From Bacteroidales bacterium Barb4 (GTDB taxonomy: Bacteria > Bacteroidota > Bacteroidia > Bacteroidales > Tannerellaceae), in the NCBI GenBank assembly GCA_001657575.1, contig LBCX01000002.1:1-41745 (forward strand): 41,745 nucleotides of DNA. Direction: 5' to 3'. The translations under genes and the position numbers were made by a program. How positions within the stretch are numbered: the stretch's first letter is position 1; each line of letters starts with the position of its first letter. Shown here piece by piece: positions 1 to 41,745 of this stretch. Under the pieces are notes generated by a model that was not told the origin of the DNA, made no database searches, and saw nothing but the letters and a program-made list of their open reading frames with translations.

Positions 1-142
1 TCGTTTTCAAGGTTGATTACATGTGAGCAAGTCTGAATTTGTCGTTTCCAAGGTTGATTATATGCGCGCAAGTCTGAATTCGTTGTTTTCAAGGTTGATT
101 ACATGTGAGCAAGTCTGAAACCGGCAATTTCAAGATTGATTA
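1..142. repeat. 41-bp tandem repeat, about 3.5 copies, at window edge
   Basis: Units start at 1, 42, 83 and 124, an exact 41-bp period. They share CAAGGTTGATTA near the start and GCAAGTCTGAA near the end. The fourth copy is degenerate and partial. The array continues off the left edge, so its full length is unknown. The units abut without unique spacers, so this is a minisatellite and not a CRISPR array. It lies just upstream of the ACT-domain gene. Confidence 0.85.
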
Positions 143-179
143 CTCACTTCTAACTCCCAACTACTAACTACTATAAAAT

Positions 180-605
180 ATGACTGTCCATCAAATATCC
201 ATCTTCCTTGAAAACAAGTATGGGAAGTTGAGCGAAATACCGGCGATGCTGGCGAAGGAGAACATACGCATTATTGCCGCTATGGTGGCGGATACGTCCG
301 AGTTCGGCATCATGCGCATGATTGTGAGCGACCCGCAAAAGGCATACAGCGTTTTCAAGGAGCACAATGTGAGTGCCAACCTGACGGATGTGCTGGCTAT
401 CACCGTTGATTCGCGTGCCGGCAGCTTTGCCGAAGCCCTTGACCATTTCACAAAAGCGGGATTGAGCATTGAATATATGTATTGCTTCTCCACGAAAGAC
501 CGCTCGATACTTTTCCTGCGGACGAACAACCGCGAAACGGCGCGTGAAGTCATCCGCCGCCAGAATATGGCGTATATCAATGAAAGTGATTTAATAAACT
601 TATAA
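180..605 (+). CDS. ACT domain-containing protein (tandem ACT)
   Basis: This 141-aa protein consists of two ACT-like modules and nothing else. The first (about residues 3-65) opens with MTVHQISIFLENKYGKLSEI, the usual ACT strand with a GxL turn. The second (about 70-135) includes AGSFAEALDHFTKAGLSIEY. ACT domains bind amino acids and act as regulatory sensors, and stand-alone tandem ACT proteins of this length are common in Bacteroidales. The ATG at 180 leaves the complete first strand. The gene starts a tight operon with a symporter system 8 bp downstream, so a ligand-sensing role linked to transport or to a pathway gene left of the window is plausible. The ligand cannot be read from the sequence. 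Confidence 0.85.
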   Translation: MTVHQISIFLENKYGKLSEIPAMLAKENIRIIAAMVADTSEFGIMRMIVSDPQKAYSVFKEHNVSANLTDVLAITVDSRAGSFAEALDHFTKAGLSIEYMYCFSTKDRSILFLRTNNRETAREVIRRQNMAYINESDLINL

Positions 606-613
606 GAAGAAAT

Positions 614-763
614 ATGTTTGGCATAGAAGATCCGGGCATTTACATTGCCTATCTGGCGGCTTTCGGCTGTCTGCTGTTCTCGCTTTGGTACGGCATTGCC
701 GGATGGAACGAGGAAGACGGAGAAGATGAGGGGAGTATTAACGCGCAAAGTTCAGACCGATGA
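614..763 (+). CDS. Small symporter subunit (49 aa, one TM)
   Basis: This short gene encodes 49 residues starting MFGIEDPGIYIAYLAAFGC. It has one transmembrane helix (about residues 9-30) and an acidic soluble tail (NEEDGEDEG). Its TGA overlaps the ATG of the downstream sodium:solute symporter (ATGA at 760-763), a sign of translational coupling. Small single-helix proteins beginning M-x-G-x-D-P-x, encoded immediately before SSS-family symporters, form a known accessory class. The role, probably symporter assembly or stability, is inferred from context. It is easily missed because of its length. Confidence 0.8.
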   Translation: MFGIEDPGIYIAYLAAFGCLLFSLWYGIAGWNEEDGEDEGSINAQSSDR

Positions 764-2316
764 GTACGCTGACACTGGGGCTTATCGTGATTGTGTACAT
801 GTTCTTCGTGGCATGGCTGGGCTACTTGGGTTATAAACATACGAAGGACAGCGGCGACTTCCTGCTTGGTGGGCGGAAAACAAATCCGGCTGTCATGGCA
901 CTTTCCTACGGGGCAACGTTCATCTCCGCTTCGGCTATTGTCGGCTTCGGGGGGATAGCGGCGACGTTCGGGATGGGCATACAGTGGCTGTGTATGCTCA
1001 ATATGCTGGTCGGGGTGATTGTTGCCTTTATCTTTTTCGGGAAAAGGACGCGGAAGCTGGGGGCGCGGCATAATGCGCGGACGTTCTCGCAACTGCTGGG
1101 CTTGCACTACGGCTCGCGGCGGGTGCAGGTGTTTATTGCCACGATTATATTTATAGGTATGCCCCTCTATGCGGCGGTGGTGATGAAAGGGGGAGCTGTC
1201 TTTGTGGAGCAGATGTTCCATATCGACTATGATTTGGCTCTGCTCATTTTCACGCTTATCGTAGCGGCGTATGTGATACCCGGCGGGTTGAAGGGGGTCA
1301 TGTACACGGATGCCTTGCAGGCGGTGATTATGTTTCTCAGTATGCTGTTTCTGCTGTTCTGGTTTTACCGGACGCTGGATATGGGATTTGTCGAAGCCAA
1401 TCGCGAACTGACTAATCTTGCGCCGATGGTGCCCGACCATCTCAAAGCGGTGGGGCATCAGGGCTGGACGGCAATGCCTGCCGGAGGTTCGCCGCAGTGG
1501 TACACGCTGGTTACGTCGCTTATCCTTGGCGTAGGCATCGGTTGTCTGGCACAGCCGCAGCTCGTAGTCCGCTTTATGACGGTGGACAGTACGAAGCAGT
1601 TGAACCGAGGGATATTGATAGGCTGCCTCTTCATCTTCGTTACCGTCGGCACGGTCTATCATGTCGGTGCCCTGTCCAATCTATTTTTCCTGAAAACCAA
1701 CGGGCTTCTTGCCGTAGAGATGACAAAAGACCTCGACAAAATCATTCCACTTTTCATCAGTCAGGCGTTGCCGCAATGGTTCGGTGCACTCTTCATGCTC
1801 TGCATCCTTTCGGCAAGCATGTCCACGCTGAGTGCACAATTTCACACGATGGGGGCGGCATTCGGGGCAGATATATTCCCCAAGCTGGGACGCAAGAACA
1901 ATCCCGCCTCCTCAACAGGTGTCCGCTTCGGCGTAATGTGTTCCATCTTAATCAGCTATATCATTTGCTACATATTAAGCGCAAATATCATTGCGCGGGG
2001 AACGGCTTTGTTTATGGGTGTATGTGCCACGACCTTCCTGCCCGCCTACTTCTGTTCGCTTTATTGGAAAAAGGCTACCCGCAAGGGAGCCTTGGCAAGT
2101 CTGTGGACGGGAGCCTTGGCAAGCCTTTTCGCCATGACCTTCCTGCACAGGGCGGAGGCGGCACCGATCGGCTTGTGCAAACTGCTTTTCGGAAGGGATG
2201 TACTGATAGACGTGTACCCATGGTTTGCCATAGACCCGATATTGTTCTCGCTGCCCCTGTCCGTCATAGTTATCATCGTTGTCAGCCTGACAGACTCTAC
2301 AAATAAAACCGCTTGA
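760..2316 (+). CDS. Sodium:solute symporter family protein
   Basis: This 518-aa integral inner-membrane protein has about 13 predicted helices and belongs to the SSS family (sodium-coupled uptake). Family features are the N-terminal GDFLLGGRKTNPAVMALSYG segment after TM1, FISASAIVGFGG in TM2, YVIPGGLKGVMYTDALQ in the middle, and LSASMSTLSAQFH in the core. Length is normal. The start overlaps the stop of the small subunit gene by four bases, and the DUF4199 gene begins 2 bp after the stop, so all three are likely one transcript. The substrate cannot be assigned from sequence. The proline/pantothenate branch of the family is the nearest impression. Confidence 0.9.
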   Translation: MSTLTLGLIVIVYMFFVAWLGYLGYKHTKDSGDFLLGGRKTNPAVMALSYGATFISASAIVGFGGIAATFGMGIQWLCMLNMLVGVIVAFIFFGKRTRKLGARHNARTFSQLLGLHYGSRRVQVFIATIIFIGMPLYAAVVMKGGAVFVEQMFHIDYDLALLIFTLIVAAYVIPGGLKGVMYTDALQAVIMFLSMLFLLFWFYRTLDMGFVEANRELTNLAPMVPDHLKAVGHQGWTAMPAGGSPQWYTLVTSLILGVGIGCLAQPQLVVRFMTVDSTKQLNRGILIGCLFIFVTVGTVYHVGALSNLFFLKTNGLLAVEMTKDLDKIIPLFISQALPQWFGALFMLCILSASMSTLSAQFHTMGAAFGADIFPKLGRKNNPASSTGVRFGVMCSILISYIICYILSANIIARGTALFMGVCATTFLPAYFCSLYWKKATRKGALASLWTGALASLFAMTFLHRAEAAPIGLCKLLFGRDVLIDVYPWFAIDPILFSLPLSVIVIIVVSLTDSTNKTA

Positions 2317-2318
2317 AC

Positions 2319-2828
2319 ATGGCAGAAAACAAGAATTTCCTGCTCAAAAGCGCGATGGCTTACGCTATTCCGCTGGGTACTTTCTGGTGTGGCAAGTACA
2401 TTTTCTTTATGCTCAGTGCCTCCTCCTCTTTTTTCTTCGGAGTCTATTGGCTACTGACTGCCACCGTGCCGATTATCACGTATTACCAGACGTGGCGATA
2501 CAGGCAGGACATTGTCGGAGGGACAATCAGCTTTTTCCACGCCTGGCAGTTCGGCGTACTGCTCTATTTCTTTGCCGCCCTGATCGTCTCGCTCGTTCAT
2601 TATGTATTCTACCAATACATTGCCCCGCCGGAACTGCTGGCAGACAGCCTACAGCAGGTAGTCGAATTCTTGCAGAAATCCGATGCCGATCAGCAAATGA
2701 CAGACTCGGTGGAATCCATGCAAATGAACCCGATACGCATGGCTATACAGGGAATACTCAACAACGTATTCTACGGCATCTTCCTCTCCCTGCCTGCGGC
2801 ATGGGCTGTAAGCTGGAAGAAAAGCTAA
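2319..2828 (+). CDS. DUF4199 domain-containing membrane protein
   Basis: This 169-aa protein matches the DUF4199 family of Bacteroidetes. It opens MAENKNFLLKSAMAYAIPLG and has about four membrane segments (residues ~10-30, 35-55, 70-95, 145-165). Between the last two lies a soluble stretch rich in Q, D and M (QKSDADQQMTDSVESMQ). ATG 2319 is chosen. A TTG at 2313 overlapping the symporter stop would add only two residues. The function of the family is unknown. In many relatives it is followed by a dolichol-phosphate-mannose-like glycosyltransferase, which is absent here. A perfect hairpin starts 33 bp after the stop. Confidence 0.85.
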   Translation: MAENKNFLLKSAMAYAIPLGTFWCGKYIFFMLSASSSFFFGVYWLLTATVPIITYYQTWRYRQDIVGGTISFFHAWQFGVLLYFFAALIVSLVHYVFYQYIAPPELLADSLQQVVEFLQKSDADQQMTDSVESMQMNPIRMAIQGILNNVFYGIFLSLPAAWAVSWKKS

Positions 2829-2860
2829 ATAGAAGCCGGGATCGGATGTCAAATAACTTT

Positions 2861-2888
2861 GTAGAGACGCAAAATCTTGCGTCTCTAC
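2861..2888. terminator. Perfect 12-bp hairpin, likely bidirectional terminator / dispersed palindrome
   Basis: GTAGAGACGCAA, a four-base loop, then its exact complement, followed on the + strand by TGTTTTTT. The arm also supplies the TAG stop (2885-2887) of the convergent gene. Palindromes built on GTAGAGACGC are dispersed in several bacterial groups, so this may be a mobile palindrome that doubles as a terminator. Confidence 0.7.
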
Positions 2889-3301
2889 TGTTTTTTGGCA
2901 GCAAAATGCAGCCTTGAAAGGCTTTTTATAAAACAGGCTCTTCGTTTTAGTAACAAATAAATTAAATACGTTATTAATCCACTTATTAAAATAACGATGA
3001 TGTCGTAGTAATCAAATGTTAGACTAGTGCCAAGACCCTGTTTTGATAAAAATTCAAGTATAATAAATGCTATTACTGAAAAGCATATCCATTGAACAAA
3101 ACTATATCTATTGTAAGTTCCATAAAAGAATAAACTTGCGCATGGAATACAGAACCAACTACTGATAGTATCAGCTATGTGAAAATCAAAGATATTATTT
3201 TCATAGATATATTTCCGATATGTTAAACTTAATATAGCACTAGTGAAAAATAATAAAACAGAAATAAGTAAAGCAATTCTTTTTCCCCTTTTGGCTTTCA
3301 T
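2885..3301 (-). CDS. VanZ-like small membrane protein
   Basis: This 138-aa protein has four predicted helices (residues ~9-27, ~45-62, ~70-88, ~100-118) and basic ends. The third to fourth helix region carries an E...Q......TFDYYDI pattern, like the E/Q and TFDxxD motifs of VanZ/DUF2809-type proteins. I place it there tentatively. The coding sequence is AT-rich compared with the flanking operons, suggesting acquisition. Its stop codon lies inside the terminator hairpin. No partner gene is adjacent, and the function is unknown. Confidence 0.6.
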   Translation of the reverse strand: MKAKRGKRIALLISVLLFFTSAILSLTYRKYIYENNIFDFHIADTISSWFCIPCASLFFYGTYNRYSFVQWICFSVIAFIILEFLSKQGLGTSLTFDYYDIIVILISGLITYLIYLLLKRRACFIKSLSRLHFAAKKQ

Positions 3302-3394
3302 GTTTTTAGTAAAATCTCATTAGCCAATATACATATTAATTTGACTATATAAGAAATAGAACAAACAATATTAATAAATAAACAGCATATTGAA

Positions 3395-3444
3395 TTGTAA
3401 GCGACCGCAACTCAATTGTAAGCGGACGCAATTCAGTTGTAAGC
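3395..3444. repeat. 21-bp tandem repeat, about 2.4 copies
   Basis: TTGTAAGC recurs at 3395, 3416 and 3437, an exact 21-bp spacing. The two full units differ at only a few positions. It lies just downstream of the hydroxyacid dehydrogenase stop, in an otherwise AT-rich gap. The open frame that spans it in antisense to nothing has no protein-like features. Confidence 0.7.
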
Positions 3445-3465
3445 ATTCCCCGCAGGGATGGGCTG

Positions 3466-4428
3466 TCAAACTTGTGTAACGCACGATACAGGTCGGTCGC
3501 CGTCGAGGAAGCCGATGACATTGCTACCGACGGCGCGCGCCATGATGATGCGCGTATCCAGTGTTTGCGTACCGATATGCGGGGTGAGGACGACATTATC
3601 CATTTCCAGCAGTTCGGCAGAGGGATAATCGCCATGCTCGAATACATCGAGACCGGCTCCCTTGATGATTCCCGTCTGCAAGGCTTTTATCAACGCCGCT
3701 TCATCAACCAATGCACCGCGCGAGGCATTGATGAGAATGGCGGACGGCTTCATTTGACGCAGCTCGTCTTCGCCGATCAGATGGCGGGTGTCGGGGGTAA
3801 AGGGAGCATTGAGGGAAACAAAGTCGGATTGGGAAAGGAGAGCTTCCTTGGCGGCGTAGAGAACGTTGAGACGGGTTTCCTCCTCAATGTCTAACCGGCG
3901 GCGGTTGTGATAAATGACGTTCATGCTGCAGGCGTTTGCCCGTTTGGCAAGGGCTTTGCCGATGCGCCCCATGCCGATGATGCCGAGCGTTTGCCCGGTG
4001 ACGGAGGTGCCGAGGTTTTCCAAGATACCTATCTTCATTGCTTTGCCGAGCGTGCGCAATTTGCGGTCGCATTCGGTAACGCGGCGTGCGGTGTCGAGCA
4101 AGAGGGCTAAGGCAAGGTTGGCGGTGGGTGCGGTCACAGGGTCGGGGGTGTTGGCAACGGTCAAGCCTTTCGCCAGCGCGTAGGGTACATCAATGTTGTT
4201 GTACCCCACGGCGTAATTGGCTATCAATCGCAACTTTTCACCCTTGTCTATCAGTCGGCGGTCAACGGGGAAGTCAAACATGGAGCAGAGTACGTCGTAC
4301 TCTGCTATCATTTCGGAGACTTCCTCATACGTAAAGTCGCGTCCGCAGGGGAAAGTCACGTCGTACCTGCTTTCCATCTCGGCGAACCCTTCGCGAAACA
4401 TGTTGAAGGTGACTAATACTTTTTTCAT
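3466..4428 (-). CDS. D-isomer-specific 2-hydroxyacid dehydrogenase
   Basis: This 320-aa cytoplasmic NAD(P)-dependent oxidoreductase interconverts 2-oxoacids and D-2-hydroxyacids. The Rossmann motif is TLGIIGMGRIGKALAKRA (about residues 148-165). The substrate arginine lies in LINASRGALVD, the catalytic glutamate in the GLDVFEHGDYPS segment, and the catalytic histidine in VVLTPHIGTQT. Length is normal. RRR follows the second strand of the nucleotide fold (VIYHNRRRLD), which usually indicates NADPH preference, so glyoxylate/hydroxypyruvate reductase activity is a reasonable guess. It follows the ROK kinase by 12 bp and is likely co-transcribed with it. Confidence 0.85.
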   Translation of the reverse strand: MKKVLVTFNMFREGFAEMESRYDVTFPCGRDFTYEEVSEMIAEYDVLCSMFDFPVDRRLIDKGEKLRLIANYAVGYNNIDVPYALAKGLTVANTPDPVTAPTANLALALLLDTARRVTECDRKLRTLGKAMKIGILENLGTSVTGQTLGIIGMGRIGKALAKRANACSMNVIYHNRRRLDIEEETRLNVLYAAKEALLSQSDFVSLNAPFTPDTRHLIGEDELRQMKPSAILINASRGALVDEAALIKALQTGIIKGAGLDVFEHGDYPSAELLEMDNVVLTPHIGTQTLDTRIIMARAVGSNVIGFLDGDRPVSCVTQV

Positions 4429-4440
4429 CCGCCGTCCTTT

Positions 4441-5400
4441 TTACTTGGTTTCCCAGCCCAGTGCGCTGGCACCCAGCACGGCGGCATCGCTTTCCTTGAG
4501 TTCGGAGAAGAGGAGTTTCGTTTTTCCGGCGAACACCTGCAACACGTTCTTGTCCAGTGATTCCTTGATGGGGTCTAAAATCAGATTGCCGGCTTTGGTC
4601 AGTCCGCCGAACAGGATAATGGCTTCGGGGCTGGAGAAAGAAATAAAGTCGGCAAAGGCTTCGCCCAAAATGTTCCCCGTAAACTTGAATATTTCCTGCG
4701 CAAGAGCATCGCCTTTCACGGCGGCGTCATATACGTCCTTGGAGGTGATGTTTTCGGGGTCAATGGCACGCAAAAGGCTTTCATCCTTGCGGATTTCGAG
4801 GTATTCGCGGGCAGTGCGTGCCACGCCGGTGGCGGAAGTGTAGGTTTCCAGACAGCCGTGCCGTCCGCAGCCGCAGATACGTCCGTTGTTGCGGCGCATA
4901 ATCACGTGACCCAGTTCGCCGGCAAAGCCGTCATGCCCGTAAATGAGCTGTCCGCCAGTGACGATGCCGCTGCCCACACCCGTTCCGAGCGTGATAACGA
5001 TAAAATCCTTCATGCCGCGCGCCGCACCATAGGTCATTTCGCCGATAGCCGCCGCGTTGGCATCGTTGGTCAGCGTTACGGGGATACCCGTTGCATCTTG
5101 AATCATCTGCGCCAAAGGGATCTGTCCCTTCCAAGGGAGGTTTGCCGCAAAATCGATACAGCCGGAGTAGTAGTTGCCGTTGGGCGCACCCACGCCTATG
5201 CCTTTGATGGCTTCCGTGCCGCCGGCCTGAGTGATAACACCTTCCAGACTTTTCGCCAGCTCGACGACATAGTCGTTCACATCGGGGTATTTGCCGGTTT
5301 TAATAGACCCGCTGTACAAGATGCTACCTCTTGCATCCACCACTCCGAAGACTGTATTGGTTCCACCAATATCAATCCCTATCACATAAGACTTTTTCAT
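4441..5400 (-). CDS. ROK family glucokinase-like sugar kinase
   Basis: This 319-aa ROK-family kinase has the N-terminal phosphate-binding motif VIGIDIGGTNT (residues ~6-16), the GTGVGSGIV phosphate 2 motif, the sugar-binding E-x-G-H in GFAGELGHVIM and the zinc-binding CGCGRHGCLE. All catalytic and zinc residues are present. It probably phosphorylates glucose or a related hexose with ATP. The gene is first in a two-gene operon with the hydroxyacid dehydrogenase. Specificity (glucose, mannose, N-acetylmannosamine) is not decided by the sequence. Confidence 0.88.
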   Translation of the reverse strand: MKKSYVIGIDIGGTNTVFGVVDARGSILYSGSIKTGKYPDVNDYVVELAKSLEGVITQAGGTEAIKGIGVGAPNGNYYSGCIDFAANLPWKGQIPLAQMIQDATGIPVTLTNDANAAAIGEMTYGAARGMKDFIVITLGTGVGSGIVTGGQLIYGHDGFAGELGHVIMRRNNGRICGCGRHGCLETYTSATGVARTAREYLEIRKDESLLRAIDPENITSKDVYDAAVKGDALAQEIFKFTGNILGEAFADFISFSSPEAIILFGGLTKAGNLILDPIKESLDKNVLQVFAGKTKLLFSELKESDAAVLGASALGWETK

Positions 5401-5495
5401 AAATCCTTTTTTTATATTGTTTATAAATGAGAGAGACGCTATAATAGTGTGTCTTTGATGTTAAGTACGTGATGTAAATTAGTTTATATTAAATC

Positions 5496-5732
5496 TGTTG
5501 CGCGGTCGTCCCGAAGGGACGGGAGATTTCAGCCCCACATGCAGCGAAGCGGAATGTGGGGTTTATGGATAATGCCGTCAGGAAAGTTCTGAAAGAACAA
5601 TACAAAATACAACATAGACTATTCGGTCGTTCTTTCAGAACTTATTGGTAATTGCTCTTTTAACCCCACATTCCGCTTCGCTGCATGTGGGGCTGAAATT
5701 TTTTGCCCTTTCAGGGCATCATCTGCGCAACA
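5496..5732. repeat. REPIN-like inverted-repeat element, copy A
   Basis: Two 29-bp hairpin arms (5533-5561 and 5664-5692) are in opposite orientation. Each has the form CCCCACAT-13 bases-ATGTGGGG with an inner GCGAAGC mini-loop, and each is bordered by ATTTCAG or its complement. Outer ends start TGTTGCGC and end GCGCAACA. Two internal GTTCTGAAAGAAC-type palindromes lie between the arms. The element fills most of the 338-bp gap between mraY and the ROK gene, ending 7 bp from the mraY stop. No open frame is seen in it. Confidence 0.88.
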
Positions 5733-5738
5733 AATGCT

Positions 5739-7001
<1,263 letters not shown>

Positions 7002-7022
7002 GAGGAAGTCTGTGTCGGGGAA

Positions 7023-8411
7023 TTAGCGTTTCCAATACTGTTCCATCTGTTCCAACGTCTTGCCCTTTGTTTCGGGTATCATCTTCCAGACGAAAAGGGC
7101 GGAGAGGACTGCCATCAAGCCGTAGAAGCCGTAGGTCATCGCGCCGCTGAACTCCATCATGGCGGGGTAGGAGGAGGATATGAAATAGTTGGCTGCCCAC
7201 TGTGCGGCAACGGCGATTGCCACTGCCTGCCCGCGTATCTTGTTCGGGAATATTTCGGCTATCAACACCCAGCAGATGGGACCCCACGACATCATAAAGG
7301 AGGCGGTATAGATAATAATGAATACGAGCGTGCTGATGCCGATAATATTAAAGTAGGACAAGCCGGAGATGGCGAACATACCGACTGCCATGCCGACGGA
7401 ACCGGCTATCAACAGCGGTTTGCGCCCCCATTTGTCCACTTTCATTATGGCAACGACGGTGAAGATGACGTTTACCAGCCCCATCACGATGGTTTGCAGC
7501 ATGGAAGCATCTTTGGCGGCTCCCATACTCTCGAAGATGCGCGGCGCATAGTAAAGGGCAACGTTGATGCCCACAAACTGTTGGAAGGCGGACAGCAGGA
7601 TGCCGACAACAATGACTTTCTTCCCGTAGGAATACAAACTTGCATTCTCTATGGTTGCCGACACGGTCGATTTGATTTCCGCAAAGATGGCTTCCGCCCG
7701 TTCCCTGCCGTTGATTTTAGCCAGTACGCTCAGGGCTTTCTCATCCTGCCGGACGAGAGCCAGATAGCGCGGCGATTCGGGCACGAAGAACACCAGCACA
7801 CCAAACAATCCCGCCGGAAGGGCTTCCGACAAGAACATATAACGCCATCCCACGCCGTTAATCCATTCAATCGTCTGCCCGTTGGCAATGCCCCAATTCA
7901 CGAAATAGACTACCAGCATACCGAAGATGATGGCAAACTGATTGAATGAGACTAACCGCCCGCGTATATCCGCCGGTGCTATCTCGCCGATGTACATCGG
8001 GCAGACGGCAGAGGCAAGTCCCACACCAATACCTCCCACTATGCGGTAGATATTGAACAGGACGAGCAAGCCCATAGACGATTCCCCGCGCGGAAAGATA
8101 AATGACTCCGGATAACCGGAACCGACAGCCGAAAGAAAAAACAGCACAGCCGCAAGGACAAGCGACCTCTTGCGACCCAGACGGGAAGAGAAGTAGCCCG
8201 ACACGGCACCGCCGATGATACAGCCGATCAGCGCACTCGACACCGTCGCCCCGTGCATGAACGAGCTAAGCCCCAAAGGCTTTATCAGAAACGCCTCTAT
8301 CGATTTCTCCGCACCGGAGATAACAGCAGTGTCATACCCGAAAAGCAACCCGCCGATAGCCGCTATCAGCGTTATCCCGAATACGTATCCGGTGTTGTAG
8401 GTCTTATTCAT
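7023..8411 (-). CDS. xylE: D-xylose:H+ symporter (MFS sugar porter)
   Basis: This 462-aa sugar porter of the major facilitator superfamily has 12 expected helices. It shows GGLLFGYDTAVISG in TM1, the loop RLGRKRSL (RxGRR type) between TM2 and TM3, PESPRYL after TM6, QQFVGINVALYY in TM7 (sugar-contacting QQxxGxN), KWGRKPLL between TM8 and TM9, and PETKGKTLE at the C terminus. All are classical XylE/GLUT signatures. Position in the same direction as xylA and xylB supports xylose as substrate. A REPIN-like element separates it from xylA. Confidence 0.92.
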   Translation of the reverse strand: MNKTYNTGYVFGITLIAAIGGLLFGYDTAVISGAEKSIEAFLIKPLGLSSFMHGATVSSALIGCIIGGAVSGYFSSRLGRKRSLVLAAVLFFLSAVGSGYPESFIFPRGESSMGLLVLFNIYRIVGGIGVGLASAVCPMYIGEIAPADIRGRLVSFNQFAIIFGMLVVYFVNWGIANGQTIEWINGVGWRYMFLSEALPAGLFGVLVFFVPESPRYLALVRQDEKALSVLAKINGRERAEAIFAEIKSTVSATIENASLYSYGKKVIVVGILLSAFQQFVGINVALYYAPRIFESMGAAKDASMLQTIVMGLVNVIFTVVAIMKVDKWGRKPLLIAGSVGMAVGMFAISGLSYFNIIGISTLVFIIIYTASFMMSWGPICWVLIAEIFPNKIRGQAVAIAVAAQWAANYFISSSYPAMMEFSGAMTYGFYGLMAVLSALFVWKMIPETKGKTLEQMEQYWKR

Positions 8412-8426
8412 CTTGGGGAATTAGAA

Positions 8427-8682
8427 GTTGAGGTGCAGAAGTCCCGAAGGGATGGAAGATTTCAGCCCCACATGCAGCAAAGCGGAATGTGGGGTTAAAG
8501 ATGATACAAGCAAGGAAGTCCTGAAAGGACGACTGAATAATATATATTGCATTGTAAGCCATCGTCTGCAATTTGTATCGTTCTTTCAGAACTTTATTGA
8601 TATATCCTTGTTTTAACCCCACATTCCGCTTCGCTTCATGTGGGGCTGAAATCTCTTGCCCCTTCATGGCATCTGTGTAACA
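8427..8682. repeat. REPIN-like element, copy B
   Basis: Arms at 8466-8494 and 8617-8645 face each other. The right end (complement TGTTACACAGAT) is intact, but the left end is eroded. The centre contains GTCCTGAAAGGAC and TTCTTTCAGAAC palindromes. It starts 16 bp upstream of xylE and ends 4 bp from the xylA stop, so it lies inside the xylA-xylE transcript. Confidence 0.86.
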
Positions 8683-8686
8683 CCAG

Positions 8687-10015
8687 TTAAATATACTGGT
8701 TGATAATCATTTCATACAGTTCCTGCTTGCCGCTGATTTGTTTGGGTTCGCCGTCGCGCAGGGCGATGGTGCGCAGGTCTTCCAACGTCAGCTTGCCGGA
8801 CTCGAACGCCTTGCCTTCATTGCTGCCAAAGCTGGCGTAGCGGTCGGCACGCAGCTTGCGGTAGTTGGAATGTTCGAGGATGTCGGCGGCGATGAGCAGG
8901 GCACGAGCGAATACGTCCATACCGCCGATGTGGGCAATAAAGATGTCTTCCAAGTCGGTGGAGTTGCGGCGGGTCTTTGCGTCAAAGTTGGTGCCGCCCG
9001 TAGTGAGACCGCCGCCTTCGAGGATGACGAGCCAAGCCTGTGCCAGCTCGTAGATGTCCGTCGGGAACTGGTCGGTATCCCAACCGTTCTGATAGTCGCC
9101 GCGGTTGGCATCAATGCTGCACAGCATACCGGCATCGGCGGCGGCTTGCAGTTCGTGCTCAAAGGTATGACCGGCAAGCGTGGCGTGGTTTACCTCGATG
9201 TTCAGAGCGAAGTCCTTGTCCAAACCGTAATGACGGAGGAAGCCGATAACGGTTTCCGAATCGACGTCATACTGATGCTTGGTCGGTTCCATCGGTTTCG
9301 GCTCAATGAGGAAAGTTCCCTTGAAACCCTGTTTGCGACCGTAATCGCGCGCGAGGGTAAGCAAGGCGGCAAGATGGTCTTTTTCGCGCTTCATGTCGGT
9401 GTTCAAAAGCGTCATATAGCCTTCGCGACCTCCCCAGAACACGTAGTTTTCACCGCCGAGGGCGATACAGGCATCAATGGCATTCTTTATCTGCGTGGCG
9501 GCACAGGCGACAACGGCGAAGTCGGGGTTTGTGGCAGCACCGTTCATGTAGCGTTTGTTGCTGAATACGTTGGCGGTTGACCAAAGGAGTTTCCGCCCCG
9601 TAGCCTGTTGCAGCTGCTTAGCGTAATCGACCATCGTGTGGAGGCGTTTCTCAAACTCGCTCAGCGTGGCGGGTTCGTCCACAACGTCCACATCGTGGAA
9701 GCAATAATAAGGAATGCTGCACTTGGTCATAAACTCAAAGGCGGCATCCATCTTCAGCTTGGCGCGGGTGATGGCATCGCTGCTGTTGTTCCACGGGAAC
9801 GTCTTCGTGCCGGGCCCGAACGGGTCGCCGCCTTCGGCGCAAAGCGTATGCCAGTAAGCCATTGAGAACCTCAAATGCTCTTTCAGCGTCTTGCCCAGCA
9901 CCACCTTGTTTTCGTCATAATAATGAAACGCCAGCGGGTTCTTTGACTCCCGCCCTTCAAACTGAATCTTCCCGATACCGGAAAAGAATTCTTTGTCACC
10001 TTTGTAAAAGCTCAT
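8687..10015 (-). CDS. xylA: Xylose isomerase
   Basis: This 442-aa cytoplasmic TIM-barrel enzyme converts D-xylose to D-xylulose using two divalent metals. The catalytic histidine region is [13 protein letters not shown]. The metal-binding region includes [16 protein letters not shown] and [17 protein letters not shown], with SIDANRGD near the C-terminal end. Length fits the longer class II isomerases. The start gives the typical [12 protein letters not shown] terminus. The gene is separated from xylB by about 2.2 kb of accessory genes and repeats, unlike the compact xylB-xylA-xylE order common in relatives. Confidence 0.95.
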
Positions 10016-10048
10016 GTTCTTAATAATATTAAATGGTAAGTATTAATC

Positions 10049-10068
10049 GTAAGTTCGTTCATATCATA
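10049..10068. repeat. Direct repeat flanking the CPBP gene, copy 1
   Basis: GTAAGTTCGTTCATATCATA here matches GTAAGTTCGTTTATATCATA at 10972-10991 with a single mismatch. The two copies bracket the CPBP protease gene and its leader. Confidence 0.75.
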
Positions 10069-10069
10069 A

Positions 10070-10942
10070 TTAATCCAAATTGCCATTAATCAGCGTGTGA
10101 TGTCTCCCATACTGGAAATAAACAGCGGTGATACATAAAACTTGAATGATGGTGCAATACACCGAACCCTCAAAACCAAAAGCACCACCCGTTAGCCACT
10201 CCATCCCTTCAACGGGTTGTTGCACAATGATACTTTCCGTTTTCATTCCACTGACTTCAAAACCAAACACAGATTGAAAGAAGTTCCATGTAAAATGCAA
10301 CCCGATGGGAAACCACAAATTTTGCTTGTAAATATAATAGATACCCAACAGAATGCCTGCAAGGAAAAGATTTATCATTCCGATGGTACTGATATTTTGA
10401 TTAGCCAAATGTGCCGCCATAAACAATAAAGAGGCAATACCAAGTGCTGCATATTTATTATAAGTCTTCATGAAACGGCGCAACAGATAGCCCCGGGACA
10501 GGATTTCTTCGCCTGCCGCCACAAGTATAAGAGTAAACAATACGATTAATATGTCAGGCGTAAAATGAATATCGACAATTTGAACAAGTCCCGTTATATA
10601 GCAAATCAAAAAACCGCCGGTAACGGCCGCCGCCCCATAAAACATACCCCACAACAAGTCTTTCCATTTAGTACGCAGCTCAAACCCGATATCTTTTATT
10701 CTTTCCCCATGCTTGAATTTTGTCCAAAGAAAAACGGTGGTTAATGTTCCCATAAGCATTACCAGCGAAATAAAGAAAAGAGCCTCTTGGGTAAGTTCTT
10801 TCGAGTAAGGATCCATGATGCCGAAAAGCAAAAGAGGTACTACGAAAATCATCAGTAAAAAAAACCATGAAATTAAAAACAGGATAATGGATCCCCACGT
10901 CTTCAATTGCGCAACAATCATTTCTTTTCTTTCGGCGTTCAT
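10070..10942 (-). CDS. CPBP family intramembrane glutamic endopeptidase
   Basis: This 290-aa membrane protein has about eight helices and the three Abi/CPBP (Rce1-like) motifs: GEEILSRGYLLRRF (E145, E146, R150), FMAAHLAN (H178) and GLHFTWNF (H216, N220). All catalytic residues are present, so it is probably an active intramembrane protease. In bacteria such enzymes process bacteriocins or membrane proteins; the target here is unknown. The gene sits between xylA and the rest of the xylose locus, is AT-rich relative to xylA, and is bracketed by 20-bp direct repeats, suggesting insertion. Confidence 0.88.
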   Translation of the reverse strand: MNAERKEMIVAQLKTWGSIILFLISWFFLLMIFVVPLLLFGIMDPYSKELTQEALFFISLVMLMGTLTTVFLWTKFKHGERIKDIGFELRTKWKDLLWGMFYGAAAVTGGFLICYITGLVQIVDIHFTPDILIVLFTLILVAAGEEILSRGYLLRRFMKTYNKYAALGIASLLFMAAHLANQNISTIGMINLFLAGILLGIYYIYKQNLWFPIGLHFTWNFFQSVFGFEVSGMKTESIIVQQPVEGMEWLTGGAFGFEGSVYCTIIQVLCITAVYFQYGRHHTLINGNLD

Positions 10943-10971
10943 AAGATTCGATATTTACCTTTATTCATTTT

Positions 10972-10991
10972 GTAAGTTCGTTTATATCATA
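10972..10991. repeat. Direct repeat flanking the CPBP gene, copy 2
   Basis: Partner of the repeat at 10049-10068, with one mismatch in 20. It lies upstream of the CPBP start and touches the half REPIN element. Confidence 0.75.
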
Positions 10992-11067
10992 CACAGATAT
11001 TACACAAAAGTCCCGAAGGGACGGGATATTTCAGCCCCACATGCAGCGAAGCGGAATGTGGGGTTAA
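10990..11067. repeat. Half REPIN-like element, copy C (single arm)
   Basis: One arm only (hairpin 11035-11063), preceded by GTCCCGAAGGGAC and followed by GGTTAAGG. There is no opposing arm before the next gene. It ends 2 bp from the stop of the 38-aa gene on the minus strand. Confidence 0.8.
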
Positions 11068-11069
11068 GG

Positions 11070-11186
11070 TTATTCCTGCACATCATCCGCTTCTCCCGTC
11101 CAACGTTTCCCCGAAGGAGTGAAAGTGTATATGTAGATACCTAAAGCAACAACGGAAATCAATGAAAGGGTGAATACGAGTTCCAT
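11070..11186 (-). CDS. Small single-pass membrane protein (38 aa)
   Basis: The 38-residue product begins MELVFTLSLISVVALGIYIY, one hydrophobic helix, then TFTPSGKRWTGEADDVQE. The tail TPSGKRWTGEADD resembles TPHGRRWIEAGDD of the small membrane protein at 19855-20043, so the two may be related. The gene ends 2 bp from a half REPIN element and has no assigned family that I recognise. The similarity to a second protein in the window is the main support that it is real. Confidence 0.55.
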   Translation of the reverse strand: MELVFTLSLISVVALGIYIYTFTPSGKRWTGEADDVQE

Positions 11187-11348
11187 GACGTTCTATTTTA
11201 TGAACTGATGTTATGCAGATGCCCCTTCGGGGCAAGAGATTTCAGCCCCACATGCAGCAAAGCGGAATGTGGGGTTAAAGATTACATCACCGGAAAAGCC
11301 CTGAAAGGACGATACAAGTATAAATGATGGCTTACAATGCAACATATT

Positions 11349-11770
11349 TCATTGCCGACCATATATAGGTATTGTCATTTCAAATGAAATTGGTATTCAG
11401 TAGTCAAATACTATTTTTTAGTACTCAACTACACTTTTGTCAGATGAACCCAAATTGATAAAACAAGCCTGCCCTTATTCTTTCATTTACGAAAAGAACA
11501 GACTTGTCACTAAATAGGCTATTTTTTAGCCTGTGTTTCTTCATATTCACATCTTCGTGAACAATACGAATGAGGCTTGGTAGCAAGTGATTCCGTGTAA
11601 GGTTTTCCGCACCACTTACATGTATGACGACTACTAAGGTTCATAAAACTAATATATTTAATTTTCTTACTCTAACGGCTTCGTAGGTATTGCCTCATTT
11701 TTAAAATGGTTTCTGAACTCCATTTGGTATTGCTAATTAAGCATATTTAGTGTGCGGTTTTAGCAATGCC
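11349..11770. mobile_element. Putative 422-bp insertion with 9-bp target duplication
   Basis: CAACATATT occurs at 11340-11348 and again at 11771-11779, exactly bordering the foreign segment inside REPIN copy D. The inner ends are weakly inverted (left TCATTGCC, right GCAATGCC). The segment is AT-rich, carries the 41-aa zinc-ribbon gene and no transposase, so it would be a non-autonomous (MITE-like) element. The absence of long terminal inverted repeats is the main weakness. Confidence 0.55.
11519..11644 (-). CDS. Micro zinc-ribbon protein (41 aa)
   Basis: The product starts MNLSSRHTCKWCGKPYTESL and has a CxxC (C9, C12) and CxxxC (C28, C32) pair separated by 15 residues, the spacing of a treble-clef or zinc-ribbon knuckle (CKWCGKPY...SYCSRRC). 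Its TAG stop is inside an AGGCTA/TAGCCT hairpin that could end transcription. It lies within the putative insertion in REPIN copy D. Stand-alone proteins of this size with YCSxxC often act as nucleic-acid-binding or protein-binding adaptors. The function here is unknown. Confidence 0.6.
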   Translation of the reverse strand: MNLSSRHTCKWCGKPYTESLATKPHSYCSRRCEYEETQAKK

Positions 11771-11892
11771 CAACATATTATATTATTCTGTCGTCCTTAC
11801 AGGACTCCCTTAACGATACCGTCTGATACCCCACATTCCGCTTCGCTGCATGTGGGGCTGAAATCCTGCATTCCTTCGGAATTTGCGAAAGA

Positions 11893-12183
11893 TCATACAT
11901 AAATCACTTCCTTTTCTACGCGTTGAACAAAACGCAGCTTCATATTGCTATGCTTACGGACAACATCCACCGGGACTTTGAGCACATCCTCCAGTTCATG
12001 TTTAAGGTGCACCAGCGTGAACAAACACATCGGCGGAGCCTCGAAGTAAACATCTACATCGCTCTCCGCCGTCTGTTCCCCGCGGGCAACAGAACCGAAG
12101 ATGCCCATGCGCGTAATGCCGTATTCGGCACCGTGCAACCGCTTAAACTCGCCAAGAAGGTTGAGTATGACACGCTGTTCCAT
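11893..12183 (-). CDS. MNT-type nucleotidyltransferase domain protein
   Basis: This 96-aa minimal nucleotidyltransferase has the pol-beta signature GIFGSVARGEQTAESDVDVY (G30-S31, D42, D44). A third acidic residue lies in VPVDVV. Proteins of this size are usually the MntA antitoxin, which AMPylates a HEPN RNase toxin encoded next to it. No HEPN gene is adjacent: upstream is xylB (13 bp away, same strand) and downstream is a REPIN-like element. It is therefore an orphan, perhaps the survivor of a HEPN-MNT pair, now co-transcribed with xylB. Confidence 0.85.
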   Translation of the reverse strand: MEQRVILNLLGEFKRLHGAEYGITRMGIFGSVARGEQTAESDVDVYFEAPPMCLFTLVHLKHELEDVLKVPVDVVRKHSNMKLRFVQRVEKEVIYV

Positions 12184-12196
12184 CTGTCAAAAACCG

Positions 12197-13687
12197 TTAA
12201 GCATGAAAAGATGCTTCAAGATGGTCTTTCCACACCTCGTAAGCCGCACAGCATTTGTCCGCTTTCAGCCCGTCCGGTTCGACAACGTCTATTTTCTTTA
12301 AGGAGGAGAAGGCTTCTTCCGCAGAGGAGTAGATGCCTGCACCGATACCGGCACCCATTGCGGCACCGACGGCACCGTTGGTATCGTACAACTCAATGAC
12401 GGCACCCGTCACCCCTGCCAGCGTGTCGCGGAAGATGGAGCTAAGGAACATATTGGCGTTGCCGGCACGTATCACGCCGATGTCAATGCCCATTTTGTTC
12501 ATAATATCCATCCCGTATTTGAAGGAGAAGACGATGCCTTCCTGTGCGGCACGTATCAGATGCGCCTTGCCGTGTATGTTGAAGTTGATACCGTGTATGG
12601 AGCAGTTTATTTCCTTGTTCTGCAACATACGTTCCGCCCCGTTGCCGAAAGGAAGGATGGAAACGCCTGCCGAGCCGATGGGGACGGAGTCCGCCAAATC
12701 GTTCAACGCCCAGTAACTGATGTCTTCAGGGGCTACATTCCGCTTAATCCATGAATTGAGGATGCCTACCCCGTTGATGCAGAACAATGCGCCGAGGCGC
12801 GTGTTTTCCGGCGTATGGTTCACGTGCGCAAACGTATTGACGCGGGAAAGGGTGTCGTAATTCACCTTTCCGTTGACGCCGTACACCACGCCCGACGTTC
12901 CCGCCGTAGCGGCTATCTCGCCGGGGTTCAATACATTCAGGGATAAGGCATTGTTCGGCTGGTCGCCCGCGCGATAGGTGACAGGTGTGCCCTTTTTCAT
13001 GCCCAGTTCGGAGGCAACGGAAGACATCATTTTCCCCTGCAAGCCGAAGGTCGGTGTTATATCCGCTATCAAATCCTTGCTGAAACCATAATAAGACATG
13101 ACGTCTTCGGAAAGCGCGTTCGTCTTGAAATCCCAAAAGATGCCTTCGGACAAGCCGGAAATGGTCGTTGCAATATCCCCCGTCATCCGCATGGCAATAT
13201 AATCGCCCGGAAGCATTATCTTATGGATAGACTCAAATATATCCGGTTCATATTCCTTCACCCAAGCCAGCTTGGAAGCCGTGAAATTGCCCGGAGAATT
13301 AAGCAGGTGCGAAAGGGCTTTTTCTTCCCCTATAGTCCTGAAAGCATAATCGCCATAATGTACGGCACGGCTGTCGCACCATATAATAGACGGGCGCAAC
13401 ACCCGCTGCTTCTTGTCCACCGCCACCAAACCGTGCATCTGATAGGATATGCCGACAGCCTGTATTTCCGTTCCCTTCTTATTCGCCTGACGAAGGGCAC
13501 CCTGAATAGCCAGCTTCAAATGATTCCACCAGTCTTCCGGATTTTGCTCTGCCCAACCGGGTCGCGGAGCCATGATAACCGTTTCTTCTTTGGGGTAAAA
13601 ATCAGAACCGAGCATCTCTCCCGTCTGCTCATCCACAACAGCAGCCTTAACAGAGGAACTGCCTATATCACACCCTAATAAACACAT
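12197..13687 (-). CDS. xylB: Xylulokinase
   Basis: This 496-aa FGGY-family kinase phosphorylates D-xylulose to xylulose 5-phosphate for the pentose phosphate pathway. It has the N-terminal phosphate motif LLGCDIGSSSVKAAV, the substrate segment SYQMHGLVAVD, AGDQPNNALSLN in the middle and AGNANMFLSSIFRDTLAG (FGGY signature 2 region) near residue 410. Length is normal. It is the first gene behind a well-formed promoter (13722-13752). xylA and xylE lie about 2 kb downstream beyond accessory insertions. Confidence 0.93.
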   Translation of the reverse strand: MCLLGCDIGSSSVKAAVVDEQTGEMLGSDFYPKEETVIMAPRPGWAEQNPEDWWNHLKLAIQGALRQANKKGTEIQAVGISYQMHGLVAVDKKQRVLRPSIIWCDSRAVHYGDYAFRTIGEEKALSHLLNSPGNFTASKLAWVKEYEPDIFESIHKIMLPGDYIAMRMTGDIATTISGLSEGIFWDFKTNALSEDVMSYYGFSKDLIADITPTFGLQGKMMSSVASELGMKKGTPVTYRAGDQPNNALSLNVLNPGEIAATAGTSGVVYGVNGKVNYDTLSRVNTFAHVNHTPENTRLGALFCINGVGILNSWIKRNVAPEDISYWALNDLADSVPIGSAGVSILPFGNGAERMLQNKEINCSIHGINFNIHGKAHLIRAAQEGIVFSFKYGMDIMNKMGIDIGVIRAGNANMFLSSIFRDTLAGVTGAVIELYDTNGAVGAAMGAGIGAGIYSSAEEAFSSLKKIDVVEPDGLKADKCCAAYEVWKDHLEASFHA

Positions 13688-13721
13688 ATCGTATTACATT
13701 TATTTGTAAGCAAATCGGGGG

Positions 13722-13752
13722 CAAAAGTATGTATTAATCCCGTCCGTGCAAA
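13722..13752 (-). promoter_or_regulatory. Bacteroidetes-type promoter of xylB
   Basis: Read on the minus strand, TTTG at 13752-13749 and TACTTTTG at 13729-13722 are separated by 19 bp. This fits the -33 TTTG and -7 TAnnTTTG consensus exactly. The -7 box ends 34 bp before the xylB ATG. Confidence 0.72.
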
Positions 13753-13790
13753 CGGCATTGAAAGTAAATAAAACGGGGGGGAGCTTGCAT

Positions 13791-14096
13791 TTATCGAATG
13801 AGACCGCCGGGGATAACCCGCTTGATGTAAACGGAATCCTCATAAATCACGTAAAGGATTGCCATCTTTTTGTAATTGACACGCCGCGCACCCTGCCCGC
13901 ACAGATATTGAATATAGGCATTTTGGCTGATGGCTATGGAGCCGGCATAAAAAGCAAGCCGCTGAATGGCGTTCCTCAATCCGTCCACGTAAGTGACAGA
14001 CGTTTCAGGTACATGCAGAACATGACTGATGTAATGATCCAGCTTTTCAATATCCAACTCGGCTTCGATAGAGAGAGTGACTGTATAGGTTTTCAT
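13791..14096 (-). CDS. ParE/RelE-type toxin
   Basis: This 101-aa basic protein has the RelE/ParE fold pattern: beta-strand start (KTYTVTLSIEAELDIEKLDHYI), two helices (SVTYVDGLRNAIQRLAFY), then a beta-sheet ending VNYKKMAILYVIYEDSVYIKRVIPGG. It would either poison gyrase (ParE) or cleave mRNA at the ribosome (RelE); ParE fits the N-terminal helix-rich layout better. The gene follows the presumed antitoxin by 25 bp in the usual antitoxin-first order. Confidence 0.75.
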   Translation of the reverse strand: MKTYTVTLSIEAELDIEKLDHYISHVLHVPETSVTYVDGLRNAIQRLAFYAGSIAISQNAYIQYLCGQGARRVNYKKMAILYVIYEDSVYIKRVIPGGLIR

Positions 14097-14121
14097 AGTT
14101 CATGGTTTTATCGTTCGTCGT

Positions 14122-14334
14122 TCACCGTCGCCGCAAGGTGCGTATGTCAAAGCCGAAATGCGCGTTGAGGCGGTCATACAGTTTGTCTATGGCTACATCC
14201 ACCGTCACGCCTATGGGAACGCCATATTCATCGATGGGGATGCCTAAATACGCGGCTTCGTCTATTTGCTTTTGGGTAGCCTTGGGACGCTCGGCAGTTG
14301 CTTGTTTGCCGGCAAGTACAGTTTCAGTTTCCAT
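14122..14334 (-). CDS. Probable antitoxin of ParE-type pair
   Basis: This 70-aa protein starts METETVLAGKQATAERPKAT. The N-terminal half is charged and flexible; the middle is EAAYLGIPIDEYGVPIGVTV. I chose ATG 14334 because the 12 extra upstream residues (from 14370) are aromatic and lie between the promoter box and this ATG. It has no clear DNA-binding motif that I recognise. Assignment rests on size and position directly before the toxin gene. Confidence 0.6.
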   Translation of the reverse strand: METETVLAGKQATAERPKATQKQIDEAAYLGIPIDEYGVPIGVTVDVAIDKLYDRLNAHFGFDIRTLRRR

Positions 14335-14367
14335 AATGTTGGTATGTATGTATAATTTATAAGGGCG

Positions 14368-14375
14368 CAAAGATA
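14368..14375 (-). promoter_or_regulatory. -7 box TATCTTTG for the toxin-antitoxin pair
   Basis: On the minus strand TATCTTTG matches TAnnTTTG and lies 33 bp before the antitoxin ATG. No matching -33 TTTG is seen at the expected distance. Confidence 0.5.
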
Positions 14376-14429
14376 CTTTTTACCTCCGTGCCCCCATGCC
14401 TCTGCGGCAAGAAAACAGGATCGCACCGC

Positions 14430-14451
14430 AGGGCATTTGCATAACATCAGT
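14430..14451. repeat. Solo end fragment of the REPIN-like family
   Basis: GGCATTTGCATAACATCAG matches the right terminus of copy E (GGCATCTGCGTAACATCAG) with two differences. No arm is attached, so this is a relic of a decayed copy. Confidence 0.55.
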
Positions 14452-14476
14452 TACGAATAAAGGGCAAGCGACACGG

Positions 14477-14591
14477 GCGGCTGTGGTTACTTCACTCGGA
14501 CGGGTGAAGTAACGCCACTCGGGCGTATGGGGTAGCCTTACTCGAGGAGGTGGGACTACTTCACTCGGACGGGTGAAGTAATCCCACCCGA
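14477..14591. repeat. 23-bp tandem array with nested hairpins, 5 units
   Basis: Units start at 14477, 14500, 14523, 14546 and 14569, exactly 23 bp apart, and most end ACTCGG. Adjacent units are partly complementary: TTACTTCAC pairs with GTGAAGTAA across TCGGACGG, and outer GTGG or GTGGGA pairs with CCAC or TCCCAC. Two such long hairpins result. It lies immediately downstream of the DUF4469 gene. Confidence 0.8.
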
Positions 14592-14602
14592 AGGGGACTG
14601 TC

Positions 14603-15358
14603 TTACCCTTTCACTTCGAGGCGGACGGGGGAGCTGATGACATGCGCCTTCTTAAGCAGCTTGTTGCCTTTCAGGTATTGCGTAACGACCTCTACGGTGT
14701 AAAAGCCGGCAGAGAGGTTGTCGGGGACGCGCACCATGAGCAGACTTGCTTTGTTGGTGCTTATTTCGAGGGTTTTGAAACGCTGCCCGAGGGCATTGAG
14801 GAAGAAAACACCTACCTCTTCCGTCCCGTCGCCAAGCAGTTTGAGCCTGCCGCCGATGATGCGGATACTGTGTCCGGGCGTAAGCACCTCATCAAAAAGA
14901 CCGCTGGAAATATCGTAGATCTTTTCAATAAACCCTTGTGTATTTGCCAGCCCCTGTATGACCACCCTGGCTTCTTCTTCAATGATGCGCCGCAGGGTGC
15001 CTTGAATGTAAAAACGGATTGTAATGCCGTGCTTCTTCTTGTCGAAAGGTTCGTGCGGGGAGTCAAATGTGCCGGTGATGCTTGGCGACAGATGAAAGTA
15101 GAAAAGATTGACAGAGTATCCGGCGAGGAGGAGACGGATGGTCTCCCGAAGGAAGCCGCGCACGTGCAGCTTGGCATCCCAGCTGTTGCCGATGATGTCG
15201 CCGCGGGCAATGCCGGAATCGATGACTTCGTCAATGCCGATATGACCTTCGATTTCGGGACGGGCAACGTATTTGCTCTTCGCTTCCCGCAGGTTGTTGT
15301 CGTACAGCCTTGCCTTGATGGTGTAGGCGAGTTCTTTTACTTTGTTGAACGGTGACAT
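14603..15358 (-). CDS. DUF4469 / HU-like DNA-binding domain protein
   Basis: This 251-aa protein has a two-part layout known from Bacteroidetes. An N-terminal HU/IHF-like DNA-binding domain (about residues 1-125) includes IDEVIDSGIARGDIIGNSW and FLRETIRLLLAGYSVNLF. A C-terminal Ig-like DUF4469 domain (about 140-250) includes DEVLTPGHSIRIIGGRLKL and LSAGFYTVEVVTQY. These proteins are abundant in the phylum, and their role in nucleoid or mobile DNA biology is unclear. The start at 15358 gives MSPFNKVKELAYTIKARLYD, a full first helix. It ends 12 bp from the 23-bp hairpin array. Confidence 0.8.
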   Translation of the reverse strand: MSPFNKVKELAYTIKARLYDNNLREAKSKYVARPEIEGHIGIDEVIDSGIARGDIIGNSWDAKLHVRGFLRETIRLLLAGYSVNLFYFHLSPSITGTFDSPHEPFDKKKHGITIRFYIQGTLRRIIEEEARVVIQGLANTQGFIEKIYDISSGLFDEVLTPGHSIRIIGGRLKLLGDGTEEVGVFFLNALGQRFKTLEISTNKASLLMVRVPDNLSAGFYTVEVVTQYLKGNKLLKKAHVISSPVRLEVKG

Positions 15359-15416
15359 GACAAACAGGTGTTAATTGTTAAAGGATAAATTCGACGGGGT
15401 TAAACAACATCTTGCC

Positions 15417-15917
15417 TTATTGTATGCAGACAACATTATTTATGCAGATAACATTCTCCTTGCAAATCCTTTCCAGATAATGTGCATCCGTTTCGTCAAA
15501 GCTGTCCGGCGCACTGCTGTCTATATCCAAAACAGCCTTGACCTCGCCACCGGCTATGACGGGGACGACTATTTCCGAGCGTGAAGCCGCGTTGCAGGCT
15601 ATATGTCCGGGAAACAGCTCTACATCGGGCACAATCACGGTACGCGCTTCCTTCCATGCCGTTCCGCACACGCCTTTTCCGTAGCGGATGCGCGTACAGG
15701 CCACCGGGCCCTGAAAGGGGGAAAGCACCAGCTCACCCTCCTTTACGGTATAAAAGCCCACCCAAAAGAAATCGAAAGTCTGCTTCAGTGCGGCGACAAT
15801 ATTCGCCATGTTAGCCGTCTGATCCTTCTCGCCGGAGAGCAGGGCGGCTATTTGCGGAAGCAGTGCCTCGTAGCGTTCCTTTTTGCTTCCCTGCCGGATA
15901 TGTAATTCTTCTGCCAT
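15417..15917 (-). CDS. msrC: Free methionine-(R)-sulfoxide reductase (GAF domain)
   Basis: This 166-aa GAF-domain enzyme reduces free methionine R-sulfoxide. Signatures are FFWVGFYTVKEGELVLSPFQ, GPVACTRIRYGKGVCGTAW and FPGHIACNAASRSEIVVPVI. The three active-site cysteines are in VACTRI, GVCGTAW and HIACN. The residue after the third cysteine is asparagine where relatives usually have aspartate, a small oddity. It is monocistronic: the DUF4469 gene starts 58 bp downstream of its stop, and a REPIN-like element lies beyond its start. Confidence 0.9.
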   Translation of the reverse strand: MAEELHIRQGSKKERYEALLPQIAALLSGEKDQTANMANIVAALKQTFDFFWVGFYTVKEGELVLSPFQGPVACTRIRYGKGVCGTAWKEARTVIVPDVELFPGHIACNAASRSEIVVPVIAGGEVKAVLDIDSSAPDSFDETDAHYLERICKENVICINNVVCIQ

Positions 15918-16011
15918 ACAACACTATCTAATCGTTTTTTCACGGCGCAAGGTATGAAAAAGATACAAACAGAATAATTGCCTAAAAACTTATGCAAAAT
16001 GAGGTAAGGGT

Positions 16012-16019
16012 TACCTTTG
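16012..16019 (+). promoter_or_regulatory. -7 box TACCTTTG reading into REPIN copy E
   Basis: TACCTTTG matches TAnnTTTG, and it lies in a GGTAA/TTACC palindrome. No -33 TTG is seen at 17-21 bp. The first gene downstream on this strand is hicA, 350 bp away, so a transcript would cross the whole repeat element. The rest of the 451-bp gap from msrC to hicA holds the element and about 120 bp with no convincing gene. Confidence 0.35.
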
Positions 16020-16045
16020 CACCCTGTCAATAATCAATCAAACGA

Positions 16046-16244
16046 GATGTTACGCAGATGTCCCGAAAGGACAAAAGATTTCAGCCCCACATGCAGCAAA
16101 GCGGAATGTGGGGTTTACGGAATGGTATCGGCAAGGGAGTCCTGCAAGGACGACCGAATATATGTACTTGCCTTAACCCCACATTCCGCTTTGCTGCATG
16201 TGGGGCTGAAATCTTTTGCCCCTTTGGGGCATCTGCGTAACATC
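16046..16244. repeat. REPIN-like element, copy E (most intact)
   Basis: Arms at 16085-16113 and 16177-16205 are inverted. Outer ends GATGTTACGCAGATG and CATCTGCGTAACATC are perfect inverted repeats of 15 bp. Small palindromes GTCCCGAAAGGAC and GCCCCTTTGGGGC lie just inside the ends, and GTCCTGCAAGGAC is in the middle. This copy best defines the 199-bp unit. Confidence 0.9.
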
Positions 16245-16368
16245 AGTAAATGATATGGAAAAGATTATTGTGGATTGAAAAAGCCACGCGAAATGCAGCG
16301 CAAAAAGATAGAAACGGCATTAAACCGCTTGGGCGGGCAATTGGCATCTATGAAATTGGTATGACTTG

Positions 16369-16545
16369 ATGAAAAATTCGGAGTATCACCGAAAATTGGT
16401 GGCAGACGGATGGCTGTTCATCCGGCAAGCAGGAAGCCACCGGACTTATGAAAAGAACGGAGAAAAGATTACCGTTCCTTTTCACAATTCAAAGGAATTA
16501 GGAAAGGGGTTGCATAGAGCGTTGAAAAAGGTGGTCGGGTTTTAA
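16369..16545 (+). CDS. hicA: HicA family mRNA interferase toxin
   Basis: This 58-aa protein starts MKNSEYHRKLVADGWLFIRQ. The HicA double-stranded RNA-binding fold is shown by GWLFIRQAGSHRTYEKNG, with the catalytic histidine in the GSH motif (H24), and by the ending KELGKGLHRALKKVVGF. It cleaves mRNA when free of HicB. The gene is complete, and HicB follows 37 bp downstream in the toxin-first order typical of hicAB. It lies next to REPIN copy E. Confidence 0.85.
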   Translation: MKNSEYHRKLVADGWLFIRQAGSHRTYEKNGEKITVPFHNSKELGKGLHRALKKVVGF

Positions 16546-16582
16546 CTCTGCCGACAAAAGAACAATTTTAAAGAACGATGTG

Positions 16583-16990
16583 ATGGAAAAGAGAAAACTA
16601 AAAGCCGTAATCAGCGGCGGGAAAGATTTGTACGGAGTGTGGATTGAGGATGTGAAAGGTATTTTCAGTGACGGGGAAACGCTTGAACAGACCAAACGTA
16701 ATTTACAGGAAGCAATACAGCTGCATATTCAAGGTGAAGACGAGGCAAATATACCGGAAGCGTTGAGAGGCGAATATGAGATTGAATATACATTTGATAT
16801 TTCTGGCTTCTTGAAATATTACTCAACGTTTATTTCTTTCGCCGCAATGAAGGAAATCACAGGCATTGCACAAAAGCAGCTTTGGAGCTATGCCAACGGA
16901 TACAGAAGCCCCAAAAAGGAAACTTCCGAGAAGATAATCAACGGCGTAAATGCTTTTTGCAAGGAATTAAGTCAGGTTCAATTTCGTTAA
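16583..16990 (+). CDS. hicB: HicB family antitoxin with HTH
   Basis: This 135-aa antitoxin has an N-terminal HicB fold (about residues 1-65: KAVISGGKDLYGVWIEDVKG, GETLEQTKRNLQEAIQLHI) and a C-terminal DNA-binding HTH (about 85-130: AAMKEITGIAQKQLWSYANG, SPKKETSEKIINGV). ATG 16583 is used; a GTG one codon earlier is also possible. It neutralises HicA and probably autoregulates the pair through the HTH. Confidence 0.85.
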   Translation: MEKRKLKAVISGGKDLYGVWIEDVKGIFSDGETLEQTKRNLQEAIQLHIQGEDEANIPEALRGEYEIEYTFDISGFLKYYSTFISFAAMKEITGIAQKQLWSYANGYRSPKKETSEKIINGVNAFCKELSQVQFR

Positions 16991-17017
16991 GGGGTGCGGA
17001 TATGTCCCCCCGTATCG

Positions 17018-17025
17018 TACCTTTG
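17018..17025 (+). promoter_or_regulatory. -7 box TACCTTTG 5 bp before the MATE gene start
   Basis: A perfect TAnnTTTG match ends 5 bp before ATG 17031. If used, the transcript would be leaderless or nearly so. No clear -33 element is visible. Confidence 0.45.
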
Positions 17026-17030
17026 CCCGC

Positions 17031-18383
17031 ATGGCTAAACAACCTTCGCCTTTGGTTCTGGGGACTGAGAAGATAAGCAGGCTGCTTGTGCAATACGCTT
17101 CGCCAGCTATTATAGCCATGACGGCGGCTTCGCTTTATAACATTGTTGACAGTATTTTTATCGGACACGGGGTCGGGGCATTGGCTATTTCGGGCTTGGC
17201 TCTGACGTTCCCGATTATGAATTTGGCGGCGGCTTTCGGAACGCTGGCGGGGGTGGGTGCTTCCACGCTTCTTTCACTGAAACTTGGACAAAAGGATTAT
17301 GAGACGGCGCACAGGGTGCTTGGCACGACGCTGGTGCTGAACGTCATTCTGGGGATTGCCTTTTCGGTTGTCAATCTGATTTTTCTGGATCCTATCCTCT
17401 ACTTTTTCGGGGCAAGCGAGCAGACTATTTCGTATGCACGCGATTACATGGGGATTATCCTGCTGGGGAATGTGGTGACGCATGTCTTTTTCGGCTTGAA
17501 TGCGATACTTCGGTCGGCGGGGTTTCCCAAGCGGGCGATGTATGCAACGCTGGCTTCGGTGATTATCAACTGCCTGCTGAACCCGCTCTTTATCTTCGGC
17601 TTCGGGTGGGGCATCAAGGGGTCGGCGACAGCTACGATTATCTCGCAGATTATTTCGATGATTTACCAGCTTGTCCATTTCTCCGACTCCAGCCATTTGA
17701 TTCATTTCCGTAAGGGCATCTACCGCTTGGAAAAGGTGATGGTGAAGGATATTCTGTCCATCGGTCTGTCGCCTTTCCTGATGAATATGGGCGGCTGTCT
17801 GATTGTTATCCTGATAAACAGGGGACTGAAAGAGTACGGGGGAGACTTGGCGATTGGTGCGTATGGCATTGTGAACCGGATAGCTTCCCTGTTTGTGATG
17901 GTGGTGATGGGGCTTAATCAGGGTATGCAGCCGATAGCGGGTTATAATTTCGGTGCCGGACACTACGACAGAGTTATGGAAGCTACCCGTCTGACGATGA
18001 AGCTGGCGGTAGGGGTTTCCGCCATCGGGTTTCTGCTGTGCGAATTTTTCCCGACGGCGATTGCCCGCATTTTCACCTCCGATGAGGAGCTGACGGCGAT
18101 AGCAGTGTACGGGTTGCGGGTGACATTCGTCATTTTCCCTGTTGTGGGTTTCCAGATGGTGGCTACCAACTTTTTCCTTGCCATAGGTATGCCGAAGAAA
18201 TCCATCTTCCTGTCGCTTACGCGGCAGTTGATATTCCTGATTCCCTTCCTGATTGTCTTTCCTTATTTTATGGGGGCGACGGGAGTGTGGGTGAGTATGC
18301 CGACAGCCGACTTTATTGCGACGGTGGTGGCATGGGCTGTTTTGAAAAAGCAGTTTAACAAGCTGAAAGGGTTGGAGTCATGA
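17031..18383 (+). CDS. MATE family efflux transporter
   Basis: This 450-aa inner-membrane protein has 12 helices in two homologous halves and belongs to the MATE drug/cation antiporters. Early motifs are LLVQYASPAIIAMTAASLYN and VDSIFIGHGVGALAISGLAL; the second half begins around residue 240 with LSIGLSPFLMNMGGCLIVIL and contains GLNQGMQPIAGYNFGA. Length is normal. The last four bases overlap the lpxB start (ATGA at 18380-18383), so the two are translationally coupled. The substrate is unknown. Confidence 0.9.
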   Translation: MAKQPSPLVLGTEKISRLLVQYASPAIIAMTAASLYNIVDSIFIGHGVGALAISGLALTFPIMNLAAAFGTLAGVGASTLLSLKLGQKDYETAHRVLGTTLVLNVILGIAFSVVNLIFLDPILYFFGASEQTISYARDYMGIILLGNVVTHVFFGLNAILRSAGFPKRAMYATLASVIINCLLNPLFIFGFGWGIKGSATATIISQIISMIYQLVHFSDSSHLIHFRKGIYRLEKVMVKDILSIGLSPFLMNMGGCLIVILINRGLKEYGGDLAIGAYGIVNRIASLFVMVVMGLNQGMQPIAGYNFGAGHYDRVMEATRLTMKLAVGVSAIGFLLCEFFPTAIARIFTSDEELTAIAVYGLRVTFVIFPVVGFQMVATNFFLAIGMPKKSIFLSLTRQLIFLIPFLIVFPYFMGATGVWVSMPTADFIATVVAWAVLKKQFNKLKGLES

Positions 18384-19519
18384 AATATTATCTGATAGCA
18401 GGCGAAGCCTCCGGCGATTTGCACGCGTCAAACCTGATGGTTGAGTTGAAAGCCTTGGACAAGGAGGCAGAGTTCCGCTTTCTGGGCGGCGATTTGATGC
18501 AGGCTGCCGGCGGTGTGCAGGTAAAGCACTATCGGGAAACGGCTTATATGGGATTTATCCCCGTACTGCTTCATTTGCCTGCCATCATGCGAACATTGCG
18601 GATGTGCAAGGAAGACATTCGCCGCTACCAACCGGATGCCGTTATCCTTGTGGATTATCCGGGCTTCAATCTGAAGATAGCCAAATATGTAAAGAAAAGC
18701 CTGCATCTGCCCGTCTGTTATTATATCTCCCCCAAGATTTGGGCATGGAAGAAATACCGCATCAAAAGCATTCGCCGCTATATCGACCGCATGTACTGCA
18801 TACTGCCTTTTGAGAAAGAGTTCTACCAAAAACTGAACTACGCTGTTGATTACGTGGGAAACCCTTCCGTCGATTCAGTGGCGCAATATATGGAACACCG
18901 CTCCGTCAGTGCCGAAACATTCCGGAAAGAAGAGAACCTCCCCCCCTACCCTATCATTGCCCTGCTGGCTGGCAGCAGGCAGCAGGAGATTAAAGACAAT
19001 CTACCCGTTATGCTCGAAGCTGCCTCTTCTTTCCCCGGCTATCAGATTCTTGTTGCCGGCGCACCGGGCATAGAGCCGGAATACTACCGCCGGTTCACAA
19101 TGAATTACAACGTAAAAGTATTGTTTGATAAAACCTACCCAATCCTGCAACACAGCCAAGCGGCACTGGTGACATCGGGAACGGCAACCTTGGAAACCGC
19201 CTTGTTGCGCGTACCGCAAGCCGTTTGTTATAAAACGCCGGCAGGAAAGTTAGTCAGTTTCATATTCCGCACCTTCTTTCAAGTCTCCCATATCTCCTTA
19301 GTCAATCTGATAGCCGACGGCGAAGTCGTACAGGAATTGTTCGGCGAACGCTTCACCCTCCCGAACATCCAATCCGAACTGTCCCGCCTGTTGACAGACC
19401 CCGCCTATTCTGCAAACATGCAAACCCGATACGATGACATCATTCGCCTGTCCGGCAATCCGGGAGCCGCACGGCGCACGGCGGAACTGATATTTCAACG
19501 GTTAGCGATAGACGATTAG
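18380..19519 (+). CDS. lpxB: Lipid-A-disaccharide synthase
   Basis: This 379-aa GT19 glycosyltransferase joins lipid X and UDP-diacylglucosamine to form the lipid A disaccharide at the inner membrane. Signatures are YLIAGEASGDLHASNLM at the N terminus, FLGGDLMQAAGG, VILVDYPGFNLKIAKY, CYYISPKIWAWKKYR, and in the C-terminal half LLAGSRQQEIKDNLP and LVTSGTATLETALL. All conserved. It overlaps the MATE gene start-to-stop. It indicates a lipopolysaccharide-making Gram-negative host. Confidence 0.95.
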   Translation: MKYYLIAGEASGDLHASNLMVELKALDKEAEFRFLGGDLMQAAGGVQVKHYRETAYMGFIPVLLHLPAIMRTLRMCKEDIRRYQPDAVILVDYPGFNLKIAKYVKKSLHLPVCYYISPKIWAWKKYRIKSIRRYIDRMYCILPFEKEFYQKLNYAVDYVGNPSVDSVAQYMEHRSVSAETFRKEENLPPYPIIALLAGSRQQEIKDNLPVMLEAASSFPGYQILVAGAPGIEPEYYRRFTMNYNVKVLFDKTYPILQHSQAALVTSGTATLETALLRVPQAVCYKTPAGKLVSFIFRTFFQVSHISLVNLIADGEVVQELFGERFTLPNIQSELSRLLTDPAYSANMQTRYDDIIRLSGNPGAARRTAELIFQRLAIDD

Positions 19520-19530
19520 CATTTAACTAT

Positions 19531-19538
19531 TATCTTTG
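19531..19538 (+). promoter_or_regulatory. -7 box TATCTTTG for the small membrane protein genes
   Basis: TATCTTTG matches TAnnTTTG and ends 47 bp before ATG 19586. No strict -33 TTTG is seen. Confidence 0.5.
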
Positions 19539-19585
19539 CCGCGCTTTTGCAGATTTGGAATACGGAAACATAAAACCTTTACATT

Positions 19586-19831
19586 ATGGGAAATTGGGAC
19601 AGAGAGCAAGCTCTCAGGAGAGAGAACCGTGAAAGAGACAAGGTAAAAAGAGAACTGCTTGCCAAATATCTTTATGACTTGTCGAAACTGACGTTTATGG
19701 CTTTGGTATTAGGCGGGATTATTGCATTCCTGCAAGGGTCAATGGAGGCTCGAATATTTTACATAATGATTGCCTTTGGTGGTTTCGTTGCCGCTATTTG
19801 TGTTTTGGGTGCTAACAAACTAATAAAATAA
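19586..19831 (+). CDS. Small two-helix membrane protein (81 aa, DUF6722-like)
   Basis: The product has a charged N-terminal helix (GNWDREQALRRENRERDKVK) followed by two membrane helices (about residues 33-50 and 56-75). The KYLYDLSKLTFMALVLGGI segment is reminiscent of the DUF6722 family of Bacteroidales; that family name is a tentative memory. It precedes the next small gene closely and both lie just before pyrG. Function unknown. Confidence 0.6.
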   Translation: MGNWDREQALRRENRERDKVKRELLAKYLYDLSKLTFMALVLGGIIAFLQGSMEARIFYIMIAFGGFVAAICVLGANKLIK

Positions 19832-19854
19832 AAGGTATGAACGGAGGAGTATTT

Positions 19855-20043
19855 ATGAACGGAGGAGTAATAGTATTCGGATGGTTAGCCTTTTTAGCAT
19901 TGTGTTTTTTAATCTATATGTATACACCGCACGGCAGAAGATGGATAGAAGCAGGGGATGATTATTACGATTATCTTTTTGAAAAGGAAATGAAGCGAAT
20001 AAAGAGAAGAGAGGAAAGGGCGAAAAAGAAAGCAGGGAGATAG
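19855..20043 (+). CDS. Small single-pass membrane protein (62 aa)
   Basis: From ATG 19855 the product is MNGGVIVFGWLAFLALCFLI, one helix, then YMYTPHGRRWIEAGDD and a very basic tail (KRIKRREERAKKKAGR). A second in-frame ATG at 19837 begins an almost identical stretch: ATGAACGGAGGAGTA occurs at both 19837 and 19855. I chose the second ATG because GGAGGAG in the first copy then sits 7 bp upstream as a Shine-Dalgarno-like site. The TPHGRRWIEAGDD motif resembles the 38-aa protein at 11070-11186. Function unknown. Confidence 0.6.
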   Translation: MNGGVIVFGWLAFLALCFLIYMYTPHGRRWIEAGDDYYDYLFEKEMKRIKRREERAKKKAGR

Positions 20044-21696
<1,653 letters not shown>

Positions 21697-21715
21697 TGTT
21701 ATAAAAGAAAAGAAG

Positions 21716-22528
21716 ATGGAAAACTTACAAGAGATTTTAAAAGAAGAATACAAAAAGATATTTGATATTCGCAGTAACAGGCCTTCCTGGGCTGTTAAGA
21801 AGACAACTGATAAGGAAGAGATTATTCATCCGAGTATCCCTTTAATCGGGAAAAACTTTGAAAATAAAAGATTGCTTTTGTATGCAAGTGCAGAGAATTT
21901 AACTCACTATAACGGCAAAAAAGATACTTATTTAGATAAGGATGATCACGCCATAAATCGGAATCGAAACTTTTTTGATGGCTCAAAAGACTTTTTTCCG
22001 AATGTTCATATTGCCCCTGTTAGTAACGGTGCTTTGATTATCGTAACGGCTTATATTCTAAGCCTTCTTGAGGATAACCCTAATTATTCAACCCCTAAGG
22101 AATTGATTGAAGATATATCAATTGGTAATTTCGGGAAATTTTCTATTGATGCGGGTTCTAAGAATCAAGATTACGCAAAAGATCCCAGTAAATTGAAGTT
22201 TTCTTTCGACTATGTAAAAGTGGACTTGAAAACTCTGCAACCGAAGATTCTAATTATCCCTCAAAGCATATATAATCACGGAGAAATTCAACAATTAATA
22301 AAATCAATTGTTCCTGAATGTTTGGTGATTCCTATTTACCAAATTAATAATAGAGTTATCAATACTCTGATTGCTAAAAAATATCCCAAAATAAGCAGTG
22401 ATAAAATTGGGATATTGAATGAATGGCAAAAGGAATTAAAAATTAAAGGAAAAACAAAGGATAATTTTTATTCGGTTTATTCTTATATTGATAACTTAGT
22501 TGCAACTAAAAAACTGAGTCTGAAATAA
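21716..22528 (+). CDS. Hypothetical protein (270 aa) in the pyrG-yidC insertion
   Basis: A soluble, lysine-rich 270-aa protein in a distinctly AT-rich stretch. I do not recognise the family. RLLLYASAENLTHY (about residues 52-65), PNVHIAPVSNGALIIVTAYI (about 94-113) and DLKTLQPKILIIPQSIYNHG (about 170-190) alternate hydrophobic strands and helices. The last segment vaguely resembles the strand before the second motif of uracil-DNA glycosylase-fold proteins, which is only a hint. The gene starts 19 bp after pyrG, and a 67-aa gene follows 29 bp later. The composition implies recent gain. Confidence 0.65.
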   Translation: MENLQEILKEEYKKIFDIRSNRPSWAVKKTTDKEEIIHPSIPLIGKNFENKRLLLYASAENLTHYNGKKDTYLDKDDHAINRNRNFFDGSKDFFPNVHIAPVSNGALIIVTAYILSLLEDNPNYSTPKELIEDISIGNFGKFSIDAGSKNQDYAKDPSKLKFSFDYVKVDLKTLQPKILIIPQSIYNHGEIQQLIKSIVPECLVIPIYQINNRVINTLIAKKYPKISSDKIGILNEWQKELKIKGKTKDNFYSVYSYIDNLVATKKLSLK

Positions 22529-22557
22529 TATAAACAACTATAATTAAATTAAACAAT

Positions 22558-22761
22558 ATGAGTATTAGCTATCTGTGGAAAGTAAAGGCTTTAAAAAACA
22601 CAGGAAAAGTAGTTCTTGGTATGGAAGTAGAAGTCATAAAAAGCGGGACAAATGCGAAACCAAATATAAAGGAAATAGGTGACGCGTTAGAACGTAAATA
22701 TGGAATTCGCCCCCTTAGTGGTTGTTCTATTACCTACTTTGATATAAAAGGGGTAAAGTAA
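22558..22761 (+). CDS. Hypothetical protein (67 aa)
   Basis: A small soluble protein starting MSISYLWKVKALKNTGKVVL, with KSGTNAKPNIKEIGDALERK and a C-terminal SGCSITYFDIKG. The two lysine-rich strands followed by a helix suggest a compact fold of the size of an antitoxin or inhibitor, but no family is recognised. It is in the same AT-rich block and direction as the 270-aa gene, possibly as its partner. Confidence 0.6.
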   Translation: MSISYLWKVKALKNTGKVVLGMEVEVIKSGTNAKPNIKEIGDALERKYGIRPLSGCSITYFDIKGVK

Positions 22762-22814
22762 AAAAGGGAAGGGGAAAAATCAAATAGTCAGAGTAGTTAA
22801 GTAGCCATTTGGAT

Positions 22815-22976
22815 ATGAAAGATAAAGAGGGAATAATTACAGAAAAGAATGTGGCGAAGAAGTCGAAAAAGACAGTTTCGGCAAGAGACAGAATTAAGCC
22901 GAGGGGGGCATCGGGATTTATGAAAGGTAAAATCCATTATGATGAGGATGCAGATATATTTAATCTGGAAATATGA
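22815..22976 (+). CDS. VapB-type antitoxin (53 aa)
   Basis: The 53-aa product has a very basic N-terminal half (KNVAKKSKKTVSARDRIKPR) and the C-terminal segment GKIHYDEDADIFNLEI, typical of small antitoxins that pair with PIN-domain toxins. Its last bases overlap ATG 22973, which begins an obvious PIN-toxin start that is broken after about 11 matching residues. The antitoxin gene itself appears intact. Confidence 0.6.
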   Translation: MKDKEGIITEKNVAKKSKKTVSARDRIKPRGASGFMKGKIHYDEDADIFNLEI

Positions 22977-23020
22977 AAGGATATTTGCTTGATACGCATA
23001 TCCTGTCTGGATGCTCTTGA
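22973..23020 (+). pseudogene. Remnant of a PIN-domain (VapC-type) toxin
   Basis: The 15-codon frame begins MKGYLLDTHILSGCS and stops. MKGYLLDTHIL is the classic first strand of PIN RNases, with the first metal-binding aspartate (D7). Everything after it, more than 100 residues in an intact toxin, is missing. The start overlaps the antitoxin stop (ATGA) as in intact vapBC pairs. Interpreted as a large deletion that removed the toxin but left the antitoxin. Confidence 0.6.
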
Positions 23021-23054
23021 CTACTCGAACTACTCTGACTACATAAAAAAAGAT

Positions 23055-24965
23055 ATGGATAAAAATACAATTATAGGTTTCGTATTGATCGGCTTGGTGT
23101 TGTTTGTTTTCAGCTGGTTGAACCAGCCGACACCGGAGCAAGCGGAAGCGCAACGCAGGTATCAGGACTCAATCGCAAAGATTGAATACGCCCAACAGGC
23201 AGAGTTACAAACACAAAAAAGCACGGAAACCCCGCTTCTGCAACAGAACGAAGCGGACGACGGTCTGCCGGACTCCGCACGGATGATCCGTTTGCAGAAT
23301 AACTACGGTGTGTTTGCCGCCGCCATGCAGGGTACAGACGGTTACACCGTGCTCGAAAATGACAAGCTGGAAATACGGCTGAGCAACAAAGGGGGGCGTG
23401 TCGCCTATGCCCGCCTGAAAGAGCATACCGCGCATGACGGGCAGCCCCTTGTCCTTTTCGACGAAAAGGAATCCGCCTTTGATTTCACATTGATAACGGC
23501 TAACAACCACGTGGTGAATACTCGCGACATGTATTTCACCCCCGTCAAGGGCAGCGAGCCGAATACGGTGGTCATGCGCCTGCCCGCCGGTGAGGAAGGC
23601 TTCCTTGATTTCACCTACCGCCTGAAATCGGACGACTACATATTGGACTATTCCATCCAAGCCGTCGGTCTGAACGGCATCCTCTCGCCAAGCACCACTT
23701 CCCTCGACTTCGCATGGCAGCAGGACATCCGTCAGCAGGAGAAAGGACGCAAGTTTGAAGACCGCTACACCGCTCTGTACTATAAATACGTTGCCGACAA
23801 TGTGGAAAACCTGAGCGAATCTGCTGATGCCAGCCAAAAACTCTCCAACCGCCTGAAATGGATCGGTTACAAGGACATGTACTTCTCCACCGTGCTGATT
23901 GCAAACGGGGAAGGCTTTGAAAGTTCCACACTTGAGTCCAAAAAACTGTCCGCCGAAGGCTACCTGAAACATTACAAGACAACCGCCTCCATCCCCTTTG
24001 ACCTGCAAGGCGGGGAAGCCTCTGCGTTTCAATTCTATTTCGGTCCGAATCTTTACCCCCAGTTGAAAAGTTACGACAGCGGTACGCCTGCCGATCAACG
24101 TTTGGAAATGGAAAAGATGGTGACGATGGGTGCCAGCCTCTTCCGCTGGATCAATCGGTACTTTATCCTGCCGGTGTTCGGCTTTCTGGGTAAATTCATC
24201 GACAGTTACGGGTTGATCATCCTGCTGCTTACGCTGATAGTGAAACTTCTGCTGTTCCCGCTGACCTACAAATCCTATATGTCAACCGCCAAAATGCGCG
24301 TACTCCGTCCGCAGGTGGAAGAGCTGAGCAAGAAATATCCGGGACAGGACAAAGCGATGGAACGGCAAAAGGCGACGATGGATTTGTACAGTCGCGCCGG
24401 TGCAAGTCCGATGAGCGGATGCGTACCCATGCTGTTGCAGATGCCGATTCTCATTTCTCTCTACATGTTTTTCCCCTCGGCTTTCGAGTTGCGCCATGAA
24501 AGTTTCCTCTGGGTGAAAGACCTTTCCACCTACGATGCCATCGCGAGTTGGAACACCTACATTCCCTTTATCACGCCCTACTTCGGCAACCACATCAGTC
24601 TTTTCTGCCTGCTGATGACCGCCACTCAGATTGTCTATACCAAGTTTAACATGGACCTAAGCAGCACGGGGCAGCAAAAGATACCGGGCATGAAGATGAT
24701 GATGTACATGATGCCGCTCATGATGATGTTCTTCTTCAACGAATACGCCGCCGGACTGACTTACTACTACTTCATTTCCACCCTGATAACTATCGGTCAG
24801 ACTCTGTTTTTCCGTTACACCATCAACGAGGAGAAACTCCTTGCCAAGCTGGAAATGAACAAGCGCAAGCCGCAAAAAAAATCCGGCCTGATGAAACGTC
24901 TGGAAGATGCCCAAAAGCTGCAGGAAGAAAGGCTCAGACAACAAAAAGCCCAAAGAAAGAAATGA
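23055..24965 (+). CDS. yidC: Membrane protein insertase YidC
   Basis: This 636-aa inner-membrane insertase folds and inserts membrane proteins alone or with SecYEG. The N-terminal helix is in MDKNTIIGFVLIGLVLFVFS, a large periplasmic domain runs from about residue 55 to 355, and the conserved C-terminal core begins near YFILPVFGFLGKFIDSYGLI, with KSYMSTAKMRVLRPQVEELS and CVPMLLQMPILISLYMFF. It has a basic tail (KKSGLMKRLEDAQKLQEERL). ATG 23055 is chosen; the open frame extends 22 codons upstream through low-complexity DNA without family similarity. Upstream is the pyrG-side accessory block. Confidence 0.95.
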   Translation: MDKNTIIGFVLIGLVLFVFSWLNQPTPEQAEAQRRYQDSIAKIEYAQQAELQTQKSTETPLLQQNEADDGLPDSARMIRLQNNYGVFAAAMQGTDGYTVLENDKLEIRLSNKGGRVAYARLKEHTAHDGQPLVLFDEKESAFDFTLITANNHVVNTRDMYFTPVKGSEPNTVVMRLPAGEEGFLDFTYRLKSDDYILDYSIQAVGLNGILSPSTTSLDFAWQQDIRQQEKGRKFEDRYTALYYKYVADNVENLSESADASQKLSNRLKWIGYKDMYFSTVLIANGEGFESSTLESKKLSAEGYLKHYKTTASIPFDLQGGEASAFQFYFGPNLYPQLKSYDSGTPADQRLEMEKMVTMGASLFRWINRYFILPVFGFLGKFIDSYGLIILLLTLIVKLLLFPLTYKSYMSTAKMRVLRPQVEELSKKYPGQDKAMERQKATMDLYSRAGASPMSGCVPMLLQMPILISLYMFFPSAFELRHESFLWVKDLSTYDAIASWNTYIPFITPYFGNHISLFCLLMTATQIVYTKFNMDLSSTGQQKIPGMKMMMYMMPLMMMFFFNEYAAGLTYYYFISTLITIGQTLFFRYTINEEKLLAKLEMNKRKPQKKSGLMKRLEDAQKLQEERLRQQKAQRKK

Positions 24966-24970
24966 TTAAC

Positions 24971-25025
24971 GATTAACGGTTAATGATTAACGGAACGATT
25001 AAACGTTTATCATTAACCGTTAATC
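24971..25025. terminator. Bidirectional inverted repeat between yidC and SMP-30 gene
   Basis: A 17-bp perfect arm (24971-24987, GATTAACGGTTAATGAT) pairs with 25009-25025 across a 21-base loop. It starts 5 bp after the yidC stop and ends 3 bp before the convergent SMP-30 stop. The stem is AT-rich, so it is a plausible but weak terminator. Confidence 0.65.
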
Positions 25026-25028
25026 ATT

Positions 25029-25982
25029 TTATTTGAACGTATCGGCAGGAACGCCTTTCACGCCGGGCTTGCATTGGAATAGGCTACCACTCAGTGGATA
25101 CTCAGCCAATTTTTCGGGAGAAAGCCATGCACGGGCGGTGGTGATATAGAGAATATCCAGATTTTCCCCACCAAAAGCGCAGGAAGCAACGTTGGGAGCG
25201 GGAACTTCCACTTTGGCAAGCAACTCCCCGCTGTGCGGATTGTAGCAATAGACACCGTATCCGCCCCATTGCGCCACCCACAGATTGCCGTCGGCATCCT
25301 TTGTCATACCATCGGGAGCACCGATACCCTGCGCCAGCGTAACGGCGACACCGTCATAAGTGACGCTCCCCGTTTCAGAATCGTAGCGATAACGGGCAAC
25401 CTTTCCGGTCGGCGTATCATTATAATACATATATTTTTTGTCGTCAGACCAGACAAGACCATTGGAAGTAGTGATGCCGTCCAGACGGGCGGTCACATTC
25501 CCGTCGGTGTCCACCGTATATAATCCGGCAGAACCGCGGGGCGCACCCATCGTCATCGTCCCTATCCAAAGCCTTCCATCGGGGTCGCACTTCCCGTCGT
25601 TGCAACGCAACGTCCCGCCGGCATCATCTATCGGGGCAACCGAACTCCGGCTCCCATCTTCCACATTCAAACATATGATTTCATTTTGAAGGGCAACGAC
25701 CACCGTCTCCTTCGTTTCGGGAACAACGGTCGTCACCATCCGGTCGAATTTCCACGAGCGGCATTCTTTCGCCTGCGGCAAATATTCGTACAATGTCTGC
25801 CCTTCAATATCAACCCAAAAGAGGGACTTCCTCTCCGGATGCCAGATAGAACCTTCTCCCGTAACGGCTTCCGCCTGATACAAAAGTTCCGCTTGAAAAG
25901 TTTGTGTCTGCGCTGTCGTTTGAGAGACTGCCGTCGCACACAGCAGGCAAACGGCGATAACCCTTTTCATTTTCTTGTTCAT
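25029..25982 (-). CDS. SMP-30/gluconolactonase family protein, secreted
   Basis: This 317-aa beta-propeller protein has an N-terminal signal peptide (KRVIAVCLLCATAVSQTTAQ), so it is probably periplasmic. SMP-30 motifs are GEGSIWHPERKSLFWVDIEG (metal-binding glutamate), GGTLRCNDGKCDPDGRLWIG (Asn/Asp), TSNGLVWSDDKKYMYYNDT and GIGAPDGMTKDADGNLWVAQ. The family hydrolyses sugar lactones. The upstream region is a 21-bp tandem array, so no conventional promoter is visible close to the start. Confidence 0.88.
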   Translation of the reverse strand: MNKKMKRVIAVCLLCATAVSQTTAQTQTFQAELLYQAEAVTGEGSIWHPERKSLFWVDIEGQTLYEYLPQAKECRSWKFDRMVTTVVPETKETVVVALQNEIICLNVEDGSRSSVAPIDDAGGTLRCNDGKCDPDGRLWIGTMTMGAPRGSAGLYTVDTDGNVTARLDGITTSNGLVWSDDKKYMYYNDTPTGKVARYRYDSETGSVTYDGVAVTLAQGIGAPDGMTKDADGNLWVAQWGGYGVYCYNPHSGELLAKVEVPAPNVASCAFGGENLDILYITTARAWLSPEKLAEYPLSGSLFQCKPGVKGVPADTFK

Positions 25983-26018
25983 TTGTGTGCTATTTTGAGG
26001 TTACAATCGGACGGAAAC

Positions 26019-26207
26019 CTTCTGCCTGCCGACGGAGACTTTCCGCCCACCGGCGAAGACCCTCTGCCCACTGATGGAGACCTTCCGTCCACCGACGGAG
26101 ACTTTCCGTCTAACGGCGGAGACCCTTCGCCCACCGACGGAGACCTTCCGTCCACCGACGGAGAGTCTTCGCCCAACGACGGAAGGCTTCCGTCCAACGG
26201 CGGAAGC
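26019..26207. repeat. 21-bp tandem palindromic array, 9 units
   Basis: Nine units of exactly 21 bp begin at 26019 and run to 26207. The commonest form is CTTCCGTCCACCGACGGAG plus AC. Each unit has an inner CCGTC....GACGG-type stem; several stems keep pairing although the bases differ between units. It separates the SMP-30 gene start from the next gene on the same strand. Because 21 is a multiple of three, heptapeptide-repeat frames run through it on both strands, but none has a convincing start or context. Confidence 0.88.
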
Positions 26208-26251
26208 CTTCTATCAAATGATATAACTATATAACAATCAACGGTTAATCA

Positions 26252-26632
26252 TTAATCGTTAGCCGTTAGCAAAATGTTGATCGTTATACCGCCGGCATAG
26301 GCGACCGCCTCTGGCTTGCCGTCTTTCAAGGTCAGGACAATATCCGTCGGATAGCCGTCCACATCAAGGCTGCCCGCGAAACCGTTTTCCGTTTCCTTAA
26401 ACTCTGCCTTGTAGGCATAGTTGTCGACGATGAATATGCCTGCAAGTTTCCCCTCGCCAGCTGCTTCCAACACCACCGTTCCATCCTGATAACCGTAAGG
26501 GGCTTCGGGTGCGGAGAACGTCCAACTGCCCGCGTACTTGGTTACGTCTTGCTTCTTCTCCTGCGCGGAAACCGACAGGCAGATCATCAGGCACATCAGT
26601 GCGCCAACCATTTTTAACATGTTCTTTACCAT
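26252..26632 (-). CDS. Small secreted protein (126 aa), lipid-binding-like
   Basis: ATG 26632 gives a clean signal peptide (KNMLKMVGALMCLMICLSVS followed by AQ). The mature part of about 100 residues begins EKKQDVTKYAGSWTFSAPEA and continues with beta-rich segments (DGTVVLEAAGEGKLAGIFIV, ETENGFAGSLDVDGYPTDIV). The upstream extension to 26749 runs through promoter sequence and is not used. Proteins like this in Bacteroidales are unannotated beta-barrel-like periplasmic proteins. Function unknown. Confidence 0.7.
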   Translation of the reverse strand: MVKNMLKMVGALMCLMICLSVSAQEKKQDVTKYAGSWTFSAPEAPYGYQDGTVVLEAAGEGKLAGIFIVDNYAYKAEFKETENGFAGSLDVDGYPTDIVLTLKDGKPEAVAYAGGITINILLTAND

Positions 26633-26674
26633 AAAATTATATTTGAAAATGAATAATGCCTTGACAAAAGCCGC

Positions 26675-26682
26675 CAAATGTA
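26675..26682 (-). promoter_or_regulatory. -7 box TACATTTG for the secreted protein gene
   Basis: On the minus strand TACATTTG matches TAnnTTTG and lies 42 bp before ATG 26632. It is divergent from the leuA promoter, whose elements lie 22-51 bp away. Confidence 0.55.
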
Positions 26683-26703
26683 CGGAAAAAAATCTGCCTG
26701 CAT

Positions 26704-26733
26704 TTTGCCGTATCAAAAATGGATTTACCTTTG
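26704..26733 (+). promoter_or_regulatory. Promoter of the leu leader and leuA
   Basis: TTTG (26704-26707) and TACCTTTG (26726-26733) are 18 bp apart, a near-ideal -33/-7 pair for the Bacteroidetes sigma factor. The leader peptide ATG is 31 bp further on. Confidence 0.75.
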
Positions 26734-26764
26734 CGCCCGAAATAATCATCAGGCAATAAAGCTC

Positions 26765-26836
26765 ATGATACGGAACCTGGCAAACAGTCTTTCCCTCTCC
26801 CTTATTCTTCTACTTCTCGAAAAAGGAAGAAAGTGA
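26765..26836 (+). CDS. leuL: Leucine-rich leader peptide of the leu attenuator (23 aa)
   Basis: The short frame begins MIRNLANSLSLSLI and then has four consecutive leucines (codons 15-18), ending EKGRK. Eight of 23 residues are leucine: positions 5, 9, 11, 13 and 15-18. It lies between a good promoter and an intrinsic terminator, and leuA follows. Stalling of the ribosome on the leucine run when Leu-tRNA is short would leave the bases at the stop codon free for antiterminator pairing. The gene name is used by analogy with enterobacterial leuL. Confidence 0.85.
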   Translation: MIRNLANSLSLSLILLLLEKGRK

Positions 26837-26909
26837 GACCGTATGCCGCAGGTTAAAAGGTATAGCAAACGAAAGCCCCTCTCACTTCTTTGTGAGCGGG
26901 GCTTTTTTT
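26831..26909 (+). promoter_or_regulatory. leu attenuator: antiterminator and intrinsic terminator
   Basis: Terminator: AGCCCCTCTCAC (26874-26885), loop TTCTTT, GTGAGCGGGGCT (26892-26903, including one T:C mismatch), then a seven-T run. Alternative pairing: AAGTGAGA at 26831-26838, overlapping the leader peptide stop, is an exact complement of TCTCACTT at 26880-26887, the inner part of the terminator 5' arm and loop. The two structures exclude each other. A ribosome at the leader stop would mask the first segment and favour termination. Confidence 0.85.
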
Positions 26910-27011
26910 GAAAATGAAAGACAGAAGTTGGTAGAAGGAAAAACTTCTCCCTCCCAACTCCTATCTTCCAACTCCCATCTCCTAACTCCTAACTTCTAAA
27001 AAAGAAAAAAA

Positions 27012-28514
27012 ATGTCAGACAACAAATTGTTTATTTTCGACACTACCTTGCGCGACGGGGAGCAGGTGCCCGGTTGCCAGCTGAATACGGTAGAAAAGAT
27101 TGAGGTTGCCAGAGCTTTGGAAAGCTTGGGCGTGGATGTGATTGAGGCGGGCTTTCCCGTTTCCAGTCCGGGCGATTTCAAAAGTGTGGTGGAGATTTCC
27201 AAGGCGGTTACATGGCCTGCCATCTGCGCCCTGACGCGGGCGGTGGAAAAGGATATTGACGTAGCCGCCGAAGCCTTGAAGTTTGCCAAGAAAGGGCGCA
27301 TCCATACGGGCATAGGCACGTCCGATTCTCACATTAAATATAAGTTCAATTCCAACCGGGAAGAGATTTTGGAACGCGCCGTTGCCGCCACGAAATACGC
27401 CAAGAAGTATGTGGAAGATGTGGAGTTTTACTGCGAAGATGCCGGGCGGACGGACAACGAATATCTGGCGCGTGTCACGGAAGCGGTCATCAAAGCCGGT
27501 GCCACGGTCGTAAACATCCCCGACACTACCGGCTACTGCTTGCCCGATGAATACGGGGCGAAGATAAAGTACCTCATGGAGCACGTGGACGGCATCCATA
27601 ATGCCATACTCTCCACCCACTGCCACAATGATTTGGGCATGGCGACGGCGAACACCGTGCAGGGCGTGCTGAACGGTGCCCGTCAGGTGGAAGTGACCAT
27701 CAACGGCATCGGTGAACGCGCGGGAAACACTTCTCTCGAAGAAGTCGCCATGATATTTCACAGCCACAAAGAGCAGAATATTATCACCAACATCAACACG
27801 ACAAAAATATACAGCCTCAGCCGCATGGTCTCCGCCCTGATGAACATGCCGGTGCAGCCTAACAAAGCTATTGTCGGGCGCAATGCCTTCGCCCACTCCT
27901 CCGGCATCCATCAGGACGGCGTATTGAAGAACCGCGAGAGCTACGAAATCATCGACCCCAAGGACGTGGGCATTGATGACAATTCCATCGTCCTCACCGC
28001 CCGCAGCGGACGCGCTGCCCTCAAACACCGCCTCCACGTCTTGGGCGTTGAACTGGAACAGGACAAATTAGACAAAGCCTACAACGAGTTCCTGAAGCTC
28101 GCCGACCGCAAAAAGGACATCAACGACGACGACATCCTCATGCTCGTCGGCAAAGACCGCACGGCCATGCACCGCATCAAGCTGGAATATCTGCAAGTGA
28201 CCAGCGGCATCGGTCTGCAATCCGTTGCCAGCGTCTGCCTCGACCTCTCCGGCGTCAAACGCTACGAAGCGGCCTCAGGCAACGGTCCTGTGGACGCTGC
28301 CATTAAAGCTGTCAAAAAGGCTATCAGTAACAGCGACATGACTATTCAGGAGTTCCTCATCCAAGCCATCAACAAGGGGAGTGATGACACAGGCAAGGTG
28401 CACATGCAGGTGGACTACAAGGGGAACATTTACTACGGCTTCTCTGCCAATACGGATATTATTGCGGCTTCGGCGGAGGCGTTTGTGGATGCGATTAATA
28501 AGTTTATAAATTGA
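27012..28514 (+). CDS. leuA: 2-isopropylmalate synthase
   Basis: This 500-aa enzyme condenses acetyl-CoA with 2-oxoisovalerate, the first committed step of leucine synthesis. The TIM-barrel start [17 protein letters not shown] contains the catalytic R14-D15; metal-binding histidines are in [19 protein letters not shown], and the linker is [17 protein letters not shown]. The C-terminal allosteric domain (about residues 385-500), where leucine binds, ends [10 protein letters not shown]. Length is normal. It lies behind the leader-peptide attenuator. leuC is not next: two accessory modules totalling 3.3 kb follow. Confidence 0.96.
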
Positions 28515-28536
28515 GGAGTTAAAGTAGTTAAGAGAT

Positions 28537-28953
28537 ATGAAAAGAATTTTATTTATACTGTTGTTTGTGCTTTCATTTGTGTGTAATTCATGCTCGAATG
28601 AAGATTTCATGGGCGATTTAGCAGGAACGGTTTGGTCGGGAGATTATTTAAAAGAGATTCCTACCGAATATGACTACACAATGACACTTTATGGAAGATA
28701 TGAGTTGTCTTTCGACAAAAATAGTTTTACATATCAGCATGCAAAAATCTATTTTTTGAATGGTGATAGTAATAGACTTTATGAGAATATTCCGCCTAAT
28801 CCATATTTGGGAGGGGGAACAGGCATATATTCATATAGCTATCCTAATATGACATTAGATTTTTCAGGTAATATTATACAAGCAGTGATAAAAAATCACA
28901 CAATAGTTTTCACAGATGACAATAACAATGAGATTGTTTTAATGAAGCAATAA
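28537..28953 (+). CDS. Hypothetical lipoprotein (138 aa), leu module 1
   Basis: MKRILFILLFVLSFVCNSCS is a lipoprotein signal with the likely lipidated cysteine at C19, followed by an acidic SNEDF. The mature part starts LAGTVWSGDYLKEI, a lipocalin-like opening, and continues with beta-rich segments to KNHTIVFTDDNNNEIVLMK. I do not recognise the family. The AT-rich gene begins 22 bp after leuA and is the first of the inserted genes; whether it belongs functionally with the following toxin-antitoxin pair is not evident. Confidence 0.65.
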   Translation: MKRILFILLFVLSFVCNSCSNEDFMGDLAGTVWSGDYLKEIPTEYDYTMTLYGRYELSFDKNSFTYQHAKIYFLNGDSNRLYENIPPNPYLGGGTGIYSYSYPNMTLDFSGNIIQAVIKNHTIVFTDDNNNEIVLMKQ

Positions 28954-28986
28954 ATAAGACTGTCAATAAATAAAAATCACATTAGT

Positions 28987-29529
28987 ATGGCAAAATATAC
29001 GGCAAGTCAAATAGCCGATTGGATTATATTACGCTACACGCCGGATGCCGGCGATGCAATCACGCCTTTGAAACTTCAAAAGCTGTTGTATTATTGTCAG
29101 GCATGGCATTATACCGTTTATGATGAACCTTTGTTTGACGACAAGATTGAAGCGTGGGCGCGCGGTCCTGTTATTCCTTCGCAATTTGAGCGATTCAGTT
29201 ATTTGGAAATAGGAGACAACATTCTAAATAACTGGCCGGAGTTTGCTCCCGATATTGTTTTAGAGAAATATACAGAAAATTTATTATATGAAGTAATGAG
29301 CGTTTACGGACAGCATACGGCTTATTATTTGGAACGGCTTGTCCAATCCGAAAAGCCGTGGAAAGAAACAAGGGGAGATTTGGAATTTCCTTTGGCATGT
29401 GACAAAGAGATACCATTGCCGCTGATGAAAGCATATTATTCATCCATTAGTAAAACAAAAAATGGAAAAAATAAAAAGGATAAAACCGCAGAGCAAGTAC
29501 GTACCCGACGATTGGAAAGAGTCTTTTGA
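28987..29529 (+). CDS. panA: Panacea-domain (DUF4065, SocA-like) antitoxin
   Basis: The 180-aa protein has the Panacea domain in its first 150 residues: ASQIADWIILRY, ITPLKLQKLLYYCQAWHYTV and FDDKIEAWARGPVIPSQFER. This domain is a widespread antitoxin module that neutralises unrelated toxins (PanAT systems) and is also found in the adaptor antitoxin SocA. The partner gene begins 68 bp before its stop, a long overlap. The lysine-rich tail (SKTKNGKNKKDKTAEQVRTR) is encoded in the overlap region. The symbol follows the published PanAT naming for the domain. Confidence 0.8.
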   Translation: MAKYTASQIADWIILRYTPDAGDAITPLKLQKLLYYCQAWHYTVYDEPLFDDKIEAWARGPVIPSQFERFSYLEIGDNILNNWPEFAPDIVLEKYTENLLYEVMSVYGQHTAYYLERLVQSEKPWKETRGDLEFPLACDKEIPLPLMKAYYSSISKTKNGKNKKDKTAEQVRTRRLERVF

Positions 29530-29890
29530 GCAAAACGGCGATGATAAATTTATATTTCTTTCCATAAAACATTTGCAATCGAATTTTGAATGTTTTTCCG
29601 ATTGGACAAAACAGGAAATGACAAAGTTTTGGGATTTTAGCAAAAGATTGCATCAAATGACATGGAACGATGTTTACAGAACGGGCGGTAAAAGCGGAAA
29701 TAAAACAGGATTGGCATATACCGTGATAGCAAAAGCCAATTACTGTTCAATACCTTTTATCGACAACCTTTCAAAATACATCACCTTTTTTGAATTAAGA
29801 ATTGACGACAAGATAAGGGTGCATGGGTACAGGGAAAATTCAATATTCCATTTATGCCTGTTAGATCGTGAACATAAAATTTGCAAATAA
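29462..29890 (+). CDS. Candidate toxin partner of the Panacea protein
   Basis: This 142-aa soluble protein overlaps panA by 68 bp and is therefore its presumed partner toxin. I do not recognise the family with certainty. A helical N-terminal part (LSIKHLQSNFECFSDWTKQE, TKFWDFSKRLHQMTWNDVYR) is followed by a beta-rich end, RIDDKIRVHGYRENSIFHLC then LLDREHKIC. The GYRxxxxFHLCLLDxxH pattern recalls the C-terminal strand region of small RelE-like toxins, where H may be catalytic. Its stop lies inside the duplicated leuC start sequence. Confidence 0.6.
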   Translation: MEKIKRIKPQSKYVPDDWKESFEQNGDDKFIFLSIKHLQSNFECFSDWTKQEMTKFWDFSKRLHQMTWNDVYRTGGKSGNKTGLAYTVIAKANYCSIPFIDNLSKYITFFELRIDDKIRVHGYRENSIFHLCLLDREHKICK

Positions 29891-29923
29891 ATAAAACAAT
29901 GAGCAAAACATTATTCGACAAAA
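29885..29923 (+). pseudogene. Duplicated leuC 5' end
   Basis: 39 bp are identical to 31815-31853, which cover the leuC leader and its first codons (ATGAGCAAAACATTATTC and on). The copy includes ATG 29899 and then switches at 29924 to leuA-like sequence. It is a recombination scar, not a gene. Confidence 0.88.
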
Positions 29924-29933
29924 ACATATGTAA

Positions 29934-30038
29934 GTGGACTATGAGGGAAATGTCTATTACAACTTCTCCGTTAATACAGATATTATTTCCACTTCGATGG
30001 AGGCATTTGTAGATGTGATTAATAAGTTTATAAATTAA
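29934..30038 (+). pseudogene. Diverged duplicate of the leuA 3' end
   Basis: The 34 codons plus stop (VDYEGNVYYNFSVNTDI ... EAFVDVINKFIN) align without gaps to the last 34 codons of leuA (28410-28514; [17 protein letters not shown] ...). About three quarters of residues match. The nucleotide differences show it came from a related but different leuA, not from a recent local duplication. Homology extends a few bases upstream (CATATG versus CACATG). Confidence 0.9.
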
Positions 30039-30052
30039 AAAGTTAAAAGGAT

Positions 30053-31183
30053 ATGTTAAAATCATTGTATGTAAAGAATTACCGAAATCTAAAAGACTTC
30101 AAAATAAAGAGGTTGGAACAGGTTAATCTGATTACCGGCATGAATAATACGGGGAAATCATCTGTTTTGGAGGCTGTTTCTATTTATGCGGCTAAGGGAG
30201 ATATAGAACATATCTTCCAACTATTAAAAAGAAGGGGAGAATGTTATGAGCTATCTGATAAAGGAAGTTCTGCTGAAACAAACATAAAATCATTGTCGTC
30301 TTTATTTACCAATCGGGATTTAAAATTTGACAACTCTAATTCCATATCAATAGGAGAATATGAAACAGATCTTTTTGGAGGAAGTATACTTCTTGATGAA
30401 ACCATGAGTTTAAGGTTTGTAAAATATGCAGATGAACGACAGGATGATGGACAGGGGAGAACGTTTAGAAGAAAGATTCTTCAGGCAGAAGATTTAGAGG
30501 CACAGAATGAAGATTATAAAATAGGATTTGAAATAAAAAAAGGAAGAAACTCATCTTTATTCTTACCTGAGCGAGAAAGATATTTTCCATACGCTTTTAG
30601 GCATAAGATAGAAAACTTAAACCAATTTCAATATGTTAATACAGGAGGTATTGACAGAGGCATAAATGGGATGTTGTTTGATAATATTACTTTAACTGAA
30701 AAAGAATCTTTTGTCATTGAATCTCTTAAAATTATTGAGCCTTCAACAGAAAGAATCGCTTTCGTAGAAAAAAATTCCAAAGAAAGAACTGCAGTAATAA
30801 AGTTGTCTGACAATCCGGATATTCTTCCCTTGCTAAGTATGGGAGATGGTATGAATCGAATACTGACTATTATTCTTGCTATGGTAAATGCAAGTGATGG
30901 CTATCTTCTAATTGACGAATTTGAAAACGGATTACACTATAGCGTTCAAAAGAAACTATGGAAACTTATCTTTAAATTAGCACAAAAATTAAATGTACAA
31001 GTTTTTGCCACCACCCATAGCAATGATTGCATCTACGGGTTCGGGAACACACTGAACGATCCGGAAAATTCAGTTACAGGTAAATTGATACGCCTTGACA
31101 ATGAAGAGGGAATAGTTGAAGAAGTCGAATTTTCAGTAGATGAATTAGAAACAGCTGAAAAACATAATATTGAAATCCGGTAA
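30053..31183 (+). CDS. AAA15/OLD-like ABC-type ATPase, leu module 2
   Basis: This 376-aa SMC/ABC-type ATPase has the N-terminal LKSLYVKNYRNLKDFKIK, Walker A GMNNTGKSS (residues 29-37), ABC signature-like LLSMGDGMNRIL (about 261-272), Walker B YLLIDEFENG (D288, E289) and the H-loop FATTHSND (H322). It lacks a fused nuclease; a separate Toprim gene starts 2 bp after its stop. This ATPase plus Toprim layout is that of split OLD-family defence systems such as PARIS. It is AT-rich and lies directly behind the duplicated leuA tail. Confidence 0.85.
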   Translation: MLKSLYVKNYRNLKDFKIKRLEQVNLITGMNNTGKSSVLEAVSIYAAKGDIEHIFQLLKRRGECYELSDKGSSAETNIKSLSSLFTNRDLKFDNSNSISIGEYETDLFGGSILLDETMSLRFVKYADERQDDGQGRTFRRKILQAEDLEAQNEDYKIGFEIKKGRNSSLFLPERERYFPYAFRHKIENLNQFQYVNTGGIDRGINGMLFDNITLTEKESFVIESLKIIEPSTERIAFVEKNSKERTAVIKLSDNPDILPLLSMGDGMNRILTIILAMVNASDGYLLIDEFENGLHYSVQKKLWKLIFKLAQKLNVQVFATTHSNDCIYGFGNTLNDPENSVTGKLIRLDNEEGIVEEVEFSVDELETAEKHNIEIR

Positions 31184-31185
31184 CT

Positions 31186-31815
31186 ATGTCGAAAGAAGAA
31201 AGCAAAAAGAACTTGTTGTTGGTTGAAGGGAATAATGACCGGCATGTGATTTGGGCTTTGTGTGAAAAGTTCGAGTTGCCAAACACTTTTGAAGTTATTG
31301 ATTCCGGAGGTATTAACGAACTGAAAAAGAGATTAAACATCGAACTTAAATCAAAGGCAGATGCAATCGGTATAATTATTGATGCAGATATGGATTTAAA
31401 TGCCCGATGGGATTCAATAAAAGAGATATTGACATCACATCATTTTATTCTTCCCGGTACCTTCCCCAAAGACGGCTTAATAGAAACTAATGTTTCAAAG
31501 AAAAAGACAGTGGGAGTATGGATAATGCCAGATAATAATTCAAACGGAATGCTTGAAGATTTCATATCCTTCCTCATCCCCAAAGAAGATCAGCTGTTGC
31601 CCGCCGTTCATTCCACCTTAAGTGATATAGAAAATAAGCAATTAAGCAAATATCTCCCTATCCACAAAGCAAAAGCCACCATCCATACATGGCTTGCATG
31701 GCAGGAATCCCCCGGCACCCCGATGGGTCAAAGTATCACCAAAAGATATTTGACCACCGATGAAGCTACCTGTATGAAACTAGTTGATTGGATGAGGAAA
31801 TTATTTAACAACTGA
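31186..31815 (+). CDS. DUF3226-like Toprim domain protein
   Basis: The 209-aa protein has a Toprim fold: acidic motif [12 protein letters not shown] (E14), GIIIDADMD (D66, D68, D70) and the [10 protein letters not shown] segment. The C-terminal [20 protein letters not shown] with GQSI is characteristic of DUF3226-type proteins. Toprim proteins of this kind are metal-dependent nucleases. The 2-bp gap to the ATPase gene implies a complex of the two. A role in phage defence is inferred from this architecture and from the insertion context; no activity is shown. Confidence 0.82.
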
Positions 31816-31828
31816 AATAAATAAAACA

Positions 31829-33238
31829 ATGAGCAAAACATTATTCGACAAAATCTGGGAAAAGCATATCGTAGATACGCTGCCCGACGGAACGATACAA
31901 CTGTATATCGACCGTCTCTACTGCCACGAAGTAACCAGTCCGCAAGCCTTCGCCGGTCTCCGCGAACGCGGATTGCGCCCTTTCCGTCCCGCACAAGTGA
32001 CATGTATCCCCGACCACAACATCCCGACGTTGCATCAAGACCAGCCTATCCAAGACCCCGTCTCAAAAAAGCAGGTGGACACGCTGGAAAAGAACGCCAA
32101 AGACTTCGCCCTTGACTATTACGGCTTACTGCACCCCCGCAACGGCATCATCCACGTCGTCGGTCCCGAAATAGGACTGACTCAGCCGGGCATGACCATC
32201 GTCTGCGGCGATTCCCACACATCCACCCACGGTGCCATGGGAGCCGTTGCCTTCGGCATCGGTACCAGCGAAGTGGAAATGACCCTCGCCACCCAGTGCA
32301 TCATGCAACGCAAGCCGAAAACCATGCGCATCACTGTTGATGGCAGCCTCCGTCCCGGCGTAACCGCCAAAGACATCGCCCTCTACATCATCAGCCGAAT
32401 GACCACCGGCGGCGCAACAGGCTATTTCGTTGAATACGCCGGTGAAGCCATCCGCAACACCACGATGGAAGATCGCCTCACCATCTGCAACCTCTCCATT
32501 GAAATGGGTGCCCGCGGCGGCATGATTGCTCCCGACCAAGTCACTTTCGACTATCTCAACGGTCGCGAATTTGCCCCCCATGGCGAAGCCCGCGAAAAGA
32601 AACTCGCCGAATGGCGCGAACTCTACACCGACCCCGATGCCGCCTTTGACAAGGAAATTCTCTTCCACGCTGAAGACATCGAACCGATGATCACCTATGG
32701 CACCAACCCCGGCATGGGCATGGGCATCCGCGAAAACATCCCCGCCCTCAAAAGCATCGACCCCGCCGGTCGCACCTCTTATCAAAAATCATTGGATTAC
32801 ATGGGCTTTGCCGCCGGCGAACCGATATTGGGCAAGCCCGTCGATTACGTCTTCCTCGGCAGTTGCACCAACGGTCGCATTGAAGACTTCCGTGCCTTTG
32901 CATCCCTCGTCAAAGGTCGCAAAAAATCACCCCGCATAACCGTATGGCTCGTCCCCGGCAGCTGGCAGGTGGAACGCGAAATCCGTGCCGAAGGCCTTGA
33001 TACAGTCCTCACCGCCGCCGGCTTTGAACTCCGTCAGCCCGGCTGCTCCGCCTGCCTCGCCATGAACGACGACAAAATCCCCTCCGGCAAATACGCCGTC
33101 TCCACTTCCAATCGCAACTTTGAAGGTCGCCAAGGTCCCGGTGCACGCACCATTCTCGCCGGTCCACTCGTAGCCGCCGCCGCCGCTGTTACCGGACAGA
33201 TAACCGATCCACGGGAATTGATAGTAGAATCTTTTTAA
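31829..33238 (+). CDS. leuC: 3-isopropylmalate dehydratase large subunit
   Basis: This 469-aa aconitase-family enzyme isomerises 2- to 3-isopropylmalate with the small subunit LeuD. It has [20 protein letters not shown] near residue 115 and the three [4Fe-4S]-binding cysteines in [10 protein letters not shown] and [13 protein letters not shown]. It ends [11 protein letters not shown]. Length is normal. leuD and leuB, which usually follow, are absent from the window; instead a nuclease-like gene begins 8 bp later. The start is supported by the identical duplicated start upstream (29899). Confidence 0.96.
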
Positions 33239-33246
33239 ATAATATT

Positions 33247-33828
33247 ATGACAGAAGAAGCATTACAAAAACAGCTTATAGAGAAGTTGCAGGGAATAGAA
33301 TCCCCTTACCTAATGGATACAGAAGTTCCGATACCATATCAGCATATTTATGTTCCGGATGGAAAGGATACAAAACTTGAAGTATGGTGCTTTAAACAAG
33401 ATATAGCTATTTACCAGCCTCTTTTTGAAAGAGATCCTGAAGACAGAAAAGATTATGTCATTACAGATAAAAACAATACATCTGTTAAGGTAGAATTTAA
33501 GAACAGCAAAAAGATAGTAGGATTGCCTTTTGTTATTTTAGAATTGAAGAAAAAACAGCCAAATACACATTCGATATTGGCTTATTCGCAAAAAGCAAAG
33601 ATGATAAAGACAATCTTTCCTTACTGTCAATATCTGTTTTTAATCTATGGCAAAAAAATTGCACCGAGAACATACAGGCTTGGTGAGTTTTTTGACGAAA
33701 TCATTCAACTTCAAAATACGGAGGGGCAAGAAATAGAAAAGTTGAAGAAAACCCTTTTAAAACATATAGAGATAGCTGAAAACAAATTAGAGAAAATAAA
33801 ACATGAAGAAAGTGACAGCGATGATTGA
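33247..33828 (+). CDS. PD-(D/E)XK nuclease-like hypothetical protein
   Basis: A 193-aa soluble, AT-rich gene. The central segment KIVGLPFVILELKKKQPNTH carries an E-x-K motif (E99, K101) followed by Q104, then SQKAKMIKTIFPYCQYLFLI. This strand-EXK-helix-strand order is that of PD-(D/E)XK nucleases and of the N-terminal region of some restriction subunits. The canonical upstream aspartate is not clear. The C terminus is a lysine/glutamate coiled-coil-like helix (about residues 160-190). It could be a nuclease or a decayed relative. It overlaps the next gene by 26 bp. Confidence 0.5.
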   Translation: MTEEALQKQLIEKLQGIESPYLMDTEVPIPYQHIYVPDGKDTKLEVWCFKQDIAIYQPLFERDPEDRKDYVITDKNNTSVKVEFKNSKKIVGLPFVILELKKKQPNTHSILAYSQKAKMIKTIFPYCQYLFLIYGKKIAPRTYRLGEFFDEIIQLQNTEGQEIEKLKKTLLKHIEIAENKLEKIKHEESDSDD

Positions 33829-34105
33829 AAGAAGCGATGACGGAACATTCGGCATCTATATGGATGATTATTCCTTGAGCTATGGCATTCTCGGCGACGG
33901 AACAACACTCGAAGAAGCTCTTGATGATTACTACAACTCGTATGAAGAAATGAAGCAATACTATAAGGAAGTAAATAAAGAATTTACCGAAGTGGCATTT
34001 ACCTTCAAATACGACTACGAGTCTTCTTCTCCATCGTACAATGCCGAAGCACCGCTTTTGTTAGAGTTCGCCAACCGTCAATATAAATATCTGTGCGCAG
34101 TGTAA
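33803..34105 (+). CDS. HicB-like antitoxin, C-terminally shortened, no HicA
   Basis: The 100-aa protein has the HicB N-terminal fold: VTAMIERSDDGTFGIYMDDY, then LGDGTTLEEALDDYYNSYEE. In relatives an HTH of about 40 residues follows, as in the intact hicB at 16583-16990. Here the sequence after FTFKYDYESSSPS degenerates and stops, so the DNA-binding part is missing or decayed. No hicA is nearby. It overlaps the nuclease-like gene and recX at its ends. Confidence 0.65.
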   Translation: MKKVTAMIERSDDGTFGIYMDDYSLSYGILGDGTTLEEALDDYYNSYEEMKQYYKEVNKEFTEVAFTFKYDYESSSPSYNAEAPLLLEFANRQYKYLCAV

Positions 34106-34596
34106 GAGAACCGACAGAAACAGAAATGCTGCATCGTGCCGCCGCCTATTGCACCGCCGCCGAACGATGTATCCAAGACGTAGAAAAGAAACTGTCTGCC
34201 GCCGGTTTGCCATCCGATGTAGCGGAGCGGATCATCGCCCGCCTCGTGCAGGAAAAGTTCATTGACGAGTCCCGCTACAGTCGCGGTTTTGTCAGCGACA
34301 AACTGCGCTTCAACAAATGGGGTCGCATCAAGATTGCCTACGAGTTGCGCCGGAAACACCTGCCGGAAAACGTTTGCTCGGAAGCCTTGTCCGCCATTGA
34401 TGAAGAGGAATACCACGCCCTCCTGCTGTCTTTGCTGAAAGAGAAGAAAAAGACCATCCGCGGAAAGGGCAATCGCGATGTTTTCGGCAAACTCCTTCGC
34501 TTCGGAGTCGGGCGGGGCTTTGAAACGAGCGAAGTTGCCGCCTGCTTGCGGACATTGGGCGCAAACGAAACAGACGATGAAGAAAGCATGGACTAA
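34093..34596 (+). CDS. recX: Regulatory protein RecX
   Basis: This 167-aa RecA modulator is built of RecX three-helix repeats. Motifs are HRAAAYCTAAERCIQDVEKK, ARLVQEKFIDESRYSRGFVS and KWGRIKIAYELRRKHLPEN. The start is GTG 34093, which gives PTETEMLHRAAAYC, matching the usual TEEEALNRAAAYC opening; ATG 34126 is the alternative and would remove the first acidic residues. It overlaps the HicB-like gene by 13 bp and comFC by 20 bp. The tight packing suggests the inserted genes share its transcript. Confidence 0.88.
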   Translation: MRSVREPTETEMLHRAAAYCTAAERCIQDVEKKLSAAGLPSDVAERIIARLVQEKFIDESRYSRGFVSDKLRFNKWGRIKIAYELRRKHLPENVCSEALSAIDEEEYHALLLSLLKEKKKTIRGKGNRDVFGKLLRFGVGRGFETSEVAACLRTLGANETDDEESMD

Positions 34597-35275
34597 TTTC
34601 CTCCACCTGTTTTTCCCCAACCTTTGCCGGCTGTGCGGCAGGCCGCTGGTCGAGGGCGAAGAGCAACTTTGCCTCGCCTGCCTTTGCGACCTGCCCTATA
34701 CCTCGTTCAACGCTCGCCCGGACAATCCCGTCCTCCTCCGCCTGATTGAGCATGAAAAACTGTCCGCCGCCGATGCCTTCCTGTATTACGAAAAAGAGGG
34801 CAAGATGCAGAAACTGATACACGCCTTAAAATATCACGGCAACAAGGAATTGGGATACATTTTGGGTAGGCAGGCGGCACGGAAAATGCAAGCCGCCGCC
34901 AATCCCCTCTGCCATGCCGACCTTATCCTTCCCGTCCCCCTCCACCGCCGTAAGCAGAGGCAAAGGGGATACAATCAGTCCGAACAAATCGCCCGCGGAC
35001 TCTCCTCCGTCCTGCAAATACCGGTGAATACGACAGCTCTCGCCCGCACCGTCATGACAAAAAGCCAAACCCGCCAATCGTCAATTCACGACCGCTGGAC
35101 AAATGCCGAAGGCACTTTCACTGTCGTACATCCGGATGAATTGGAAGGCAAGCACGTCCTGCTGACGGACGATGTGATAACCACCGGCGCAACCGTTAGT
35201 GCCTGCATCAAGGCACTGTCCGCTCTTCCCGACATTCGCATAAGCCTGTTCGCCCTATCTGCCGTGCAGGGATAA
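34577..35275 (+). CDS. comFC: ComF family protein (phosphoribosyltransferase-like)
   Basis: This 232-aa protein has the N-terminal zinc-finger-like CRLCGR ... CLACLCDLPY, the KLIHALKYHGNKELGYILGR region, VPLHRRKQRQRGYNQSEQIA, and the PRPP-binding LLTDDVITTGATVSACIKAL (PRT signature). In naturally competent bacteria it acts in uptake or processing of transforming DNA; here that is an inference from family. ATG 34577 is preferred because upstream codons belong to recX. Confidence 0.88.
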   Translation: MKKAWTNFLHLFFPNLCRLCGRPLVEGEEQLCLACLCDLPYTSFNARPDNPVLLRLIEHEKLSAADAFLYYEKEGKMQKLIHALKYHGNKELGYILGRQAARKMQAAANPLCHADLILPVPLHRRKQRQRGYNQSEQIARGLSSVLQIPVNTTALARTVMTKSQTRQSSIHDRWTNAEGTFTVVHPDELEGKHVLLTDDVITTGATVSACIKALSALPDIRISLFALSAVQG

Positions 35276-35309
35276 TTATCCAAAAAATGCACCTGATTAG
35301 CTGCATCAA

Positions 35310-35339
35310 AAAGGGCGATCCCTCACGAGATCACCCTTT
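35310..35339 (-). terminator. Intrinsic terminator of rpsO
   Basis: On the minus strand AAAGGGTGATC pairs with GATCGCCCTTT (one G-T wobble) across an 8-base loop, and the arm runs into TTTTT. It lies 24 bp beyond the rpsO stop and also 34 bp beyond the convergent comFC stop, so it may serve both. Confidence 0.8.
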
Positions 35340-35363
35340 CCAAGTAAATACTAAAGCATTAAA

Positions 35364-35633
35364 TTATTTTCGGATACCCAATTCCTTTATGATAGCACGA
35401 TAACGTTCAATGTCTATCTTGATAAGATAATCAAGCAGGCGGCGACGCTTCCCGACCAGCATTTTCAACGACCTTTCCGTGCCGTAATCCTTATGGTTCT
35501 TTTTCAAATGCTCCGTCAGGTGCGAGATGCGGAAAGTGAACAACGCAATCTGACTTTCGGGAGAACCGGTGTCTGCGGCAGACTTCCCGTACTTTTCAAA
35601 CAATTCCTTTTTCTTTTCTGAATCCAAATACAT
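35364..35633 (-). CDS. rpsO: 30S ribosomal protein S15
   Basis: The 89-aa protein matches S15: KYGKSAADTGSPESQIALFT, RISHLTEHLKKNHKDYGTER, KMLVGKRRRLLDYLIKIDIE and RYRAIIKELGIRK. It binds 16S rRNA early in small-subunit assembly. Length is exact for the family. The start at 35633 gives MYLDSEKKKELFE, as in Bacteroidales. A hairpin terminator follows it. Confidence 0.97.
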   Translation of the reverse strand: MYLDSEKKKELFEKYGKSAADTGSPESQIALFTFRISHLTEHLKKNHKDYGTERSLKMLVGKRRRLLDYLIKIDIERYRAIIKELGIRK

Positions 35634-35687
35634 AATGTTTACTTTAATAAATGATTACTATATTATTTAAGCGTGCGCAAATATACA

Positions 35688-35695
35688 GCCTTATT
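35688..35695 (-). promoter_or_regulatory. -7 box TATATTTG for rpsO
   Basis: On the minus strand TATATTTG fits TAnnTTTG and ends 54 bp before the rpsO ATG. No -33 TTTG at the correct spacing. Confidence 0.5.
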
Positions 35696-35768
35696 CCGAA
35701 CGGGCAAGAGAGGAGGTGCTTTTTCCCAGTAATATCATCCAAGTCAAGAGAGGCATGGCATTATTTTA

Positions 35769-36710
35769 TTATATCACATACAACGTGCTGATTGACTCAT
35801 CATGGCAGACCCTGCGTATAGCCTCTGCAAACATATCGGCAATAGAAAGGACAAGCACTTTCTCGCATTTCTTGGTATAAGGAATGGAATCGGTAAATAC
35901 AATCTCGGACAAAGCCGAATGATCGACCAGCACCGAAGCCTGACCGGACATCACCGCATGGCTCGCAAAGGCGCGTACCGAACGGGCACCTTTTGCAATC
36001 ATCAAATCGGCGGCTTTGGTAATCGTACCCGCCGTATCCACCATATCGTCCACCAAAATCACATCCATACCTTTCACATCACCAATGATGCGCATTTCAG
36101 CCACTTCGTTGGGACGGGGGCGCGATTTATGGCAGATAACCATTGGTGTCCCCAAGAATTTGGAATAAGCGTTGGCACGCTTCGTCCCCCCCACATCAGG
36201 AGTGGCAATGCAAAGGTTTTCAAGTGAGTAGGATTGTTTGATATGTTCCAGAAATACGGTGGAAGCATAGAGGTGGTCAACGGGGACATTAAAGAAGCCC
36301 TGAATCTGGTCGGCATGAAGATCCATCGTTATCATACGGTTGATGCCGGCGGTGCTCAATATATCGGCAATCAGTTTGGCACCTATCGACACGCGGGGTT
36401 TGTCTTTCCTGTCCTGACGCGCCCAGCCGAAATAAGGCACCACCGCAATAATTGAATGAGCGGAAGCACGTTTGGCGGCATCCACCATCATAAGCAACTC
36501 CATCAGATTGTCGGAATTGGGGAAAGTGGATTGTACCAGAAAAACATCCCTTCCGCGAATAGATTCCTCGTAAGATACAGAAAACTCACCGTCGGCAAAA
36601 CGCTGAATGTTCATCTTCCCTAACGGACAGCTAAGACTATTGCAGATTTTCTCGGCAAGGTAGCGGGAATTAGTGCCCGAAAACACAAGGAAAGGAGTTT
36701 GCGTACTCAT
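35769..36710 (-). CDS. prs: Ribose-phosphate pyrophosphokinase
   Basis: This 313-aa enzyme makes PRPP from ribose 5-phosphate and ATP for nucleotide, histidine and tryptophan synthesis. Motifs: FADGEFSVSYEESIRGRDVF, the YFGWARQDRKDKPRVSIGAK loop, MDLHADQIQGFFNVPVDHLY and the PRPP loop ILVDDMVDTAGTITKAAD. ATG 36710 (MSTQTPFLVFSGTNSRYLAE) is chosen; the frame is open 60 codons upstream but that stretch runs into the neighbouring gene without family similarity. Confidence 0.96.
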   Translation of the reverse strand: MSTQTPFLVFSGTNSRYLAEKICNSLSCPLGKMNIQRFADGEFSVSYEESIRGRDVFLVQSTFPNSDNLMELLMMVDAAKRASAHSIIAVVPYFGWARQDRKDKPRVSIGAKLIADILSTAGINRMITMDLHADQIQGFFNVPVDHLYASTVFLEHIKQSYSLENLCIATPDVGGTKRANAYSKFLGTPMVICHKSRPRPNEVAEMRIIGDVKGMDVILVDDMVDTAGTITKAADLMIAKGARSVRAFASHAVMSGQASVLVDHSALSEIVFTDSIPYTKKCEKVLVLSIADMFAEAIRRVCHDESISTLYVI

Positions 36711-36736
36711 TGAATTATGCTTTTTTGATTTGGGCG

Positions 36737-36744
36737 CGAAAGTA
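36737..36744 (-). promoter_or_regulatory. Possible -7 box TACTTTCG for prs
   Basis: On the minus strand TACTTTCG differs from TAnnTTTG at one position and ends 26 bp before the prs ATG. A TTG at 36767-36765 is 20 bp further upstream, within the expected spacing. Confidence 0.45.
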
Positions 36745-36759
36745 CAAAACAATCCATAA

Positions 36760-37611
36760 CTACTGCAATTTATCCGCCGCCGGCTGTAACAAATCTTTGG
36801 CTTCAACGGCATCGCCGTTCTCGGAATAAATGCCGATAAGGTACTGCCCTTTCCAGATGGCGGGGACATCGCCATTATAGCGGTCTTCAATGAGCAGGGA
36901 GCCTTCTTGAAAGTCCAAAGGCTGCTTGGTGAACGTGAAATAGTTTGTCAGGATTTCCTTTACGCCTTCCCTTGACTTGCCGTTGATGACAAAGAGTTGG
37001 AAGGGTTTGCCGTCCTTCTTATAGTTAGCCGTATAGGCACCTTTAAGGAACTGGTGACCGAGATAGTTTGCCGTGATGTAGGCTTCTGAATACGGCTCTT
37101 TGCCTTCGGCGGGGAAAGCCTGAAAGGCTGAGGGGTAAGCAGCGTTCGGGTCTATCCTGTCGGCAAAACCTTTGCCGATGGTTTGCAGAAGTTGCCCGGC
37201 ATCTTCATTGGCATAACTCCACATCTTTATATACATGCTGCCGGCAAAGAAGAAAAGCCCGGACTTGTCGCCCTGCGCCTCGCCGCCGATGGCGAAAGGC
37301 TCCAATTCGGAGGAACGCTCGGAGGCATACATGCCAAAAGCATCTTCCGGCGTGGCATGGCGGTAGGCTTGGATCACAATGTAATCCTTGCCTTTCTTGT
37401 ATTCCAGACTGGTCATCTCCTGAAAATTGTTCTCAATGAACAAGGGAGCAGCACCGTTGATGCGGTCGAAAAGATTCACCGGATCAAACACTTCAACCTC
37501 ATCACTAACCGCCCATCCGTCAACAGCCGGCAACCATGATTTCAATTCGCCGGACGTTTGGGCAAACAACTGCGCGGAGCAGAGGAGGAGAGAGAAAACG
37601 ATATACTTCAT
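36760..37611 (-). CDS. DUF6599 family secreted protein
   Basis: The 283-aa product has a signal peptide (KYIVFSLLLCSAQLFAQ) and two homologous-looking halves: residues ~20-150 with VFDPVNLFDRINGAAPLFIE and IVIQAYRHATPEDAFGMYAS, and ~170-280 with YITANYLGHQFLKGAYTANY. This matches DUF6599, which is of unknown function and often sits near ferredoxin-type genes. Here the neighbour upstream on the same strand is an Fe-S aldo/keto reductase. They are 71 bp apart with a strong hairpin between. Confidence 0.75.
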   Translation of the reverse strand: MKYIVFSLLLCSAQLFAQTSGELKSWLPAVDGWAVSDEVEVFDPVNLFDRINGAAPLFIENNFQEMTSLEYKKGKDYIVIQAYRHATPEDAFGMYASERSSELEPFAIGGEAQGDKSGLFFFAGSMYIKMWSYANEDAGQLLQTIGKGFADRIDPNAAYPSAFQAFPAEGKEPYSEAYITANYLGHQFLKGAYTANYKKDGKPFQLFVINGKSREGVKEILTNYFTFTKQPLDFQEGSLLIEDRYNGDVPAIWKGQYLIGIYSENGDAVEAKDLLQPAADKLQ

Positions 37612-37638
37612 GTTTATAACGATTAATGTTGCAACAAT

Positions 37639-37673
37639 AACCCCTAACAGGGTTTGAAACCCTGTCAGAGGTT
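37639..37673. terminator. Hairpin between the aldo/keto reductase and DUF6599 genes
   Basis: CAGGGTTTGAAACCCTG (37648-37664) is a perfect palindrome, extended outward by CCTAA/TCAGAGG with mismatches. It may terminate or attenuate the aldo/keto reductase transcript. Palindromes of this type look like a dispersed family. Confidence 0.6.
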
Positions 37674-37682
37674 ACGCACAAT

Positions 37683-38870
37683 TTAAGTCAGCAATTCAAC
37701 AGGGACATTCCTTACCGGAGCAATGGCAGCTATCTTGCGCGCTACATCGAAGCCGGAAGTACATTTGACAGAGCAGTTTGTACAGCTCTTGCATATTTCC
37801 TGCGGCAGGGACAATTCAGCCATTGTTTCATGGGAAAGGCTTGACTGCCGGTAGCCGTAAGCATACATATAGGCACGCATCAACTCCGGAATGGGCAGGT
37901 GTTCCTTGCACTGCTTTTCGCATTCCCCGCAACGCTGGCAGAAAAGCATTTCCTGATTACGCAGGTTGGCGAGATATTCATTTTCGTCGGGAGTCAGTTT
38001 GAGGTCGCTGACGGCGGCAAGACATTCGTCCAGTTCGTCAAAGCTGGAGAAGCCCGGAATGGTAGTGGTGATATTCTCGTTTTGCCAAACCCATTTGAGG
38101 CAGGCCGTTGAATTGACCTTCTTCTTGCCTTCCGCATCTTCGCGGGCACCGGTCATGCTTTTCATCGCCACGAAACCGACACCGGCTTTCACGCCGCGGG
38201 CAATGGCTTCGTCCGTCTCTTTCAGGTTGTTCAGTTTGAAGTTGTAACTCAACAAAACAACATCATAGACACCTGCATCAACAGCGGCATCGATAAGCTC
38301 CGGTTTGAGGGCATGCGTAGAAATACCGAGATGTCTGATTTTACCTTCGGCTTTGAACTTCTTCAGCTGGGCAATGACCCGTTCATCCGTTATTTGCTCC
38401 ACCGAGTCCAACGCATGGGTATAAAACCAATCGACATAATCCATTTTCAGGCGGCTCAAACTCAAATCCAGCAAGGCGGTGTAATCCGCTTCAAACGTAT
38501 CACGCAACGGGTACTCGAATTTCCCTTTCGTGGCAATATAGAAACTGTCGCGCGGCTTGTCTTGGAAGAAATTGCCGAGCATTTCTTCATTCCGTCCGTT
38601 CTGATACCCGTGCGCCGTGTCGAAATGGGTAATGCCGGCATTATAAGCCGCCCGAACCACATTCGGATTGTCGGCACGCATAACGCCCATGCTCAAAACG
38701 GGAAGTTCAATGCCCGTCCGCCCCAGCGTCCGTGTCGGGAACTTGGTTTTCTGTGTCTCCACAGCCTTATTCAAACCGGAAGCCGCAGCCCCGGGAATTA
38801 ACAATGCACCCGCACCCGCCGTAGCAGATATCCGAAGGAAACTCCTCCTGTTTACAGAATTCTTATCCAT
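37683..38870 (-). CDS. Tat-exported aldo/keto reductase with two [4Fe-4S] motifs
   Basis: This 395-aa protein has a Tat signal (NRRSFLRIS, then a hydrophobic AGAGALLIPGAA). The aldo/keto reductase barrel (about residues 45-310) includes TRTLGRTGIELPVLSMGVM, the catalytic Tyr and Asp in the NAGITHFDTAHGYQNG region, K in YIATKGKFEYP and H in WFYTHALDS. The C-terminal part has two ferredoxin-type motifs, CQRCGECEKQC and CKSCTNCSVKC (CxxCxxCxxxC). Many Bacteroidetes encode such proteins; the substrate is unknown. Confidence 0.88.
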   Translation of the reverse strand: MDKNSVNRRSFLRISATAGAGALLIPGAAASGLNKAVETQKTKFPTRTLGRTGIELPVLSMGVMRADNPNVVRAAYNAGITHFDTAHGYQNGRNEEMLGNFFQDKPRDSFYIATKGKFEYPLRDTFEADYTALLDLSLSRLKMDYVDWFYTHALDSVEQITDERVIAQLKKFKAEGKIRHLGISTHALKPELIDAAVDAGVYDVVLLSYNFKLNNLKETDEAIARGVKAGVGFVAMKSMTGAREDAEGKKKVNSTACLKWVWQNENITTTIPGFSSFDELDECLAAVSDLKLTPDENEYLANLRNQEMLFCQRCGECEKQCKEHLPIPELMRAYMYAYGYRQSSLSHETMAELSLPQEICKSCTNCSVKCTSGFDVARKIAAIAPVRNVPVELLT

Positions 38871-38918
38871 ATCAAAAGTTATATAAATGATAATAAATTG
38901 ATTTCAACCTCATGGCAG

Positions 38919-40061
38919 TTAATTGCTGCTTCCCGTTAATGGCTTAATATAAGCCCTCCGCGTCTTGTGATGTTCCCGTTTGAAGTAGTCCCATTGGGCT
39001 TGGACAGCGTTGTTGGTTTCCAGTTCGGGGTTGCTTTCGGCATAGACAACGCCCAGTTTGCGGTAAATGGGAATGAGGTCGTTGAAGAGGAGAGCGTTTA
39101 CACCTTTGTTCTGGTATTCGGGGAGGATGCCCATCAGGTAAAGGTCGATAACACGGGGTTTGGATTTCAAGGCTTTGAGCAGATGAAACCAGCCGAAGGG
39201 GAGCAGGCTGCCTTTGGCTTTCTGCATTCCGCGCGAGAGATTGGGAAGAGAGATGCCGAAGCCGACTACTTTGTTGTCATCCTCCCTCACAATCAGCGTA
39301 ATCAGGTCTAAGCGCAGCATGGGGAAGTACATACCTATATAATAGTCGATTTGCCTTTGCGAAAGCGGAGCGAAACCGAACAGAGGGGCGTAGGCGGCAT
39401 TCAGCGTTTCAAACACCTGTTGGGCGTAGGGCATGAGTTCCTTTTTGCTTGTGAACTTCATGATTTTCAAGCCGTACTTCTTTTTGACAATTTCACCGAT
39501 ACGCAAGTGTTTTTCGGGGATACCGTCGGGGATGTATATCTTAAACTCGTGCCAGTCCTGTTCCTTGACATAGCCCAGCCTTGCAACGTGTTCGGGGTAG
39601 TAGGGATAGTTGTAGATGGTCGCCATTGTGCCCGTCTGGTCGAAGCCCTCCACGAGCATTCCCTCGTGATCCATGTCGGTAAAGCCCATCGGGCCGACAA
39701 CGGCTTCCATGCCTTTTGCTTTTGCCCACTTCTCCACAGCGGCGAAAAGGGCATCGGACACTTCCCTGTCGTCAATGAAATCAACAAAGCCGAAGCGGGC
39801 ATATTTCTGCTTCCAAACCTCATTGCTGCTGCGGTTTATCATGCCTGCGATGCGACCTGCGATACGTCCGTCCTTGTAAGCCAAATAATAAACGGCTTCG
39901 CACGATTCAAAGGCGGGGTTCTTTTCCCGGTTCAGGGTAACCAATTCCTCATCAATCAGACCGGGGACATGAAAGGGGTTGTTTTTATACAATTCAATGT
40001 TGAAGGTCACAAAGTGCCGCAAATCCTTTTTCTCGGTTACTTCCTTTATTTCTATGCTCAT
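38919..40061 (-). CDS. GNAT-fold N-acetyltransferase-like protein (380 aa)
   Basis: A 380-aa cytoplasmic protein of a Bacteroidales family usually annotated as N-acetyltransferase (sometimes as GTP cyclohydrolase). Segments are AVYYLAYKDGRIAGRIAGMI and a C-terminal VIDLYLMGILPEYQNKGVNA that resembles the acetyl-CoA-binding loop (Q/RxxGxG/A). Two GNAT-like halves are likely. ATG 40061 (MSIEIKEVTEKKDLRHFVTF) is supported by a -7 box 53 bp upstream; an upstream ATG at 40175 is not used because that region contains the promoter. Confidence 0.75.
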   Translation of the reverse strand: MSIEIKEVTEKKDLRHFVTFNIELYKNNPFHVPGLIDEELVTLNREKNPAFESCEAVYYLAYKDGRIAGRIAGMINRSSNEVWKQKYARFGFVDFIDDREVSDALFAAVEKWAKAKGMEAVVGPMGFTDMDHEGMLVEGFDQTGTMATIYNYPYYPEHVARLGYVKEQDWHEFKIYIPDGIPEKHLRIGEIVKKKYGLKIMKFTSKKELMPYAQQVFETLNAAYAPLFGFAPLSQRQIDYYIGMYFPMLRLDLITLIVREDDNKVVGFGISLPNLSRGMQKAKGSLLPFGWFHLLKALKSKPRVIDLYLMGILPEYQNKGVNALLFNDLIPIYRKLGVVYAESNPELETNNAVQAQWDYFKREHHKTRRAYIKPLTGSSN

Positions 40062-40113
40062 TTGTTGTGTGTTAAACCCCTTCGGGGGATAGGGGCTTTT
40101 TACTTTTGGGCGG

Positions 40114-40121
40114 CAAATATA
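40114..40121 (-). promoter_or_regulatory. -7 box TATATTTG for the acetyltransferase gene
   Basis: On the minus strand TATATTTG matches TAnnTTTG exactly and lies 53 bp before ATG 40061. Downstream, a CCCC/GGGG-rich hairpin with a T-tract in the opposite direction lies near 40077-40102. Confidence 0.55.
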
Positions 40122-40292
40122 CGGAAATAAGTTTTTCATGCCGTTCTTTTCTCCTTTATGCCTTGCACACCGCAAGTAGCTACTTTAAGGTATTTTGTCC
40201 GTTAAAAATACTCGTAAATGGGGATTGTACGCACTTGCCGGCGACTGTTCCTTTGCTCCGTCATAATGACAGGTTATTTTTAATTAAAAGTG

Positions 40293-41745
40293 ATGGGCAA
40301 AATCCTGTTTTCTTTTCTCCCGCTGGTTCTTCTTGTCTTTGGCGTGCAGGCGCAAACTGACAGCGTTGCGTTGATAGAATATCCTCATGCGCTCGGGGAA
40401 GTGGTGGTGACGGGGCAATACGAACCGCAGTCGCTCAGGAACTCTGTTTTTCAGGTGCGGACGGTTAGCAAGGAAGTTCTTCGGCAAAAAGCGGCAACGG
40501 ATGTTATTACCGTGCTGAACACCGAATTGGGCTTTCGCTTTTCCAACGATATGGCATTGGGCGAAACGGATGTGCAGATGATGGGCATGTCGGGGCAGAA
40601 TGTGAAAGTGTTGCTGGATGGTGTCCCGCTGATTGACCGCGGAGGGACGAAACAAAGTCTCGGACAGATTGACATCAATACCATTGAGCGCATTGAGCTG
40701 GTGGAAGGCCCCATGTCGGTGGTCTATGGCACCGATGCGCTGGCAGGAGTCATCAACCTCATTACCAAAAAGCAGACTGCCTCAAACGGGCATCCGCTGA
40801 CTGTCGGTGTGCGGGTGCAGGAAGAAAGTGCCGGGCATGAATACCGTCCGGCAACGGGCAACGGCGTTCACAATGAAAGTCTCAATCTGAACTATCAACA
40901 TACAAGCGGATTTACCGCCGGCGGCAGTTTCTCGCGCAACACTTTCGGCGGATGGCAGGGAGCCTATACCGGTCGCGACAAGGAATGGAAGCCGAAAGAC
41001 CAATTCCTTGCCGGCGGTTCGCTGGGATACAAAGCCGAGAAATGGAACATCCGGTATCGCCTGAATTATCTGAATGAAACCATCTTCGGCTTGGGAGATG
41101 TCAATGCGAAGCATATCGCCCAAGACCGAAACTACCTGACCGACCGCTACACGCATATCCTCCAATCCGAAGGCAGATTTAACAGTCTGTGGAGCGCGGG
41201 ACTTTCGGCGACTTATCAGGATTACAGCCGCCAAACGCAGACTACCCAATTCAATACGGAAACCGGTGAACGAAGAAAAACGGCAGGGCAGGGAGAGCAA
41301 GACCTTTCCGCCTTTCAAACCACCTTTGCCCGCGCAACGGTGCAATACAAGCCGTCAAGCGTATGGGCGTTTCAGGGCGGTGCGGAATACCGTTCCGACA
41401 AGGGCAGCGGCGACCGCATCGACAGTACGCAGCATATCGCCGACTATTCGCTGTTCCTTTCAATGGAAATAAAACCCTTGGCATGGCTCAATCTCCGTCC
41501 GGGCGTGCGTTTCAGCCACAATTCCGTGTACGATGCGCCCCCCGTTATCCCGTCGGTCAATGCGCTGTTTAACGTGCGTCCCGATATGGACGTGCGGCTG
41601 GCGTATGCCCGCGGCTTTCGCGCCCCTGCCTTGCGTGAGCTGTATTTCAAATTCGTGGACAGCAATCACCGTATCTTCGGGAATACAGACCTTGAAGCCG
41701 AATATTCCAACAGTCTTACCGGCTCGCTTACGTGGCGAATTATCG
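40293..41745 (+). CDS. TonB-dependent outer-membrane receptor (partial, runs off the window)
   Basis: The frame is open from ATG 40293 to the window end (484 codons, no stop). It starts with a signal peptide (KILFSFLPLVLLVFGVQAQ), then the plug domain: ALGEVVVTGQYEPQSLRNSV, NVKVLLDGVPLIDRGG and the plug end ELVEGPMSVVYGTDALAGVI. Next comes beta-barrel sequence with ARGFRAPALRELYFKFVD, a region conserved in hemin/metal receptors. It is a HmuR/CirA-type receptor for iron complexes or vitamin-like ligands. No carboxypeptidase-like N-terminal domain precedes the plug. Confidence 0.9.
   Translation, partial: MGKILFSFLPLVLLVFGVQAQTDSVALIEYPHALGEVVVTGQYEPQSLRNSVFQVRTVSKEVLRQKAATDVITVLNTELGFRFSNDMALGETDVQMMGMSGQNVKVLLDGVPLIDRGGTKQSLGQIDINTIERIELVEGPMSVVYGTDALAGVINLITKKQTASNGHPLTVGVRVQEESAGHEYRPATGNGVHNESLNLNYQHTSGFTAGGSFSRNTFGGWQGAYTGRDKEWKPKDQFLAGGSLGYKAEKWNIRYRLNYLNETIFGLGDVNAKHIAQDRNYLTDRYTHILQSEGRFNSLWSAGLSATYQDYSRQTQTTQFNTETGERRKTAGQGEQDLSAFQTTFARATVQYKPSSVWAFQGGAEYRSDKGSGDRIDSTQHIADYSLFLSMEIKPLAWLNLRPGVRFSHNSVYDAPPVIPSVNALFNVRPDMDVRLAYARGFRAPALRELYFKFVDSNHRIFGNTDLEAEYSNSLTGSLTWRII

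Follow-up and report, generated by a model that had tools for sequence, protein, structure and literature searches.

A leuA leader in Bacteroidales that appears to act as a ribosome-mediated transcription attenuator

The stretch preceding leuA, a leucine-synthesis gene of the gut bacterium Bacteroidales bacterium Barb4, appears from its sequence to turn the gene on only when ribosomes lack leucine. It lies within the window (the whole stretch of DNA analysed, 41,745 nt of contig LBCX01000002.1) and is most probably, at a probability of about 0.93, a ribosome-mediated (leader-peptide) transcription attenuator of leuA. The mechanism is ordinary, the anatomy is complete, the support from comparison is very strong and the family is absent from Rfam. 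All parts of the element are present in the sequence and conserved among relatives, and its three helices covary, giving strong comparative evidence that classical ribosome-mediated attenuation governs the synthesis of branched-chain amino acids in a phylum where Shine-Dalgarno initiation is rare. If this reading is true, the ribosome must closely trail the RNA polymerase on these leaders, making transcription-translation coupling in Bacteroidota directly testable.

Anatomy of the leader

All features of the element, like leuA and leuC downstream of it, lie on the forward strand. The Bacteroides-type (-33/-7) promoter (26704-26733) consists of TTTG (26704-26707) and TACCTTTG (26726-26733) with a gap of 18 nt, and transcription probably starts near 26740. 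Matches to the two-box pattern in the window alone are at chance level (three vs. 1.6 expected). Since the match is not significant by itself, its support is taken from the relatives, which conserve both originally predicted boxes: the full pattern lies 5' of 61 of 83 leaders (0.6% of random windows), and TAnnTTTG is found within 100 nt 5' of the leader start in 76 of the 83 (4.6% of random windows).

Between the promoter and leuA (27012-28514; 2-isopropylmalate synthase, NCBIfam TIGR00973 and NF002086 above cut-off) lies a leader peptide ORF of 23 codons and a stop codon (26765-26836), MIRNLANSLSLSLILLLLEKGRK, which abounds in codons for the amino acid made by the pathway and has homologous Leu/Ile-rich ORFs in relatives. 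As originally predicted, it contains eight Leu codons, four of them consecutive. This run, CTT CTA CTT CTC (Leu15-Leu18, 26807-26818), is assigned as the control codons from the sequence and the alignment. The leader also has two Ile codons (Ile2 and Ile14), the second immediately preceding the control run, and contains no Trp codons. No recognised ribosome-binding site was found at the window leader, which is nevertheless presumed to be translated.

The leader RNA contains the strands of three alternative helices. Strand 1 (26797-26811) is the 5' side of a protector hairpin. Strand 2 (26825-26838) holds AAGTGAGA (26831-26838) and the leader stop codon (26834-26836), and can pair with either strand 1 or strand 3. 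Strand 3, TCTCACTTCTTT (26880-26891), forms part of the 5' side and the loop of the terminator and contains TCTCACTT (26880-26887), the exact complement of AAGTGAGA. The intrinsic terminator (3:4, 26871-26909) precedes leuA and comprises a hairpin at 26871-26906 (-24 kcal/mol) and a run of seven T at 26903-26909. Folding showed that the protector hairpin pairs 26797-26811 with 26825-26837 through 12 base pairs, placing strand 1 over the control codons and strand 2 over the stop codon, an arrangement familiar from textbook attenuators. The protector completes the classical set of 1:2, 2:3 and 3:4 pairings, in which the 2:3 antiterminator and the terminator are mutually exclusive. The antiterminator segment at the stop codon, its exact complement and the terminator with seven T had been predicted and were found; the attenuator had also been called complete, and the listed parts are indeed present, but the protector hairpin was missing from that list.

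In the proposed mechanism, RNA polymerase would set out from about 26740, trailed by a ribosome translating the leader. When charged leucine tRNA is scarce, the ribosome would stall on Leu15-Leu18 and mask strand 1, leaving the AAGTGAGA core free; strand 2 would then pair with strand 3 as it emerges, no terminator would form and leuA would be transcribed. When leucine is ample, the ribosome would reach the stop codon and mask strand 2, and the 3:4 terminator would end transcription at the seven T. With no ribosome, the 1:2 hairpin would form, followed by termination. Stalling, the efficiency of termination and the response to leucine, with read-through tied to charging of the cognate tRNA, are predicted from this arrangement. 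The placement of the stop codon inside strand 2 is a matter of geometry; from the usual size of a ribosome footprint, a ribosome that has reached it would cover the AAGTGAGA core. In folds with strand 1 blocked, transcripts truncated at 26888-26900 adopt the antiterminator, and the terminator prevails only once strand 4 has been made (26904).

Conservation and covariation among relatives

The leuA loci were taken from named genomes and further Bacteroidales genomes; the best leuA match, at 91% protein identity, comes from a strain of Parabacteroides distasonis. Most near Bacteroidales relatives carry a homologous leader before leuA. Among the 97 first-round loci with closer leuA relatives (L005-L106), 71 have a terminator, 64 have a Leu/Ile-rich leader in addition and 55 have all three parts. 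A sizeable fraction of leuA genes, though a minority, lack the leader, among them most of those sampled from distant Bacteroidales, indicating that the element is not universal. The three-part combination was defined as a terminator of -12 kcal/mol or below within 140 nt of the gene, a complement to its 5' side and an overlapping Leu/Ile-rich ORF. This combination was found in 61 of 133 real leuA upstream regions and in one of 532 dinucleotide shuffles; shuffling the window region alone produced it in none of 300 cases. The core GGAAGTGAG encodes Gly-Ser-Glu in leaders of the Bacteroides type and Lys followed by a stop in those of the Parabacteroides type; this use of different frames indicates that it is conserved as RNA, not as peptide.

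Covariation was analysed in 71 leuA upstream regions aligned with MAFFT without structure information; the regions had been picked by the terminator, not by the antiterminator. In the antiterminator, 86.8% of the cells are paired and seven of ten pairs show changes on both sides; the corresponding values for the terminator are 91.4% and ten of 13 pairs. The covariation score of each helix was reached by none of 500 shuffles, a control that does not remove relatedness, whereas the slid and swapped controls carry the same relatedness as the real sequences. When every pair of columns was scanned blind, 192:225, 127:201, 124:207 and 201:216 ranked as the top four. The presence of both 127:201 (antiterminator) and 201:216 (terminator) among them indicates that one nucleotide (column 201) changes with two alternative partners.

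The register of the protector stem shifts in the alignment, and this stem was therefore examined by a register-independent comparison of duplex energies between the strands of the same sequence and strands swapped between sequences. Own strands were favoured for all three helices across the 71 sequences, with z values of -10.4 (1:2), -12.1 (2:3) and -15.4 (3:4), vs. -1.1, 0.3 and 0.3 for three control pairings. Thus, compensatory changes, which had been proposed as a check on the two original stems, are seen in both and in the protector stem as well. The covariation of the three helices and the conserved Leu-rich frame support the original prediction of a ribosome-stalling attenuator. Conservation of base pairs and codons across many Bacteroidales makes it very probable that this phylum, too, uses a mechanism known chiefly from Proteobacteria.

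The same comparisons bear on two other readings of the region. A plain, unregulated terminator might end a short RNA or insulate leuA, the Leu-rich frame being incidental; intrinsic terminators are common, and a lucky frame could arise in a single genome. However, such a terminator needs neither the strand 2-3 nor the strand 1-2 covariation, both of which are seen, and the conserved Leu/Ile-rich frame and the single positive shuffle also speak against this reading, which is highly improbable. A structured RNA before a biosynthetic gene could also be a metabolite riboswitch, a T-box or a protein-controlled leader in which the ORF is mere coincidence. Strands 2 and 3 are separated by a spacer with little conservation of length or sequence, unlike a ligand-binding core. 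Moreover, searches of the leader against Rfam returned no family at the gathering or the permissive threshold, neither the T-box nor Bacteroid-trp (RF01692) matched in either search, and the proteobacterial Leu leader gave no match at the gathering score and none at E values up to 5. A leader of this kind is accordingly just as improbable as a plain terminator.

Operon content and control codons

In most relatives the operon order is leuA-leuC-leuD-cimA-like-leuB. The best NCBIfam match of the cimA-like protein is the Leptospira citramalate synthase NF042433 (628 bits, under the 950-bit cut-off), and the protein scores 388 bits against PDB 3ble vs. 157 for the best isopropylmalate synthase; judged by these similarities, the gene is likely, though not proven, to act in isoleucine synthesis. 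The window genome has its cimA-like gene on a separate contig (C284), and leuC (31829-33238; NCBIfam TIGR00170 above cut-off) is the next leucine gene downstream of leuA.

The Leu/Ile richness of the leaders agrees with the products of the operons. Most leaders of relatives are rich in both Ile and Leu, with means of 4.6 Ile and 4.5 Leu codons where the cimA-like gene is in the operon. The Ile share is 0.50 with the cimA-like gene downstream (n = 73) vs. about 0.2 (0.23-0.25) without it (n = 13-14; p about 1e-4). In a paired comparison, each of 12 cimA-less leaders has an Ile share below that of its nearest cimA-bearing relative (Wilcoxon p = 0.0005, with two doubtful loci dropped), although several of the 12 share families or a nearest relative and the effective number is nearer seven. 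This comparison omits L009/L010 (an inverted duplicated contig) and L211 (a weak leader). L218 and L219 keep many Ile codons despite having no cimA downstream. The Leu-rich frame expected of relatives by the original prediction is therefore kept, mostly in a mixed Ile and Leu form, and the Leu-dominated form goes with operons lacking the citramalate-synthase-like gene. The window leader is of this cimA-less, Leu-dominated type.

These differences suggest that the Bacteroidales leuA attenuator family probably retunes its sensing, with control codons following the gene content of the operon: leaders of leuACD-cimA-leuB operons would sense both amino acids through about equal numbers of Ile and Leu codons, and those that have lost cimA, as in the window, would become Leu-dominated. 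Such a link would preserve a record of how nature re-tunes a sensor. The window leader might instead sense isoleucine and leucine jointly, as a branched-chain attenuator like those of most relatives. The mixed composition of leaders in cimA-bearing operons is compatible with joint sensing, as is the retention of Ile2 and of Ile14 adjoining the control run. However, the window leader has eight Leu codons vs. two Ile, its genome carries the cimA-like gene on a different contig, and relatives whose operon lacks cimA are likewise Leu-dominated, making joint sensing in the window unlikely and leaving a leucine-sensing attenuator as the preferred reading. Codon choice in the leaders is also distinctive. 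CTA makes up 33% of Leu codons in leaders vs. 2% in leuA of the same loci, and ATT 76% of Ile codons vs. 42% in leuA genes. Because CTA lies partly inside strand 1, pairing constraint and codon rarity are not separable, and the CTA enrichment may partly reflect the pairing constraint on strand 1.

The window differs from most loci in the spacing of its leucine genes. The distance from the leuA start to the leuC start is 4818 nt vs. a median of 1531 nt in 143 loci with leuC downstream, the two genes being set apart by a 3.3-kb insertion. Between them, 28987-29890 encodes a SocA/Panacea-domain antitoxin-like protein followed by an overlapping MAG6450-family protein (a weak PADLOC match to NsnC), and 30053-31815 encodes an AAA_15 ATPase and a DUF3226 protein, whose best PADLOC match is the candidate defence system PDC-M38A/B. 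PARIS was considered for the insertion and rejected, since PADLOC prefers the candidate PDC-M38. The PDC-M38-like pair follows the attenuator and may share a transcript with leuA. A remnant at 29885-30047 fuses the first codons of leuC (MSKTLFDK) to a leuA 3' end with 78% DNA identity to that of the resident gene, which suggests repeated insertion at the leuA-leuC junction. Insertions of 1-2 kb between leuA and leuC are also present at five other loci (L105, L056, L029, L230 and L051), which may mark the junction as a hot spot for insertion.

Known attenuators and other Bacteroidota leaders

The leuL attenuator of E. coli and Salmonella shares with the window element a promoter, a short leader rich in Leu, with four Leu codons in a row and the rare CTA, mutually exclusive 1:2, 2:3 and 3:4 pairings, and an intrinsic terminator before leuA. 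It differs in having no detectable sequence relation (as judged by Rfam), whereas the element described here has a Bacteroides-type promoter, relatives in which Ile codons are mostly as common as Leu codons, and the order leuA-leuC-leuD-cimA-leuB. A comparative prediction of amino-acid attenuators by Vitreschak et al. in 2004 reportedly included Bacteroidetes/Chlorobi. Bacteroid-trp RNA is, as its name implies, a leader of the trp operon that carries Trp codons and a terminator, and thus concerns trp rather than leu. It was described as a cis-regulatory candidate in Bacteroidetes (PMC2864571). In Flavobacterium psychrophilum, of the same phylum, leader-peptide attenuation of amino-acid operons was proposed from transcript data, and the accessible text of that report gives no leader structures or covariation for leu (PMC9723704). 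An attenuator in this phylum is therefore less surprising than the original prediction held, since several amino-acid operons have peptide attenuators and the mechanism had been suspected before (RF01692, PMC2864571; PMC9723704). In the literature searched, with most subscription journals outside it, no earlier description of a leu leader from Bacteroidetes came up. The ilvBNC/BCAA attenuators of Corynebacterium glutamicum and Staphylococcus aureus, according to the accessible parts of the reports, also sense branched-chain amino acids through a leader peptide and alternative hairpins, but belong to other phyla and differ in genes and sequences (PMC11857589, PMC5794164).

A covariance model of the leuA leader (R1), which can be used for annotating leuA leaders not covered by Rfam, was used to search Bacteroidota, and matches were kept only if inspection showed an amino-acid leader. 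Phylum-wide matches below about 40 bits were mostly generic terminators, some on both strands of one hairpin, and were rejected. The matches kept from other Bacteroidota, attenuator-like leaders whose codons fit the amino acid concerned, include ilvD leaders with HIIRVVVV or IILLIIVIII (L181-L183, L185, L186 and L193), aspartokinase leaders with TTTTISTTTTI or TTIITIITT (L189, L191 and L192) and trpE leaders with FWWF or WAWFW (L188 and L196); an ilvE leader with IITVVIIT (L198) is probably also a related attenuator. In the genome of the window, the leuA leader is the only confident match. The next, at 24 bits, has no convincing leader; inspection of ilvD, aspartokinase and hisG found no similar leader, and a search for the trpE N-domain gave no match.

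Upstream of hisG in the same genome (L270, about 470-620) there is an array of GGTATGGCATCCCCATACG-type palindromic repeats. In the window, imperfect repeats of about 21 nt (CCGACGGAGACCTTCCGTCC-like) occupy 26000-26215, between the gene at 25029-25982 and a divergent ORF, and the minus strand at 11660-11728 carries a match to the Rfam DUF805 RNA (RF03081) at 51.8 bits, slightly above the gathering score.
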